This document shows positions 1-64,000 of a stretch of 64,000 nt of DNA, piece by piece. The notes under the pieces are model-generated. The model saw only the letters and a list, made by a program, of their open reading frames with translations, ran no database searches and was not told the DNA's origin. A program made the position numbers and the translations under genes. Each line of letters begins with the position of its first letter. Position 1 is the first letter of the stretch. The DNA is from Candidatus Agathobaculum pullistercoris (lineage in GTDB: Bacteria > Bacillota > Clostridia > Oscillospirales > Butyricicoccaceae). Where the stretch lies: positions 1 to 64,000 of the forward strand of contig DXFS01000101.1 of NCBI GenBank assembly GCA_019114345.1, written 5' to 3'.

Positions 1-64
1 CCGGGTATAACCTTAAAACAACTTTGTTTTCAAATTATTACACATAAAAATGGAGGAAATGGAC

Positions 65-775
65 ATGGAAAAGAAAGAACAGCTTTACGAAGGCAAGGCC
101 AAGAAGGTATTCGCAACCGACGATCCGAACCTCGTCATCGTCTCCTACAAGGATGACGCGACCGCGTTCAACGGCGAGAAGAAAGGCACCATTGCGGGCA
201 AGGGTGCGATCAATAACGTGATGAGCAACCACATGTTCCAGCTGCTCGAGCAGCAGGGCGTGCCGACCCACTTTGTCGAGCAGCTGTCCGACCGTGAGAC
301 CGTGGTTAAAAAGGTCTCCATCGTGCCGCTCGAGGTCATTGTGCGCAACATTTCCGCCGGCTCCTTTGCCAAGCGCTACGGCGTGAAGGAAGGCATCGTG
401 TTCGACGAGCCGACCTTCGAGCTGTCCTACAAGAACGACGACCTCGGCGACCCGCTGATGAACGATTACCACGCGATCGCGCTGAAGCTCGCCACCCGCG
501 AGGAAATCGAGCTGATCAAGTCCATGACCTTCAAAATCAATGAGGTGATGAAGCAGTATTTCGATACGCTGAACGTCACCCTCGTCGATTTCAAGCTCGA
601 GTTCGGAAAAACCGCGGACGGCACGATCGTGCTCGCGGACGAGATCAGCCCGGACACCTGCCGCCTGTGGGACAAGACCACCGGCGAAAAGCTGGACAAG
701 GACCGCTTCCGCCGCGACATGGGCGGCGTCGAAGAGGCGTATCAGGAAATCATGAAGCGCGTCATGAGCAAGTAA
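65..775 (+). CDS. purC: Phosphoribosylaminoimidazole-succinocarboxamide synthase (SAICAR synthetase)
   Basis: [44 protein letters not shown] is typical PurC; GGAGG at 52-56 favours ATG 65 over 50. Confidence 0.97.
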
Positions 776-809
776 GCGCATTATCCCCCGGAACAAGCAA
801 AGGCAAAGC

Positions 810-2273
810 ATGAAATATCGTATCCTAAAGCATAGCAAGGCCCCGTATGACAAAGTGCATGAGGAGTGCGGCGTGTTCGGTATCGCCGCGCCGCCGGGAA
901 AGCAGATCTCGGCCGCGCATGAGGCGTATGTCGCGCTGTTCGCGCTCCAGCACCGCGGGCAGGAGGCGGCGGGCATCGCAGTCAACAACCGCGGTGTCAT
1001 CCGCTGCCATAAGGACGTCGGTCTGGTCAGTCATGTGTTCAATCAGGAGATCCTGGACTCCATGCCCGGCTCGATGGCGATCGGGCATGTCCGCTATTCG
1101 ACCACCGGCAACCAGTCGCGTGAAAACGCGCAGCCGATCTCGATCACGCACGTCAAGGGCAACCTTGCCGTGGCGCACAACGGCAACCTGGTCAACGCCG
1201 GCGAGCTGCGCCGCAAGATCGAGCTCAGCGGCGGCATTTTCCGCTCGTCCAATGATACCGAGGTGCTGGTCTACACCATTGTCAACGAGCGCTTAAAGTG
1301 CGGTTCAATCGAGCAGGCAGTGGTGAATACTATGGGCGTGATCGAGGGAGCGTATTCGCTCGTGGTAATGTCCCCGCGCAAGCTGATCGCCGCGCGCGAC
1401 CCACACGGCTTCCGCCCGCTCTGCATCGGCAGGCTGGACGACAGCTATGTGTTCGCCTCCGAGACCTGCGCGCTCGACGCGCTCGGTGCGGAATTTATCC
1501 GCGACGTCGAGCCGGGCGAGGTCTGCGTGGTCGAGAACGGCGAGCTGCGCTCGATGCACTGCGGCGTGCAGTGCAAGACCTCGGCGTGCGTATTTGAGTA
1601 TATCTATTTCGCCCGCCCGGACTCGGTGATCGACGGCGCGAGCGTCGAGCTCGCCCGGCAGGAGGCGGGCAAGTACCTGTCCATTGAGCACCCGGTGGGA
1701 GCGGATGTGGTCATCGGCGTGCCGGACTCCGGCATCCCCGCCGCGATCGGCTACGCCAAGTTCTCCGGCATCCCCTACGGCGTGGGCCTGATCAAAAACC
1801 GCTATATCGCCCGCACGTTCATCCAGCCCGGGCAGGACAAGCGCGAACGCTCGGTGCGCTTAAAGCTCAACGCGCTGCGCACCGCGGTCGAGGGCAAGCG
1901 CGTGATCATGGTGGACGACTCGATCGTCCGCGGCACGACCTGCGCGCGGCTGGTTAAGCTGCTGCGCGACGCAGGCGCGGCAGAGGTGCACATGCGCATT
2001 TCCGCGCCGCCCTTCCGCCATCCCTGCTTTTTCGGCACGGACATCCCCGAGCGCAGCCAGCTGCTCGCGCACGGCCGCACGGTCGAGGAGATGCGCGAGA
2101 TCATCGGCGTGGACAGTCTCGGATTTTTGTCGCTTGAGGCGGCGCGCAAGATCGCCGTGGGCTGTAAGCTGGGCTTTTGCGACGCCTGTTTCTCGGGTAA
2201 TTATCCGATTCCCGTTCCTGAACAGGCAGAGAAGAATATGTTTGAAAATGAGATCCCGCTCCCCACAGAATAA
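810..2273 (+). CDS. purF: Amidophosphoribosyltransferase
   Basis: EECGVFGIAAP Ntn-hydrolase N-terminus with Cys, HRGQEAAGI, PRPP motif VMVDDSIVRGTT. Confidence 0.97.
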   Translation: MKYRILKHSKAPYDKVHEECGVFGIAAPPGKQISAAHEAYVALFALQHRGQEAAGIAVNNRGVIRCHKDVGLVSHVFNQEILDSMPGSMAIGHVRYSTTGNQSRENAQPISITHVKGNLAVAHNGNLVNAGELRRKIELSGGIFRSSNDTEVLVYTIVNERLKCGSIEQAVVNTMGVIEGAYSLVVMSPRKLIAARDPHGFRPLCIGRLDDSYVFASETCALDALGAEFIRDVEPGEVCVVENGELRSMHCGVQCKTSACVFEYIYFARPDSVIDGASVELARQEAGKYLSIEHPVGADVVIGVPDSGIPAAIGYAKFSGIPYGVGLIKNRYIARTFIQPGQDKRERSVRLKLNALRTAVEGKRVIMVDDSIVRGTTCARLVKLLRDAGAAEVHMRISAPPFRHPCFFGTDIPERSQLLAHGRTVEEMREIIGVDSLGFLSLEAARKIAVGCKLGFCDACFSGNYPIPVPEQAEKNMFENEIPLPTE

Positions 2274-2303
2274 GGGACCGGCGGGCACAGGAGAGGAGTA
2301 TTT

Positions 2304-3725
2304 ATGGGCGGATTTTTCGGAGCCGTCTCCAAGCAGGACTGTGTACTGGATATTTTCTTCGGTGTGGATTATCATTCGCACCTGGGCACACGCCGCGGCG
2401 GTATGATCTTGTACGATCAGGAGCGCGGCTTCCAGCGCCAGATCCACAATATTGAGAACACCCCGTTCCGTACCAAGTTTGAAAAAGACCTGGCGGACTT
2501 TTCCGGCTGCAGCGGCATCGGCTGCATCAGCGACACTGATCCGCAGCCGCTGCTCGTGCGCTCACATCTCGGGCTGTACGCGCTGACCACGGTCGGCATC
2601 ATCAACAACGCTGAGGAGCTGGTCTCCCGCTATTTTTCCGACCACGGCCACCAGTTCATGGCCATGAGCTCGGGCAAGGTCAACTCAACCGAGCTTGCCG
2701 CAGCGCTCATCAACCAGAAGGACGACATCGTTTCCGGTATCCTGCACGCGCAGGAGCTGATTGACGGCTCGCTGACCGTGCTCGTACTGACGCCGGACGG
2801 CATCATCGCTGCGCGCGACCGGCTCGGCCGCCTGCCCGTGCTGATCGGACAGAACGAAGACGGCTGCTGCGTATCGTTCGAGTCGTTTGCATACCACAAG
2901 CTTGGCTACGCGGACGCTTACGAACTTGGCCCGCAGGAAATCGTCAAAGTCACGGCAGATGGTTTTGAGACCCTGTCTCCCGCAGGCAAAGAAATGCGTA
3001 TCTGTTCGTTCCTCTGGACGTATTACGGCTATCCGAACTCGAATTACGAGGGCGTCAATGTTGAGGTCATGCGTTACCGCAACGGCGAGATCATGGCGCG
3101 GGATGATAAAAAACGCGGCCTTGCGCAGGATGTGGACTATGTCGCAGGTGTGCCGGACTCCGGCCTGCCGCACGCGATCGGCTACGCCAACGAATGCGGC
3201 AAGCCGTTCGCGCGCCCGTTCGTCAAGTATACGCCGACCTGGCCGCGCTCGTTCATGCCGGCCAACCAGAAGATCCGCAACCAGGTCGCCAAGATGAAGC
3301 AGATCCCGGTACCCGAGCTGATCGAGGGAAAAAAGCTGCTGTTCGTGGATGACTCGATCGTCCGCGGCACGCAGCTGCGCGAAACGGTCGAATTCCTGTA
3401 TGAATCCGGCGCAAAGGAAGTGCACATGCGCTCGGCCTGCCCGCCGATCATGTATGGCTGCAAATACCTGAACTTCTCCTCCTCGAATTCCGAGATGGAG
3501 CTGCTCGCCCGCCGCACCGTGCAGGAACTCGAGGGCGATGAGGGGCAGAAGCACCTGGAGGAATATGCGGATGCCAACACCGAGCGCGGCCAGTGCATGC
3601 TGAAGTCCATCTGCGAAAAGTTTGGTTTCAGCTCGCTGGGCTACCAGTCGCTTGACGGCCTGCTGGAGGCCATCGGGCTGGACCGCGACAAAGTCTGCAC
3701 CTACTGCTGGAACGGCAAGGAATAA
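2304..3725 (+). CDS. PurF-like amidophosphoribosyltransferase paralogue lacking the N-terminal nucleophile Cys
   Basis: PurF-like along its length with PRPP motif LLFVDDSIVRGTQ and PDSGLPHAIGYA, but N-terminus MGGFFGAVS where PurF has (M)CGVFG. Confidence 0.85.
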   Translation: MGGFFGAVSKQDCVLDIFFGVDYHSHLGTRRGGMILYDQERGFQRQIHNIENTPFRTKFEKDLADFSGCSGIGCISDTDPQPLLVRSHLGLYALTTVGIINNAEELVSRYFSDHGHQFMAMSSGKVNSTELAAALINQKDDIVSGILHAQELIDGSLTVLVLTPDGIIAARDRLGRLPVLIGQNEDGCCVSFESFAYHKLGYADAYELGPQEIVKVTADGFETLSPAGKEMRICSFLWTYYGYPNSNYEGVNVEVMRYRNGEIMARDDKKRGLAQDVDYVAGVPDSGLPHAIGYANECGKPFARPFVKYTPTWPRSFMPANQKIRNQVAKMKQIPVPELIEGKKLLFVDDSIVRGTQLRETVEFLYESGAKEVHMRSACPPIMYGCKYLNFSSSNSEMELLARRTVQELEGDEGQKHLEEYADANTERGQCMLKSICEKFGFSSLGYQSLDGLLEAIGLDRDKVCTYCWNGKE

Positions 3726-3761
3726 GCCGTTCGCCACAATAAACGACGAAGGAGTTTTAAT

Positions 3762-4799
3762 ATGAGTGAAAGCCGTTCTGAAAGCTACAAGGCTGCCGGC
3801 GTAGACGTAACCGCCGGTTACGAAGCGGTCAAGCTGATGAAACCGATGGTGGAATCCACTTTCACAAGGGGCGTAATGGGCACGCTCGGCGGCTTCGGCG
3901 GGCTGTTCCGCCCGGATTTCAAGGGTATGGCCGATCCCATCCTGGTTTCGGGTACGGACGGCGTGGGCACCAAGCTCAAGCTGGCCTTCCTGATGGACAA
4001 GCACGACACGGTTGGCATCGACTGCGTTGCCATGTGCGTCAATGACATTGCGTGCTGCGGCGCGCAGCCGCTGTTCTTCCTGGACTATATCGCGGTCGGC
4101 AAGAACCACCCGGCGAAGATCGCGCAGATGGTCTCCGGCATTGCGGAGGGCTGCCGTCAGGCGGGCTGCGCACTGATCGGCGGCGAGACCGCCGAGATGC
4201 CCGGCTTCTATCCGGAGAATGAGTATGATATGGCAGGCTTCTCGGTCGGCATGGTCGACAAGGACAAAATGATTGACGGGACCACTATCAGGCCGGGCGA
4301 CGCGCTGATCGGCGTCGCCTCCTCGGGCGTGCATTCCAACGGTTATTCGCTCGTGCGCAAGACGCTCGGCATCAACGAAAAGTCTGTGCGCCGCTACATT
4401 GATGAGTTCGGCAAGACGCTGGGCGAGGAGCTGCTTACCCCGACCAAGATCTACGTCAAGACCATCCAGTCGCTGATGGGCAAGGTGGACGTCAAGGGCA
4501 TCAGCCACATCACGGGCGGCGGCTTCTATGAAAACGTGCCGCGCATGCTGCCGGACGGTATCTGCGCAAAGATCGAAAAGAAAGCCATGCCGGTCCCGCC
4601 GGTATTTGACCTGATCGCCAAGACCGGCAAGATCCCGGAGCGTGATATGTACAATACCTTCAATATGGGCGCGGGCCTGGTGCTCGCGGTCGCGGCGGAG
4701 GATGCCTCCCGCGCGGTTGCGGCGATCTCGGCTGCGGGAGAAAAGGCCTACGTCATCGGCGAGTGCGTTGCGGCGGAAAAGGGCGTCGAACTCGTCTAA
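3762..4799 (+). CDS. purM: Phosphoribosylformylglycinamidine cyclo-ligase
   Basis: [44 protein letters not shown]. Confidence 0.97.
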
Positions 4800-4926
4800 T
4801 CCCAGCAGAGAATGTGTGACGGTAACTGGGGAATGAACTTTTTCACGGCGGATCTCCTTCGGATGTCCTGTGGGGATTCATTTTCCATTTTCCATTCTCA
4901 ATTTTATTTTTCGGAGAAAAATAATC

Positions 4927-5559
4927 ATGATTAACATCGCAGTTTTGGTTTCAGGCGGCGGCACGAACCTGCAGGCGCTGATCGACGCGCAGCAGGCAGG
5001 AAAGATCGAAAACGGGCGCATCGCGCTGGTCGTTTCGTCCAATCCGAACGCCTATGCGCTTGAGCGCGCCGCGAAAGCGGATATCCCCACGGCCGTGCTG
5101 CGGCGGAAGGATTTCGGTACCGCAGACAGCTACGCAGGCGCGCTGGATACGCTGCTGCGCGAAAAGGGCATCGGCCTTATCGTGCTCGCAGGGTTCATGA
5201 CTGTGCTGCCGGACAGCTTCTGCCGCCTGTATGAGAACCGCATCATCAACGTACATCCGTCGCTCATCCCCTCATTCTGCGGGGAAGGGTACTACGGCCT
5301 GCGCGTGCATGAGGCCGCCCTTGCCAAAGGGGTGAAGGTGACCGGCGCAACCGTGCATTTCGTCTCTGAAGTGGTAGACGGAGGCGCGATCATCGCGCAG
5401 AAATCGGTTGAAGTGGAGGAGGACGACACACCCGAGGTTTTGCAGCGCCGCGTGATGGAGCAGGCGGAGTGGATCCTGCTGCCGCAGGCCGTGTCCGACT
5501 TCTGCGCGGGGCGGCTCACCGTACGCGGGGCATGGGTCGCAAGGAAAGAAAAGGAGTGA
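4927..5559 (+). CDS. purN: Phosphoribosylglycinamide formyltransferase
   Basis: MINIAVLVSGGGTNLQALIDA and INVHPSLIPSFCGEGYYGLRVHEA. Confidence 0.96.
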   Translation: MINIAVLVSGGGTNLQALIDAQQAGKIENGRIALVVSSNPNAYALERAAKADIPTAVLRRKDFGTADSYAGALDTLLREKGIGLIVLAGFMTVLPDSFCRLYENRIINVHPSLIPSFCGEGYYGLRVHEAALAKGVKVTGATVHFVSEVVDGGAIIAQKSVEVEEDDTPEVLQRRVMEQAEWILLPQAVSDFCAGRLTVRGAWVARKEKE

Positions 5560-5566
5560 CAGCAGT

Positions 5567-6292
5567 ATGAGCAAAAATGTGTTCGATATCAGCAATGAAC
5601 TGATGAGTAATGCGTATCCGGGCCGCGGCATTATTTTCGGCCGCACACTGGATAACAAGCAGAACGTGGTCGCCTATTTCATCATGGGCCGCTCGGAGAA
5701 CAGCCGCAACCGCATCTTTGTCGAGACAGAAGACGGCATCCGCACCCAGGCTTACGACCCTTCCAAGATGACCGACCCATCGCTCATCATCTACCATCCG
5801 GTGCGCCAGTGCGGCGGCAAGCTGGTTGTCACCAACGGCGACCAGACCGACACGATCTGCGAGTACCTGCGCGAGGGCAAGAGCTATATCGACGCCCTGC
5901 GCACCCGCCAGTTCGAGCCGGACGCGCCGAACTACACCTCGCGCATTTCGGGCGTTATCAATGAGGACGGCTCGTATTCCCTGTCCATCCTCAAGAACTT
6001 CACCTCGGACCGCACCTCGAACAAGCGCTTTTTCTACGAGTACGACAAGCCGGTGCCGGGCCTTGGCCATTTTATCCACACTTATCAGTGCGACGGCGAC
6101 CCGCTCCCGCCCTTCCGCGGCGAGCCCAAGTGCATCCGCATCGAAAAGCCGATCAAGCAGTTCACCGAGATGCTGTGGACCAGCATGAACGAGCAGAACA
6201 AGGTCGCGCTGTTTGTGCGCTATATCGACCTCGCGACCGGCGCGTACTGGCAGGAAATCCGCAACAAACATGAGGAGGGCAAGAACGCATGA
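5567..6292 (+). CDS. IMP cyclohydrolase, PurO-like family
   Basis: NAYPGRGIIFGRTLDNKQNVVAYFIMGRSENSRNRIF resembles the PurO-type IMP cyclohydrolase family; sits directly before the AICAR formyltransferase. Confidence 0.8.
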   Translation: MSKNVFDISNELMSNAYPGRGIIFGRTLDNKQNVVAYFIMGRSENSRNRIFVETEDGIRTQAYDPSKMTDPSLIIYHPVRQCGGKLVVTNGDQTDTICEYLREGKSYIDALRTRQFEPDAPNYTSRISGVINEDGSYSLSILKNFTSDRTSNKRFFYEYDKPVPGLGHFIHTYQCDGDPLPPFRGEPKCIRIEKPIKQFTEMLWTSMNEQNKVALFVRYIDLATGAYWQEIRNKHEEGKNA

Positions 6293-7464
6293 AAGAACTC
6301 GCACTCAAATACGGCTGCAACCCCAACCAGAAGCCCGCGCGCATCTTTATGACCGAGGGCGAGCTGCCGATCGAGGTTTTGAACGGCAAGCCGGGCTATA
6401 TCAATTTCTGCGACGCGTTTAACTCCTGGCAGCTGGTGAAGGCGCTCAAAAAGGCGACCGGCATGCCGGCCGCTGCGTCCTTCAAGCATGTGTCCCCGGC
6501 GGGCGCAGCGCTTGGAAAGCCGCTGACTGACATCGAGAAGCAGATGTACTTCGTCGAAGCTGGCCATGAGCTGTCCCCGATCGCGTGCGCCTACATCCGC
6601 GCACGCGGCGCGGACCGCCTGTGTTCCTACGGCGACTGGGCGGCGCTCTCCGACGTGTGCGACGCGGACACCGCAAGTTACCTTGCGCATGAGGTGTCGG
6701 ACGGCATCATCGCCCCGGGCTATACGGACGAGGCGCTCGCCATCCTCAAGACCAAGCGCAAAGGCGGCTACAACGTCGTCAAGATCGACCCGGACTATGT
6801 GCCGAAGCCGATCGAGCAGCGCGACATCTTCGGCATCCGCTTCGAGCAGGGCTACAACGACTATGAGATCAATGAGAGCCTGCTGAACAACATCGTCACT
6901 GACAACAAGGAGCTGCCGGAGTCGGCCAAGCACGACATGATCCTGTCGCTCATCACGCTCAAGTACACGCAGTCCAACTCGGTCTGCTACGTTAAGGACG
7001 GCATGACCATCGGCGTGGGCGCGGGCCAGCAGAGCCGCATCCACTGCACGCGTCTGGCGGGCAACAAGGCGGACAACTGGTTCCTGCGCCAGCACCCCAA
7101 GGTGCTCGGCCTGCAGTTTGTCGACGGCATCCGCCGTCCCGACCGCGACAATGCGATCGATGTGTATATCTCGGACGAATACGAGGACGTGCTCGTGGAC
7201 GGCGTGTGGCAGAACACCTTCAAGGTCAAGCCCGAGGTGCTGACTGCGGAGGAGAAAAAGGCGTGGATCGCGCAGAACACCGGCGTGACCGTGGGCTCGG
7301 ATGCGTTCTTCCCGTTCGGTGACAACGTCGAACGCGCGCGCAAATCGGGCGTACAGTATATCGTGCAGCCGGGCGGCTCGATCCGCGACGACAATGTCAT
7401 CGAGACCGCGAACAAGTACGGCATCGTGATGGCGTTTACCGGCATGCGCCTGTTCCACCATTGA
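6289..7464 (+). CDS. Phosphoribosylaminoimidazolecarboxamide (AICAR) formyltransferase, stand-alone
   Basis: ELALKYGCNPNQKPARIF, ASFKHVSPAGAALG, SNSVCYVKDGMTIGVGAGQQSRIHC; no N-terminal MGS-like cyclohydrolase domain. Confidence 0.9.
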   Translation: MKELALKYGCNPNQKPARIFMTEGELPIEVLNGKPGYINFCDAFNSWQLVKALKKATGMPAAASFKHVSPAGAALGKPLTDIEKQMYFVEAGHELSPIACAYIRARGADRLCSYGDWAALSDVCDADTASYLAHEVSDGIIAPGYTDEALAILKTKRKGGYNVVKIDPDYVPKPIEQRDIFGIRFEQGYNDYEINESLLNNIVTDNKELPESAKHDMILSLITLKYTQSNSVCYVKDGMTIGVGAGQQSRIHCTRLAGNKADNWFLRQHPKVLGLQFVDGIRRPDRDNAIDVYISDEYEDVLVDGVWQNTFKVKPEVLTAEEKKAWIAQNTGVTVGSDAFFPFGDNVERARKSGVQYIVQPGGSIRDDNVIETANKYGIVMAFTGMRLFHH

Positions 7465-8045
7465 TGCTGCGCCCCAATGCCGCCTCTGCGGCGAACTGGA
7501 CGCTGATCGCGCTTGCCGTCCAGCTGGCCGCCGGACTGTGTATGGCTCCGCTCGGACGCATGGGCGGTTTTGCGCTTCTGCTTTTATGCTGGCTGATGAG
7601 CGGTTATGCCGCACTGCGGCTGCGGTGCCTGGCTGCGTTGGGCGCTGCGGCCGCGGGTGCGGTGCTTGCTGTGCTGTCCATGGCAGGCATATCCGGCTGG
7701 ATGGTCAATATCGTGTCCAACCTGCTGTTCCTGCTGTATTATCTGCCGCTGCAAAACGCATTTGACCGCAAGCTTGCCGCGGCGGACGTCTCCAAAGGCA
7801 CCCGCATGCTCGGCCGGGTGTGGGCATACGCAACGCTTGCGCAACGCGGGGCATCCATGCTGGGCTTTCTGCCCTATTTCGACGGACAGGATGTGCTGTC
7901 TGCCCAGCAGGGCAGCTATACTACGCTGTTTACCGTCCAACTGACGCTCGAAATGATTGCACTGCTTGCAGCGATCGTCTCCTATGTCTGGATGGTGCGC
8001 TACCTGTGGCGCGTGCGGACGCTGCTGCGCGGGGAGGCGGTGTGA
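7464..8045 (+). CDS. Hypothetical multi-pass membrane protein in the purine operon
   Basis: ATG overlaps the stop of the upstream gene; several hydrophobic segments. Confidence 0.65.
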   Translation: MLRPNAASAANWTLIALAVQLAAGLCMAPLGRMGGFALLLLCWLMSGYAALRLRCLAALGAAAAGAVLAVLSMAGISGWMVNIVSNLLFLLYYLPLQNAFDRKLAAADVSKGTRMLGRVWAYATLAQRGASMLGFLPYFDGQDVLSAQQGSYTTLFTVQLTLEMIALLAAIVSYVWMVRYLWRVRTLLRGEAV

Positions 8046-8047
8046 CC

Positions 8048-8581
8048 ATGTTCAAAAGCTATTATGCATCCATCCTGATCGCGGTCGGCGCAGCGCTGCT
8101 GATCGCTGCACCGGAAAACTGGATGCTTCAGATCGTGGCGTATGCGCTGCTTTCCGGCGGCGCATTGATGCAACAAAGCGCCTCGCGCTGGTATTTCCGT
8201 GCGAGTGTTGCAGCAGACGCGATGATCCTGCTGACCATCCTCGGCGGAACGCCGGTGCTCGGCCCGGGGCTTGTCCATATCATCCTGTCCTATGTGGGCG
8301 ACGCGGTGCAGTGGATCCTGGGCTGCCTGCTGTTCTGTGCGTTCGGCGCGGTAATGCGCGCGGCAGGAAAGAAAGCGGCGCTCGAATGGGTACTGCTTGC
8401 CATGTGGAGCGTGAGCTGTATCCTGCCTATCCTGTCCGCCCTGATGGGCGTGAATGATGTTACCGCACAGCAGGCCGCACAACTCACTACAATCCTGTAT
8501 CCGCTGGGCTGCATTGCGCTGCTGCTGGATGCATTCCGCGCGCAAAAGGAATCTATCCGTTTGGAAGGAGATAACACATGA
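8048..8581 (+). CDS. Hypothetical membrane protein in the purine operon
   Basis: MFKSYYASILIAVGAALLIAAPENWML; in frame with ORF 7820-8581, overlaps purD ATGA. Confidence 0.6.
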   Translation: MFKSYYASILIAVGAALLIAAPENWMLQIVAYALLSGGALMQQSASRWYFRASVAADAMILLTILGGTPVLGPGLVHIILSYVGDAVQWILGCLLFCAFGAVMRAAGKKAALEWVLLAMWSVSCILPILSALMGVNDVTAQQAAQLTTILYPLGCIALLLDAFRAQKESIRLEGDNT

Positions 8582-9828
8582 AGGTTCTCGTGATCGGCGG
8601 TGGCGGCCGTGAACATGCCATCGTCCATACATTGAAAAAAAGCCCCCAAGTAGACCATATCTGGTGCGCGCCGGGCAACGGCGGCATCGCACAGGAGGCT
8701 GAGTGCGTGGACATTAAAGCCACGGACATCGACGGCGTGGTGGCCTTCGCAAAGGAGCACCGGCCCGACCTCGTGATGGTCGCGCCGGACGACCCGCTGG
8801 CGCTCGGCATGGTGGATGCGCTCGAGGACGCGGGGATCCGCGCGTTCGGGCCGCGCAAAAATGCGGCCATCATCGAAGGCTCCAAGTCGTTTGCCAAGGA
8901 GCTGATGAAAAAGTATAACATCCCGACCGCGGCGTATGCGGTGTTCGAGGATTCGGCCAAGGCGATCGAGTACATCAAACAGCAGGGCGCGCCGATCGTC
9001 GTCAAGGCGGACGGCCTCGCGCTCGGCAAGGGCGTCACTGTCGCCATGACCGAAGACGAGGCCATCGCGGCGGTCAAGGACGCGATCGACGGCCATGCCT
9101 TTGGCGGCGCGGGCGCGCGCGTGGTCATCGAGGAGTATCTGACCGGCCCCGAGGTGTCCGTGCTCGCGTTTGTGGACGGCACGCACCTCAAAACCATGCC
9201 CTCGGCGCAGGATCACAAGCGCGCTTACGACCACGACGAGGGTCCGAACACCGGCGGCATGGGTGCGTTCTCGCCCTCGCGCTTTTACACCGAGGACGTG
9301 GCGCAGACCTGCATGGAGACCATCTTTCAGCCCACGGTTGCAGCGATGGCAGCAGAGGGCCGTCCGTTCAAGGGCGTGCTGTACTTCGGCCTGATGCTGA
9401 CCCCCAAGGGCCCGCGCGTGATCGAGTATAACGCCCGCTTTGGCGACCCGGAGACGCAGGCTGTGCTCTCCCGCCTGGAGACCGACCTGTATGACATCTT
9501 TAATGCGGTCATCGACGAAAAGCTGGACGAGATCGAGATCAACTGGGCGGCGGGCGCTGCGTGCTGCGTATGCATGGCGTCCGGCGGTTACCCGAAGGCC
9601 TACGAAAAGGGCAAGGAGATCAGCGGTCTGGACGACGTGACCGACTCGTTCGTGTTCCACGCGGGCACCGCGGTCAAGGACGGCAAATTCGTCACAAGCG
9701 GCGGCCGCGTGCTCGGCGTGACCGCGACTGCGCCGACGCTGGACGAAGCGATCCGCAAGGCATATGCGGACGTGGATAAGATCCACTTCGACAAAGCGCA
9801 TTACCGCACGGATATTGGAGTGAAATAA
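8578..9828 (+). CDS. purD: Phosphoribosylamine--glycine ligase
   Basis: MKVLVIGGGGREHAIVHTLKKSPQV, MGAFSPSRF, EYNARFGDPETQ. Confidence 0.97.
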   Translation: MKVLVIGGGGREHAIVHTLKKSPQVDHIWCAPGNGGIAQEAECVDIKATDIDGVVAFAKEHRPDLVMVAPDDPLALGMVDALEDAGIRAFGPRKNAAIIEGSKSFAKELMKKYNIPTAAYAVFEDSAKAIEYIKQQGAPIVVKADGLALGKGVTVAMTEDEAIAAVKDAIDGHAFGGAGARVVIEEYLTGPEVSVLAFVDGTHLKTMPSAQDHKRAYDHDEGPNTGGMGAFSPSRFYTEDVAQTCMETIFQPTVAAMAAEGRPFKGVLYFGLMLTPKGPRVIEYNARFGDPETQAVLSRLETDLYDIFNAVIDEKLDEIEINWAAGAACCVCMASGGYPKAYEKGKEISGLDDVTDSFVFHAGTAVKDGKFVTSGGRVLGVTATAPTLDEAIRKAYADVDKIHFDKAHYRTDIGVK

Positions 9829-9831
9829 GCA

Positions 9832-10353
9832 ATGAAGGCAGAGAAACAGAATCAGATTTTGGGCTGCATGGCCGATGTGCTCAACCAGAACGGCTTCCGC
9901 GCTGAGGTCATGGCTAAGGAGGGCGCGCCGACGCTGCTGCGCTGCGAAGCCATGCGGCAAGGCAAGATTGCCAAGGACGTTGTGATCGAGTGCTGCTTTA
10001 TCCCGATGCAGCTGCCGGGCGAGGATATGGGGCTTTTGCAGTTCTTTGTGACCCTGTTCCAAGGCGCGCCGGATCTGCACGCGAACCAGCTGCGTCGCGC
10101 CTGTGCTTACTGTAACGACTTCTGCGCGCTCGGAGCGTTCGGCTTTTTTGAGCAGGCAGGCCAGATCTACCTCAAACACAACACGCTGATTGACGGCTCG
10201 CTTGAGCTCGAGAAGAACATTACCTTTGTCGCGGACAACATCTCGGTGCTGCTTGCAGCAGTCAGCCGGTTTATCGACGGCCTCGCACAGGTTGCCTATG
10301 CGGGCATGACGCTCGAAGCAGTCATTGACCAGGAGCTGTTCCCCAAAATGTGA
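9832..10353 (+). CDS. Hypothetical protein, last gene of the purine operon
   Basis: 173-aa ORF directly after purD, followed by an intrinsic terminator. Confidence 0.7.
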   Translation: MKAEKQNQILGCMADVLNQNGFRAEVMAKEGAPTLLRCEAMRQGKIAKDVVIECCFIPMQLPGEDMGLLQFFVTLFQGAPDLHANQLRRACAYCNDFCALGAFGFFEQAGQIYLKHNTLIDGSLELEKNITFVADNISVLLAAVSRFIDGLAQVAYAGMTLEAVIDQELFPKM

Positions 10354-10366
10354 TCCCAATCTACCC

Positions 10367-10401
10367 AAAAAAACTCCCGATGCAGTGCATCGGGAGTTTT
10401 T
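10367..10401. terminator. Bidirectional intrinsic terminator
   Basis: AAAAAACTCCCGATGC-AGT-GCATCGGGAGTTTTT between convergent genes. Confidence 0.9.
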
Positions 10402-10422
10402 GTATGTATTGTGTGTCGGCAA

Positions 10423-11058
10423 TCAGGCCGTGCAGATCGCCAGCGCTACGTCCGCTGCAGATGCCGCGTCCGGGGTGTACTTGTCCGCGCCGATCTGGTC
10501 GCAGAACGCCTGGGTGATCGGTGCGCCGCCGATCATGATCTTGACCTTGCCCTTCATCTCGGAAGCCTCGACAGCGTCCACGACGTTGCGCATCTCACCC
10601 ATGGTGGTGGTCAGCAGCGCGGAGCAGGCAATGATCTGCGCGTCGTTCTCACGCGCCGCCTCGAGGAACTTCTCGACCGGTACGTCAACGCCCAGGTCGA
10701 TGACCTTCAGGCCCTTGCCTTCCATCATCATGCGAACCAGATTCTTGCCGATGTCGTGCAGGTCGCCCTTTACGGTGCCGATCACGACCGTGCCCTTCTC
10801 CTCAACGCCGTCTGCTACCAGGTGCGGGCGGAGCACTTCGATGCCCTTGGTCATCGCGCGGGCTGCGATCAGGACTTCCGGAACGAATACTTCGTTGTTC
10901 TTAAACTTCTGGCCAATGATGTTCATGCCGTCGAGCAGGCCCTGCTCCAGGATCTCGCCTGCCGGGATGCCCTCGTCGAGCGCCTGCTGTACGCAAGCCT
11001 TTACCTTGGGCGCGCGGCCCTGCTGCAGCCAGGAACTGATGTCATTCAGAATGCTCAT
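10423..11058 (-). CDS. Corrinoid (B12-binding) protein of methyltransferase systems
   Basis: GTVKGDLHDIGKNLVRMMMEGKGL (DxHxxG corrinoid motif) and N-terminal helical cap typical of MtaC/MtbC-like proteins. Confidence 0.9.
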   Translation of the reverse strand: MSILNDISSWLQQGRAPKVKACVQQALDEGIPAGEILEQGLLDGMNIIGQKFKNNEVFVPEVLIAARAMTKGIEVLRPHLVADGVEEKGTVVIGTVKGDLHDIGKNLVRMMMEGKGLKVIDLGVDVPVEKFLEAARENDAQIIACSALLTTTMGEMRNVVDAVEASEMKGKVKIMIGGAPITQAFCDQIGADKYTPDAASAADVALAICTA

Positions 11059-11180
11059 GATGATTTCTCCTTTTTCTCCTTATTGTGTTGCGCTGCGCTT
11101 CTCTTTCCTTCGCCGCGCCATCTCTTTTGATGGACTCATCATACCATCCTGCTTTCTACTTTTCTTGAACGGAATTGCAC

Positions 11181-11233
11181 TTTTTTGCACAATCTTTCCG
11201 AATGCCGCAAACTTGGCATAATTGTGCAAAAAA
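11181..11233. promoter_or_regulatory. Compound inverted repeat between divergent genes
   Basis: TTTTTTGCACAAT (11181-11193) / ATTGTGCAAAAAA (11221-11233), enclosing ATGCC/GGCAT (11202-11206/11215-11219). Confidence 0.6.
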
Positions 11234-11437
11234 TGATACGATAGTGCCAAGCCGTTTCATGCAGTAAACATATCATCTTGAAATGTACTGCTGCTGTTGT
11301 CCTCTTTAGGACGAGGCAATCATTGGAGAGTGGAAAGGCAATGGCACCCGGCATGGAAATTAGCGTCTCTGCATGCTATAATAACATTATATTTACATCT
11401 TCACACAAGGTTATGTTATTTTGCAGGAGGGAGACAA

Positions 11438-12472
11438 ATGAAAAAAACATCTATGTTTGTCCTGGTGTCCGCTCTGTTTTTTGCGCTTGCAGCCTGCAGC
11501 GGGGCAAAGGAAGAACCTATCCCGGGAACGTATGAAGCTGTAAGCCTCTATGATGCGCCCGCCTACCAGCTGAACGAAAACGGAAGCTATGACCACGGTG
11601 AGCAAAAGGGCACCTACACCACTGATTCGGACAGAAATATCGTGCTGAGCCCTAAAGATGCAGAGGCAGATATCATGCTTACCGCACACGGTTCCTACTA
11701 CTACACACAGGGCAGTCTGGACGAAGACACGGAATACGGCCTTGCCCCGTCTTTCGATGAAAACGGCAGATCCGGGCAGACCTTCACGCGCACAATGGAC
11801 TCCTCTGTGGAGATGACGCTCTCGCTGCACGACGATGGCACTTTCCAGCTATCCTTCAGCAGCCAGTCCCCTGTATTCTCCCGCGGGAATGATGTTGTCT
11901 CTTACGAAGGTTCTTATACGCTGGAAGATGACGTGCTGCATCTGACCTGGAACGATATGGACTTCCCTCTCCTGTATCTGGACGAGAAGATCTACCCGGT
12001 CGTTTATACCAAGTCGACCGAGGAGAACAGCACCGCGCTGCAGGCCAGCCGTACTGCGATCCAGGATGCGGAGGAAGCTGCGCGGCAGAGCAGGTGGTGG
12101 ACACCGGTGGATGACGCACTCTCCAGCGAGATCATATCCAAGCTGACCGGCACCTGGGAATACACTGAATCCGGCCAATATGGTCTTTATTACCGCCTGT
12201 CTATCGACAGTAGCACGGTCGACGTGCATATTGAACTGTTGGGCTATCCGGCGGAAAACAGCGGCCCGTATACCGTCTGCAACGATGTAATCCTGGTGCA
12301 CTACACGGGCGGTACAAAAGGATATGTCGCCTTCCCCTATACCTATGAAAATGGCACGCTCAGACTTTACCCGATCAATTCCCTGGATGAGGCAGCAACC
12401 AATGATCCGGGGATGCAGTTCATCAGCGACGAAGCGCGTACAAACGGCCCGTGGTTTACAAAAACCGCCTGA
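11438..12472 (+). CDS. Hypothetical lipoprotein
   Basis: MKKTSMFVLVSALFFALAACSGAKEE lipobox; GCAGGAGGG RBS. Confidence 0.8.
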   Translation: MKKTSMFVLVSALFFALAACSGAKEEPIPGTYEAVSLYDAPAYQLNENGSYDHGEQKGTYTTDSDRNIVLSPKDAEADIMLTAHGSYYYTQGSLDEDTEYGLAPSFDENGRSGQTFTRTMDSSVEMTLSLHDDGTFQLSFSSQSPVFSRGNDVVSYEGSYTLEDDVLHLTWNDMDFPLLYLDEKIYPVVYTKSTEENSTALQASRTAIQDAEEAARQSRWWTPVDDALSSEIISKLTGTWEYTESGQYGLYYRLSIDSSTVDVHIELLGYPAENSGPYTVCNDVILVHYTGGTKGYVAFPYTYENGTLRLYPINSLDEAATNDPGMQFISDEARTNGPWFTKTA

Positions 12473-12505
12473 TCTCCTGCCGCATCCCTTTTTCAAACAG
12501 TATGC

Positions 12506-12541
12506 AGCCCCCGTGGACACGCCACGGGGGCTCGCTTTTTC
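12506..12541. terminator. Intrinsic terminator between convergent genes
   Basis: AGCCCCCGTGG-acacg-CCACGGGGGCT followed by CGCTTTTT. Confidence 0.8.
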
Positions 12542-12557
12542 TGCAGGGTTCCCGCAT

Positions 12558-13337
12558 TCACAGCGGGGACGCCTGTTTGCAGTGGTCGATAAAGATGTCC
12601 GCGACCTCGTCCAGTTCGCCCAGCCCGGTCAGATGGACCTCAGTGCCGTAGCCCTCGCTCTCAAGACGGCTCTTCCAGCTGCCCTCTTCTTCGCCGGCAA
12701 GGTCGTTCTGCGCATGGTCGCCCGCGACAATCATCAATGGCGCGAGGTGTACGTTCGTAACCTCGCGTCTGCTCAGCCGCGCAAGCACATAGTCCAGGTG
12801 CGGGAAGCCCTCGACCGTACCGACATACACGCGCTCCGCTCCCTGGTAGCGGAAGCAGTTCTCCACCAGCGCGTATGCAGCATTTGCGGGGTGCTCGGTG
12901 CCGTGTCCCATGAAAACAAACGCCTCGTCCTCCGCCAGGCGCGGCATACGTTCAAGCAGCGCGCGGGTCAGGCGCAGGTAGTCCTGCGTGTCCCACAGCA
13001 GCGGCGCACCGGCCGAAAGCCTGGTAAAACGGCCGCGGAACGCGCGCAGCTGTTCCATCAGCTTTTCGTATTCCTGCCCGAAGATCACGTGCAGGCTCTG
13101 GCAGCACACCTCCTCATAGCCCGCGTCCGCAAGCTGCCCGAGCAGCTCGGCAGGGCTCGGGATGTACACGCCCTCCTCCTTTTCGATCTTGCGCGCCACC
13201 ATGCGCGAGGTGAACGCGCGGTAAAAGTCATAGCCCGGGAAGGCCGCGCACAGCCGCTCCTCGAGGTTCTCGATCGCGCGGCGCGCGTCCGGATAGGTCG
13301 TGCCGAAGCTGACGACCATCAGTGCCTTTTTGCTCAT
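12558..13337 (-). CDS. cbiK: Sirohydrochlorin cobaltochelatase
   Basis: MSKKALMVVSFGTTYPDARRAIENLEERL...HGTEHPAN...PLMIVAGDHAQNDLAG. Confidence 0.95.
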   Translation of the reverse strand: MSKKALMVVSFGTTYPDARRAIENLEERLCAAFPGYDFYRAFTSRMVARKIEKEEGVYIPSPAELLGQLADAGYEEVCCQSLHVIFGQEYEKLMEQLRAFRGRFTRLSAGAPLLWDTQDYLRLTRALLERMPRLAEDEAFVFMGHGTEHPANAAYALVENCFRYQGAERVYVGTVEGFPHLDYVLARLSRREVTNVHLAPLMIVAGDHAQNDLAGEEEGSWKSRLESEGYGTEVHLTGLGELDEVADIFIDHCKQASPL

Positions 13338-13340
13338 ATT

Positions 13341-13976
13341 TTAGAAGCCCTCCCGCTTGACGATTTGATATAGCAGCGCGTTGACGATCGCCGCGGCGAC
13401 GTTCGAGCCGCCCTTACGCCCGCGCGCGATGATATACGGCGTATCCCCGCCGATGAACAGCTCCTTAGACTCGACCACGTTAACAAACCCAACCGGCACG
13501 CCGATCACAAGCGCAGGCGAGACCGCACCCTCCCCGATCAGCTCGTGCAGGCGGATGAGCGCGGTCGGCGCGTTGCCGATCGCAAAGATCAGCGGCCCGT
13601 CAAGCTTCGCCGCGTGCTCCATGGACACGGTCGCGCGGGTAACGCCGCGCGCCTTTGCCTCGCGCGCAACGTCCTCGTCCGCCATCAGGCAGACCGCCTT
13701 GCCGCCGAGCTTTGCGAGCGTCGGCTTGCTGATGCCGGCCAGCGCCATATTGGTGTCGGTCACGATGGTCGCTCCCGCCTCGAGCGCGGCTTTCGCCTGT
13801 TCCACCGCGTCCGGCGAAAAGCACAGGTTGTCCGCATAGTCAAAATCCGCGCTCGTGTGGATGACCCGCTTGACCACCTCGGCAACGCTCTCCGGGAAGG
13901 TGCGGCCGCCCAGTTCCTCCGTGATGATCGCAAAGCTGCGCTTTTCGATATCTGCGGGCTTCATGTGTCCGTTCAT
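13341..13976 (-). CDS. cbiC: Precorrin-8X methylmutase
   Basis: IEKRSFAIITEELG, VIHTSADFDYADNL, GVPVGFVNVVESKE. Confidence 0.96.
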   Translation of the reverse strand: MNGHMKPADIEKRSFAIITEELGGRTFPESVAEVVKRVIHTSADFDYADNLCFSPDAVEQAKAALEAGATIVTDTNMALAGISKPTLAKLGGKAVCLMADEDVAREAKARGVTRATVSMEHAAKLDGPLIFAIGNAPTALIRLHELIGEGAVSPALVIGVPVGFVNVVESKELFIGGDTPYIIARGRKGGSNVAAAIVNALLYQIVKREGF

Positions 13977-14503
13977 AATTCGATCCCCTTCCGCGCGCCA
14001 ATCCCCTTGTCAAACGGGTGGCGGCGCTTTACCATTTCCGTGATGTAGTCCGCACGCTCCTGCAGGGCTTCGGACGGATTACGGCCGGTCATCACAACCT
14101 CGAGGTCGTCCGGCTTACCGTCCAGAAACGCAAGCACCTCACCCTCCGGCAGGAACCCGCAGGAGATCGCAGCGCACACCTCATCCAGCACGAGCAGGGT
14201 CGCGCCCTCACGCACGGCAAAGCCGGTCGCAGCGGCAAACGTGCGCCCGATTGCAGCGCTGCATTCCTGCTTTTCTTCCTCGGTCATCTGGAAAGAAAAC
14301 TTGCTGCTGGGATTGGCTGCCAGCATGGTGATATTGCCGAGCTTTGCCAGCGCGCGGCACTCGCTCGAGGTGCCGTCCTTCAAAAACTGCGCCAGTACCA
14401 CCTTACCGCCAAAGCCTGCGTGGCGCACAGCAAGCCCAATCGCAGCGGTCGTTTTGCCCTTGCCATCGCCGCAGTAAATATGGATCAATCCGGTTTCTTT
14501 CAT
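13973..14503 (-). CDS. cobO: Cob(I)alamin adenosyltransferase (CobO/BtuR type)
   Basis: LIHIYCGDGKGKTTAAIGLAVRHAGFG P-loop; VMTGRNPSEAL. Confidence 0.95.
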   Translation of the reverse strand: MKETGLIHIYCGDGKGKTTAAIGLAVRHAGFGGKVVLAQFLKDGTSSECRALAKLGNITMLAANPSSKFSFQMTEEEKQECSAAIGRTFAAATGFAVREGATLLVLDEVCAAISCGFLPEGEVLAFLDGKPDDLEVVMTGRNPSEALQERADYITEMVKRRHPFDKGIGARKGIEL

Positions 14504-16002
14504 GTTTTTCCCTCCATTATCCGGTAAATAAGCTGCATATCCAGCGACTGCCGTACAGTGTCTGCGAGACGCTCGTATTGTTCTTCCTTATATTGCTCCG
14601 TATCGTATGCTGTATCCGCGAGCATCACGCCCTTGCGCGCAGCCAGTGCCTGTGCGAGCGCCAGCGCGACGCCCGGCGCGTCGAACACGCCGTGCAGATA
14701 GGTTCCGTAGGCGTTTCCTGCCCGGCAGCCGTCCGCAATAGGTGGCTGTCCCGCACGGGAGAGACGTATGAGCGGCTGTGCGTCCGCCGCACGCGTGGTC
14801 TCGCCCATGTGGATCTCATAGCCCGTCACCGGCATGCCGGAGAGCGGCGCAAGCACGCCGCCAAGCGTATCCAACGCACCGGACGACTGCACGGTGGTCT
14901 TTTCCGGACGGAACACCGTGTCAGTCGGCAGCAGGCCCATGCCGCGCAGGCTGCCGCCGCCCTCCGCGCCTTCAGGGTCGGAGATCGACTGCCCCATGAT
15001 CTGGTAGCCGCCGCACACGCCGAACACCGGCGTGCCCGCCGCGTGCTGCTTGAGGATCTGCGCCTCCATGCCGCTCTCGCGCAGCCATTTGAGGTCGCCC
15101 AGAGTGGACTTGGTGCCCGGCAGGATGATGAGGTCCGCGCCCTCGAGCTGGGCAGGCTTGTCCGCATAGGATACACCCACGCCCGGCACGCGGGACAGCG
15201 CCGAGAAATCCGTAAAGTTAGAGAGCCGCGGCAGCCGCACGACCGCGATGCGGATCTGCGAAACGCCGCCCGCGCTGTCCAGCCGCTCGGACAGGCTGTC
15301 CTCATCGTCGATATCGAACCTGCCGTACGGCACCACACCGACCACCGGCTTGCCGGTCAGCTCTTCGAGCTGGGCAAGGCCGGGGCGCAGGATCTCCACG
15401 TCGCCGCGAAATTTGTTGATGATCAGGCCGCGGATGCGCGCCTGCTCGTCCTCCTCGAGCAGCTTTACCGTACCGTAGAGCGAGGCGAACACGCCGCCGC
15501 GGTCGATATCGCCCACGAGCAGCACGGGCGCGTCCACGAGCTTGGCCAGCCCCATGTTGACGATGTCGTCCTGCTTGAGGTTGATCTCCGCCGGACTGCC
15601 CGCGCCCTCGATCACGATAATATCATATTCCGAGGCAAGGCTTTCGTACGCCTGCTTAACCACCGGGATGAGCGCCCGCTTGTCGCCCCAGTATTCGCGC
15701 GCCGTGCGGTTGCCGCGCGCCTCGCCCATCACGATCACCTGCGAGCCGACGTCGCTCGTCGGCTTGAGCAGCACGGGGTTCATGCGCACATCAGGCGCAA
15801 TGCCCGCCGCCTCGGCCTGCACGACCTGCGCGCGTCCCATCTCCCTGCCGTCCGCGGTGATAAAGGAATTGAGCGCCATGTTCTGCGCCTTGAACGGCGC
15901 GACCGAATAGCCATCCTGCCGGAAAATGCGGCAGAGCGCCGCGCACAGCAGGCTTTTGCCCGCGTTCGAGCAGGTGCCCTGCACCATAATGCATTTTGCC
16001 AT
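14500..16002 (-). CDS. cbiP: Cobyric acid synthase
   Basis: MAKCIMVQGTCSNAGKSLLCAALCRIFRQDGYSVAPFKAQNMALNS; internal ATG with upstream GGAGGG RBS chosen. Confidence 0.96.
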   Translation of the reverse strand: MAKCIMVQGTCSNAGKSLLCAALCRIFRQDGYSVAPFKAQNMALNSFITADGREMGRAQVVQAEAAGIAPDVRMNPVLLKPTSDVGSQVIVMGEARGNRTAREYWGDKRALIPVVKQAYESLASEYDIIVIEGAGSPAEINLKQDDIVNMGLAKLVDAPVLLVGDIDRGGVFASLYGTVKLLEEDEQARIRGLIINKFRGDVEILRPGLAQLEELTGKPVVGVVPYGRFDIDDEDSLSERLDSAGGVSQIRIAVVRLPRLSNFTDFSALSRVPGVGVSYADKPAQLEGADLIILPGTKSTLGDLKWLRESGMEAQILKQHAAGTPVFGVCGGYQIMGQSISDPEGAEGGGSLRGMGLLPTDTVFRPEKTTVQSSGALDTLGGVLAPLSGMPVTGYEIHMGETTRAADAQPLIRLSRAGQPPIADGCRAGNAYGTYLHGVFDAPGVALALAQALAARKGVMLADTAYDTEQYKEEQYERLADTVRQSLDMQLIYRIMEGKT

Positions 16003-17060
16003 CAGTATCCCTCCTGTATGCTGTCCAGCGCGGCGAGCAGCCGCGTGGTGTCTTCCCGTGTTTTGACCGCAGTGCGGTAATACCCCGCGCCCAGGCCGCG
16101 GTAGTTCGCGCAATTGCGGATGAGCACGCCGCGCGCGGCGAGCTTGCCCTGCAGCACGTCATCCTGCGACCGGAACAGCAGGAAATTCGCCTCGCCCGGG
16201 TACACGGTCAGCCCGCGCCGGGTGAGTTCTTCTGTCAGATATATGCGCTCCTGCGCGATACGCGCCGCGGTCTGCGCCGCGTATTCCGCCTCGCCTGCGG
16301 CTGCTGCCGCGCACGCCTGCGCGATGACCGACACGTTCCACGGCTGCCCTGCGCGGTACAGCCCCTCGATGAGCCCGGCGTTCGCGGTCATGCACCAGCC
16401 GAACCGCACGCCCGGCACGGCGTACATCTTGGTGTACGCCCGCAGGATCACCAGTTTGGGATAGTCCGCAAGCCGGGCTTTCAGTGTGTGCCGCGCGCTG
16501 TCAATCAGGAAATCGTGAAAGCACTCGTCCACGATGAGCCAGATATCGTTTTGCGCGCATTTCTCCACAACCCTGTGTAAAAGCTGCGGCTCGATCGTGC
16601 GTCCGGTCGGATTGTTGGGGTTGCACAGATAGACCGCGTCGATTTCCGGCGTGATGTCCAATAGAATCCGCCCGGTCACCGCGAAGCCCTCGTCCTCGCG
16701 CAGCAGATGCAAGCGGATATCCGTCCCCGCGAGCGTGCGCTCATACTCCGCGAAAGTGGGCGCGGTCAGCAGCGCGGTCCCCGGCTGCAACACGGCCGCG
16801 AGCCGGTCGAGCACATCCGCCGCGCCGTTCCCGCAGTAGAGCCAGTCCGGGTCGACGCCCTCCGCTGCACCGATTGCGCGCCGCGCCGCGCGGCAGAACG
16901 GGTCGGGGTAGCGCGTGCAGTCCTCGACCGCGTCGCGCATGGCCTGCTTCACAGTCTCAGGAATGCCGAACGGGTTAATGTTCGCGGAAAGGTCGAGCGG
17001 CACACCGCCGTAGGCTTCCGCGTAGGAATACACATCCCCTCCATGCACATATTCGGGCAC
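16002..17060 (-). CDS. cobD: Threonine-phosphate decarboxylase / histidinol-phosphate aminotransferase family
   Basis: HGGDVYSYAEAYGGVPLDLSANINPFGIPETVKQA; PLP aminotransferase fold; adjacent to cbiP/cbiB. Confidence 0.9.
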   Translation of the reverse strand: MPEYVHGGDVYSYAEAYGGVPLDLSANINPFGIPETVKQAMRDAVEDCTRYPDPFCRAARRAIGAAEGVDPDWLYCGNGAADVLDRLAAVLQPGTALLTAPTFAEYERTLAGTDIRLHLLREDEGFAVTGRILLDITPEIDAVYLCNPNNPTGRTIEPQLLHRVVEKCAQNDIWLIVDECFHDFLIDSARHTLKARLADYPKLVILRAYTKMYAVPGVRFGWCMTANAGLIEGLYRAGQPWNVSVIAQACAAAAAGEAEYAAQTAARIAQERIYLTEELTRRGLTVYPGEANFLLFRSQDDVLQGKLAARGVLIRNCANYRGLGAGYYRTAVKTREDTTRLLAALDSIQEGY

Positions 17061-17126
17061 AGCCGCCCTCCTTTCTGTTATGGTAATACCGCATCATTTG
17101 GCAAGAGCGATTTGCGAGAATATTTT

Positions 17127-17180
17127 ACATCCAGATGCGGCGCATTTTCGCAGCAATACTGGATGTATTGCAAGAAAATG
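17127..17180 (-). other. Mutually exclusive hairpins in intra-operon spacer
   Basis: CATTTTC..GCAATAC-atcca-GTATTGC..GAAAATG on the minus strand (17143-17180) overlaps alternative stem ACATCCAG (17127-17134)/CTGGATGT (17159-17166). Confidence 0.5.
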
Positions 17181-17241
17181 AAGCAAAATACGGGGGCAAA
17201 ATTTCCGCAAAGCGCCGCAGGCACAATGGTGCGGGATTGCC

Positions 17242-18210
17242 TTAGCCAAACAGCGGCCAGTCCACGGTCAGCCGGATGATCGCGCACAGCACGAGCGCAA
17301 ACACGCTCGCCGTGGTCATCAGGTCGATCGACCGCAGGATATCGCCGCGGTTAATCTCGCGGTCCGGGTCGCCGAACGCCGCCTTTTTCACGGTTTTGCC
17401 GAAATAGCTTGCATCCCCGCCGAGCTGGACGTGCAGCGCGCCTGCGCAAACCGACTCAGTCTGGCCTGCGTTCGGGCTTTTGTGCCCGTTTCGGTCACGG
17501 CGGTAGATGCGCAGCGCGTTGCGGTTGTCCAGATGCAGCATGCCCGCGCCCGCGATCATGCAGGCCGCGGTCAGCCGCGCGGGAATAAAGTTGAACACAT
17601 CGTCCATCCGGGCGGAAAACTTGCCCAGATACTCGTATTTGTCGTTGTGGTAGCCGACCATGGAGTCCAGCGTGTTTACCGCTTTGTAGAGAAAGCCCAG
17701 CGGCGCGCCGCCGATCAGCATGAAGATCATGGGCGAAACCACGCCGTCGGTCGTGTTCTCCGCCACGGTCTCGACCGCGGCCTTGATCACGCCCTCCTTA
17801 TCGAGCGCCGCCGTGTCGCGGCCGACGTACATCGCAACCGCCCTGCGTCCCGCGTCGAGCGATTCATCCAGCGCGGAATACACATGCACGCCCGCGTCCG
17901 CGAGGCTCTTGCGCGCGAACAGCGTCCAGCACAGCAGCGCCTCTACGCCAAAGCCCAGCCAGAAGTTCACGCCCCGCAGCCAGCGCAGCAGGAAAAACGG
18001 CACCGCAAAGCTCACGCCGCACACAATGATCCACAGGAACACGCCCGCGGCGGTCAGCCCGCGCGGCGATTTGGGGAAAATCCGCCGCAGCAGCTTTTCC
18101 GACAGCGATACCAGCTTGCCCACCGCACAGATCGGGTGCGGCAGCTTTTGGGGGTCGCCGAAAATCCAGTCCAGCAAAAAGCCGAGCAGCACGGCGCAGG
18201 TCACATACAT
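17242..18210 (-). CDS. cbiB: Adenosylcobinamide-phosphate synthase
   Basis: LLGFLLDWIFGDPQKLPHPICAVGKLVSLSEKLL; AVNTLDSMVGYHNDKYEYLGKFSARMDD. Confidence 0.95.
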   Translation of the reverse strand: MYVTCAVLLGFLLDWIFGDPQKLPHPICAVGKLVSLSEKLLRRIFPKSPRGLTAAGVFLWIIVCGVSFAVPFFLLRWLRGVNFWLGFGVEALLCWTLFARKSLADAGVHVYSALDESLDAGRRAVAMYVGRDTAALDKEGVIKAAVETVAENTTDGVVSPMIFMLIGGAPLGFLYKAVNTLDSMVGYHNDKYEYLGKFSARMDDVFNFIPARLTAACMIAGAGMLHLDNRNALRIYRRDRNGHKSPNAGQTESVCAGALHVQLGGDASYFGKTVKKAAFGDPDREINRGDILRSIDLMTTASVFALVLCAIIRLTVDWPLFG

Positions 18211-18536
18211 GGCTTTTCTCCTTTGATCCACTGCGGCACGCCCGCGATCACGCGCACGACCGCGTCCGCCTCCTCTGCAAGCGCGCAGCACAGGCGGCCG
18301 ACCGCCTCGCGGTACGCTTCATCCGCGCGGTCCATCGGCACCACGCCGCAGCCGACCTCGTCACAGGTGATCACATGGCCGCGCAAACCGTCCAGCAGCG
18401 CCATCGGGTCGCGCCCCGCTGCAAGCTCGTCTCGCACAAGAGCGTGCAGGTTCTGGACGAGCGGCAGCGCGGGATACAGCCGCTTTGCGAGCGCGGCCTT
18501 GCCCTGATACGCGCCGCCGACAAATAATACCGTCAT
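18201..18536 (-). CDS. Short CobU-like adenosylcobinamide kinase paralogue
   Basis: MTVLFVGGAYQGKAALAKRL P-loop and CDEVGCGVVPMDRADEAYREAVGRLC, about 111 aa. Confidence 0.75.
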   Translation of the reverse strand: MTVLFVGGAYQGKAALAKRLYPALPLVQNLHALVRDELAAGRDPMALLDGLRGHVITCDEVGCGVVPMDRADEAYREAVGRLCCALAEEADAVVRVIAGVPQWIKGEKPCM

Positions 18537-19321
18537 ATCATCAGCCCTCCAAACGCGGCGCACGCGAGCGCGAGCAGCTCGGACAGCGAGATGCAGAAGC
18601 CCGCAAGGTCGCCCGTGATGCCGCCGAAGATGCGGCGGCTGAGCTTTTCATGCAGCCCGTACCACAGCAACAGCACGACCGCCCAAACCTTCGCTGCCCG
18701 CAGGCCGTACGGCACCGTGTATACCAGTAGCCCAGCCGCGGTCACAAGCAGTACAAATTCGATCATCAGCGTAACGGCGACTGCCTTTTTGTCGCTGTTC
18801 TCCGCAAAGATATGTGCCAGCCCGGTGTCCTTTGCGCAGGGCGACAGCACGATCTTGCATCCGCCCAGCGTGCGCGCTACGGCGAAACCTGCGCAGGCCA
18901 GCGGCAGCAGCGCGGGCTTCTCATAAATCTGCGCAAAGCACGCCGCCTCGGCCAGCAGAAACGCCATCAGCCACATCGGCCCGAACGCGCCGACATGCGG
19001 GTCTTTGAGGATGGCAAGCCGCTTCTCGCGGTCGCCGTAGGAACAGAGCGCGTCGCAGGTGTCGCACAGGCCGTCCAGATGGATGCCGCCTGAAACAAGC
19101 AGCGGAATGAGCGCTGCGCCGACAGCATAAAACAGCGCCACTGCGCCAAAATGCGCACAGAACAGGTACCACAGCCACTCGGCCGCGCCCACCAGCACGC
19201 CCACAAACGGCAGGAAAGACAGCGCCCAGCGCATGGTCTTTTTCTCCCACTGCACCTGCGGTACGGGCACCGCCGAATAGAGCGAAAACGCGACCAGCAG
19301 GCCGCTCCATGCACTTTTCAT
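18533..19321 (-). CDS. cobS: Adenosylcobinamide-GDP ribazoletransferase
   Basis: MKSAWSGLLVAFSLYSAVPVPQVQW; GGIHLDGLCDTCDALCSYGDREKRLAILKDPHVGAFG. Confidence 0.95.
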   Translation of the reverse strand: MKSAWSGLLVAFSLYSAVPVPQVQWEKKTMRWALSFLPFVGVLVGAAEWLWYLFCAHFGAVALFYAVGAALIPLLVSGGIHLDGLCDTCDALCSYGDREKRLAILKDPHVGAFGPMWLMAFLLAEAACFAQIYEKPALLPLACAGFAVARTLGGCKIVLSPCAKDTGLAHIFAENSDKKAVAVTLMIEFVLLVTAAGLLVYTVPYGLRAAKVWAVVLLLWYGLHEKLSRRIFGGITGDLAGFCISLSELLALACAAFGGLMI

Positions 19322-19848
19322 CGTGTTCCCCCTTCCTTTACGGGCAGCAAAATGCCGCATACCGATTCATAGGCCGCGTCCGCGCGGGCGCAGAGCGCCG
19401 CGTTCAGCCGCCCGAGCAGTTCGATGTACCGGATGGTCTCCGCCGGGTAGGGCAGGCCGTCCGAAAAAATCTCATTCGTCACAATGACCAGCGTTTCGCA
19501 GCAGTCTTGCAGGCGCCCGATCCCTGCAAGGATGCTGCCGAACGCCGCGTCCTTTGCGCCCTCGGGCGCAAACAGCTCGTTGGCCAGCAGGTTACCCAAG
19601 TCTTCGAGCAGGATGCCGTCATACCGCCGGGGCAGTTCCAGCCCTGCAAGGTCCAGCGGCCGCTCGACCGTCTGGAAGCCCTTGCCCTGCCGCAGCGCGC
19701 GGTGCCGCGCGATGCGCTTTTGCGCCGCTGCGCCGAAGGGCTGCATGGTCGCCAGATACAGGCGGGAGTCCGCCGCGTGTTCACACAGGAGCCGCTCCGC
19801 GTGCGCGGATTTGCCGCTCGCAGAGCCGCCGGTGACCAGTATCAGCAT
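19318..19848 (-). CDS. cobU: Adenosylcobinamide kinase / adenosylcobinamide-phosphate guanylyltransferase
   Basis: MLILVTGGSASGKSAHAERLL; VTNEIFSDGLPYPAETIRYIELLGRLNAAL. Confidence 0.95.
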   Translation of the reverse strand: MLILVTGGSASGKSAHAERLLCEHAADSRLYLATMQPFGAAAQKRIARHRALRQGKGFQTVERPLDLAGLELPRRYDGILLEDLGNLLANELFAPEGAKDAAFGSILAGIGRLQDCCETLVIVTNEIFSDGLPYPAETIRYIELLGRLNAALCARADAAYESVCGILLPVKEGGTR

Positions 19849-19882
19849 GTTTTCCCTCCTGTATTTCAGAACCGATTTTGTT

Positions 19883-20326
19883 TCATTCCCCCGGGAAGCC
19901 GGGCAGCAGCCGCGCAAGCGGCTGCGCTTCTATCACACTCGCTGCATAAATCCGCTCGGTGCCGCAATAGATGTCCAACGCGGTTGCCGCAGGGTAATAC
20001 ACGATGTGATAGCTGCCCGCAGCATTGTAATCCACATAAACAGCATACCGTGCATCACCGGAAAACTGGTTTTGCAAGGCCCACCTGCGCCGCACCTTTG
20101 TTTCACACAGGGTACGGTACAAAGCTTCGGCATCCTGCGTCTGTCTTTGCTCAAATTGTGTGCCGGGATTTTCCAATTCCAGCACCTGCACTGCTATCGG
20201 CTGTTCGGCCGGCAGATAATCCGCAACCGTGTGCACAGCCAGAAAGCGAAAGCCTGCCGCACCTGCCGCAGCCATAAATACAACTAATAGCGTTGCGATC
20301 AGAATACGTTTTTTCATGTCTTTCAC
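19883..20326 (-). CDS. Hypothetical single-TM protein inside the cob operon
   Basis: MKKRILIATLLVVFMAAAGAAGFRFLAV signal/TM segment; no recognised domain. Confidence 0.6.
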   Translation of the reverse strand: MKDMKKRILIATLLVVFMAAAGAAGFRFLAVHTVADYLPAEQPIAVQVLELENPGTQFEQRQTQDAEALYRTLCETKVRRRWALQNQFSGDARYAVYVDYNAAGSYHIVYYPAATALDIYCGTERIYAASVIEAQPLARLLPGFPGE

Positions 20327-20363
20327 CTTTATTATCCCATCCCTGCAATTTCAGAGATGGGAT

Positions 20364-21422
20364 TCACGTCAGCGGCTGGTATGCCTCAATCCCCGCTTCG
20401 TCAAAGCTTGGCATGCCGTCGTAAGCCGCGAGCACCAGGTCAATCATCGCCACCGCCGCGACCGCGCCCGTGCCCTCGCCGAGGCGCATGCCCGCGCTGA
20501 TGAACGGCGTATAGCCCAGCGCCTCGAGCAGCAGCCGGCCCGCGGGCTCTGCGGACTGGTGCGCCGCGATCAGATAGTCGCGCACCGCGGGACACAGCCG
20601 CACTGCAATGAGCGCCGCCGCGCACGAGATCACGCCGTCCAGCACGACCGGCAGGCCGCACACCGCCGCGCCGAGGTAAAAGCCCGCCATGCCCGCGATG
20701 TCCAGGCCGCCGACTTTGTGCAGGATGTCGACCGGGTCGTCCGGGTCAGGCTGGTGCAGCTTGAGCGCGGTCTCAATGGCATGTACCTTGCGTTCCAGCC
20801 CCTCGGAGGACAGGCCCGCGCCGCGGCCGGTCACGTCGCGCACGTTGGCGCCGGTCAGCACCGCGGTCACCGCCGCGCTCGTCGTGGTGTTGCCGATACC
20901 CATTTCGCCACCGCACACCAGCCGGTAACCCTGCGCGGCGCACCACTCGGTCATTTGGATGCCGGTTTCGAGCGCGCGCACCGCCTCTTCCCGCGTCATG
21001 GCGGGCTCTTTGGTCATGTCCGCCGTGCCATAGCGGATCTTGCGGCGCAGGATGCGCTCGCCTTCCACGTCGCGCGCCACGCCGATATCCACCGGGAAGC
21101 TGTCCATGCCGATGTGTTTCGCCATCAGGCAGACCGTGGACTTGCCGCGGCCCATGTTCTCGGTCACCGTCGCGGTGACCTCCTGTCCGCACTGGGTCAC
21201 GCCCTGCGCGACCACGCCGTTGTCCGCGCAGAACATGACGACCGCGCGCTTTGCGATCGACGGCCGCACGGTGCGCTGGATGGCCGCGAGCTGCGCGACC
21301 GCGTCCTGTAACAATCCCAAGCTGCCCAGCGGGATCGCAATATCCGAAAACCGGCGGCGCGCCGCTTCGCGGCTGTCCTCACACGGCGGCTGCACCGCCG
21401 CGATTGCCTGCTGTAAATTCAT
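20364..21422 (-). CDS. cobT: Nicotinate-nucleotide--dimethylbenzimidazole phosphoribosyltransferase
   Basis: VMFCADNGVVAQGVTQCGQEVTATVTENM; GEMGIGNTTTSAAVTAVL. Confidence 0.96.
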   Translation of the reverse strand: MNLQQAIAAVQPPCEDSREAARRRFSDIAIPLGSLGLLQDAVAQLAAIQRTVRPSIAKRAVVMFCADNGVVAQGVTQCGQEVTATVTENMGRGKSTVCLMAKHIGMDSFPVDIGVARDVEGERILRRKIRYGTADMTKEPAMTREEAVRALETGIQMTEWCAAQGYRLVCGGEMGIGNTTTSAAVTAVLTGANVRDVTGRGAGLSSEGLERKVHAIETALKLHQPDPDDPVDILHKVGGLDIAGMAGFYLGAAVCGLPVVLDGVISCAAALIAVRLCPAVRDYLIAAHQSAEPAGRLLLEALGYTPFISAGMRLGEGTGAVAAVAMIDLVLAAYDGMPSFDEAGIEAYQPLT

Positions 21423-21427
21423 ATCAG

Positions 21428-22768
21428 TTACCTCCCCTGTGCGCACGCGCGCACAAAGTTCTGCGCAAACGCGGGGTTTGCGCGAAAATACAGATGCGGG
21501 AAGCCCGCATACAGGGCTTCAGATGCATGGACACAGTCCCACGCGCGGCCATTCGGCTTTTCCGCGCGGAACGTATCCCCGTTGTCATCCGACTGTGCAT
21601 AGTGGAACTCGTGCGCGCGGATGATCCCGCCCGCGCAGCAGAGCAGGTTATCCTGCCCCGCGGTTAAGGTTACATAGCCGAACGGCTGGAGCTTGTCCGT
21701 CATGTGCGCATCCGCGTCAATCACGCCCGCCATCTCCGCGCCGTCCAGCGTGCGGTGCAGGTACAGAAAGCCGCCGCACTCCGCGATGGTCGGCAGGCCG
21801 CCCTGCACGGCCGCGCGGATGCTCTCGCGCATGGTGCGGTTCGCAGCGAGCTGCTCCGCGTACAGTTCGGGATACCCGCCGCCGAGGTACAGCCCGTCGA
21901 TGTTTTCCGGCAGCTTTTCGTCTTCGACCGGAGAAAAATCCACGATCTCCGCGCCCAGCGCGCGCAATACGTCAAAGTTGTCCGCATAGTAAAAGCAGAA
22001 CGCACGGTCGCGCGCGACCGCAATGCGCACCGGCTTGTCCGTCACCGGCATGAGCAGCGCGCTCTCGTCCGCGAGCGGCGGCGCGGTGTGCGCGAGGGCG
22101 AGCAGGCCGTCCAGATCGAGGCTCTCCTCCGCTGCGTCCGCGAGCAGGTCGAGTTTATACTGCAAGTCCCCGATCTCCTGCGCGGTCACAAGACCGAGGT
22201 GCCGGTCCGGGATCTCCGCCTCGGGCACGGGCGGCAGGCAGCCGTAAACGGTCAGGCCCGCCTGCTCCGCGATCGCCTTGTAAAAGGGGTACATTGCCTT
22301 GGATACCCCGTTCAGGATCACGCCGCGCAGGGTGTTGGGCGCGAAATCCCGGAACCCTTTGATCTCCGCCGCGAGCGAGAGCGACTGTCCCCGCGGCCGC
22401 ACAACCAGCACAGCGGGGGTATCGGTCGCGCGCGCGAGGTGCGCGGCCGAGGCCGCGTCCGAGGTGCCGGAAATGCCGTCGTAAAATCCCATCACGCCCT
22501 CGATGATGCCGATACCACCCGCCGGGATGTGCCGCGCGAGCTGGCTGCGCACCTCGGTTTCGTCCACAAAGAACAAATCGAGGTTGCGGCTCGGGATGCC
22601 GAGCACCGCGGTGTGGAACATGGGGTCAATGTAGTCCGGGCCGCACTTGAACGCCGCCAGTGCCGCGCCGCGCCGCTGGAGCGCGCGCAGCAGCGCGCTT
22701 GTCACGGTTGTTTTGCCGCAGCCCGAGCCGGTGCCCGCGATCAGCAAGCGGGGCGCGTTATTCTGCAT
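21428..22768 (-). CDS. cbiA: Cobyrinate a,c-diamide synthase
   Basis: PRLLIAGTGSGCGKTTVTSALL; YLGGGYPELYAEQLAAN; IAECGGFLYL. Confidence 0.95.
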   Translation of the reverse strand: MQNNAPRLLIAGTGSGCGKTTVTSALLRALQRRGAALAAFKCGPDYIDPMFHTAVLGIPSRNLDLFFVDETEVRSQLARHIPAGGIGIIEGVMGFYDGISGTSDAASAAHLARATDTPAVLVVRPRGQSLSLAAEIKGFRDFAPNTLRGVILNGVSKAMYPFYKAIAEQAGLTVYGCLPPVPEAEIPDRHLGLVTAQEIGDLQYKLDLLADAAEESLDLDGLLALAHTAPPLADESALLMPVTDKPVRIAVARDRAFCFYYADNFDVLRALGAEIVDFSPVEDEKLPENIDGLYLGGGYPELYAEQLAANRTMRESIRAAVQGGLPTIAECGGFLYLHRTLDGAEMAGVIDADAHMTDKLQPFGYVTLTAGQDNLLCCAGGIIRAHEFHYAQSDDNGDTFRAEKPNGRAWDCVHASEALYAGFPHLYFRANPAFAQNFVRACAQGR

Positions 22769-23951
22769 CTGCTCCGCCTCCCGACAGGATGAACACCGGA
22801 TTATTTGCGGTCATCATGGTGTACGGCCCGACCGCCTTGCCGCGCGCCGCGGAAAGCTGGGTGACCTCGACATCTGCAAAGCCGAGCGCGGACAGCGCCG
22901 CCTGCGTCTCGTGCAGGGTCTCGAGCGCGATCGCGTTGACCACCACGCGCACCGCGGGGTTCTTCTGCTTTGCGATTTCGAGGATGCGCTGCATCGCGCC
23001 GCCACTCCCGCCGACAAACACGCAGTCCGGCGCAGGCAGGGCTTCGAGTGCGTCCGGCGCTGAGCCCTCGACGATCTGCACATTGTACCCGCCGAGCTTT
23101 GCGCGGTTTTCGCGCAGCAGGGCGACCGCTTCGGGCTTGCGCTCGACCGCGTACACCAGTCCGTCGGACGCTTTCCGCGCCAGCTCGAGCGTCACTGCGC
23201 CCGTGCCCGCGCCCACGTCCCAAACCGTGTCGCGCGGCTGTACCGCAAGGCGGCTGACCGATACCCAGCGCACCTCTTCCTTGGTCATAGGTACTTTGGC
23301 ACGGGTGAGCATGTCGTCCCGCACCGGCTCATAAGCGTTCACCGCGTCCGGGTGCTCGATCAACAGCACGGCCAGATTGCCGCAGGCTTCCGCCGCCAGC
23401 GTCTCCGCTGTCCCGGTCTGGATGCGCTCGTCTGCCGCGCCGAGGTTTTCGCCGAGGTGCACGGTCAGGCCGCCCAGCCCCGCGTCCGCAAGAGTTTTGC
23501 ACACCTTGGGGGCGGTATTTTCACCTCCCGTGAGCACGAAGGTCTTTTTGTGGTAGCTGACCGCGCAGAGGATGCTGCCCGCGCGCCCATGCAGGCTGCG
23601 CACGCAGGCGTCGTCATACGAAACGCCAAGCTTTGCGCAGAAATACTGCATGCTGGATAAGCCGCAGACCAGCCGCACATCGCCATACGGCGCGAGCTGC
23701 CCGCGCAGCCGCCCGGCGGCGCTGAAAAAGCCCACGTCGCCCGAAACCAGCACGGACACGGTCGGCGCATCGGATGCGATCGCCTCAGCCGCGAGCCGGT
23801 CGAACGGGCAGACCACAGCGCGGTCACAGACCGCGGTCAGCCGCTGGGTGGCGAACACCTCGTCCGATGCCGCGAGCGCGTGCACGGCCTCGCCGGTCAG
23901 GCTGTCCGGTGCGCCCATGCCTGCGCCGATGATATAGAATTTGCGGGACAT
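22758..23951 (-). CDS. cbiET: Precorrin-6Y C5,15-methyltransferase (CbiE-CbiT fusion)
   Basis: N-terminal tetrapyrrole methylase (IIGAGMGAPDSLTGEAVHAL) plus C-terminal CbiT (VWDVGAGTGAVTLELAR). Confidence 0.93.
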   Translation of the reverse strand: MSRKFYIIGAGMGAPDSLTGEAVHALAASDEVFATQRLTAVCDRAVVCPFDRLAAEAIASDAPTVSVLVSGDVGFFSAAGRLRGQLAPYGDVRLVCGLSSMQYFCAKLGVSYDDACVRSLHGRAGSILCAVSYHKKTFVLTGGENTAPKVCKTLADAGLGGLTVHLGENLGAADERIQTGTAETLAAEACGNLAVLLIEHPDAVNAYEPVRDDMLTRAKVPMTKEEVRWVSVSRLAVQPRDTVWDVGAGTGAVTLELARKASDGLVYAVERKPEAVALLRENRAKLGGYNVQIVEGSAPDALEALPAPDCVFVGGSGGAMQRILEIAKQKNPAVRVVVNAIALETLHETQAALSALGFADVEVTQLSAARGKAVGPYTMMTANNPVFILSGGGADAE

Positions 23952-24196
23952 ATTTTTCCCTCCTATTCCAAGTCAACCGCCCCTGGGCGGGACGATCCGC
24001 TTTCCGCTCGCGGAGAAAGTGCGCCTGCGCGGCGCGGGCGGGCAAGAGGGGAGACACGAAGTTTCTCCCCTCTTGTCAATCACCCCTTTTCTTTCAGGGC
24101 GCGCGGCGCGCGCAAGGGTAAGTGACGCTTTCCATTCTGCGCCCAGCTGCCTTTCAGGCTAAGCAGAAGTTTTGCATACCCCAGATTCTTTTCGGC
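23952..24196 (-). other. Non-coding spacer with strong dyads between hemL and cbiET
   Basis: CAAGAGGGGAGA-cacgaagtt-TCTCCCCTCTTG perfect 12-bp dyad plus GC-rich repeats; no convincing ORF. Confidence 0.5.
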
Positions 24197-25477
24197 TCAA
24201 AGTGCGGCAATGCTTTCCTCAGCTGCCTTGACCGTCGCTGCAAGATCGTCCTGCGTGTGCGCAGACGAGACGAACATCGCCTCGAACTGGCTGGGCGCGA
24301 GGTATACGCCGCGCAATAACATCTCATTAAAATACTTTGCGTATTTCTTTGTATCGCTGGTCTTGGCGGCTGCGAAGCAGTCCACCGGGGTCTCGGTGAA
24401 GTACGGGCACAGCAGCGAACCGATCTGGTTGACCTGCATTTTGGCGCTATGCTTTTTCGCGCTTTCGCGCAGGTGGTCTGCGATATACTGCGCAGAAGTC
24501 TCCATTTTGTGGTAAACCTCGGGATGCGCAGTCAGAATTTCAAGCTGCGCCAGTCCTGCTGCCATGGCGACCGGATTGCCGGACAGCGTGCCCGCCTGAT
24601 ACACCGGGCCGCACGGCGCGACCTGCTCCATCAGCGCGCGCGTGCCTGCATATGCGCCGACCGGCATACCGCCGCCAATGATCTTGCCAAAGGTGACAAG
24701 GTCGGCGCGCACGCCGAAGTATTCCTGCGCGCCGCCCGCTGCAAGGCGGAAGCCCGTGATAACCTCGTCAAAGATAAGCAAGCTGCCGTGCTTGTCGCAC
24801 AGCTCGCGCAGGCCCTGCAAAAAGCCGTCCTTGGGCGGCACAACGCCCATATTCGCCGCAACCGGCTCGACGATCACCGCCGCCACCTGTCCCGGGTTGG
24901 CGTCCAGCAGGCGTTCAACCGAGGCGAGGTCGTTATACTGCGCCATCAGCGTATCCTGCGCCGCGCCTTTTGTCACGCCCTTGGAGTCCGGCTCGCCCTG
25001 CGTGAGCGCGCCGCTGCCCGCGCCGACCAGCATCGCGTCCGAATGGCCGTGGTAGCATCCCTCGAACTTGATGATCTTGTCGCGCCCGGTCGCGCCGCGC
25101 GCAAGACGCACCGCGCTCATGACCGCCTCGGTGCCTGAATTGACCATGCGCACCATTTCGATATTCGGCACCATCTCGACCATCTTCTCCGCCATCTTGA
25201 CCTCAAGGGCGGTCGGTGCGCCGAACGACAGGCCGTTTACCATACGGTCATAGACCGCTTTCAGAATGTCCGGGTGGCTGTGACCAAGTACCATCGGCCC
25301 CCACGAGCCGACGTAATCGATGTACTCCACACCGTCTTCATCCCAGATGTGGCTGCCTTTGCCCTTGACCACAAAACGTGGATTACCGCCCACCGCACGG
25401 AACGCGCGCACGGGCGAGTTGACGCCGCCGGGCAGCACCTTGACCGCCCGCTCAAAAAGCTGTTCGGATTTCGTCAT
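24197..25477 (-). CDS. hemL: Glutamate-1-semialdehyde 2,1-aminomutase
   Basis: MTKSEQLFERAVKVLPGGVNSPVRAFRAVGGNPRFV; LLIFDEVITGFRL; GGGMPVGAYAG. Confidence 0.97.
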   Translation of the reverse strand: MTKSEQLFERAVKVLPGGVNSPVRAFRAVGGNPRFVVKGKGSHIWDEDGVEYIDYVGSWGPMVLGHSHPDILKAVYDRMVNGLSFGAPTALEVKMAEKMVEMVPNIEMVRMVNSGTEAVMSAVRLARGATGRDKIIKFEGCYHGHSDAMLVGAGSGALTQGEPDSKGVTKGAAQDTLMAQYNDLASVERLLDANPGQVAAVIVEPVAANMGVVPPKDGFLQGLRELCDKHGSLLIFDEVITGFRLAAGGAQEYFGVRADLVTFGKIIGGGMPVGAYAGTRALMEQVAPCGPVYQAGTLSGNPVAMAAGLAQLEILTAHPEVYHKMETSAQYIADHLRESAKKHSAKMQVNQIGSLLCPYFTETPVDCFAAAKTSDTKKYAKYFNEMLLRGVYLAPSQFEAMFVSSAHTQDDLAATVKAAEESIAAL

Positions 25478-25478
25478 A

Positions 25479-26465
25479 TCAGCCGATGTCCCCCTTCCGG
25501 ATCGCGTCCGCGAGCTCTGGCGCATAGTAGGTAATGAGGATGTCCGCGCCCGCACGGTAGATGGACACCGCACTCTCGCACATCACGCCGTATTCGTCGA
25601 TCAGCCCGGCCTTTGCCGCCGCTTTGATCATCGCATACTCGCCCGAGACCGCATACGCCGCGACCGGCAGGTCGAACCGCTGCTTGCACTGGTACACCAG
25701 ATCGAGGTAGCTCATCGCGGGCTTGATCATCAAGATGTCTGCGCCCTCCTGCACGTCGAGCGCGCATTCGCGCATGGCCTCGCGGCCGTTGTGCCAGTCC
25801 ATCTGGTAGGAGCGGCGGTCGCCGAACGACGGCGCGGAGCCTGCCGCGTCGCGGAACGGGCCGTAGAAATAGGAGGCATACTTTGCCGCATAGGACATGA
25901 TCGGCACGTTAACGAAGCCGTTCTCGTCCAGCGCCGCGCGGATCGCCGCGACGCGGCCGTCCATCATGTCGCTCGGCGCGACCATGTCCGCGCCCGCCTT
26001 CGCGTGGCTGACCGCGATCTGCGCGAGCCGCGCGATGGTCTGGTCGTTGTCCACATAGTGGCCGCACAGGATGCCGCAATGGCCGTGCGAGGTGTATTCG
26101 CACATGCACACGTCGGTCACGACGTACATCTCCGGGTCGAGCTCCTTGATCTTGCGGATGCCCTGCTGGACGATGCCGTCCTCCGCCCATGCGCCCGAGC
26201 CGATCTCGTCCTTGTTCTTTGGCAGGCCGAACAGGATGACGCGGGATACGCCGTGCTCGTGCGCGCGCTCGACCATGCGGTACAGCTCATCGGGCGAATA
26301 GTGGTACTGGCCGGGCAGCGAGGGGATCTCCTCGTAAATGTTCTCGCCCTCGGCGACGAAAATCGGCCAGATCAGGCTTTCGGGGGAAATGCGCGTCTCG
26401 CGCACCAGCTTGCGCAGGTTATCCGAGGTGCGCAGGCGGCGGGGACGGATGGTTTCGTTGAACAT
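25479..26465 (-). CDS. hemB: Porphobilinogen synthase
   Basis: RPRRLRTSDNLRKLVRETRISPESLIWPIFV; YAAKYASYFYGPFRDAAGSAPSFGDRRSYQMD. Confidence 0.97.
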   Translation of the reverse strand: MFNETIRPRRLRTSDNLRKLVRETRISPESLIWPIFVAEGENIYEEIPSLPGQYHYSPDELYRMVERAHEHGVSRVILFGLPKNKDEIGSGAWAEDGIVQQGIRKIKELDPEMYVVTDVCMCEYTSHGHCGILCGHYVDNDQTIARLAQIAVSHAKAGADMVAPSDMMDGRVAAIRAALDENGFVNVPIMSYAAKYASYFYGPFRDAAGSAPSFGDRRSYQMDWHNGREAMRECALDVQEGADILMIKPAMSYLDLVYQCKQRFDLPVAAYAVSGEYAMIKAAAKAGLIDEYGVMCESAVSIYRAGADILITYYAPELADAIRKGDIG

Positions 26466-26466
26466 A

Positions 26467-27954
26467 TTATGATTCCTCCAATAGACAGGCAATCATAGCA
26501 TCTATGGTTGCGTTTTCTGCAATTTTGACATTCATATTGTACCTGCGGGCCGCCTGTGCGGTCTGCTCGCCGATGCACAGCGCGGTAAAGCCGGCGTAGT
26601 CCGCCGCGCCCACCGCCTGCCCGAAGCCCTCGACCGTGGACATGCTGGTAAAGGTCACCACGTCTGCCGCGCCCTGCTCCAGCATGGCGCGCAGCTCGTC
26701 CGCCTTGGCGCAGCGGTATTCGGTGTCGTACAGCGGCACGTCGGTGACGGCCACGCCCGCGGCTTTCAGCTTCTCGGGCAAGATCTGCCCGCCTGCCGCC
26801 GCGCGCAGCAGCAGCGCCGCGCCGCCCTGCGGCAGGGCTTCGAGCAGCGCGTCCGCGAGGTGTTCGCCGTCGTACTGCGCGGGGACGAGGTCGGCCGCAA
26901 GGCCGTAACCCGCCAGCGTGTCCGCAGTGCCGCGGCCGATCGCCGCAAGACGCATACCGTACAGCGCGCGCAGGTCGCGCCCGAGCCGGTGCAGCGCATG
27001 CACCGCCGCGTGCACGCCCGCCGGGCTGGTGAACACCGCCCAGTCATGGCGCTGCGCAAGCGCGTCCGCGAGCGGCTGCACGTCTTCCCGCTCTGCCGTC
27101 TCGATGCACGGTGCTTCGACCACCTGCGCGCCCAGCTCGCGCAGGCGCGCCGCCAGCGTACCCGCCCGCTCGCGCGGCCGGGTCACGATGACCGTTTTGC
27201 CGTGCAGCGGCAGGGGCGTGAACCAGTCGAGCTTGTCGCTTAAGGTGCACACCTTGCCGACGACAATAAGCGCCGGACTTTTGAGCCCCGCCGCGCGCAC
27301 CTGCGGCGCAAGGTCCGAGACCGTCGCCACGACCTTGCGCTGGTTGCCGCGCGTGCCGTTTTCGATCACCGCCGCGGGCATGTCGGGCGCGATGTGCGCC
27401 GAGAGCAGGCCGTCCATGACCTGTTCGAGCGCGGTCAGGCCCATGAGGAACACCAGCGTGCCGCCCGCTTTCACCAGACTGTCAAAGTCAATCTGGAGCG
27501 GCTTGCCCGCGCGGGCGTGCGCGGTGATGATGTGCACGGACGAGCAGAAGTCGCGGTGCGTCACCGGGATGCCTGCGAACGCGGGCGCGGCGAGCGCGCT
27601 CGTCACACCCGGGATGACCTGAAACGGCACACCGTTTTCCAGCAGATATTCGCACTCCTCGCCGCCGCGGCCGAACAGGTAGCAGTCACCGCCCTTGAGC
27701 CGCACGACGTTTTTGCCTTCCTTTGCCAGCCGCACCAGAATTTCGTTGATCTGATCCTGCGGCACGGGATGGTGGTTGTTCTCCTTGCCGACGTTCACGC
27801 GCACAGCCGTTTCCGGGATCAGGCCTAGGATATCCTCGTTCACCAGCCGGTCGAACACGACCGCGTCCGCTTTTTCGATCGCCGCCGCGCCTGCGAGCGT
27901 CAGCAGCTCGCGCCCGCCCGGGCCGGCGCCGACCAGCGTTACTTTTCCTGTCAT
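26467..27954 (-). CDS. cobA-hemD: Uroporphyrinogen-III C-methyltransferase / uroporphyrinogen-III synthase fusion
   Basis: MTGKVTLVGAGPGGRELLTLAGAAAIEKADAVVFDRLV plus C-terminal HemD domain (GKTVIVTRPRERAGTLAARLRELGAQV). Confidence 0.95.
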   Translation of the reverse strand: MTGKVTLVGAGPGGRELLTLAGAAAIEKADAVVFDRLVNEDILGLIPETAVRVNVGKENNHHPVPQDQINEILVRLAKEGKNVVRLKGGDCYLFGRGGEECEYLLENGVPFQVIPGVTSALAAPAFAGIPVTHRDFCSSVHIITAHARAGKPLQIDFDSLVKAGGTLVFLMGLTALEQVMDGLLSAHIAPDMPAAVIENGTRGNQRKVVATVSDLAPQVRAAGLKSPALIVVGKVCTLSDKLDWFTPLPLHGKTVIVTRPRERAGTLAARLRELGAQVVEAPCIETAEREDVQPLADALAQRHDWAVFTSPAGVHAAVHALHRLGRDLRALYGMRLAAIGRGTADTLAGYGLAADLVPAQYDGEHLADALLEALPQGGAALLLRAAAGGQILPEKLKAAGVAVTDVPLYDTEYRCAKADELRAMLEQGAADVVTFTSMSTVEGFGQAVGAADYAGFTALCIGEQTAQAARRYNMNVKIAENATIDAMIACLLEES

Positions 27955-28814
27955 AACGTTCCCTCCGCCTGTTTTTGCAGCTGTAAGGCGAGCGTGCGCC
28001 CGAGCGATGCCGCTTCGCTCCGCAGCCCGGTGACCGCGCCGCGCGCGGACCGGCTTTCGTCCCCGGTGACGTACAGCCCGCGCAGATGGAGCATATCGCC
28101 CTCGGTCTCGGCATAGGCCGCGACCGGCGCGAAGCACCCGCCGCCGAGCGTTTTGACGAACGACCGCTCGGCCAGCGCGCAGTCGTGCGCGTCCGCGTCA
28201 TCCAGCTTTTTGACCTCATCGGCCAGCTCGCCCTCGCGGCCCTGCACGGCGAGGATCGCCTGCCCCGCCGCAGGGATCAGCTCATCCGGCGAGAAATACC
28301 GGGTGATGCGGTTTTCCAGCCCCAGGCGGTGCAGTCCTGCTGCTGCGAGCACAAGCGCGCCGTACTCCCCGCGGTCAAGCTTGTCCAGCCGCGTGAGCAC
28401 GTTGCCGCGCACGGGCTTGACCTCGATCTCCGGAAACAGAGCCGCGAGCTGCACGCGCCGCCGGGCGGACGAACAGCCGATGGGCTTACTTTTATCCCAC
28501 TCGCCGCTCTGCGGCAGCACGAGCACATCGCGCGCGTCCTCCCGCTTGGTGTATGCAACGAGCGGCAGCCCCTCCGGCTGCTCCATCGGCACGTCTTTTA
28601 AGCTGTGTACGGTCAGGTCGACCCGCCGGTCGGCCAGCGCGCGATCCAGCTCCTTAACGAACAGCCCCTTGCCGCCCACCTGATCGAGCGTTTTATCCAG
28701 AATCATGTCGCCGAGCGTTTTCATGGTGATGAGCTCGCAGTCCCCGAGCGCGCGGCAGACCTCCTCGGCCTGCACGACAGCGAGCTTACTGTCCCGGCTT
28801 CCTACTTTGATCAT
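27951..28814 (-). CDS. hemC: Hydroxymethylbilane synthase
   Basis: MIKVGSRDSKLAVVQAEEV; DLTVHSLKDVPMEQPEGLPL. Confidence 0.96.
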   Translation of the reverse strand: MIKVGSRDSKLAVVQAEEVCRALGDCELITMKTLGDMILDKTLDQVGGKGLFVKELDRALADRRVDLTVHSLKDVPMEQPEGLPLVAYTKREDARDVLVLPQSGEWDKSKPIGCSSARRRVQLAALFPEIEVKPVRGNVLTRLDKLDRGEYGALVLAAAGLHRLGLENRITRYFSPDELIPAAGQAILAVQGREGELADEVKKLDDADAHDCALAERSFVKTLGGGCFAPVAAYAETEGDMLHLRGLYVTGDESRSARGAVTGLRSEAASLGRTLALQLQKQAEGTL

Positions 28815-30016
28815 TGCATTTCCTCCAATACCGCGCGGATGCGCTTTGCCGCAGCGGCGGTTTTGCCGTGTGCCGCGCCGCGCGACACCACACCCGCGGT
28901 CAGCCCCCCGCCCTCGCATACAGCGGGGAAGAAAAAGGTGGATTCCGCCGCGCAGTCCGCCACGCTGCACGGGATGACGCGCTCTGCGCAGTCCTGCGCG
29001 ATGCTGTGGTTGACCGCGCGGTTGTTTGTCGCCGCGACTGCCAGAAAAGCCCCCGAAAGATCGCTTTTCTCGTAGCCGCGGCAGTGGGTCAGGCCGACAC
29101 CCGCCTTGTCCTCGGGCGCGATGACAACCACCTCTGCGCCGAAGCGCCGCAGCACCCCGATACGCCGCGCGGCGATCATACCCGCGCCGACTACCACGCA
29201 TTTTTTGCCCGCAAGCGACACGAACAGCGGAAAGCGCGGCAAATTTTCCTCCTGCGCCTTCTCAGATTCGGCCAGTCCGAGCTTGTCCGCGAGATACGCC
29301 TGCATCTCCTCAAGCGTGCGTCCGGTCTCCGCGCGCGGCCGCGCGATGACCAGCACGGTTGCCCCCACCTCGCGCGCGGCGGACAGCTTTTCCGCGAACC
29401 CGCCGGACGCGCCCGTGTCCTTGGTGACCAGGATATCCGCGCCCGTCTGCCGCAGAAGCGCTGCGTTCATCTCGTGCGAAAACGGCCCCTGCATGGCGAT
29501 AAGGTGCGCGCCCGCAAAGCCGAGCGCCTCGCACTTTTGCAGCACGGACGCGGTCGCCAGCACGCGCGGATACAGCCGCTCGCGCCAGTTTTCAACCGCC
29601 GTGTACGCCTCCAGCTCCTTGCTGCCGGTCGTCAGCAGCGCCTTGCCCGGATGCGCGTTCAGCCACGCGACCGCGGCCGCCGTATCCGGCACGGTCTCGC
29701 AGCCGTCGCTTTCAGTCGCGGGGCGGAGCAGGCGCTCATACTGCGCGCCGGTCCGGGCGCAGGCCGCGCGCAGGTTGTCGGTCACGGCCGCGGCGTAGGG
29801 GTGGGTCGCGTCGATCAGCAGCGTGTCCGCATCCAGCCGCGCGGCGATCTCCGCTGTGTCCAGCCGCCCCTCGTGCACGGTGACGCCGTCCATCGGCTCC
29901 ATCACCGCCGCGCCGTATTCGGTCGCAACGTAGACATCCGCCCGCGCGCCGCGCGCGGACAAGAAGCGGCACAGCGCATGCCCCTCGCTCGTGCCGGAGA
30001 AAACGGCCAGCTTCAT
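28811..30016 (-). CDS. Fusion: precorrin-6A reductase (CbiJ/CobK) + precorrin-2 dehydrogenase (SirC/CysG-N)
   Basis: N-term MKLAVFSGTSEGHALCRFLSARGARADVYVATEYG...DATHPYAAAVTDN (CobK family); C-term FPLFVSLAGKKCVVVGAGMIAARRIGVLRRFGAEVVVIAPE...VAATNNRAVN (SirC). Confidence 0.9.
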   Translation of the reverse strand: MKLAVFSGTSEGHALCRFLSARGARADVYVATEYGAAVMEPMDGVTVHEGRLDTAEIAARLDADTLLIDATHPYAAAVTDNLRAACARTGAQYERLLRPATESDGCETVPDTAAAVAWLNAHPGKALLTTGSKELEAYTAVENWRERLYPRVLATASVLQKCEALGFAGAHLIAMQGPFSHEMNAALLRQTGADILVTKDTGASGGFAEKLSAAREVGATVLVIARPRAETGRTLEEMQAYLADKLGLAESEKAQEENLPRFPLFVSLAGKKCVVVGAGMIAARRIGVLRRFGAEVVVIAPEDKAGVGLTHCRGYEKSDLSGAFLAVAATNNRAVNHSIAQDCAERVIPCSVADCAAESTFFFPAVCEGGGLTAGVVSRGAAHGKTAAAAKRIRAVLEEMQ

Positions 30017-30741
30017 ACGCCCCGGTACCCCCGCGGCGTGACCATGCGGCCATTCACCACGCGCGTACGGCTGTTGCCGACAAACACGGTGGTCAGCATA
30101 TCGACCGTGGTGTCGCGCAGCGCGCCGAGCGTGGTCAGCGTGTATTCCTCGCCCTCGCGGCCGATGTTGCGCACAAGGCCGCACACGGTTTCGGGCGGCT
30201 GCGTCTCGAGCAGAATGTCGCACGCGCGCCGCAGATGATCGGTACGCTTTTTGCTCGCCGGGTTATAGAGTGCAATGCAGAAATCGCCCTGCGCCGCGCC
30301 GCGCAGTCGCTGCTCGATTACCTCCCACGGGGTGAGCAGGTCGGAGAGCGACACGCACGCAAAGTCGCACGTCATGGGCGAACCGAGCACCGCGCCGCCC
30401 GAGCAGGCCGCCGTGATGCCGGGGATGACCTCGACCTCGATCTCCGGATCGTTTTCGCACACCTCGAGCAGCAGGCCCGCCATGCCGTACACGCCCGCGT
30501 CGCCGGACGAGACGACCGCGACCGTCTTGCCCTGCTTTGCGAGGTCGCGCGCCGCGGTGCAGCGGTCGACCTCCTTGGTCATGCCGGTCTGCACGCGTTC
30601 CTTGCCCTCGATCAGGTTTCCGATCAGATCGAGATACAGGCCATAGCCCGCCACGCAGTCGCATTTCTCAAGCGCGCGCACCGCGCGCAGCGTCATCTGT
30701 TCCTCTCCGCCCGGCCCAATGCCGATGCAATACAGCTTCAT
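30013..30741 (-). CDS. cbiH: Precorrin-3B C17-methyltransferase
   Basis: KLYCIGIGPGGEEQMTLRAVRALEKCDCVAGYGLYLDLI; VVSSGDAGVYGMAGL; ALYNPASKKR. Confidence 0.95.
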   Translation of the reverse strand: MKLYCIGIGPGGEEQMTLRAVRALEKCDCVAGYGLYLDLIGNLIEGKERVQTGMTKEVDRCTAARDLAKQGKTVAVVSSGDAGVYGMAGLLLEVCENDPEIEVEVIPGITAACSGGAVLGSPMTCDFACVSLSDLLTPWEVIEQRLRGAAQGDFCIALYNPASKKRTDHLRRACDILLETQPPETVCGLVRNIGREGEEYTLTTLGALRDTTVDMLTTVFVGNSRTRVVNGRMVTPRGYRGV

Positions 30742-31940
30742 CTGCCGCTCCCCTTTCTCATATGTGCCAGGCACGCCGCAAGATGCTCGGCGTCCACCAG
30801 TTCTTTCATGCCACCCAGCAGCAGATCCACGGTTTTATTGACCGCGAGCTCGGCCAGCCCGTCCAGATCGCCGTCCTCGTGCAGGCCGCTGTAGGCGTGG
30901 TCGTAGTGCAGGCGCGCCAGCGCCTCGTCCTTGACCGCCGCGATCAGCGGCAGCGCCTGCCGGTAGCCGTACCATTCGTAAAACGCCTGCTCCTCCTCGC
31001 CGAGGATGCGCATGGCGACTTCGCGCGCCTCCGCATTATAGTCGCCGAGGTCGCCCAGATCGTCCAGATTGAGCAGGCGCACGCGGCCGTCCTCCCCGAC
31101 CGCCTGCTCGATGTCGCGCGGCATAGCGAGGTCGAGCAGCAGGCGCGGCGGGTTTTGCATTGCCGCGACCTGTTCGGCAGTCAGGGTGAAATGCGGGCTG
31201 GTCGTCGCGCTGACCGCGAGGTCCGCGCCGTCCAACACCTCGCAGCGCGTGTCATACGGCCAAGTATCGCACCCCGCGGGCACGACGGTCTCGCCGTGGT
31301 GGTAGCTGCGCAGGGTCACGGTGACCGCGCAGCCCTGCGCCCGCAGGGTGGAGGCCGCAAGGCGGCCCATCTCGCCGTTTCCGATCACGACCGCACGCTT
31401 GCCCTCGAGCGAGCCGAAAAACTGCGCCGCGCGCCGCGCGCCGACCTCGGCCGCGGACGCGGGCACGCCGGTCAGCCTTGTCTCAGTGCGCACGCGCTTG
31501 CCCGCCGTGACCGCGCGCCGGAACATCGTGTCCAGCACAGCGTCCACGGTCTTTGCCTCGCGCGCGAGCGCCACCGCGCCCTTGACCTGCGAGACGATCT
31601 GGTCGTCGCCGAAAATCTGACTCTCCAGCCCGGCGGCGACCTGCATCAGATGATGTACGGCGTTCTCCCCGGTGCGCGTGATGCTGTAGCCGCGGTATTC
31701 CGCCGCGTCAAAGCCCGCCGCCTCGGCCAGCACCGCGAGCGCGTCGAGCTGAGTGCCCTCTGCGCCGTGCAGATACAGTTCAGTCCGGTTGCAGGTCGCG
31801 AGCAGCACACAGCCCTGCACGCCTTTCTGCGCCGCAATGCACGGCAGCAGCGCCTGCACCTGCCCGCGCACCAGTGAGACCGCCTCACGCTTTTCCAGCG
31901 GCGCATGCACAAAGTCAATACCCGTCATACACAGATCCAC
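30738..31940 (-). CDS. hemA: Glutamyl-tRNA reductase
   Basis: GCVLLATCNRTELYLHG; GLESQIFGDDQIVSQVKGA; LLLDLAMPRDIE. Confidence 0.96.
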   Translation of the reverse strand: MDLCMTGIDFVHAPLEKREAVSLVRGQVQALLPCIAAQKGVQGCVLLATCNRTELYLHGAEGTQLDALAVLAEAAGFDAAEYRGYSITRTGENAVHHLMQVAAGLESQIFGDDQIVSQVKGAVALAREAKTVDAVLDTMFRRAVTAGKRVRTETRLTGVPASAAEVGARRAAQFFGSLEGKRAVVIGNGEMGRLAASTLRAQGCAVTVTLRSYHHGETVVPAGCDTWPYDTRCEVLDGADLAVSATTSPHFTLTAEQVAAMQNPPRLLLDLAMPRDIEQAVGEDGRVRLLNLDDLGDLGDYNAEAREVAMRILGEEEQAFYEWYGYRQALPLIAAVKDEALARLHYDHAYSGLHEDGDLDGLAELAVNKTVDLLLGGMKELVDAEHLAACLAHMRKGSGR

Positions 31941-31967
31941 AACAGCAATCCTCCAAAAATCCTCTTG

Positions 31968-32990
31968 TCACGCAAATGTCACGCGGAAGTCCCGCGCCGC
32001 GAGCGCCACGGTCACGCCGTCCCGCGCGGTCTTGCGGCAGAGCAGCCTGCCGCCGCCCGCCGCGCACACCGCCGCGCGCTCGCATACGTTATCCACCCCC
32101 ACGGTCTCCGCAACAAAGGCGGACGGGGTGAAATCCCCCGCGGCCTGCCGCAGCGCTTCCGCCGAAAAGGTGGTCAGCGCAAGGCCGTGCGTTTGGCAGA
32201 ACAACAGCAGCCCCGGCTCGTCTTTCTTGATGTCAATGCTCGCCGCGCCGCATACCGCTGTGGGCGGCACGCCCGTGGCTTCGAGCACCTCCTGCATCGC
32301 GGTTTCAATCTTTTCTGCGCCCGTCCCCCGGCGGCAGCCGATGCCGACGTACACGATGCGCGGCACGAGATGCAGGGTATGCGCAAACGGCACGACCTTT
32401 GTGTCAAACCCGATCACAAAGCCGCTCTCCGCGTCCGCGTTCAGGCTGATGTGCGCGGGCAGCCGCCCGTCCACCGGGAAATCCGACCGCACGCCCACGG
32501 TCTCGCCGCGCAGCAGCGCGCCGGACACATATTTGATGTGCGGCGGGTCAAACACCGCGCAGCCGTTGTCCCTGGCCCAGTTGTCGACCGCGAACACGTC
32601 GCGCCCGTCGGTCGCGGTCGTGACGACCGCCTGCGCGCCGAGGCCGTCCGCCAGCCGCTCGGCCAGCGCGTTCGCGCCGCCCAAATGCCCGGACAGCAGC
32701 GGGATGACGAATTTACCCGCCTCGTCGATCACAATGACCGCCGGGTCATACGCCTTGCCCGCGAGGTAGGGCGCGACCGCGCGCACCGCGATGCCCGCCG
32801 CGCCCACGAATACGATCAGGTCACAGTCCACCATCGCCTGCTGCGCAAAGCGCGAAAGCGAGGTGCCGGAGAGCGACGGGTCGACCGTGCGGGCATACCG
32901 CTCGGTGAGAAAGTCCGGCAGCAGCGCCGCGGCCCTCGCCGCCGTGCGCGCGCCGACTTCGGTAAAGGACACGAACTTCGCGTGCTTCAT
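31968..32990 (-). CDS. cbiG: Cobalt-precorrin-5A hydrolase
   Basis: LIVFVGAAGIAVRAVAPYLAGKAYDPAVIVIDEAGKFVIPLLSGHLGGAN; VYVGIGCRRGTG. Confidence 0.94.
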   Translation of the reverse strand: MKHAKFVSFTEVGARTAARAAALLPDFLTERYARTVDPSLSGTSLSRFAQQAMVDCDLIVFVGAAGIAVRAVAPYLAGKAYDPAVIVIDEAGKFVIPLLSGHLGGANALAERLADGLGAQAVVTTATDGRDVFAVDNWARDNGCAVFDPPHIKYVSGALLRGETVGVRSDFPVDGRLPAHISLNADAESGFVIGFDTKVVPFAHTLHLVPRIVYVGIGCRRGTGAEKIETAMQEVLEATGVPPTAVCGAASIDIKKDEPGLLLFCQTHGLALTTFSAEALRQAAGDFTPSAFVAETVGVDNVCERAAVCAAGGGRLLCRKTARDGVTVALAARDFRVTFA

Positions 32991-33742
32991 TTGCTCGCCT
33001 CGCGGAACCCGGTCGTAAACGCCGGGTCATACAGCTTGGAGCGGTCGTACTCGTCGCCCAGAAAGCCGCCGACCGTGATGAGCGCGGTCTTGGTCACGCC
33101 CTCGCGCTTTGCCGCCTCGGCCAGCCCCGCGACCGTCGTGCGGATGACCTTTTCATCCGGCCAGGTCGCCTTGTAGACGATCGCCGCCGGGGTCTCAGGC
33201 GCATAGCCGCCCGCGATCAGCCGCTGGGACAGCTTTTCGAGCTGCCCCGCGGACAGGAAGATCACCATGGTCGCGCCGTGCGCGGCGAGCGACTCGATCT
33301 GCTCCTTTTCCGGCACCGGGGTGCGCCCCTCCATGCGGGTCAGGATGACCGTCTGGCTGACGTTCGGCAGGGTGTACTCGGCTTTGAGCGCCGCAGCCGC
33401 GCCGCAGAACGAGGACACGCCCGGGCAGACCTCATAGGGCAGTCCCAGTTTGTCCAGCTCGTCCATCTGCTCACGGTGCGCGCCGTAGACGCACGGGTCG
33501 CCCGTGTGCAGCCGCACGACGGTCTTGCCCGCCTGCGCCGCGGGCGCCATGACCGCGATGACCTCTTCGAGCGTCATCCTGGCGCTGTCGTAGACCTCGC
33601 ACCCTTCTTTTTTATAATCCAGCAGCGCGGGGTTGACCAGCGAGCCGGCATAGACGATCACGTCCGCCTCGCCGAGCAGTTTTGCGCCGCGCACGGTGAT
33701 CAGGTCGGGTGCGCCCGAGCCTGCGCCGACAAAGTAGATCAT
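32987..33742 (-). CDS. cbiF: Cobalt-precorrin-4 methyltransferase
   Basis: MIYFVGAGSGAPDLITVRGAKLLGEADVIVYAGSLVNPALL; VRLHTGDPCVYGAHREQMD. Confidence 0.95.
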   Translation of the reverse strand: MIYFVGAGSGAPDLITVRGAKLLGEADVIVYAGSLVNPALLDYKKEGCEVYDSARMTLEEVIAVMAPAAQAGKTVVRLHTGDPCVYGAHREQMDELDKLGLPYEVCPGVSSFCGAAAALKAEYTLPNVSQTVILTRMEGRTPVPEKEQIESLAAHGATMVIFLSAGQLEKLSQRLIAGGYAPETPAAIVYKATWPDEKVIRTTVAGLAEAAKREGVTKTALITVGGFLGDEYDRSKLYDPAFTTGFREASK

Positions 33743-34431
33743 GCCTGTCCCTCCTTCACGAGAATGATGGAAAAATAACCGGTCGGGTCGTCCATTGTCG
33801 AAAGATCGGTCACAATGCGCTGTCCTTCCATGCCGCAGCGCTCAACGAGCGCCGCGTTTTGCAGCTGCCCGCGCGCAGCCAGCTTGTCGCGCACCTCGAG
33901 GATGGACTTTCCCGCCTTCATCAGCACCTTGCTGCCCGCGAGGTCCAGCCCCTCGTCCACCGCGCCGTGCGACGCGGGGATGATGTGCAGCATCTCGCCG
34001 TCCTCGCACAGGGCGCGGCCGAGCGCGGCCGCCGCCGCGCAGAAGGACGGAACGCCGGGCACCAGCTCGGTCTCATATCCGCGCGCAGCCACGCGCCTTA
34101 CCACATACCAGCAGGTCGAGTAGACCGTCGGGTCGCCGAGCGTCAAAAACGCGACGTCCTTGCCCTCGTCCAGCAGCGCGCAGATCTCATCCGCGGCGCG
34201 GTCGTGGCTCGCGTCCCGCGCGGCCTTGTCGCGCGTCATCGGCATGTCACAGTGCAGCACCGGCTTGTCCCCGATGTATTCCGCCGCAATGGTCAGCGCG
34301 GCTTGGTCGCCCGCTCCCGACTGCGGCACCGCGACGACCGCACATTCCCGGATCACGCGGATGGCTTTGGCGGTCAGCAGCTCGGGGTCGCCCGGGCCGA
34401 CGCCCACGCCATACAGTTTTGCTTTGCTCAT
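33739..34431 (-). CDS. cbiL: Precorrin-2 / cobalt-factor II C20-methyltransferase
   Basis: KLYGVGVGPGDPELLTAKAIRVI; FLTLGDPTVYSTCWYVV; VPGVPSFCAAAAALGRAL. Confidence 0.95.
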   Translation of the reverse strand: MSKAKLYGVGVGPGDPELLTAKAIRVIRECAVVAVPQSGAGDQAALTIAAEYIGDKPVLHCDMPMTRDKAARDASHDRAADEICALLDEGKDVAFLTLGDPTVYSTCWYVVRRVAARGYETELVPGVPSFCAAAAALGRALCEDGEMLHIIPASHGAVDEGLDLAGSKVLMKAGKSILEVRDKLAARGQLQNAALVERCGMEGQRIVTDLSTMDDPTGYFSIILVKEGQA

Positions 34432-35564
34432 TTGCTTTCCCTCAACCTTTCGCACAGCGCCATCGCTCCGGGCGACTGCGCCAGAATGCCGTATTTTGCT
34501 GTAAACAGAATAAACTCCACATGCCCGCGGCCGCGCAGCCGCAGGGCAAGGCGTTTTTCGATCTCGCTTTCAATGCGCGCGAGCACGGGTTCGCGCAGGT
34601 TTTCCCGGTCGAGCAGCTCGATGCACGCATCCACCGAGATGGACTGCATCAGCCCCTCGAGTATGTCCCGCCCCGCGCCGCAGAGCGCCGCGTGCGCGGT
34701 GAAGATCTCCTGCCTGCCGTCCGCGACCGAGGAATGCGTGTTCATCACGCCCGCGGCGAGCTTGACCAGCTTGCCCGCGTGCCCCACCAGCAGGATATCA
34801 TCGAACCCGCGGAACACCGCGTGGTCGAGCGCCTCGCCGATGAAGTTGGAGCACTTGACCGCCTTTTCGAGATCCAGCCCGAGCGTGTCCCGCGCGAAGT
34901 CCGCACCGTAGTTGCCCGGGCACAGGAAGGCGGTGCGCTGGCCGCCCGCGTACAGGCTGTCCAGCTCGAGCAGGATGGTGTCCACCAGCGCCTTTTCGCT
35001 CATCGGCTCGACAATGCCGCTTGTCCCGAGGATGGACAGCCCGCCGACCACGCCGAGATGCTCGTTATAGGTCTGTCTGGCCAGTTCCTCGCCGTTTTCC
35101 GCCGAGATGATAACCGAAAAGCCGCCCGTGTAGCCGCATTCTCGCGCGGCGCGCCCAAGCGCCGCCGTGATCTGCGCGCGCGGGCCGGGGTTGATTGCCG
35201 CCGCGCCCACCGGCATGGCAAGCCCAGGCCGGGTCACGAGGCCGACGCCCGCACCGCCGTCGATGGCCACGCCCGGTTCCGCGCGGCACACGGTCGCCGA
35301 GATGCCCACGCCGTTTGTGATATCCGGGTCGTCGCCCGCATCCTTGCGCACTGTGCAGACCGCCGCGTCCCCGTCCAGGTGCGGCTGCTCGACCGGCAGG
35401 GTGAAGGTCAGGCCGCCCGGCGTCTCCATCCAGAGCGCGGCGGGTGCTTTGCCGGTCAGGAGCAGCAGCGCCGCCGCCTCAGCGGCTGCCGCCGCGCAGG
35501 TGCCGGTCGTCAAGCCGCGACGCAGCGCCTGTCCGCCGTGGTAGGCGATATGTTGATTTTGCAT
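34428..35564 (-). CDS. cbiD: Cobalt-precorrin-5B (C1)-methyltransferase
   Basis: LRRGLTTGTCAAAAAEAAALLL; KDAGDDPDITNGVGISATV; LVGHAGKLVKLAAGVMNTHS. Confidence 0.95.
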   Translation of the reverse strand: MQNQHIAYHGGQALRRGLTTGTCAAAAAEAAALLLLTGKAPAALWMETPGGLTFTLPVEQPHLDGDAAVCTVRKDAGDDPDITNGVGISATVCRAEPGVAIDGGAGVGLVTRPGLAMPVGAAAINPGPRAQITAALGRAARECGYTGGFSVIISAENGEELARQTYNEHLGVVGGLSILGTSGIVEPMSEKALVDTILLELDSLYAGGQRTAFLCPGNYGADFARDTLGLDLEKAVKCSNFIGEALDHAVFRGFDDILLVGHAGKLVKLAAGVMNTHSSVADGRQEIFTAHAALCGAGRDILEGLMQSISVDACIELLDRENLREPVLARIESEIEKRLALRLRGRGHVEFILFTAKYGILAQSPGAMALCERLRESK

Positions 35565-35707
35565 TGCGGCTGTCTCCTTTCCGGGCTGTGGTTTTGTTTC
35601 TCACAGGCGTGAGACACCTCTGCCGCCCCATCTGTGTATTTCCACCAGCCCTGGGCAAACGGTGGAAAAGGCAAGGCGGCTCCGTCTGTTCCGCCCTGCC
35701 TCCACAC

Positions 35708-36040
35708 CTATTGCTTCTGTTCTTTTTCGCGGATGGCCTCCTGCTTTTTCCGCTCGACGAACCGGCCGAGGAAAAACGCGATCACGCCCACACCGACGCC
35801 GGTCTGCACGCAGAACAGCAGGCTTTCCAGCTCGCCCGGCACTTCGCCGCCGAGCAGTTGCTCGAACACCGGCGTAAACCACGGCTCGTATTCCTCACCC
35901 GTGATCTCCGCCACCTTGACGCTGCCTGCGTCGTCCGAGCCCCCGAACTCTGCGCCGCGCAGCGTGAGAACGGGCGTGACGATCAACGCCACGCACAGCA
36001 ACAGCAGTACAATGACAATCGCTTTATTCTTTTTGGTCAT
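35708..36040 (-). CDS. cbiN: Cobalt transport protein
   Basis: Short two-TM protein with EYEPWFTPVFEQLLGGEVPGELESLLFCVQTGVGVGVIAFFLG, follows cbiM. Confidence 0.9.
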   Translation of the reverse strand: MTKKNKAIVIVLLLLCVALIVTPVLTLRGAEFGGSDDAGSVKVAEITGEEYEPWFTPVFEQLLGGEVPGELESLLFCVQTGVGVGVIAFFLGRFVERKKQEAIREKEQKQ

Positions 36041-36043
36041 GTC

Positions 36044-36787
36044 TCACGCCTCCTCAAAACCGACCGCGCGCAGCTCGGGCCGCGCATAGGATTCGAGCGC
36101 GATCATGATGATGACCGTCAGCACGCCTTCGAGCACCGCAAGCGGCAGCTGCGTCGGCGCGAACACGCCGAGGAACTCAATGACCGAACCCAGCACGCCG
36201 CCCGTCGCGGACGGATAGGCCACCGCCAGCTGTACGCTGGTCACGCAGTAGGTGAGCAGATCACCCAGCGCCGCGGCGAGGAACACGGATACCATTTTAT
36301 TGACTTTAAGCTTGTGGCACAGCTTGTAGATGCCATACGAAACAAACGGGCCGGCGATCGCCATGGAGAAGGTGTTCGCGCCCAGCGTGGTCAGGCCGCC
36401 GTGCGCGAGCAAAACCGCCTGGAACACCAGCACAATCACGCCCAGGATGGATACCGCGCTCGGTCCGAACAGGATCGCGCCCAGGCCGGTGCCGGTCATA
36501 TGCGAGCACGAGCCGGTGACCGACGGGATCTTGAGCGACGAGATCACGAAGATGAACGCGCCTGCCATCGCGATCAGCGTGATCGAGCGGCGGTCGTGCG
36601 CGACCGTCTTTTTGATCGAAAAGTAGCCCGCGAGCAAAAAGGGCAGCGCGATCACACCCCACAAAATGCACATGGACGGAGGCAGGAAGCCCTCCATGAT
36701 GTGCATCGCCCCCGCCATCGGCAGCGCGCCGCACAAAAGCGCCGCGCACGCCGTCAGGCGCACCAGTTTCCGTTGTCTTGCCGTCAT
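36044..36787 (-). CDS. cbiM: Cobalt transport protein (substrate-binding/permease)
   Basis: [25 protein letters not shown]; signal-like N-terminus; cbiN follows. Confidence 0.95.
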
Positions 36788-36859
36788 TTTTCTTTTCTCC
36801 TTTCCTGCCCTTTGGGATGGGCACCGCGGCACGGTACGCCGTACCATGCCCAGAATGTA

Positions 36860-36902
36860 AAAACGCCGCATCCGTGTGCTTCCCACGCACCGGACCGGCG
36901 TT
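36860..36902 (-). terminator. Intrinsic terminator between riboswitch and cbiM (putative expression platform)
   Basis: Minus strand AACGCCG-g-TCCG-GTGC...GCAC-a-CGGA-tg-CGGCGTTTTT. Confidence 0.75.
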
Positions 36903-36980
36903 CAGCCTGCGCCCCCTTCCTTGGGGAAACGCACCCTGCACACCGGCCATCTCTCGTGACCGCTATGCGCTTCCGTTCAA

Positions 36981-37142
36981 AAAGGCAGGTTTTCTGGCTC
37001 GGGTATCATCGTCTTCCGGTCGGCCTTCCCAGTTTCCCAGTGACCATTTATGTGACCTCGGACTCTTCCCTTACAGCGGCGGGACCGCAGGGGACTTGCA
37101 CCCCTTTCCCTATTACCCTGCCGGAGAAATGGCAGGCACCTT
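36981..37142 (-). ncRNA. Cobalamin riboswitch
   Basis: Minus strand GGTGCCTGCC...AATAGGGAAAGGGGTGCAAGTCCCCTGCGGTCCCGCCGCTGTAAGGG...GGTCACTGGG...GACGATGATACCCGAGCCAGAAAACCTGCC matches the B12 riboswitch consensus. Confidence 0.93.
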
Positions 37143-37177
37143 TTTGTATCCGGCAAGCTGCCGGAAGAAGTAATTTC

Positions 37178-37205
37178 ATTATAACATGCGCCGGGTCGCT
37201 GTCAA
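37178..37205 (-). promoter_or_regulatory. Consensus sigma-70 promoter for riboswitch-cbiM transcript
   Basis: Minus strand TTGACA - 16 nt - TATAAT. Confidence 0.85.
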
Positions 37206-37255
37206 CAGCGGCCCGGCGTTTTGCATAGGATTCTGCAAAAAAGTACAAAATCCTC

Positions 37256-38092
37256 CTAAACTGTTTGCACCCCCAGCATCGCTTCCAAGTCTGCAAGTGT
37301 TCTGGGACAGGCTGCGCTTTTTCTGACCAGTCCCCGGCTGCGCAGCAGGTCGAATACCCCGAGCATCGCGGGCGGTTTGAGATGCGCACGGTGCAGGGTC
37401 TCCGTATCACGGAACACCGTTTCCGGCACGCCGTCCGCGATCACCCGCCCGCCCGCGAACACAACCGCGCGCGTTGCCCAGCGGAAGGCGAAATCCATGT
37501 CGTGCGTCGAGATGACAAGCGTCCGCCCCTCATCGGACAGGCGGGCGAGCACCGCCTCCAGCCGGTCCTCCCCCGCGGGGTCGAGCGAAGCCGCCGGCTC
37601 GTCAAACAAAATGATCTCGCTCTCCATCGCGAGAATGTCCGCGATGGTCACACGCTTTTTCTCCCCGCCGGACAACTCATGCGGCGGGCGCTCGCGGAAC
37701 GCCTGCAAATCCATATAGTCCAGCGCATGATCCACGCGCCGCACGACCTCGTCCTTCGGCAGGCGCAGGTTCATCGGTCCGAAGGACACTTCAGCCGCGA
37801 CGGTCGAGGCGATGATCTGGTCGTCCGCATTCTGGAATACGATGCCCGCGCGCTCACACAGGCGTTTGCGCGTCTTTTTGCCGACCGGCTCTCCATCCAG
37901 CAGTATTTCGCCGCGCTCCGGCGTGAGAACACCGTTCAGGCACAGAAAAAACGTGGACTTGCCCGCGCCGTTCGGGCCGAGCACTGCAATGCGCTCGCCT
38001 GCGTAAATATTAAGGGACACGCCATCCAGCGCGTTCCCCTTCCCGTCGTAAGAAAAATACAAACTCTTTGCCTGCAAAACCGGCTGTTCCAT
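37256..38092 (-). CDS. cbiO: Cobalt ECF transporter ATPase
   Basis: VLGPNGAGKSTFFLCLNGVL Walker A; LSGGEKKRVTIADILAMESEIILFDEPAASLDP. Confidence 0.95.
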   Translation of the reverse strand: MEQPVLQAKSLYFSYDGKGNALDGVSLNIYAGERIAVLGPNGAGKSTFFLCLNGVLTPERGEILLDGEPVGKKTRKRLCERAGIVFQNADDQIIASTVAAEVSFGPMNLRLPKDEVVRRVDHALDYMDLQAFRERPPHELSGGEKKRVTIADILAMESEIILFDEPAASLDPAGEDRLEAVLARLSDEGRTLVISTHDMDFAFRWATRAVVFAGGRVIADGVPETVFRDTETLHRAHLKPPAMLGVFDLLRSRGLVRKSAACPRTLADLEAMLGVQTV

Positions 38093-38107
38093 CCCTTCCC
38101 CTCCCCT

Positions 38108-38899
38108 CTATGCAGCAAAAATGCGAAGCAGGATGAGCCCTGCCCAGAATACCGCCATCCCGGCGAGCTGCACGGCCCGCAGCGGCTTGTCCTCTTCGAG
38201 GAAGCACAGGCTTCCGTTATACCCGCGCGCAGCCATGGCATCGTAATAAGTGCGCGACTTGCGCAGCGCCACGAGCAGCAGGCCCGCCGCCGTGCCTCCA
38301 AATGAGCGGCACGAGGTGCGGAAATCGCGCCAACCCAGCCGTGCACCCGCCGCCTCGCGCATGCGGCCGTGCGTGTCCAGCAATACGAATACAAATCGGT
38401 AGATCAGATACATCAGTTCGGTCATCAGGCTGGGCAGGTGCAGCCGGCGCAGCACGCTGACGAACTCGCACGCGGTCGTGGTCAGCGCAAGCAGATAAAG
38501 CGCGCTGACCGCGCCGAGCGACTTGAGCACAAGCGCCAGTGCAAAGCGCACGCTGTCCGCGCTCGTGCAGAGGTAAAACCAGTGCAGCGACAGGCTCCAG
38601 TCCCCCGCCGGGACAGGCGACAGGTCGCACGCGACCGCGATCCCGCCGAGCAGCAGGAAGGCCAGCGGCACACGCAGCAGGCCGCAGTAATCATGCAGCG
38701 CAAGGCCGCCCTTGACACACTGCAGCGCCGCCAGCACGAGAATGACCGCGGCGGAGACCACAGGCCGGTCGGCCGCCAGGCAGATGACAAGTGTACCAGC
38801 GGCCATCCCGGTTTTGAAGCCCGGGTTCCACCCGCTCATGCCTGAGGTATAGGCCAGATGGTCGATCGAGCGCACACCGTGGCTGTGTGTGTGCCGCAT
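38108..38899 (-). CDS. cbiQ: Cobalt ECF transporter transmembrane protein
   Basis: Multi-TM; IDHLAYTSGMSGWNPGFKTGMA; CbiQ-like Ala-Arg coupling region. Confidence 0.88.
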   Translation of the reverse strand: MRHTHSHGVRSIDHLAYTSGMSGWNPGFKTGMAAGTLVICLAADRPVVSAAVILVLAALQCVKGGLALHDYCGLLRVPLAFLLLGGIAVACDLSPVPAGDWSLSLHWFYLCTSADSVRFALALVLKSLGAVSALYLLALTTTACEFVSVLRRLHLPSLMTELMYLIYRFVFVLLDTHGRMREAAGARLGWRDFRTSCRSFGGTAAGLLLVALRKSRTYYDAMAARGYNGSLCFLEEDKPLRAVQLAGMAVFWAGLILLRIFAA

Positions 38900-39023
38900 C
38901 CGGCATCCCCTCCTTCATCTTTTGCGATACTTGGTTCATTGTATAGCCGGGGCGCGTATTTGTCAACCGGGCGGATTTCGTCCGGCAGTGGTGAATTTTT
39001 CGCATGGATTTTTGCATGGACAA

Positions 39024-39052
39024 TTGCCTTTGCCTGCGAACTGTCGTATAAT
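39024..39052 (+). promoter_or_regulatory. Sigma-70-like promoter for siroheme reductase gene
   Basis: TTGCCT - 17 nt - TATAAT. Confidence 0.65.
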
Positions 39053-39065
39053 GGCTGTATTGAAC

Positions 39066-39112
39066 AAGGGCTGTCCACCCTGTATTGGGGGCAGGCAGGC
39101 CCTTTTGCTTTT
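39066..39112 (+). terminator. Possible leader attenuator hairpin
   Basis: AAGGGCTGTCCACCC-tgtatt-GGGGGCAGGCAGGCCCTT followed by TTGCTTTT, between promoter and ATG. Confidence 0.4.
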
Positions 39113-39134
39113 GGAAAAACGAGGAGGATATTAT

Positions 39135-40688
39135 ATGAGTATGGGCAAGATCGATCCGCAGTCCTGGAAGCAGGACCTGCCCGCTTTCCGCGAGAAAACA
39201 AACGAATTTTATGCCGGAGAGAGCACGGTCGGCGCGTACAAGGGCTTTTCCGGTTACTACGGCTCCTACGCGCAGAAGGGCGGCAAGGCGAGTATGCTGC
39301 GCCTGCGCATGCCCGGCGGCCGCGTGACAAAGGAAAAACTGGCGTTCGTCGCCCGCGCGATCCGTGAATACAAGGTCGCGCGCGCCCACTTTACCACCTG
39401 CCAGACCATCCAGCTGCACGACCTGGATGCGGACACCGTGTGCGCGCTCATGGAGCAGGCGCTCGACGTGGGCATCGTCACGATGGGCGGCGGCGGCGAT
39501 TTTCCGCGCAATGTAATGTGCTCGCCGCTCTCCGGCGTGCAGGCGGACGAATATTTCGACACCCTGCCCTATGCCGAGGCCGCGGGCGACTACCTGATGC
39601 ATTTCATCAAAGCGGAAAAGATGCCGCGCAAACTCAAGGTCTGCTTCTCCAACTCCCCGGCGAACCAGACGCACGCCACCTATCGCGACCTTGGCTTTGT
39701 CGCCCGTCCGGACGGCAAATTCGATGTGTATAGCGCAGGCGGTCTGGGCAACAACCCGCTCTTCGGCGTCAAGGTTGCCGAGGCGATCGACCCGAACTGC
39801 ATCCTGTATTATATCAAAGCCATGTGGCTGACCTTCCGCTCCTACGGCAACTACGAGAACCGCGGAAAGGCGCGCACCCGCTACATGCAGGAGGCGCTCG
39901 GCGGCGCAGAGAACTACAAAAGGGCCTATCTGGAAAAACTGGACGAGGTCATCGCCTCGGGTGAAGACCTGACGCTCAATATCACCCCCGCCCCCGTCAC
40001 CAAGACCGGTGACGGCAGCACGGCCTCCGGCCCGCGCATCCTGCCGCAGAAGCAGGCCGGGCTGTACACGGTCGTGTGGCACCCCATCGGCGGCCAGCCG
40101 TCTATGGAGTCGCTGTGCGCGCTGAGCGATGCGATGCAGACCATCCCGGACGCGGAAATACGCCTCGCGCCGGACGAGACCGCGTATATCGTCAACCTGA
40201 CCGGCGCGGAGGCCGAAAAGGTGCTCACCGCCACGCCGGACAGCGCACAGAGCCTGTTTGAAACCTCGGTCAGCTGCATCGGCGGCCTGACCTGCCAAGT
40301 CGGCCTGCGCGACTCGCAGGGCCTGCTCGCCGCATGCGTCAAGGCCGTGCGCGAAGCGGGCCTGCCGGACGGCGCGCTGCCCCAGATCCACATCTCGGGC
40401 TGCCCGTCCTCGTGCGGTACGCACCAGACCGGCACGATCGGCTTCCGCGGCGCATCCCGCCCGGTGGGCGGCAAGCCGCAGCCCGGCTTCCAGCTGTTCG
40501 TCGGCGGCTGCGACCGTCAGGGCAGCGAGACCATGGGGCGCATCCTGGGCGTTGTGCTCGAGGCTGACGTACCCGCCTTCCTCGTTGCGCTGGGCAGGGA
40601 AGTCGCGGCGTCCGGCATGGACTACGCCGCGTGGAGCGCCGCCAACCCGGACGCGATCGACCGCATCGCCGCACCGTACCTCGGCTGA
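39135..40688 (+). CDS. Nitrite/sulfite reductase-like siroheme 4Fe-4S protein
   Basis: C-X5-C (CIGGLTC) and C-X3-C (CPSSC) siroheme/4Fe-4S motif; GAGGAGG RBS. Confidence 0.9.
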   Translation: MSMGKIDPQSWKQDLPAFREKTNEFYAGESTVGAYKGFSGYYGSYAQKGGKASMLRLRMPGGRVTKEKLAFVARAIREYKVARAHFTTCQTIQLHDLDADTVCALMEQALDVGIVTMGGGGDFPRNVMCSPLSGVQADEYFDTLPYAEAAGDYLMHFIKAEKMPRKLKVCFSNSPANQTHATYRDLGFVARPDGKFDVYSAGGLGNNPLFGVKVAEAIDPNCILYYIKAMWLTFRSYGNYENRGKARTRYMQEALGGAENYKRAYLEKLDEVIASGEDLTLNITPAPVTKTGDGSTASGPRILPQKQAGLYTVVWHPIGGQPSMESLCALSDAMQTIPDAEIRLAPDETAYIVNLTGAEAEKVLTATPDSAQSLFETSVSCIGGLTCQVGLRDSQGLLAACVKAVREAGLPDGALPQIHISGCPSSCGTHQTGTIGFRGASRPVGGKPQPGFQLFVGGCDRQGSETMGRILGVVLEADVPAFLVALGREVAASGMDYAAWSAANPDAIDRIAAPYLG

Positions 40689-40712
40689 CTGCAGACAATA
40701 CGCTGCGCTGAC

Positions 40713-40751
40713 AAAAGCCGCTGCTTCCCTTCCGGGAAAGCAGCGGCTTTT
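40713..40751. terminator. Intrinsic terminator between convergent genes
   Basis: AAAAGCCGCTGCTTTCC-type dyad: AAAAGCCGCTGCTTcccttccggGAAAGCAGCGGCTTTT. Confidence 0.85.
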
Positions 40752-40753
40752 CG

Positions 40754-42082
40754 TTATGTCTCTGTCCGTTTTTCTGCAATCGAGCGGCGGTAGACCAGGC
40801 AGGCGATGACCGCCGTGACCGCCTCCGTGATCCAGAACGCATGCCATACGCCGTCCGCGCCCCAAAAGCGGCTGAGCAGCCACGCCGCCGGGATGATGAT
40901 GACCGTGTAACGGCACAGCGAGATCACCAGCGACGGCACGCCTTTGCCGAGGCCCTCCAGCGCGCCCGAGGAGACGACCGACACGGCCGAAACAACAAAC
41001 CCGGCGCTGATGATACGCAGTGCTGCGGTGCCTGCGGCAACGGTCTCCGGGTTTTCCGTGAACAGCGCGATCAGCGGGCCGGGTACAGCAAGGCAGATCC
41101 CCGTACCCACCGCCATCACGATGCCGCACATCGCCAATGCAGTCAGATAGATGCGGGAAACGCGTTTGCGCTCGCCCGCGCCGAAGTTGTAGCCAATCAG
41201 CGGCCGCATGCCCTGCACCACGCCGCTGGCCGGCAGATAGAGGAAGGTCTGCAGCTTATAGTACACGCCCAGCACGACCACATAAATCTGTGAATACGCG
41301 GCCAGGATCGCGTTGAGCGCCGAGATCAGCAGCGACGGCAGCGCCAGATTGAGGACCGCCGGGACGCCGATTGCATACAGCCTGCCGTCCAGCCCACGCG
41401 CAGCGGCGAGGTACTGCCGGCCGATGCGCACACGGATCGGCCGCAGGCGGTAGACCGCGAGATAAATCGCCAGCGTGATCGTCTGCCCGATGCCAGTCGC
41501 CAGCGCTGCGCCCTCGATACCCATGGACGGGAACGGCCCCAGGCCGAAGATCAGCACCGGGTCGAGCACGATATTCGCTATGCATCCGCAGAGCAGGCTG
41601 ACCATGGTGGTTTTCATGCTGCCGACCGCCTGAAAGATCTTCTCAAACGCCAGCCCCAGCATAATGATCACGCTAAACGCAAATGCAATGCGCGCATAGC
41701 GCACGCCCAGATCGATCACCGTCTCATCCGCCGTGAACAGACGCAGGAATGACGGCATGGCCGCAATGCCCAGCACGGTTGCCGCAACGCCGTGCAGCGC
41801 GGAAAACAGCATGCCGCGCGTAGCTGCGGTATTGGCCAGCCGTGCATTGCCCGCCCCCAGATAATAGGCGATCACCGCGTTGATGCCTACGCCGAAGCCG
41901 ATCGCGGCCGCGTTGATAAAATTCTGCACCGGATAGACCAGCGACAGCGCGGTCATGGCGTCCTCACTGATCTGCGCAACGAAAAAGCTGTCCACGATAT
42001 TGTACAGCGAGTTGACCAGCATGGACACCACCATAGGCAGCGACATGCTCATCAGCAGCGGCAGGACCGGTTTTTCCTTCAT
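40754..42082 (-). CDS. MATE family efflux transporter
   Basis: MKEKPVLPLLMSMSLPMVVSMLVNSLYNIVDSFFVAQISEDAMTALSLVYPVQ. Confidence 0.92.
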   Translation of the reverse strand: MKEKPVLPLLMSMSLPMVVSMLVNSLYNIVDSFFVAQISEDAMTALSLVYPVQNFINAAAIGFGVGINAVIAYYLGAGNARLANTAATRGMLFSALHGVAATVLGIAAMPSFLRLFTADETVIDLGVRYARIAFAFSVIIMLGLAFEKIFQAVGSMKTTMVSLLCGCIANIVLDPVLIFGLGPFPSMGIEGAALATGIGQTITLAIYLAVYRLRPIRVRIGRQYLAAARGLDGRLYAIGVPAVLNLALPSLLISALNAILAAYSQIYVVVLGVYYKLQTFLYLPASGVVQGMRPLIGYNFGAGERKRVSRIYLTALAMCGIVMAVGTGICLAVPGPLIALFTENPETVAAGTAALRIISAGFVVSAVSVVSSGALEGLGKGVPSLVISLCRYTVIIIPAAWLLSRFWGADGVWHAFWITEAVTAVIACLVYRRSIAEKRTET

Positions 42083-42267
42083 AAATGTCTGCTGCAATAC
42101 GCATTCCTCCCCGCAAAGGACCTTCCAGCCCGCTGCACACAAAAAAGCCACACAACCGCGATGCAGCTGTGTGGCGAAAAGTGGCGGAGCCAGAAAAATC
42201 CACAACGAATTTTAGGTTTTCAGTATACCATATCCGCTGCCGGTTGGCAAGCCCTGGGCGGCGTGGG

Positions 42268-43134
42268 CTACTCCCGTCCCACGCACTGACCGCAGGCTGT
42301 ATAGCCCTGTGCAAGCAGCTCGTCCTGCGTCCCCTCATAATATTCCTTGTTGCTTTCGCTGATATCATCCACGCTGGCGCAGTCCGGCAGATGGAACTTT
42401 TTCGAGCGGGTGTTGAGCACGTATTCCGCTTCCTGTCCAGCCTCTTCATCGGCATCTGTATCTGCACGGCTCTCCCCGGTCGCGTAGTCGATCGTGACGC
42501 CCGGCTGCACATTATAGCAGTAGACATTGAAGCAGATCCCGTCCCCCTCGTCCTCGACCGACCAGCCCTCGAGCTGTACGCCCGAGGCAACCAGATTGCT
42601 CCCCTCGAACACCGGGGTTGCGCGGTACAGCACATGGTTGCCGGTTTCCCTGATGTAATCCGCCACCAGGTTCTCAAACGGCAGCATGCCCTCCACGTTG
42701 AGATACCGTGTGCCCGTGATCAGGTTGCATTCGTTGGCGTTTTCACCGGTCAGCTGGTAGCCGATCAGGTGGCAGCGGTTGTACAGGTATTTGCCGTCGA
42801 CAAAGTCATATTTGACCGTCTGCCAGCCAGACGGCTTGACCTGCCCGATCGAGCCGCGCTCCTCTGTAGGCACCAGGTCGGTGGAGATGCAGGCGTACGC
42901 CGTGCCGCACCGGCCGAGCAGGTCGAGCGGCGCGTATTCCTCGAACGAGGCGGTAGTATAATTCTCTTCTGTAAAATCCGGCTGGTTTCCGTCGATCTCG
43001 ACATAGGGCGCGCCGCTATAGGCAGGCACATCCTCCAGCGAGACCGCGGCCTGCGGCTGCAGCATCGCGCAGCCCGACAGCAGCAGACTGAGGATAAGTA
43101 CGATCGGCGCCCATCGTTTTTTCAGTGTTTGCAT
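42268..43134 (-). CDS. Secreted DNA/RNA non-specific endonuclease lipoprotein with C-terminal Cys-rich domain
   Basis: LLLSGCAML lipobox; YLYNRCHLIGYQLTGENANECNLITGTRYLN nuclease core; C-term VLNTRSKKFHLPDCASV...GYTACGQC. Confidence 0.85.
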   Translation of the reverse strand: MQTLKKRWAPIVLILSLLLSGCAMLQPQAAVSLEDVPAYSGAPYVEIDGNQPDFTEENYTTASFEEYAPLDLLGRCGTAYACISTDLVPTEERGSIGQVKPSGWQTVKYDFVDGKYLYNRCHLIGYQLTGENANECNLITGTRYLNVEGMLPFENLVADYIRETGNHVLYRATPVFEGSNLVASGVQLEGWSVEDEGDGICFNVYCYNVQPGVTIDYATGESRADTDADEEAGQEAEYVLNTRSKKFHLPDCASVDDISESNKEYYEGTQDELLAQGYTACGQCVGRE

Positions 43135-43544
43135 TTGCAGTAAACTTCCTTTGTGATTTTTGCATGGGAAAAGCCGGGGAAATCCGTTGTTTCGCGCAGC
43201 GTCCAGTCCCCAACCGTCAGGTCGATGTCACAATACCGGTCCGCCGGATAAACGCGGTTCCAGCGGTACAGAATGATTTCCCCGATTTGGGGCAGATACG
43301 GCCGGACGTCCCTGTCCTCGACAAAGCAGCAGTCGTCCTTCGCCGCGCGGTCGAGGAAATCCTCCGCTGTGCGCAGGCTGCAGGGCGTGTCGTCCCCGAA
43401 CAGCACAGCCGAGGCCGGGCTCATCCAGAGCATGCGTCCCGCGCTCGTCCGCACAATGTCCGCCGTCACCGCCCGGTCGCGGCTCTGCCGCCGGCGGTTG
43501 AAGGACATCCCGTTGCGGTCGTCCAGACAGATGATCAGATGCAT
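43122..43544 (-). CDS. Conserved-looking hypothetical protein
   Basis: MHLIICLDDRNGMSFNRRRQSRDRAV...; stop overlaps the nuclease start. Confidence 0.7.
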   Translation of the reverse strand: MHLIICLDDRNGMSFNRRRQSRDRAVTADIVRTSAGRMLWMSPASAVLFGDDTPCSLRTAEDFLDRAAKDDCCFVEDRDVRPYLPQIGEIILYRWNRVYPADRYCDIDLTVGDWTLRETTDFPGFSHAKITKEVYCKCKH

Positions 43545-43681
43545 AGGCTCCCCTTTCCCGCACGATCGACCGTTTTTCCTTCCCTATCATACCGCATCCG
43601 TCCGCAAAAGGGAATATGCAAATTCTGTACCAGACAGCAGGACAGGGCTCTTTCACACAATGCGCATAACCATCCATACAA

Positions 43682-43723
43682 ACAGCCCTTCCGCGCAGGG
43701 CTTGTCCTGCACGGAAGGGCTGT
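43682..43723. terminator. Strong hairpin, likely transcription end
   Basis: ACAGCCCTTCCG-c-GCAGG-gcttgt-CCTGC-a-CGGAAGGGCTGT. Confidence 0.5.
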
Positions 43724-43804
43724 GTGTACCATATAGGCTTGACTTCCAATGGTTTAATTTTCCACTGTGAAACACAGCGTCTGCGCGGCTAAGCGGCTTC
43801 CCGC

Positions 43805-44548
43805 TCAGCCCTCGTAGTCGTCCTCGTTCTCCCAGTTGTGCCAGACCGCCTGCACATCGTCGTTATCCTCGAGCCCATCGAGCAGCTTGCGCATCTTGGC
43901 CATATCCTCCTCGTTTTCGAGGGTGATATAGTTCTGCGGCACCATTTCGACCTCCGCCTCAACAAAGGAGTATCCCAGCGTCTCGAGCGCTTCGCGCACC
44001 GCGGAGAAATCGTCCGGCGTGGTGTAGATTTCAAAGGTGTTCTCGTCCGCCTGGAAATCCTCGGCGCCCGCCTCGAGCGCCTGCATCATCACGGTATCCT
44101 CATCCAGTTCGCCGCGCTCCATGATGATAACGCCCTTTTTGTCAAACTGCCAGGAAACGCAGTTAGTCGCACCCAGGCCCGCGCCGTATTTGTCGAACAG
44201 GTGGCGCACATCCGCAACCGTGCGGTTTTTGTTATCGGTCAGAGTCTCGACAACCACCGCGACGCCGCCGACGCCGTAGCCCTCGTAATTGTTGGCCTCG
44301 TAGTTGACCTGGCCGTTTGCGCCCGAATACTTATCCAGCGTGCGCTTGATGTTGTCGTTTGGCATGTTGTTGGCCTTGGCCTTGGCGATGCAGTCACGCA
44401 GGCGGGCGTTGAACTCCGGATTGGCCGAACCGCCTTCCTTGATTGCAATCGCCATCTCACGGCCGATCTTAGTGAAGATCTTGGCTTTTTTCGCGTCATT
44501 CGCTCCCTTACGCTTGGCAATATTATGCCATTTGGAATGTCCCGACAT
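43805..44548 (-). CDS. yebC: YebC/PmpR family transcriptional regulator
   Basis: MSGHSKWHNIAKRKGANDAKKAKIFTKIGREMAIAIKEGG. Confidence 0.97.
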   Translation of the reverse strand: MSGHSKWHNIAKRKGANDAKKAKIFTKIGREMAIAIKEGGSANPEFNARLRDCIAKAKANNMPNDNIKRTLDKYSGANGQVNYEANNYEGYGVGGVAVVVETLTDNKNRTVADVRHLFDKYGAGLGATNCVSWQFDKKGVIIMERGELDEDTVMMQALEAGAEDFQADENTFEIYTTPDDFSAVREALETLGYSFVEAEVEMVPQNYITLENEEDMAKMRKLLDGLEDNDDVQAVWHNWENEDDYEG

Positions 44549-44720
44549 GTTGGAATGTCCCTCTTTCTATCATGATAATTTTAATATAACCTCAAAAAGC
44601 GCCATACGGCGCAGAAAAATTTTATCAGATTTTGGGCCGTTTTTCAAGCCCCCGGCGTATATTTTTCGCCGGATATGTGCAGACTACACTCGAAAACTCC
44701 AAAAAGTGAGGTGACGCACA

Positions 44721-44837
44721 ATGAGTAAGCAGAACAAAAACCAGGCGCCGTCTACCGCCAACCAGCAGCAACACAGCGAGCAGAACAAGAACCCGCAGAC
44801 CGGCACCCAGAACAAAAAGAACGACCAGCAGTACTGA
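44721..44837 (+). CDS. Small Q/N/K-rich protein (38 aa), possibly spore-related
   Basis: MSKQNKNQAPSTANQQQHSEQNKNPQTGTQNKKNDQQY with upstream GAGGTG and downstream terminator; below the size cut-off of the ORF track. Confidence 0.55.
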   Translation: MSKQNKNQAPSTANQQQHSEQNKNPQTGTQNKKNDQQY

Positions 44838-44880
44838 TACGCGCTGCGGCTGTTCGGCGGCACGCTGCCGGACGCAAACG

Positions 44881-44923
44881 GCAGGAGGCGCGGAAACCCC
44901 GGACGGGTTCCCGCGCCTCCTGC
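44881..44923. terminator. Intrinsic terminator
   Basis: GCAGGAGGCGCGGAAACC-ccggac-GGGTTCCCGCGCCTCCTGC. Confidence 0.75.
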
Positions 44924-44928
44924 TGTCC

Positions 44929-46224
44929 TTATGAATAGGGCTGCGCACCGGACGCCGGTGCGGCGGGCTGCTTGGGTTTGCGGCGGATGCCGGAGAGCAG
45001 GGTGCAGATGGCCCAGCACAGCACGCAGAGCAGTAGGATGCACAGCAACTGCACCAGATACAAATAAATCGCGCCGCGGCAGTAGGGGTTATCCGATGTC
45101 AGGGTTTCAAATGTTACCATCATTTGGGGCATAGTAAGCAGCCAGCCCACATAGCACTGCGCGATCAGGCCGCAGGCCAGCGCACCCGCCCGGCTCGCCA
45201 GCTTGCGTCTGGCGAGCCACACGGCGGCGAGCAGTATCACCGTTGCCGCGGTCCATACCATCCGGGCCGAACCGGAAAAGGCCTGTAAGCCTTGCTCGAT
45301 TTCGGTATCCGCGAAATACAGCGGATGGTTGTAGTTTTCCGGCGCAAGGCCGATGATGATCCGCATCTGCATCACGATAACCACGCCTGCGCCCAGCAAG
45401 GGCAGCAGCAGGGGAAGCGCGCAGCAGACCGGATGGAAGCGTGTCTGCGCGTCCATGCGGCGGTAGGCCAAGGAAAGGACGGCGATCAATATGCCTGCTA
45501 TCAGCGGCGGCTGCCAGAGAAACGGGAGGGTATACTGCCGTACGGACGAGTCCCCCACCAGAACCAGATAGCCGAACCGCAGAAACAGATCAAAACGGTC
45601 GCCGCTCCATACTTGCAGCCCGTCGGTAGCAAGTGACCCCGTATCCCAAAACAGCACGCCGTAAAACCAGGCGGAACGCAAAAACGGATACAGCCAAATC
45701 CCGCCGCACAGCGCCGTCAGCATTTTTTCTCTCCGACAGCTGAGCCGGATATCTGCAGCATACGCCTGATGCAGCCTGCGGCAGCTTTTCCGGTGCCAGT
45801 AGCAGGCCATCACCAGCAACACAAGCCCCAGCAATGGAATTGGTAACCCCGGTATGGAATAAGAATGGGTGAACAGGTAATACACCCCCACCAGCGACAG
45901 GATGACACCCGCAAACAGCAGCTTATCATCCGCGTCCGCCAGCTTTTCCGCGGCGTACGCGCGCTGGATGTCGGATGGCTGCGGCGCAGCCGGTTCCGGC
46001 TCTGGCGCATCCGCGCGCAGCTCGCCCGCAAGCAGCTCATCGACCGTGATGCCGAGCGTCTCCGCGAGCAGGGGCAGCAGCGTCACCTCGGGGTATCCCG
46101 CGCCGGTCTCCCATTTGCTGACCGCCTTGTCGGATACCATGAGCCGCCCGGCCAGCTCTTTCTGTGTCAATCCATGGGCTTTGCGCCGCTCCGCAATGAG
46201 CGCACCGGTTTTCTTTGCATCCAT
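44929..46224 (-). CDS. XRE-family HTH regulator with C-terminal transmembrane region
   Basis: MDAKKTGALIAERRKAHGLTQKELAGRLMVSDKAVSKWETGAGYPEVTLL plus hydrophobic C-terminal part. Confidence 0.88.
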   Translation of the reverse strand: MDAKKTGALIAERRKAHGLTQKELAGRLMVSDKAVSKWETGAGYPEVTLLPLLAETLGITVDELLAGELRADAPEPEPAAPQPSDIQRAYAAEKLADADDKLLFAGVILSLVGVYYLFTHSYSIPGLPIPLLGLVLLVMACYWHRKSCRRLHQAYAADIRLSCRREKMLTALCGGIWLYPFLRSAWFYGVLFWDTGSLATDGLQVWSGDRFDLFLRFGYLVLVGDSSVRQYTLPFLWQPPLIAGILIAVLSLAYRRMDAQTRFHPVCCALPLLLPLLGAGVVIVMQMRIIIGLAPENYNHPLYFADTEIEQGLQAFSGSARMVWTAATVILLAAVWLARRKLASRAGALACGLIAQCYVGWLLTMPQMMVTFETLTSDNPYCRGAIYLYLVQLLCILLLCVLCWAICTLLSGIRRKPKQPAAPASGAQPYS

Positions 46225-46296
46225 CTCTCCCACCTGCCTTTCTCTGGTTCCAGTATAGCCGATTTGCCGCCCCGCCGCAACCGAGACGCAGAAGAA

Positions 46297-46323
46297 GGGC
46301 GCTCCACGCAGCGTGGAGCGCCC
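46297..46323. terminator. Hairpin terminator
   Basis: GGGCGCTCCACGC-A-GCGTGGAGCGCCC near-perfect palindrome. Confidence 0.7.
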
Positions 46324-46334
46324 TTTCAAATCCT

Positions 46335-47495
46335 TTAATCAATACCGATCTTTTTGAACATGCGGTAATGCAGGCCGTTTTCGTCCTGATATGTCCCGCG
46401 CTGCTCAAAGGCGAATTTGTGGTAGAAGCCCTGCGCGCGGGCGTTTTTCTCCGCCGCATGCGCGCATAAGTACGTCCGTCCGAGCATACGGTATACGCTG
46501 ATCGCCTGCCCCAGGATCTGCCCGCTCAGGCCGCAGCCGCGGTAGGCTTCGTCGATGCAGAAGCCGCCGACCAGACCCACGTCCGGCTCGTCGTCGTAAA
46601 ACGTCTTGAGGTAGATGAGCGCGATCTCCTCGCCGCTCTCAAGGCAGCCAAAGGTCACCGAGCGCGGGCTCATGCGCTGTGCCCGCTCGACGTCGCGCAG
46701 CAGCGCGTCCGGGTCGAGGTTTTCGTCCGTTCCGTAGGCGTTCCGGTGCAGCTCGCGCATAAAGGAGACAATCTTGTCCGCGTCTGCTGTATCCATCGGG
46801 TCTGCGCGGCGGAACCAGATCTGCGGGGTTGTGGGCACGCCCTTGTTGTCCGTCCAGCCGATCGAGGCAAAGGTGGAAAGCTGCTGCGGCAGGTGGGACG
46901 CGTCGTTTTCATACACGACCTCGAGCTTGTCCGGCCCGTCGAACTCGAATTTCGCCACACAGGTGTTGTCGCCCCAGCCGATCTCGCCCATCTGCTCGGG
47001 CGCGAAGCCGTGCGCAATGGTCAGTGCGCCGCGGATTGCTGAGCCGTGCGTCACGACCGCGATGCTTTTGCCCTCGTTCTCACGTACCAGACCGCGCACG
47101 CCGTCCAGCATGCGCCGCCCGGCCTGCATGACGCTCTCGCCGTGCGGCGGCACCGCGTCCCACGGGCGTGCGCGCCAGACCGCGTATTCCGCCGGCCACA
47201 GGCGGGGCAGTTCGGCCCACGGCACGTCCTCCCAGTCGCCCATGTCGATCTCGCGCAGCACCGGGCGGATCTCAACGGTCAGCCCGTGCTTTTCCGCGAC
47301 CGCCTTTGCGGTCGTGCGGGCGCGGAACAGATCGGAGGCATATACCGCGTCGAGCGGCACGTCCGTAAACCGCTTCGCCAGGCAGGGCAGCTGCTCGTAT
47401 GCGCGCGGGGTGAGCAGGCTGTCGTACTGCCCGTGGCAGCGGCGGTAGACGTTGCCCTCGGCCTCTGCGTGGCGGATGATGTAGACCGTGGTCAT
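46335..47495 (-). CDS. Fusion of histidine phosphatase and GNAT N-acetyltransferase
   Basis: N-term TTVYIIRHAEAEGNVYRRCHGQYDSLLTPR and VVTHGSAIRG; C-term acetyltransferase FCIDEAYRGCGLSGQILGQAISV. Confidence 0.9.
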   Translation of the reverse strand: MTTVYIIRHAEAEGNVYRRCHGQYDSLLTPRAYEQLPCLAKRFTDVPLDAVYASDLFRARTTAKAVAEKHGLTVEIRPVLREIDMGDWEDVPWAELPRLWPAEYAVWRARPWDAVPPHGESVMQAGRRMLDGVRGLVRENEGKSIAVVTHGSAIRGALTIAHGFAPEQMGEIGWGDNTCVAKFEFDGPDKLEVVYENDASHLPQQLSTFASIGWTDNKGVPTTPQIWFRRADPMDTADADKIVSFMRELHRNAYGTDENLDPDALLRDVERAQRMSPRSVTFGCLESGEEIALIYLKTFYDDEPDVGLVGGFCIDEAYRGCGLSGQILGQAISVYRMLGRTYLCAHAAEKNARAQGFYHKFAFEQRGTYQDENGLHYRMFKKIGID

Positions 47496-47498
47496 GCC

Positions 47499-48407
47499 TT
47501 AAACCTCCACCGCGCCGGACAGCTCACGGACGGACTTGACGCCGTGCGCATCCATCCACGCCTCCAGCTCCGCGAGCGCCTTGACCGGCGCCATCGGGTC
47601 GGCAAACATGACCGTACCCATAGCGACCGCGTCCGCGCCCGCGAGCAGCATTTCGACAATGTCCTTGCCCGTGCGGATGCCGCCCATGCCGAGAATCGGC
47701 ACGTCGACCGCTTTGCGCACCTGATACACCATGCGCACCGCAACCGGGAACACCGCCGGACCGGACAGGCCGCCCATCACGTTGGACAGGATGGGGCGTC
47801 TGGTCTCAATATCGATGCGCATACCCAGCAGGGTGTTGATGAGCGAGAGCGCGTCCGCGCCCGCGGCGACCGCGGCGCGCGCGATCTCGGTGATGTCGGT
47901 CACGTTGGGGGAGAGCTTGACGATGAGCGGCTTTTTCGCTTTTTTCTTCGCCGCCGAGACGACTTCCTCGACCATCGCAGGCTGGGTGCCGAAGGCCATG
48001 CCGCCGCACTTGACGTTCGGGCAGGAGATGTTCATCTCGATCAGATCCACGTCCGCGTCCGAGATCTTCTCCACCATGCCCTCGTATTCCTCGACCGTGT
48101 TGCCAGATACGTTGGCGATGATCGCGGTGTCATACTGCCGCAGGAAGGGGATCTGCTCGGCGATAAACCGGTCAATGCCCGGATTTTGCAGGCCCACGCA
48201 GTTCAAAATGCCCGACGGGGTCTCCGCGATGCGGGGCGCAGGGTTGCCGAGCCGCTCGGTCGGGGTCAGGCCCTTAACACCGATGCCGCCGAGACTCGAC
48301 AGATCGAAAAATTCGCCGTACTCATGACCGAAGCCGAAGGTGCCGGACGCGGTCGTCACCGGGTTTTTAAGCGTAACGCCGCAGAAATTGACTCTCAGAT
48401 CCGCCAT
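47499..48407 (-). CDS. pyrD: Dihydroorotate dehydrogenase, catalytic subunit
   Basis: MADLRVNFCGVTLKNPVTTASGTFGFG; ISCPNVKCGG. Confidence 0.95.
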   Translation of the reverse strand: MADLRVNFCGVTLKNPVTTASGTFGFGHEYGEFFDLSSLGGIGVKGLTPTERLGNPAPRIAETPSGILNCVGLQNPGIDRFIAEQIPFLRQYDTAIIANVSGNTVEEYEGMVEKISDADVDLIEMNISCPNVKCGGMAFGTQPAMVEEVVSAAKKKAKKPLIVKLSPNVTDITEIARAAVAAGADALSLINTLLGMRIDIETRRPILSNVMGGLSGPAVFPVAVRMVYQVRKAVDVPILGMGGIRTGKDIVEMLLAGADAVAMGTVMFADPMAPVKALAELEAWMDAHGVKSVRELSGAVEV

Positions 48408-49174
48408 TACCACTCGACCTCCTCTGCGTTAAATACCGGACCGTCCTTGCAGACATGCCCGTACCTGGTTTCGCCGTTTTCTGCCTTGAGCGCGCACGCA
48501 CACACGAGGCACGCGCCGATGCCGCAGCCCATACGCTCCTCCATCGAGACCTGGCAGGGCAGTCCCGTGTCCTTTGCGAGCGCGGCGATGGCCTCGAGCA
48601 TGGGCTTGGGGCCGCAGGCGGCCACGCCGGTCGCGTCCGCAACAAGCTCTTTCAGCACATCGGTCACAAAGCCGTGGCGGGCGTAGGAGCCGTCGTCGGT
48701 CGTGACAAAGGTCTCGCAGACCGCGCGGAATTCGTCCTCCAGAATGACCGCGCCCTGATTGCGGAAGCCCAGGATCGCGCGCGGGGCTGCGCCCGCGGCC
48801 TTGGCGCATTTTGCAGTTTGCAGCATGGGCGGCACGCCGATGCCGCCGCCGAGGAAGACCGGCTTTGCGCCGAGCGCCGCGACGTCAAACCCATGGCCGA
48901 GCGGTCCGAGCACGTCGAGTTCGTCACCCTCCCGGCGGGCAGCCAGCCACTCAGTGCCGCTGCCCTTGACCTGAAATACGATATGCAGCGCGCCGTTTTC
49001 AGCGAGGCAGATCGAGATCGGGCGGCGGAGCATGTTGCCCTCCCCGCATGCGATGTGTACAAACTGGCCGCACTGCGCCGCGGCCGCGATCTGCGGCGCG
49101 TCCAGCACGAGCCGGTATAAGCCGTCGCCCAGCTGCTCATTGCGCACGACGCGGCAGATTTCCTGAATCGACAT
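48407..49174 (-). CDS. pyrK: Dihydroorotate dehydrogenase electron transfer subunit
   Basis: FAD-binding LRRPISICLAENGALHIVFQVKG; C-term CQVSMEERMGCGIGACLVCAC 2Fe-2S motif. Confidence 0.95.
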   Translation of the reverse strand: MSIQEICRVVRNEQLGDGLYRLVLDAPQIAAAAQCGQFVHIACGEGNMLRRPISICLAENGALHIVFQVKGSGTEWLAARREGDELDVLGPLGHGFDVAALGAKPVFLGGGIGVPPMLQTAKCAKAAGAAPRAILGFRNQGAVILEDEFRAVCETFVTTDDGSYARHGFVTDVLKELVADATGVAACGPKPMLEAIAALAKDTGLPCQVSMEERMGCGIGACLVCACALKAENGETRYGHVCKDGPVFNAEEVEW

Positions 49175-49322
49175 AACATGATTCTCCTTTCGCTTGTGTT
49201 CATCCATGCTCCTATTGTACAGGAAAACCGCGGAAAAAGAAAGCCAAACACTGCATTTTGCCCCATGTTTTCGGAACCTTTGCACACCGCGTGCGTCTAT
49301 ATGGGTAAAGGAGGGATGCGGT

Positions 49323-49868
49323 ATGAAAAAGATCGCCATACTGGCGCTGATGCTCGGGCTGCTCACGGGCTGCGGCACAGGGCGGGCGGCGTCTGCCCTG
49401 CCGGAGACGATGCCGGCGGATTTCGAGATCCGGTATGAAAACTGGGTCGATGCAGACGCGATAAACATCTACGACACGGGCGAAAAGCTGCTGCAAAAGG
49501 ATCTGGTCGACCCGGACGGGCAGCGCATCGCACAGGCGGAGCTTATCGTTTCGGACGAGACCAAGCAGGATATCTACGCCAAGGTGCGCGCCTGCGCGCT
49601 CGACCAGCTGGGGGACGAAAAGCTGACCTCGGAAAACCTGACCATAGACGGAACGCAGGTGGGCGTTAGCCCTCTGAGGGAGTATGAAATCACCTTTACA
49701 GCGAATGGCACAACCTATACTGTCACCGGCGATTCCACGGCGCAGAGCTATATCAGACAAAACGGCCGCGCGGCGCAGTTCTGGGAATTTATGCAGTATA
49801 TGGAAGAGCTGTACCACAACAGCCCGGAATACCAGTCCCTGCCCGAAGCGGTGGGCGGATACGATTAA
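49323..49868 (+). CDS. Hypothetical lipoprotein
   Basis: MKKIAILALMLGLLTGCGTG lipobox; AAAGGAGGG RBS. Confidence 0.8.
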   Translation: MKKIAILALMLGLLTGCGTGRAASALPETMPADFEIRYENWVDADAINIYDTGEKLLQKDLVDPDGQRIAQAELIVSDETKQDIYAKVRACALDQLGDEKLTSENLTIDGTQVGVSPLREYEITFTANGTTYTVTGDSTAQSYIRQNGRAAQFWEFMQYMEELYHNSPEYQSLPEAVGGYD

Positions 49869-49874
49869 CGGAAT

Positions 49875-49907
49875 ATAAAAAAAGGACGCAGATTGCGTCC
49901 TTTTTTT
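49875..49907. terminator. Bidirectional intrinsic terminator
   Basis: AAAAAAAGGACGCA-gat-TGCGTCCTTTTTTT. Confidence 0.9.
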
Positions 49908-50356
49908 CATGCCAGCGCCGCAAGCAGCGCCTTGCAGCCTGCGTAAACGTCATTCCAAGCCGCTTCAAAGTCGCGGGTGTACCACGGGTCAGCCACGCCG
50001 CGCGTGCTGCCTATGTATTCGAGCAGCAGGCGGCACTTGCCGTCCGGGTCGCCGCCGAACAGGCGGCGCATATTGCGCAGGTTGGCGTCGTCCATGCCGA
50101 TGAGCAGATCGTATTCATCGTAGTCGTCCGCGGTCAGGCGGCGCGCAGTCTTGCCTGCGCAGCCGATGCCGTGCTCGGCCAGTTTGCGCCGCGCAGGCGG
50201 ATAGACCGGGTTGCCCAGCTCCTCGCTGCTCGTCGCAGCGGATGCGATCTCGAATGCATCCGCCAGCCCGGCCTTGTCCACCAGGTCTTTCATCACGAAT
50301 TCCGCCATCGGGCTGCGGCAGATGTTTCCATGGCATACAAATAAAATACGGATCAT
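49907..50356 (-). CDS. Low-molecular-weight protein tyrosine phosphatase
   Basis: MIRILFVCHGNICRSPMAEFVMKDL P-loop CX5R(S); C-term VADPWYTRDFE. Confidence 0.95.
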   Translation of the reverse strand: MIRILFVCHGNICRSPMAEFVMKDLVDKAGLADAFEIASAATSSEELGNPVYPPARRKLAEHGIGCAGKTARRLTADDYDEYDLLIGMDDANLRNMRRLFGGDPDGKCRLLLEYIGSTRGVADPWYTRDFEAAWNDVYAGCKALLAALA

Positions 50357-50487
50357 ATTACTCGTGTCCCTTTCCCGATCGGCTCGTTTCCTGCAGATAT
50401 TATACCCCACGCCTGCACACCCAGCGCATTTCAAAGCAGTCTGGCACGGCGGGCTTTTTATTTTTTCAGGATAAAACGAAAGCTGCA

Positions 50488-50700
50488 CTACTCCTCGAAA
50501 TAAAACAGCTCTTCGAATTGTTTATCGAGTGCGATACATAAAATCAGCGCTAATTTGGCAGTAGGACTGAATTGCCCTGTTTCGATAGAGCTGATCGTGT
50601 TCCTTGAAACGCCAACCATTTCAGCCAATTCCGCCTGCGACAACTTTTTTTCCAGACGAACTTCTTTCAGATGATTTTTTAATTGCAATTTCTCTTTCAT
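50488..50700 (-). CDS. XRE-family HTH regulator (70 aa)
   Basis: NHLKEVRLEKKLSQAELAEMVGVSRNTISSIETGQFSPTAKLALILCIALDKQFEELFYFEE. Confidence 0.93.
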   Translation of the reverse strand: MKEKLQLKNHLKEVRLEKKLSQAELAEMVGVSRNTISSIETGQFSPTAKLALILCIALDKQFEELFYFEE

Positions 50701-51029
50701 AATTTTACGCCATACATATCACAAATTGTGATAGCCAGAGCCAAGATTGTAGTCACTATACCGATAGCAAAAAGGACAACATATATTTTTTTCTTGGTCA
50801 TTCTCCATTCCGAAAATACTTCTCCCGACAGAAAGGCCGCAAGCATTGCCGTTATGCCTGCATTGAGCTCCGCGGCCGTAATGAGACTAAATAAAGTAAC
50901 AATACAATATACCGCTATAACTGCCGTTTTCCCAAATGCGTATCCCTGATTTTTTGTGTATTTTGAACCATCATCTATCCCCAGTATTCCCTCCTGCTTT
51001 GCCTTCTCCAAAACCTTTTCTCTATCCAC
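50697..51029 (-). CDS. Small membrane protein co-operonic with XRE regulator
   Basis: 110 aa with several TM segments; 4-nt overlap with the HTH gene. Confidence 0.8.
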   Translation of the reverse strand: MDREKVLEKAKQEGILGIDDGSKYTKNQGYAFGKTAVIAVYCIVTLFSLITAAELNAGITAMLAAFLSGEVFSEWRMTKKKIYVVLFAIGIVTTILALAITICDMYGVKL

Positions 51030-51143
51030 GCAAGCACGCCCTTTCTCTACGCCAAGTTTTATTGGTGGAAATAAGATACCACGGCATAGGCTGGCTTGTC
51101 AAGATAATTGCAAAGTTTTCTATGCAACAGCAGTCCTCCCGAG

Positions 51144-51187
51144 ACGGAATAAGCCAAAACCTGTTTTGCGGTTTTGGCTTATTCCGT
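51144..51187. repeat. Perfect 18-bp inverted repeat
   Basis: ACGGAATAAGCCAAAACC-tgttttgc-GGTTTTGGCTTATTCCGT; no T-tract on either side. Confidence 0.8.
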
Positions 51188-51541
51188 TCTCTATAATGGG
51201 GTTAGCGGATGCTGCCTGTTCTGTTTCTTATCGTATGCTGATGCGGGACGTCCGGTTGGCATCCCCTTTACTGGCGGAAAATGTTCCGTATTTTCTCCCG
51301 ATCCGCAAAAAATTCCTGTTCTGCTGCGCCAAACCAGAGAAAAGGCTCATCAAGAGGGACTATTCGGCCGGGTATTCATTCTCACAGCCAGTGCTGACGG
51401 ACAAGGAAGCAGGCCAGCCGGATGACAGCCTGCTTCCGGACAATACCTTCAGGCAATATCATCGTTTGAGATCTGAAACCGGACTTTTTCCTTCGATAAA
51501 ATCAGACCCGGATTGCAGTAAGACGGTATGCGGGACGGCTG

Positions 51542-54106
51542 TCAGCCCTTCGGAAGAGAACGCGTCTCCTGCCCAGTACCCAAGCTGTCGATGATTGTGA
51601 TAACAAGTCCGCGTATGTTATTCTCGGTGGTGCGATAGGGAGCGATGCGAAGGGTATAGCAGCGGCCGTTCAGCGCCGTCACCTCCCGGTCGATGGAAAT
51701 CAGATCTGTCAGAACGGTGCGGCAGTCTTTCTCGATGGCCTCTTCCGGGAAACTGTGGGCAAAGATTTGAATCGGGCGGCCCACATCGTGATCCATCAGC
51801 TGGAACTCCCGTCCCACATACTCGGTGAACTTGCGGATATTTAAATTGCTGTCCACGAAGAGAATACCGATCATAGTAGAAGACAGGAAATTGGACAGAT
51901 CGTTGGTCATCATAGTCAGTTCGTCCAGCTTCACCTGGTGCTCCGTATTGACTGTGTAAAGCTCCTCATTGACAGATTGCAGCTCCTCTGTAGAGGACTG
52001 CAGCTCTTCATTGGCTGTAAGCAGTTCCTCATTGGCTGCCTGCAGTTCCCCGTTTACCGCTTCCAGCCGCTGGATGGTGGAACGCAGATCGTTCTGGGAC
52101 TCCTGGTACTCCCGTTCCAGATCGGAGATGCGGCGGGCCGCCGTAGCGTTCAGGTCGTACTTCTCCACGATCCCCTCCTCAGCGGGTGCAGGGTTATCCA
52201 GGAAAAGGATCGCCAACAGTTCATTTTCGTCCCCGTTTTCCTCCGGGACTGACTCCACCAAAAGGTCAATGACCTTTCGGCCTGCAGGCGTGTCCACGGG
52301 TATTTTGGTGTAAGTGATGGCGGTATGCTCCGCCCGGCAGCGGCTGACAGCGGTAGACGCCGCCAGGGACAGATCCTTATTCACCATCTGGAAAAAATTC
52401 AGCGTGGCTTTCCCCGGGGCCAAAGTCAGATAGTCGTTGTAATTGCCGAAAAAGTGGAGTACAGTATCATCCCCCCGGATAATCACAGAGGCCGGCAGGT
52501 ACCGTTCCAGGAACCGGGTATACCGGCGCTCATCTGTGTGTTCACCGCTCTGCGTGATACCGGCATGGATGTTTTTCAGAGAAAGGTTCTGAATATTGGG
52601 GATATTGAAGGTGGGAGGCGCCAAGTCCTCCACCTTGCCCTCTGCTTTATGCACATAGATCTTTTCCGTACTGCACACCGGCTTAAACAGATTCACATAT
52701 TCCCCAGCCGTCTCGCTTTTGCCAAGGAACAAGATCCCCCCGGTTTTCAGTGCCTGATGAAAGATGGCGAACAGCCCCCGCCGCATCACCGGCTGGAAGT
52801 AGATCATCACATTGCGGCAGCAGATGAGATCCAGCTTGCCGAACGGCGGATCGGAAAACATATTATGGGTAGCAAAAACGATCATCCGCCGCAGATCCTT
52901 GGAAACCTGGTACTGGTCCCCCACCTTCAGGAAGAACCGTGCCAGCCGATCCGGGGTGATATCGTCAATGATATTTTCCGAATAGAGCCCCCGTCCTGCC
53001 TGCTCAAGGGCGCGGCTGTCCACATCGGTGGCAAAGATCTTGACATCCCGTTTCACCTGCAGTTCTTCCATTGTCTCCTGGAACAGGATTGCAATGGAAT
53101 AGGCTTCTTCTCCGGTGGAACATCCGGCGGACCACACCCGGATGGGCTCATTCTCCTTGGCCTGCTCCACAATCTTGTAAATAGCGTTGTACTTGAGCTT
53201 TTCAAAGAAGGTGGGATCCCGGAAAAAGTTGGTGACACCGATGAAAATCTCCCGAGTCAGGACGCTTACCTCCTCTGGACTGTCTCCAAGGAGCCGCGCG
53301 AATTCAGACAGGGTAGAGGTATGGGTGACCAGCATCCGCCGTTCGATCCGCCGGAGAATAGTGGAACGTTTGTAGTAGGTGAAGTCGATGCCGCTGGCGT
53401 TTTTCAGGATCGTATAGATATGGGAGAGCGTCTCCTCCTCGGAGAAGGGGGTATCCTCATCAGCGAATGGGCTGTCACTGCGCAGGGGCCGCAGCAGGAC
53501 GGGCGTGGTGGAAAAATTCAGGATCTCCTCGGCAATCTCCTCCGGAGAGAGGACAAAATCCGCCAGCCCCGTGTTGATAACGCTCCGCGGCATGCCGTCA
53601 AACTTGGCACTGTCCGGATTCTGTGCGATGACCAGTCCCCCATGTTCTTTCACCGCCTTAACGCCGTTGGTGCCGTCCGATCCCGTTCCTGACAGGACAA
53701 CCGCGATCGAACGCTCCTTGCGTTCCTCGGCCAAAGAGACGAAAAATGCATCGATAGGGTGGTTGAGCGTCCCCACCGCATCATAGAGCTGTAACCTGTT
53801 CCCCTGGAGGGACATATATTTCTTTGGCGGGATCAGATAAACGGTGTCCGCCTCCACTCCTATGCCGTCCTCCGCCTGGCAGACAGACATTTCCGTATGC
53901 TTACTCAGGATGTCAGCCATCAGGCTCTTGTAATCCGGAGAGAGATGCTGGATCACCACAAAACTCAGCCCGCTGTTGGGCGGCATATAGTCAAAAAACT
54001 GCTGCAACGCCTCCAAACCGCCGGCGGACGCTCCAATGCCAATGATCAGCGGCTCTTTGGAGATGCTCTGTGCGTTTTGGGCCGGTTTTTCCGCTGTGTT
54101 GTTCAT
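51542..54106 (-). CDS. CheB methylesterase - CheR methyltransferase - PAS fusion
   Basis: CheB: GIGASAGGLEALQQFFDYMP, VLSGTGSDGTNGVKAVKEHGG; CheR: VWSAGCSTGEEAYSIAILF, DLICCRNVMIYF; coiled coil ELQAANEELLTANEELQSSTEELQSVNEELYTVNTEHQ; C-terminal PAS. Confidence 0.95.
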   Translation of the reverse strand: MNNTAEKPAQNAQSISKEPLIIGIGASAGGLEALQQFFDYMPPNSGLSFVVIQHLSPDYKSLMADILSKHTEMSVCQAEDGIGVEADTVYLIPPKKYMSLQGNRLQLYDAVGTLNHPIDAFFVSLAEERKERSIAVVLSGTGSDGTNGVKAVKEHGGLVIAQNPDSAKFDGMPRSVINTGLADFVLSPEEIAEEILNFSTTPVLLRPLRSDSPFADEDTPFSEEETLSHIYTILKNASGIDFTYYKRSTILRRIERRMLVTHTSTLSEFARLLGDSPEEVSVLTREIFIGVTNFFRDPTFFEKLKYNAIYKIVEQAKENEPIRVWSAGCSTGEEAYSIAILFQETMEELQVKRDVKIFATDVDSRALEQAGRGLYSENIIDDITPDRLARFFLKVGDQYQVSKDLRRMIVFATHNMFSDPPFGKLDLICCRNVMIYFQPVMRRGLFAIFHQALKTGGILFLGKSETAGEYVNLFKPVCSTEKIYVHKAEGKVEDLAPPTFNIPNIQNLSLKNIHAGITQSGEHTDERRYTRFLERYLPASVIIRGDDTVLHFFGNYNDYLTLAPGKATLNFFQMVNKDLSLAASTAVSRCRAEHTAITYTKIPVDTPAGRKVIDLLVESVPEENGDENELLAILFLDNPAPAEEGIVEKYDLNATAARRISDLEREYQESQNDLRSTIQRLEAVNGELQAANEELLTANEELQSSTEELQSVNEELYTVNTEHQVKLDELTMMTNDLSNFLSSTMIGILFVDSNLNIRKFTEYVGREFQLMDHDVGRPIQIFAHSFPEEAIEKDCRTVLTDLISIDREVTALNGRCYTLRIAPYRTTENNIRGLVITIIDSLGTGQETRSLPKG

Positions 54107-57100
54107 GGATGTTCCTCCTTGCGCTCTGTCTTCTGATCCACGGGGGCCGTTCCCCGCAGGTATTTCTGTTCAAATTCCTCCACCGGCAGTGGCTTATCGT
54201 AATAAAAGCCTTGGGCACAGGTGCAGCCCATTTCCAAAAGGGCAGCTACCTGCTCTGCCGTCTCTACGCCTTCCGCGATACAGTCCATATGAAATTTCCT
54301 GCAAATTTGGACAATATCCCGCACCAGCGTGTGGCTGATGGGATTGGCGGATATCCCGTTGATCAGGCTGCGGTCCAGCTTTACCGTATCAAACCTCACA
54401 TCCGTAAAGAGCGGGAGGTTTGCGTATTGTGAACCAAAATCATCCAGGCTGAGCCGCAAGCCGCAGGCATGGTACCGTTCTACAATCTGCTGCAGATCCG
54501 CGTTGTCCACACCTTCGTTCCGCTCTGTAATCTCCAATTCCAGTGCGGCTGACGGAATGTTGGGATAACGACTCTGCAGGGCCAGGATGGATGCCAGGGT
54601 GGAAGGATGGGCAATGGTGGTTCGAGACAGATTTACCGCGATGGGTATGATTCCCAGGCCGGCGCGCCGCCACTGATCCATCTGTACCAGAGACCGCTCC
54701 ACGACCATCAGATCCAGGTTCCGGATCGCGCCGTCCTCCTCCAGCAGGCTGATAAACTGGGACGGAAGGATGATTCGGCCGTCCGCACCGATCCCCCGCA
54801 CCAGCGCCTCCGCGCCAGAGAGCTTTCCAGCACTCATATCGATCTTGGGCTGCAAGTATATGACAAACCGTTTTTCTGCCTGCTCATCTCCCTGTGCGGC
54901 CGGCGTCGAATTCTCCGTAATTCGGCAGACCATGTCTGCTACATCCTCAGAAAAAAACTTCATGGAAGCTCTGGCGTCCTCTGCCAAACGCCGGCCGGTA
55001 AATATCCCCTCGGCCCAGGCCCGGCCGATGCGCACCTGTCTGGGGTACCTGCGCTGCAAAATGGATCGCAGGCGTCCGCACCGTTTCAGGAATACCTCCC
55101 GGGTGGTGTTTGGGAAAAATGCCACAAACTCTGTATCCCAGATCCGGAACACCAAGGAGGCCCCGAACAGATCGGTCAGTGTCTTGGCCACGTACCACAG
55201 CAGTTTGCTGTCTTTCTCCAGGCTGCATTTGCCTGCCGCTGCGGTACTGAGGATATCCAGACGCACTGCCCCCAGAGAGCTGAAGTGTTCGGAAGTCAGC
55301 TTCTGCATTTTTTTCAGATATGCCTGCCGGTCAGGCATCCCCATCAGGTTTCGCACAACGTCTGCAGCATTCGTCTCCTCATGGAAGCGCTCCCGCTCCA
55401 ACAGCAGATAAGGAATCAGCGTGCTGAACAGCGCCGCGTCTTTCGGGTGTTCCCGTGCGTTCTCAATACAGAGGAAGCCCTCCACTTCCTGTTCCCGGAT
55501 CAAGGGAAAAGCGGTAAAACACCATGTTCCCTCTGGTATTTCGCCCTCTTCTGTGCTGGAATTGTTTCGCGACAGAAACACTGGCGCTTGTTCGGACAGG
55601 CAACGTTCCAGCAGCGGGAAACGCTCGAGACGCATCCCGGATACCACCTGCTGAATGCTGCGCTTGCCGGGCCCCGTCCATTCAAAGGTCATAATCACCG
55701 ACTGCCGGTCTTCGACCAGGAGCAGCGTATAAACCCGGTCCGCATGGTAGTAGGCGCCGATCGTCTTGAGTACGCCAGTCACAGAAGCATCCAGTGTCTT
55801 GGAAGTGAGCATGGTAGTCACGCAGTCAAAGGCTACATCCTTCTCAGGCACAGACAGGGGACGTCCCATTTCTTCAGGGCGGACCGCACCCTCGCCGGTC
55901 TGCTGCCCCGCTTCGAGCTGGATCCATCCCCAATCGTCGACCTCCTGAGCGAACACCACTGTATCAGAGACAGCGTCTGCCTGCAGGGCGCAGGCCCGGA
56001 GCGCTTGCGCAAGCATGGTGCTGTAATCGGCTGCCCCGGCGGACATCAGGGATGCTCCGGCCAGGAACCGCAGCGGCGGATACGCCTCCTCTGCAGCCAG
56101 CGTCCTGCGCAGGCAATCCAGCCCTTGCTCGATTCGGCAGCGCAGATCCGCCTTTGTGGTGATATGTGGAAATACAATAACAAACCGGGTGGGGCTGTAC
56201 TGTCCCAGCACACAGCTGCCGCCCATAACCAGGGACAGTGCTGCGGCCGTCTCAAATTGTATCCGCTCCGCATCCGCGTCATCTGCTGCCACGTGCCGGG
56301 CTAAGCCGCAGAGCTGAAGGACTACCACTGCGCGATTGGTACCCGTCCGCCTGACAAACAGATCCTCCGCGATCCGTCGGATCGTATCCCGACTGTAAAG
56401 GCGGCTCACCGGGTTCCGCGAATTATCGCCCCGGACAGCAGGTTCCAACCGATGTCCGGGATCCAACCAGAGCAGATAGGCATACAGATGGATCTGCCGG
56501 GATGCCGGATCCTCTGCCAGGTAGATCACATGGCGAACCCACCGGATCCCGCCGCCGCTGTCTGCCCATCTGTATTCCGCGCACAGCCAGCGCTGTCCTG
56601 CATGAAACCGCTGGATGAGCTGTTCCCTGTCAAAGTATATTTGGAGGTCTCTCTGGTCGCCTTTGGTAAATACCTTTTGTCGCTTCATCTGAAGGAGATA
56701 GGAGCAGCGGGTCCCCCGCATCTGGCCAGTCAGGTCGCTTCCTTCCTCCCATAGCGCTTCAACTGTATCCAAATCCAAATTGGCGCGCATCCACATGATC
56801 AGATCAGCGACCATCCCCTCCGGCAGATGCTGCCGCTCTACCGGCCGCACGCCGGACTCGCCGAAGCCCTGCGGCAATTCCTCTATCACGCCCACAGCCC
56901 GGGCTGCCCGGCCCACATCGTCGAACAGCATCCGGTAAGAGACCGACGCCCAACTGTAGCAGTCGGCCCCCACCATGCGGACGGCAAAGTTTCCAAAACC
57001 CTGGGTACGCCCTTCCAGCAATTCCTGTGCAAAAGTGCGAAAGCGCTCTACAGAGCCTGGATGCACCAAGCCGCACTCGATCAGCTGGTCAGGAAACTGC

Positions 57101-58215
57101 GTTCCGTTCTCTTTCAAAGGGCGGTAGCTTCCGTCACGAGAATAAATGCGAAACACACCGGCGGGAACGTCTACCTCCCACAGCCTTTTGGAAGTCTGGT
57201 CCAGGGCAGCCTGCAGGCGGCGGATCTGCGTTTCCTGGAGTTGCTCTGTCTCCTTGAACCGGGAAATATCCATCCCTGTGACCAGCAGGACCGGATCCGG
57301 CGAATCGTATTCAATTCTCACGGCCCTGATATGCCACCAAGCCCATCGTCCCGTTCCTTCTGCCGGAGATATCCGGTGCGTATGCTCCACCATTTCTCCA
57401 CGCGCGAGGCCATTCCGAAGCGTCTCCTCCAGCGAAACCAGATCATCCGGGTGAATCAGCTCGGACAACGGCTTGGGCAGTGGATAAGTTTTGTGATCCG
57501 CCCCGATCAGGCGGCAAAAGCTGGAGCTGACATAGATCACCCGGGGATGGTTCCCCATCTCCAGCAGTGCCACGCCGCTGCCCAGGTTTTCCAGCAGACT
57601 GCTGAGCGGGATGGAACTCACCGGGCGGAACCCACCAACGCTTTCCTCCGGGGAAGAATCTCTGTTTTTAAAATAAAACCGATGTTTTCCCGCTTTTTTC
57701 GCCTTGTATAGCGCTAAATCTGCAGAGCGGTACAAACCCTCAAATGCCTGTCCCTTTGCCGCAAGATGGACGCCTACGCTGGCAGTGAGGTTAACGGTCT
57801 GCCGGTCCCCCAATACCAGCTGCAGTTCTGAACAGATCGCTGCGGCCTTGGTGCGCACCAGCTTTTCTGTGATGTTGCCGCAGAGGAATACTGCGAATTC
57901 ATCGCCTCCCAAGCGGCCCACAATGTCGCTGGCCCGGAACATGCCGGACAGAACCCGGCCCGTCTGCCGGATAGCCTGATCCCCCGCCTGATGCCCCAAT
58001 GTATCGTTGACCCGCTTGAAATCGTCCAGATCCACAATGAAAAGTGCGCAAGTCTCCTCCGGCATCATATTCGCCAGCCGCTCCTTGATGCGTCTCTCCA
58101 GGGTATCCCGGTTCATCAAGCCGGAAAGTTCATCTTTCATGGCGAGCCGCTGCAGCTCAACTATTTGTTTTTGCATCCCTGTCACAGAAGGCAATGAAAA
58201 ATTTTTCTCGTCCAT
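54103..58215 (-). CDS. Multidomain cyclic-di-GMP signalling protein (GGDEF-PAS-degenerate GGDEF-GAF-degenerate GGDEF-EAL)
   Basis: RLGGDEFAVFLCG; C-term GAEALVRG, LEITERN, LSLDDFGSQYANLPLF, CIAEGVETAEQV, CAQGFYYDKPLP. Confidence 0.92.
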   Translation of the reverse strand: MDEKNFSLPSVTGMQKQIVELQRLAMKDELSGLMNRDTLERRIKERLANMMPEETCALFIVDLDDFKRVNDTLGHQAGDQAIRQTGRVLSGMFRASDIVGRLGGDEFAVFLCGNITEKLVRTKAAAICSELQLVLGDRQTVNLTASVGVHLAAKGQAFEGLYRSADLALYKAKKAGKHRFYFKNRDSSPEESVGGFRPVSSIPLSSLLENLGSGVALLEMGNHPRVIYVSSSFCRLIGADHKTYPLPKPLSELIHPDDLVSLEETLRNGLARGEMVEHTHRISPAEGTGRWAWWHIRAVRIEYDSPDPVLLVTGMDISRFKETEQLQETQIRRLQAALDQTSKRLWEVDVPAGVFRIYSRDGSYRPLKENGTQFPDQLIECGLVHPGSVERFRTFAQELLEGRTQGFGNFAVRMVGADCYSWASVSYRMLFDDVGRAARAVGVIEELPQGFGESGVRPVERQHLPEGMVADLIMWMRANLDLDTVEALWEEGSDLTGQMRGTRCSYLLQMKRQKVFTKGDQRDLQIYFDREQLIQRFHAGQRWLCAEYRWADSGGGIRWVRHVIYLAEDPASRQIHLYAYLLWLDPGHRLEPAVRGDNSRNPVSRLYSRDTIRRIAEDLFVRRTGTNRAVVVLQLCGLARHVAADDADAERIQFETAAALSLVMGGSCVLGQYSPTRFVIVFPHITTKADLRCRIEQGLDCLRRTLAAEEAYPPLRFLAGASLMSAGAADYSTMLAQALRACALQADAVSDTVVFAQEVDDWGWIQLEAGQQTGEGAVRPEEMGRPLSVPEKDVAFDCVTTMLTSKTLDASVTGVLKTIGAYYHADRVYTLLLVEDRQSVIMTFEWTGPGKRSIQQVVSGMRLERFPLLERCLSEQAPVFLSRNNSSTEEGEIPEGTWCFTAFPLIREQEVEGFLCIENAREHPKDAALFSTLIPYLLLERERFHEETNAADVVRNLMGMPDRQAYLKKMQKLTSEHFSSLGAVRLDILSTAAAGKCSLEKDSKLLWYVAKTLTDLFGASLVFRIWDTEFVAFFPNTTREVFLKRCGRLRSILQRRYPRQVRIGRAWAEGIFTGRRLAEDARASMKFFSEDVADMVCRITENSTPAAQGDEQAEKRFVIYLQPKIDMSAGKLSGAEALVRGIGADGRIILPSQFISLLEEDGAIRNLDLMVVERSLVQMDQWRRAGLGIIPIAVNLSRTTIAHPSTLASILALQSRYPNIPSAALELEITERNEGVDNADLQQIVERYHACGLRLSLDDFGSQYANLPLFTDVRFDTVKLDRSLINGISANPISHTLVRDIVQICRKFHMDCIAEGVETAEQVAALLEMGCTCAQGFYYDKPLPVEEFEQKYLRGTAPVDQKTERKEEHP

Positions 58216-58743
58216 ATATGACCCTTCCGTCGTTTATCGAGTGGGATATCCCTCAGCAGCAGGCGGCGCACTCCGCCCCTATCATAGTTAAAATTTATAT
58301 TTTGTCTATCCTGTGCATAAAACGCAAATAAGCGCCGGAAATACCGCGCTTATGAAAGGCTGCCTTTTTTGAGAGATACACAAATTGCAATATTATATAA
58401 CTACCAACATTATACAGCACCGCTCGACAAATTTCCAGAGCCCTTTTCTCCCATTTCCAAATAGATTCAGGAAACAAAGCCCCATTGCCAGCCGGATGAG
58501 ACAGCCATCACCAGCCCGTCCCCATCCCCTACCCACCAGTGTCTCTTACGACTGATCAGACATGTTAGCCACCATGAACACCGCAATAGTCTTTCGCGGG
58601 CTGTTGCGCGGCAATCAAACCGATGCAAATTCTGCAAGAGGATCCGGAAATGAAAAAGGGTGCTTGAAGCGCTGCTTACAGAGAAAGCGCAAAAACTTGA
58701 TATTGGCAATTTTGTTGGCACAAATTTTTGCAAATTCCAAAAA

Positions 58744-58782
58744 AGTAAAAAAACAAGCGATTTCCGAAGAAATCGCTTGTTT
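58744..58782 (-). terminator. Intrinsic terminator downstream of tRNA-Arg
   Basis: AAACAAGCGATTTC-cgaa-GAAATCGCTTGTTT, T-run on the minus strand. Confidence 0.85.
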
Positions 58783-58796
58783 CCCACAAGAAAAAG

Positions 58797-58873
58797 TGGT
58801 ACGCCAGAAGGGATTCGAACCCCCGACCTTTTGGTTCGTAGCCAAACACTCTATCCAGCTGAGCTACTGGCGC
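58797..58873 (-). tRNA. tRNA-Arg (anticodon ACG), CCA encoded
   Basis: Minus strand GCGCCAGTAGCTCAGCTGGATAGAGTGTTTGGCTACGAACCAAAAGGTCGGGGGTTCGAATCCCTTCTGGCGTACCA; anticodon loop CTACGAA. Confidence 0.95.
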
Positions 58874-59194
58874 AAATTATTAACTTGTGGTGTCCCAAGT
58901 TGGGAACGCAATTGAAGCCGTGCACTGTTTAGCCAATTTAACAATGTGCACGCAGTTTCGACTGCCTAAATAGAATACCACAAACTTCGCATTGTGTCAA
59001 TCTTTTTTTCAAAAAATTTTTAATATAACAAATGGTATAATATATTCACCTAATTACAAATACAAATATTAAAAATCATACCACAATGAGGCTGCCCCCA
59101 GTGCATTATATAGCAGAAAATGCCCCGCAACATCACCAAAGTGCATGTTAGCAGTGCATAGATAGGCGGCCGTGTCTGATCACGCCCTTCTATT

Positions 59195-59278
59195 TTACGC
59201 GCACAGATATAGATAGCGCCCCGCCGGGCAGTAAAACGGTCAGCAATTCATAGCCCGTCATGATCCACCCCTGCATCC
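59195..59278 (-). CDS. Candidate hydrophobic microprotein (27 aa; holin-like/type I toxin-like)
   Basis: MQGWIMTGYELLTVLLPGGGRYLYLCA with GAGGGG upstream of ATG; a second ATG gives MTGYELL... Confidence 0.25.
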
Positions 59279-59444
59279 GTATCCCCTCTTATTTCAGGAT
59301 AACAGGAAAATCTTAACTATATTTCTTAAGATTTGCGAAGGCCAAAGACTGCGCAGGCTTCCGTGACAGCTGCATCAAAAACAAGCGCCGCGGATTTTTG
59401 TCTGCGGCGCCTGATATTGTATGCTGTATTCCTTTAAACCATCT

Positions 59445-60515
59445 TTACTGCATTTCGCAGAGCACGCGGACAACCTCGTCGCCCACCTGGTCGGTGGTCG
59501 CGGTGCCGCCCATATCCGGGGTCAGCGCCTTCTTTTCGACCATGACGCGCTCGATCACATCGATCAGCTTTTTGCCCCAGTCCTCGTGGCCGAAGAAGTC
59601 CAGCATCTGACTGGCCGACCAGACGGACGCCAGCGGGTTGGAGATCTTCTTGCCTGCAATATCCGGTGCGGAACCGTGGATGGGCTCAAACATGGACGGG
59701 AACTTGCGCTCCGGGTTAAGGTTGGCGCCGGCCGCCAGACCCATGCCGCCCGAAATCGCCGCGCCCAGGTCAGTGATGATATCGCCGAACAGGTTGGATG
59801 TTACAACGATCTCAAAGCGCTGCGGGTTCTTGACAAAGAACATGCTCGCCGCGTCGACCAGCAGGGAGTGGGTCTCGACATCCGGATACTCCTTGCCGAC
59901 CTCTTCAAATACCTGATCCCAGAATACCATGGAGTAGTTGAGGGCATTGCCCTTGCTGATGCTGGTCAGGCTCTTCTTCTCCTTGCGCGCCAGCTCATAG
60001 GCATAGCGGATGATGCGCTCAGTGCCGTGGCGGGAGAACACGCCGGTCTGCAGCACGACCTCGTTCGGCTGGCCCTTGTACAGCCAGTCGCCCGCGCCTG
60101 CATACTCACCTTCGCTGTTCTCGCGGATGACGATCATGTCGATGTCGCCCTTCTTGCAGCCTGCCAGCGGGCAGGGTGCGCCGTCCAGAAGCTTGACCGG
60201 GCGGACGTTGACGTATTCGTCAAAGTCGTGGCGGATGCGCAGCAGCAGATCCCACAGCGAGACGTGGTCGGGCACGCCGGGCATGCCGACCGCACCCAGA
60301 TAGATGGCGTCAAACTTGCTGAGCGTTTCAATGCCGTCGTCGTCCATCATCTTGCCGGTCTTGAGGTAGTATTCACAGCCCCAGGGGAATTCGGTAAATT
60401 CAAAGCGGAACGAGCCGTCCAGCTCGGCGACCTTATTGAGCACCTTCATGCCCTCGGCAATGACCTCCGGGCCGACGCCGTCGCCTGCGACAACCGCAAT
60501 CTTATAGGTTTCCAT
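59445..60515 (-). CDS. Isocitrate/isopropylmalate dehydrogenase family (tartrate / D-malate dehydrogenase-like)
   Basis: YKIAVVAGDGVGPEVIAEGMKVL; VIRENSEGEYAGAGDWLYKG; DAASMFFVKNPQRFEIVVTSNLFGDIITDLGAAISGGMGLAAGANLNPERKFPSMFEPIHGSAPDIAGK. Confidence 0.93.
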   Translation of the reverse strand: METYKIAVVAGDGVGPEVIAEGMKVLNKVAELDGSFRFEFTEFPWGCEYYLKTGKMMDDDGIETLSKFDAIYLGAVGMPGVPDHVSLWDLLLRIRHDFDEYVNVRPVKLLDGAPCPLAGCKKGDIDMIVIRENSEGEYAGAGDWLYKGQPNEVVLQTGVFSRHGTERIIRYAYELARKEKKSLTSISKGNALNYSMVFWDQVFEEVGKEYPDVETHSLLVDAASMFFVKNPQRFEIVVTSNLFGDIITDLGAAISGGMGLAAGANLNPERKFPSMFEPIHGSAPDIAGKKISNPLASVWSASQMLDFFGHEDWGKKLIDVIERVMVEKKALTPDMGGTATTDQVGDEVVRVLCEMQ

Positions 60516-60542
60516 GTTGTCTCATCCTTCTTTCTGTGTATC

Positions 60543-61811
60543 TCAGTCCAGCGGGAACGCTTGCGCTGCGTGGCGCAGTGCGCGCACAACCGGCAGCTCC
60601 TCGCCGCTCAGGAAACGGATCAGCGCGCCGCCGCCCGTGCAGATGTAGCCCATCTGCGGGCCGAGGCCGTATTTGTTGGTCGCCGTGACGCTGTCGCCGC
60701 CGCCGACCACGGTATACCCCTCGGTATCCGCCAGCGCCTGCCATACCGCCCTGGTGCCGAACTCGGTCTCTTCTTTTTCGAAAATACCCATCGGGCCGTT
60801 GACGAACACGGTCTTGGCGCCGAGGATCGCCTCGCGGTAATTTGCCGCGGTTTTGGCGCCGATATCGACCAGCATCTTGTCGCCCGGCAGGCTGCCCACC
60901 ATGGCTTCGCCGCGTTTTCCCTCTTCAGTATACGCCAGATCGGCCGGCAGCACAATCTTCTCACCGTATTTTTCGAGCAACGGCTTTGCTGTCTCGATAA
61001 AGCCGTCGTAGCCCTGCTTTTTGATAAAGCCGAGCGAGGCTTCGCCGATATTCTCGCCCTTGGCGGCGAGCAGGATATTCGCGACCACGCCACCGGACAG
61101 CACCTTGTCCGCGATGCCGCGGTCGAGCACAGTCTGCATCATCATAAATGCATCCGCGATCTTCGCGCCGCCGAGCACGAACACGCACGGCCGGTCGGGC
61201 GCTTCCATCAGAGAGGAGATCACGCTGTATTCCTTTTCAAACAGGCGGCCCATCATAGAGGGCAGGCGCTGCTCAAAGCCGCAGAGCGTGGGCTGGTCGC
61301 GGTGCGCAGCCGCGAAGGCGTCGCACACATAACAGTCTGCGAGCGGTGCGAGCGTGCGCACAACGAGCGTGTCCGCCTGCTGCTCGTGCGTCAGCTTGAG
61401 GCTGCGCTCAAACAGAGTTTGCTCCTCTGCCATAAAGCGTACATTGTCCAGCAGCAGCACCTCGCCGGGCTGCAGGCTGCGGATCGCGTCCTGCGCCGCC
61501 GGGCCGCATACGTCCGCGATGAATTTCACCTCGCTGCCGAGCAGCTGCTCGAGCACGCTGACATGCGGGCGCAGGGTATAGTAGTTCTTGTACTCGATGT
61601 CGCTGCCCTGGTGCGCCATGACGACCACCTTGGCGCCGCGGTCACGCAGCTCCTGGATCGTGGGCACGCAGCCGCGGATGCGGGTGTCGTCCGTGATCTT
61701 ATCCGCTGCGCGGTCGATCGGCTCGTTGATATCCACACGCAGCAGCACGGTCTTGCCCGAAACATCGAGCGAATCCAATGTATAGATGCCAAACTTTTTC
61801 ATCTCAGCCAC
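60543..61811 (-). CDS. Phosphoglycerate kinase, archaeal-type
   Basis: VLLRVDINEPI...RIRGCVPTIQELRDRGAKVVVMAHQG, GPAAQDAIRSLQPGEVLLLDNVRF, DAFAAAHRDQPTLCGF, VLGGAKIADAF, VVGGGDSVTA; closest by eye to archaeal PGK signatures. Confidence 0.88.
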   Translation of the reverse strand: MAEMKKFGIYTLDSLDVSGKTVLLRVDINEPIDRAADKITDDTRIRGCVPTIQELRDRGAKVVVMAHQGSDIEYKNYYTLRPHVSVLEQLLGSEVKFIADVCGPAAQDAIRSLQPGEVLLLDNVRFMAEEQTLFERSLKLTHEQQADTLVVRTLAPLADCYVCDAFAAAHRDQPTLCGFEQRLPSMMGRLFEKEYSVISSLMEAPDRPCVFVLGGAKIADAFMMMQTVLDRGIADKVLSGGVVANILLAAKGENIGEASLGFIKKQGYDGFIETAKPLLEKYGEKIVLPADLAYTEEGKRGEAMVGSLPGDKMLVDIGAKTAANYREAILGAKTVFVNGPMGIFEKEETEFGTRAVWQALADTEGYTVVGGGDSVTATNKYGLGPQMGYICTGGGALIRFLSGEELPVVRALRHAAQAFPLD

Positions 61812-62832
61812 GCGCCTTCATGCCGAGGTACTTGTTGGTCTCCGCCGTGCCCTCTTCGCGGGTCAGCTGCATCTGCATCGCAGCGCGGATGCCGTCCATA
61901 TTCTCCGGGATAACCACAGACTCCTGCGGGATGTTGATCGCGAACATGATCTGGTCGCCGCTCATAACGATGGACTCGTCCCACAGTGCGATCTCGTAGT
62001 TGTCGCCGCGGAACTTGCCCATGTCGCGCGCATAGCGGAACAGGGATGCGTTGCCGAGGAAGCCGTCCGCGATCTTGACCGTGCGGATACGGGGATGCTG
62101 GGCCGCCATCTCGAGCAGGTCCGCCTTGTTGATCTTCTTCTTAGGCGTTGCAACGACCGTGATGATGTGACCGTGGGTAACAGGGGCATGCACGAGGATG
62201 CCGGTCGCATCCACATGCGGCATGATGTTCATCAGGTCGAGCGCCTGATGGCTGGGGGCATATTCCATCTGGAGGGCGTTGGTCAGGCCGCGGTGATAGT
62301 CGCCCGGATCGGCGACGCGGCGGATGATGGTGATGGCGACCTTTTCCACGCCGACATTGCGGTCGATCATGTCGACAGCGCGGATCAGGCCGGTAGTATT
62401 GCAGCTGGTCAGCTTGAGGAACTGCTGGCCGAGGCCCTTTTCGTAGTTCGCGTAGCCATGGAAGAACACATCTGCCACGTTGTTCTTCTCACCGCCCTGG
62501 AAAATGGCCTTTTTGCCCATGCGCGCGTAGAGCTCCTTATTCTTCGCGCCGATGCCGGCCGAGGTCGCGTCGAGGATGATGTCGCACTGCTCGACCATAT
62601 CCTCCATCGTGCCCGAAATCGGCACGCCGGCTTCCTTGAGCTTGTCCTCATTCTCGGGCAGCGCATTGTAGAAATGATACGGCATGCCGGACTCCACCAG
62701 CCCGCGCACTGCCAAAGTGGGCGCTACGTCGGATACACCGACCAGCTCCATATCCTCCTGCATCGCTACGCCCGTTGCCAGACGAAGACCAATTACGCCA
62801 TAACCTGCCACGCCAACTTTTACCTTGCCCAT
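61804..62832 (-). CDS. Type II (archaeal-type) glyceraldehyde-3-phosphate dehydrogenase
   Basis: VKVGVAGYGVIGLRLATGVAMQEDMELVGVSDVAPT; catalytic SCNTTGLIRAVDMID; PGDYHRGLTNAL; typical of the archaeal GAPDH-II family. Confidence 0.9.
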   Translation of the reverse strand: MGKVKVGVAGYGVIGLRLATGVAMQEDMELVGVSDVAPTLAVRGLVESGMPYHFYNALPENEDKLKEAGVPISGTMEDMVEQCDIILDATSAGIGAKNKELYARMGKKAIFQGGEKNNVADVFFHGYANYEKGLGQQFLKLTSCNTTGLIRAVDMIDRNVGVEKVAITIIRRVADPGDYHRGLTNALQMEYAPSHQALDLMNIMPHVDATGILVHAPVTHGHIITVVATPKKKINKADLLEMAAQHPRIRTVKIADGFLGNASLFRYARDMGKFRGDNYEIALWDESIVMSGDQIMFAINIPQESVVIPENMDGIRAAMQMQLTREEGTAETNKYLGMKARG

Positions 62833-62901
62833 GCTTCTTCCTCCTGTAAATGGTCATATCTTGGTTAATTCAATGTCAACTTCTGATCAGATGTTATTTA
62901 T

Positions 62902-62930
62902 ACTATACCATGGTTCCATTTCCATTGCAA
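62902..62930 (-). promoter_or_regulatory. Promoter of the GAPDH-II/PGK/dehydrogenase operon
   Basis: Minus strand TTGCAA - 17 nt - TATAGT. Confidence 0.7.
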
Positions 62931-62943
62931 TAGATAATTGCAA
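62925..62943. promoter_or_regulatory. Operator-like dyad overlapping the -35 box
   Basis: TTGCAAT-AGATA-ATTGCAA perfect 7-5-7 inverted repeat; one arm is the -35 hexamer. Confidence 0.65.
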
Positions 62944-63034
62944 ACTTTTTATTGTATTTTTTCTGTCAATCACGTTATTTTTATATCAAATACAAAACTT
63001 TGATAGCAAAATAACAAAATGTGCAAGCTGCATA

Positions 63035-63068
63035 ATAACCTGGTTATATTTTGGTTATTTTTAACCAA
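63035..63068. promoter_or_regulatory. Clustered TAACC/GGTTA dyads upstream of the operon promoter
   Basis: ATAACC-T-GGTTAT (63035-63047) and TTGGTTA-tttt-TAACCAA (63051-63068). Confidence 0.5.
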
Positions 63069-63100
63069 GACATTATCTCTTTTCCAGTGCTGCCACACGC

Positions 63101-63143
63101 AAAAACAAAAAACCTGTACGCCGTTTCCCTTTCAGCGTACAGG
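63101..63143 (-). terminator. Intrinsic terminator of the marR-like gene
   Basis: Minus strand CCTGTACGC...GCGTACAGG followed by TTTTTTGTTTTTG. Confidence 0.8.
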
Positions 63144-63172
63144 CACTGTTTCATCTATTCACCAGAATTTGC

Positions 63173-63622
63173 TCAGTTTTCTTCCTCTTTAAGGATATTT
63201 TCCATATTTTCCCATAATCGATGCATTGTATCGACCAGCGCTTTTTGCTCTGCAGATGACAGCATCGACAGGGCGCGCACCTCGAACCGGCGCAAAGCCT
63301 CGCTAAGCTCACGCGCAAACGCGCTCCCTTCCCCGGTCAATACGACCACTCGGCTGCGCCGGTCTCCTTCCGACACGCGTCGCGCTGCAATGCCCCGTTT
63401 TTCCAGGCTGTCGATCACACTGGCCACGGTCTGCTTGGACAGATGCAGCCTGCGGCACAGTTCCGCCTGGGACAGCGGTCCGTCCTGTTCATGCAGCAGC
63501 GTCAGGATATTGAGCATATTGAAGGTAATTCCCCGGCGCGCCGCCCATTTTTCATAAACCGCGTCTACACCCAGCCAGCTTTCGTAATATCTGTTGAGCA
63601 GTTCATCCTCTGCATGCGCCAT
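63173..63622 (-). CDS. MarR-family transcriptional regulator
   Basis: GITFNMLNILTLLHEQDGPLSQAELCRRLHLSKQTVASVIDSLEKRGIAARRVSEGDRRSRVVVLTGEG winged helix. Confidence 0.93.
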   Translation of the reverse strand: MAHAEDELLNRYYESWLGVDAVYEKWAARRGITFNMLNILTLLHEQDGPLSQAELCRRLHLSKQTVASVIDSLEKRGIAARRVSEGDRRSRVVVLTGEGSAFARELSEALRRFEVRALSMLSSAEQKALVDTMHRLWENMENILKEEEN

Positions 63623-63814
63623 GCACCGCCCTCCTTTTTTCCTTATATTTTATACAGCCGCAGCGGTGCCGTCAAGCCATCAGGCTCGCTTTTCCACACT
63701 TAACAAATAACCGACTGCCGCAGAGGCATTTGCAATTCTCGAAAAACGGAAAGCCTTTCAAACAGCCACTCACCTGTAAACCTCGCATCCAATCAGCGCT
63801 GCGATCGTTAAGAT

Positions 63815-63844
63815 AAAAAAAGAGGTGCGCCACTGCACCTCTTT
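63815..63844 (-). terminator. Intrinsic terminator
   Basis: Minus strand AAAGAGGTGC-agtggc-GCACCTCTTTTTTT. Confidence 0.85.
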
Positions 63845-63856
63845 CCTATCAGTAAA

Positions 63857-64000
63857 TCACTGTGTCTTGGCTGTTTTCGCGCCCTTTCCCGAAATAGAAC
63901 GAGAGATATAAGCAGGCACTTCCCCCACCGGGATACCCAGCGCAACAGCCAGTTCCCCATGCAGCAGCTCCTCCGCCCGCTTGCGGTAACGCTGGTCGAT
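63857..64000 (-). CDS. 3' end of an unidentified CDS truncated by the window
   Basis: Minus strand frame reads ...IDQRYRKRAEELLHGELAVALGIPVGEVPAYISRSISGKGAKTAKTQ stop, followed by a terminator. Confidence 0.6.
   Translation of the reverse strand: MDQRYRKRAEELLHGELAVALGIPVGEVPAYISRSISGKGAKTAKTQ

Follow-up and report, generated by a model that had tools for sequence, protein, structure and literature searches.

An archaeal-type GAPDH–PGK gene pair predicted to serve an IolC-independent route of myo-inositol catabolism in Clostridia and other bacteria

What could archaeal-type GAPDH and PGK homologues do in a bacterium that already holds the canonical ones, and what does a β-decarboxylating dehydrogenase do beside them? 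The question is raised by the window, i.e. the whole analysed stretch of 64,000 nucleotides (Candidatus Agathobaculum pullistercoris, GCA_019114345.1, contig DXFS01000101.1, positions 1–64,000; assembly 77% complete), in which three closely packed minus-strand genes encode GAP2 (type II GAPDH), PGK2 (archaeal-like PGK) and TDH (DmlA/tartrate-dehydrogenase family).

63173–63622, minus strand: MarR-family regulator (PF12802), upstream of the operon
63051–63068: palindrome TTGGTTATTTTTAACCAA, candidate MarR operator (pattern scan)
63035–63047: palindrome ATAACCTGGTTAT, candidate MarR operator (pattern scan)
62833–63110, minus strand: leader/promoter region (pattern scans)
62930–62902, minus strand: sigma-70-like promoter, TTGCAA-17-TATAGT (pattern scan)
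61804–62832, minus strand: GAP2, type II (archaeal-type) phosphorylating GAPDH, 342 aa; TIGR01546 301.5 bits, cut-off 232.9
60543–61802, minus strand: PGK2, archaeal-like phosphoglycerate kinase homologue; PF00162 397 bits
59445–60515, minus strand: TDH, β-decarboxylating dehydrogenase; TIGR02089 504 bits, cut-off 470.4

The operon and its enzymes

Coordinates and profile matches agreed with the initial annotation, which had described three tightly spaced genes of these families: GAP2 and PGK2 abut, and 27 nt separate PGK2 from TDH. The SCNTTGLIR signature, from which a type II GAPDH had been proposed, is present in GAP2, which also scores above the NF003251 cut-off, and alignment with the archaeal structures 2czc, 1cf2, 1b7g and 2yyy assigned Cys144 as the nucleophile and His222 as catalytic, with SCNTTG and H222 invariant. 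GAP2 shares 65–79% identity with clostridial relatives outside the genus, and each of 22 positions on which the four archaeal structures agree carries a different residue in at least 95% of 91 bacterial GAP2 proteins. Lys35→Asp is among the changed positions, and suggests that GAP2 uses NAD+ rather than NADP+, i.e. that it works in the catabolic direction.

PGK2 was listed as an open reading frame at 60543–61811 with a GTG start at 61811; the ATG at 61802, directly after the GAP2 stop (TGAGATG), is the likelier start because relatives read MKKFGI.... Its reported archaeal style was borne out by the structure matches, the top one being the archaeal P. horikoshii 2cun (303 bits, versus 243 bits for the best bacterial structure), yet PGK2 falls below the own cut-off of every NCBIfam PGK model. 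While R21, D23, N25, R38, H62, R122 and R170 are invariant in all 85 PGK2 homologues, Arg65, one of the three arginines binding the 3-phosphate in PGK (PMC7729029), is Ser70 in the window and D/S/G/N in 85/85 (Asp in 72), so that the three-arginine clamp (65, 122, 170) for the 3-phosphate is incomplete in PGK2; the canonical PGK of the same genome retains Arg there. Lys219 is missing as well, but archaeal 2cun also lacks it, which leaves the Arg65 change as the only diagnostic one. Judged by these residues, PGK2 resembles PGK in its working, but should not be classed as a 3-phosphoglycerate kinase. As to the third gene, its assignment to the dehydrogenase family held by the TIGR02089 score, and it is 51% identical to E. 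coli DmlA. Resemblance in sequence to families of solved structure is enough to assign the fold.

A search for a canonical pair found pgk on contig C82 and gapA on contig C3, and GAP2 and PGK2 are thus not the sole GAPDH and PGK of their own genome. With a canonical GapA also in 28/28 GAP2 genomes checked, housekeeping glycolysis was ruled out for the pair, and the general idea of a specialised role, proposed at the outset, was supported.

The MarR-family gene is kept beside GAP2 in the close relatives L036 and L039, and its product probably regulates the trio. The palindromes might be its operators, a tentative assignment because the long one is degenerate in L079 and was not found in more distant relatives. 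A pattern scan found neither palindrome in the iol contigs, and a regulator motif common to the trio and the iol clusters was rejected.

Linkage with inositol genes and exclusion of IolC

PGK2 adjoins GAP2 in 85 of 91–92 related loci, which is not chance adjacency. Conservation of the trio across Clostridia, set as a check at the outset, was confirmed for GAP2–PGK2, which is conserved far beyond the genus, and only in part for the third gene: outside Butyricicoccaceae, the trio including TDH is limited to C. ganghwense, a Bacillus and one or two spirochaetes. In relatives, GAP2–PGK2 recurs in myo-inositol operons with iolG/E/D/B, a split transketolase, LarAH6 and malic enzyme. Among 88 distinct GAP2 loci, many of them on short contigs, PGK2 was found in 81, each of iolD/E/B/G and the transketolase halves in 29–37, LarAH6 in 28, TDH in 9 and an Asp/Glu racemase in 7.

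In a sample of 291 class genomes, which are not phylogenetically independent, iolD occurred in 8/11 genomes with GAP2 versus 15/280 without it (Fisher p = 6e-8), and iolC in 0/8 GAP2+ iolD+ versus 10/15 GAP2− iolD+ genomes (p = 0.003). Likewise, 24 of the 28 GAP2 genomes have iolD and only 2 have IolC above the TIGR04382 cut-off, i.e. it is missing from 26/28; C. ganghwense holds both IolC and the new gene set. Since iolD is missing from 3/11 GAP2 genomes of the class sample and from the Bacillus locus L085, other aldehyde sources must exist. Genome G179 keeps its iol cluster apart from GAP2–PGK2, and that cluster includes a candidate aldolase.

In the window organism, iolD, iolB and the split transketolase lie inside 7.4 kb of contig C32 and a second iolD/iolB/iolG set on contig C11; the two IolD proteins score 867 and 861 bits, accompanied by IolB and IolG homologues. 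IolC (TIGR04382) was not found in this 77%-complete genome (top score 197.5 bits, cut-off 300). In the sister genome G329, where IolE was observed, iolE, iolG, iolD, iolB and transketolase stand together on one 18-kb stretch. Because the trio and the iol genes of the window organism sit on separate contigs of an incomplete assembly, we infer their linkage from the relatives.

In one iol cluster of Butyricicoccaceae, iolB is accompanied by genes for an Fe-alcohol dehydrogenase and a relative of butyryl-CoA:acetate CoA-transferase. Christensenellaceae-like GAP2–PGK2 pairs adjoin unrelated housekeeping genes; as glycolytic replacements they were rejected, the four genomes checked (G345–G348) having canonical GapA and IolD.

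The proposed pathway and its alternatives

The genes present, their linkage, their mutual exclusion with IolC and the residue changes were observed, and they make it likely that GAP2–PGK2–TDH form the lower half of a myo-inositol pathway independent of IolC and aldolase. In its upper half, IolG, IolE, IolD and IolB, encoded elsewhere in the own or sister genome, would produce 2-deoxy-5-keto-D-gluconate (DKG), which is D-xylulose-5-phosphate with the CH2-O-PO3 end swapped for CH2-COO− and the same C3 and C4 configuration. The iol-linked split transketolase would move the two-carbon ketol unit of DKG to a sugar-phosphate acceptor and release (R)-3-hydroxy-4-oxobutanoate, i.e. (R)-malate semialdehyde, a counterpart of D-glyceraldehyde-3-phosphate with carboxylate in place of phosphate. 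GAP2, a predicted NAD+-dependent phosphorylating (R)-malate semialdehyde dehydrogenase, would turn this aldehyde, NAD+ and Pi into (R)-malyl phosphate, an analogue of 1,3-bisphosphoglycerate, and PGK2 is predicted to move its phosphate to ADP, yielding D-malate and ATP. TDH, a predicted D-malate dehydrogenase, would complete the route by oxidative decarboxylation (D-malate + NAD+ → pyruvate + CO2 + NADH); genomic context predicts D-malate, over tartrate or isopropylmalate, as its physiological substrate. We infer the reactions of transketolase, GAP2, PGK2 and TDH throughout, and the whole is a strong prediction.

From the established structures, D-threo DKG would give the R aldehyde and hence D-malate, so that a D-malate enzyme or a racemase would be needed. 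Most other lineages would instead finish with a racemase, either LarAH6 or a protein of the Asp/Glu racemase family, together with malic enzyme. LarAH6 above cut-off is absent in the 5 genomes with linked TDH and present in 21/23 others (p = 2e-4), so TDH would be only one of several exchangeable means of consuming D-malate; in C. ganghwense (L144) iolD and iolE of the same operon flank a TDH homologue. LarAH6 (Mar2) is a measured nickel malate racemase, whose in vivo role was left open by its discoverers (PMC7583248). Against the inositol model counts the malic enzyme in the iol/transketolase cluster of sister genomes, present although LarAH6 is missing there and redundant with TDH under this model.

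The initial annotation had suggested that an aldehyde/acyl-phosphate pair could be linked to the oxidative decarboxylation of a hydroxy-diacid such as tartrate or D-malate. That link survives as the best model with D-malate, while tartrate is not needed, and a tartrate pathway was rejected, no tartrate-specific neighbours being found in the annotated loci. Myo-inositol via transketolase, which had not been proposed, is the most likely aldehyde source.

Characterised members of both families act on GAP and 3-phosphoglycerate, the catalytic residues of GAP2 and PGK2 are retained, and the inositol pathway also supplies triose phosphates; the pair might then be an auxiliary ordinary one (D-GAP → 3-phosphoglycerate), boosting lower-glycolytic flux on inositol or other sugars, with TDH acting on an unrelated hydroxy-diacid. 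We consider this unlikely in view of the canonical GapA already in all 28 GAP2 genomes checked, the loss of Arg65 in 85/85 PGK2 proteins and the strong iolD association with IolC almost missing, and it leaves the recurring D-malate enzymes beside GAP2–PGK2 unexplained. Still less probable is a couple of another kind, e.g. erythrose-4-phosphate → 4-phosphoerythronate or one based on tartrate semialdehyde, whose tartrate- or erythronate-type product TDH would oxidatively decarboxylate: the linked transketolase could equally fit erythrose-4-phosphate and the TDH family substrates include tartrate, isopropylmalate and D-malate, but LarAH6 next to the pair has been characterised as a malate racemase (PMC7583248), the neighbouring malic enzyme is malate-specific by family, the Arg65 loss is at odds with a phosphorylated substrate, and DKG would be left without any enzyme in the IolC-less inositol operons.

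GAPDH/PGK chemistry is reversible, and the genes beside iolB in the Butyricicoccaceae cluster could fit a biosynthetic or electron-sink step from D-malate, ATP and NADH to malate semialdehyde. Reverse operation is nonetheless the least probable reading, as the TDH of the same operon would drain D-malate to pyruvate, Asp at GAP2 position 35 suggests NAD+, and the transport, dehydrogenase and isomerase genes near GAP2–PGK2 are catabolic. Put most broadly, the inositol reading is that nature copies pentose-phosphate and lower-glycolytic chemistry with carboxylate standing in for phosphate: transketolase, GAPDH and PGK would act on DKG and (R)-malate semialdehyde instead of xylulose-5-phosphate and glyceraldehyde-3-phosphate, and a further branch of bacterial inositol catabolism would gain substrate-level ATP via natural (R)-malyl phosphate; such a copy is likely in Clostridia, Spirochaetota, Anaerolineae and gut Butyricicoccaceae.

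Implications and comparison with known systems

Phytate and phospholipids supply inositol, which is widespread as a substrate in gut and soil. In a large survey of inositol users, iolC is one of four core genes (PMC9430895), and of 15 inositol-using genomes in GapMind work only 7 had a known DKG-phosphate aldolase (PMC9007349). If true, the new route closes part of this aldolase gap and alters the reading of such genomes, gives malate racemase Mar2/LarAH6 a likely physiological role, and accounts for archaeal-type GAPDH and PGK genes in bacteria already holding normal ones; such genes probably have no part in glycolysis even where they are labelled 'GAPDH' and 'PGK'. It would also provide natural enzymes for the malyl phosphate/malate semialdehyde chemistry that metabolic engineers build artificially today. 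The route appears previously undescribed: the open-access literature, which leaves most subscription journals outside its scope so that absence is not proof, yielded no prior description of it, none for transketolase with DKG or inositol catabolism, none under malate semialdehyde or malyl phosphate, and no paper joining malate racemase with inositol.

Classical myo-inositol catabolism (IolGEDBCJA, B. subtilis/Anaerostipes) is alike in the IolG, IolE, IolD and IolB steps to DKG, as matched by families, whereas the new route lacks the IolC kinase and hence the DKG-6-phosphate aldolase step (IolJ or DUF2090; PMC9007349). It would pass through no malonate semialdehyde, sending C2 into the pentose phosphate pool and forming a C4 acid, and would gain ATP at PGK2, whereas the classical route spends ATP at IolC. 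The carnitine pathway (baumannii, E. coli dmlA; PMC11353897) offers a precedent for malic semialdehyde → D-malate → pyruvate, alike in the aldehyde and the DmlA-family step, and in E. coli dmlA adjoins carnitine monooxygenase genes. There O2-dependent CntA/CntB generate the aldehyde, and an aldehyde dehydrogenase of the non-phosphorylating kind oxidises it, whereas phosphorylating GAP2 with PGK2 would conserve ATP, anaerobically, from inositol.

The archaeal GAPDH-II/PGK couple consists of homologous enzymes with the chemistry in the same order, but the predicted substrate here has a carboxylate replacing the phosphate, NAD+ is probably used instead of NADP+, and many invariant differences lie near the active site. 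A synthetic pathway for 2,4-dihydroxybutyrate reportedly begins at L-malate and employs the other semialdehyde. This malyl-phosphate pathway (PMC12104201) also links malate, malyl phosphate and a malate semialdehyde by a kinase and a dehydrogenase, with engineered enzymes and in the direction opposite to GAP2–PGK2.

Gene trio and its conservation

The three minus-strand genes that the initial annotation had placed here were reproduced at the same coordinates, and profile searches assigned them as follows.

61804-62832, minus strand: GAP2, type II (archaeal-type) GAPDH; TIGR01546 (archaeal GAPDH-II), 301.5 bits, over the cut-off
60543-61802 (or 61811), minus strand: PGK2, archaeal-like homologue and clear PGK; PF00162, 397 bits
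59445-60515, minus strand: TDH, DmlA/tartrate-dehydrogenase-family enzyme; TIGR02089 (tartrate/D-malate dehydrogenase), 504 bits, over the cut-off

GAP2 and PGK2 abut, and the gap to TDH is 27 nt. Downstream, a tRNA-Arg (ACG) gene (58797-58873, minus strand) lies between the trio and a signalling gene (54103-58215, minus strand), whose 1370-aa translation carries repeated sensor regions with GGDEF and EAL-like motifs and has, as far as seen, no connection with the trio.

The initial annotation had made a specialised role depend on a canonical pair elsewhere in the genome and on a conserved linkage of the three genes: the host does carry a canonical pgk on contig C82 and a canonical gapA on C3, and PGK2 follows GAP2 nearly always (85 loci), with recurring families around the pair. 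GAP2 itself is patchily distributed: within the class it is over the cut-off in 11 of 291 genomes, and among near relatives in 5 of 40. Neighbourhoods were drawn from those GAP2-positive genomes and 80 named loci, among which Intestinibacillus massiliensis and Agathobaculum/Butyricicoccus MAGs hold the nearest to the window's, which places the host in the gut Butyricicoccaceae. The trio is real, conserved and not glycolytic, and most likely represents a new version of inositol catabolism, a type of pathway working by phosphate-mimic chemistry.

Association with inositol genes

Family representatives near the pair include IolD (TIGR04377, 982 bits), IolE (TIGR04379), the IolB/KduI family, an IolG-like oxidoreductase, transketolase as separate N and C halves, malic enzyme, the nickel malate racemase LarAH6 (NF052593, 600 bits), LacI regulators and a ribose-type ABC transporter; some loci instead have an Asp/Glu/hydantoin-racemase-family protein, often with malic enzyme, and others TDH. 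The Clostridium ganghwense order GAP2-PGK2-tktN-tktC-iolB-iolD-TDH-iolE-iolG (L144) places a window-like TDH inside an inositol operon.

Among the 291 class genomes, iolD occurs in 23, iolC (the usual pathway kinase) in 12 and GAP2 in 11, with eight sharing GAP2 and iolD, ten iolC and iolD, and none all three; GAP2 is associated with iolD (Fisher, p = 6e-8) and excludes iolC among iolD genomes (Fisher, same draw, p = 0.003), both p-values overstating independence because the genomes are related. In 28 GAP2 genomes, canonical GapA was detected in all 28, iolD in 24, IolC over the cut-off in two, and LarAH6 over the cut-off in 21, all of them outside the five with linked TDH (p = 2e-4, likewise overstated since these related genomes were hand-picked from loci already in view). 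A minority of GAP2 carriers have no IolD, i.e. G163, G259 and G272 of the class sample, Bacillus B15-48, a Tissierellales MAG and Christensenella hongkongensis. IolC stands alongside the GAP2 set at locus L154 (16-1008, plus strand) and in the C. ganghwense genome (G342).

The host genome (77% complete, 102 contigs) has IolD over the cut-off twice: on C32, with split transketolase and iolB inside 7.4 kb, and on C11, with an IolG-like gene and iolB. A second split transketolase lies on C46; its orthologue (94%) in sister genome G329 sits next to iolD-iolB, on a stretch that also carries iolE and iolG. At this completeness no IolC reached the cut-off, and the trio and iol genes are not physically linked in the window genome.

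Four other inositol operons encode a ~358-aa protein.

L177:6910-7986, minus strand: Pfam TAL_FSA match
L178:6074-7150, minus strand: assigned by size and position only
L179:6862-7941, minus strand: Pfam TAL_FSA match
L181:6994-8070, minus strand: assigned by size and position only

Three of the four (G037, G065, G082) lie in genomes without IolC or GAP2 over the cut-off. This protein may cleave 2-deoxy-5-keto-D-gluconate (DKG), made from myo-inositol by IolG/E/D/B, into dihydroxyacetone and malonate semialdehyde without a kinase. Close to its gene are MMSDH (L177) and acylating aldehyde dehydrogenase (L179, L181).

Substrate-site residues

In 85 PGK2 sequences (usual PGK numbering), R21, D23, N25, R38, H62, R122 and R170 are invariant, while the Arg65 position holds Asp in 72, Ser in 10, Gly in two and Asn in one; the host's canonical PGK retains Arg, and the closest solved structure, that of P. 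horikoshii (2cun), has Lys. According to a review, the 3-phosphate of 3-PG is hydrogen-bonded by Arg65, Arg122 and Arg170 (PMC7729029). A carboxylate substrate would permit the replacement, mostly by an acid, of one of these three phosphate-binding cations, a change that should harm a 3-PG kinase.

At 22 positions of GAP2 where four archaeal structures agree, at least 95% of 91 sequences carry another residue (e.g. H196Q, L220H, M221G, H224I and H302P, archaeal residue first, window numbering); several of these positions are sequence neighbours of the catalytic His and Cys. Lys35 is Asp in 90 of 90; an acidic residue where the second Rossmann strand ends is usually a sign of NAD+ use.

Proposed route and its parallels

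As a ketose, DKG is CH2OH-CO-CHOH-CHOH-CH2-COO-, D-threo as in xylulose, i.e. xylulose-5-phosphate with COO- in place of O-PO3. Transketolase would cut it between C2 and C3 to OHC-CHOH-CH2-COO- of D (R) configuration, and this (R)-malate semialdehyde would be the carboxylate twin of D-GAP. For the pair we infer every enzymatic step: phosphorylating oxidation of malate semialdehyde by GAP2, then ADP phosphorylation by PGK2, giving D-malate and ATP. Because the malate would have the D configuration, its use would need either D-malate dehydrogenase, as predicted for the window's TDH, or malate racemase plus malic enzyme, as in most others; the genomes largely have one route or the other. This model would explain together why these neighbours recur, why IolC is missing, why there is an additional GAPDH and PGK, and why Arg65 has been lost. 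It does not account for the malic enzyme homologue of Butyricicoccaceae iol clusters, which is linked with an IolE homologue and transketolase in G329 and I. massiliensis.

A maximum-likelihood tree built from 93 GAP2 proteins shows a long branch between the bacterial sequences and the four archaeal ones; in it the window's GAP2 groups with those of Butyricicoccaceae and Bacillus B15-48, every one of them accompanied by TDH (support 100/99). Since C. ganghwense and a spirochaete locus (L124) fall in other clades and their TDHs share only 55% identity with that of the window, the association of TDH with the pair has probably arisen more than once, which argues that D-malate is the product. At a Bacillus locus (L085), pyruvate dehydrogenase genes immediately precede GAP2-PGK2-TDH, fitting pyruvate as product.

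At L068, L102, L145 and three spirochaete loci (L104, L105, L123), the pair adjoins the Asp/Glu/hydantoin-racemase-family protein with iol genes mostly absent nearby, and the three spirochaete loci also have an HpcH/HpaI aldolase; this protein is perhaps a non-nickel malate racemase, with a second source of malate semialdehyde there. The pair's occurrence at some loci beside HpcH/HpaI aldolase or TRAP-like transporter genes suggests a module for malate semialdehyde of several origins.

No earlier account of such a route turned up in the open-access papers searched. E. coli dmlA adjoins carnitine monooxygenase genes, and in the carnitine pathway the conversion of malic semialdehyde to D-malate and on to pyruvate via a DmlA-family enzyme, like that of our model, is demonstrated biochemistry, whereas its first enzyme is non-phosphorylating (PMC11353897).
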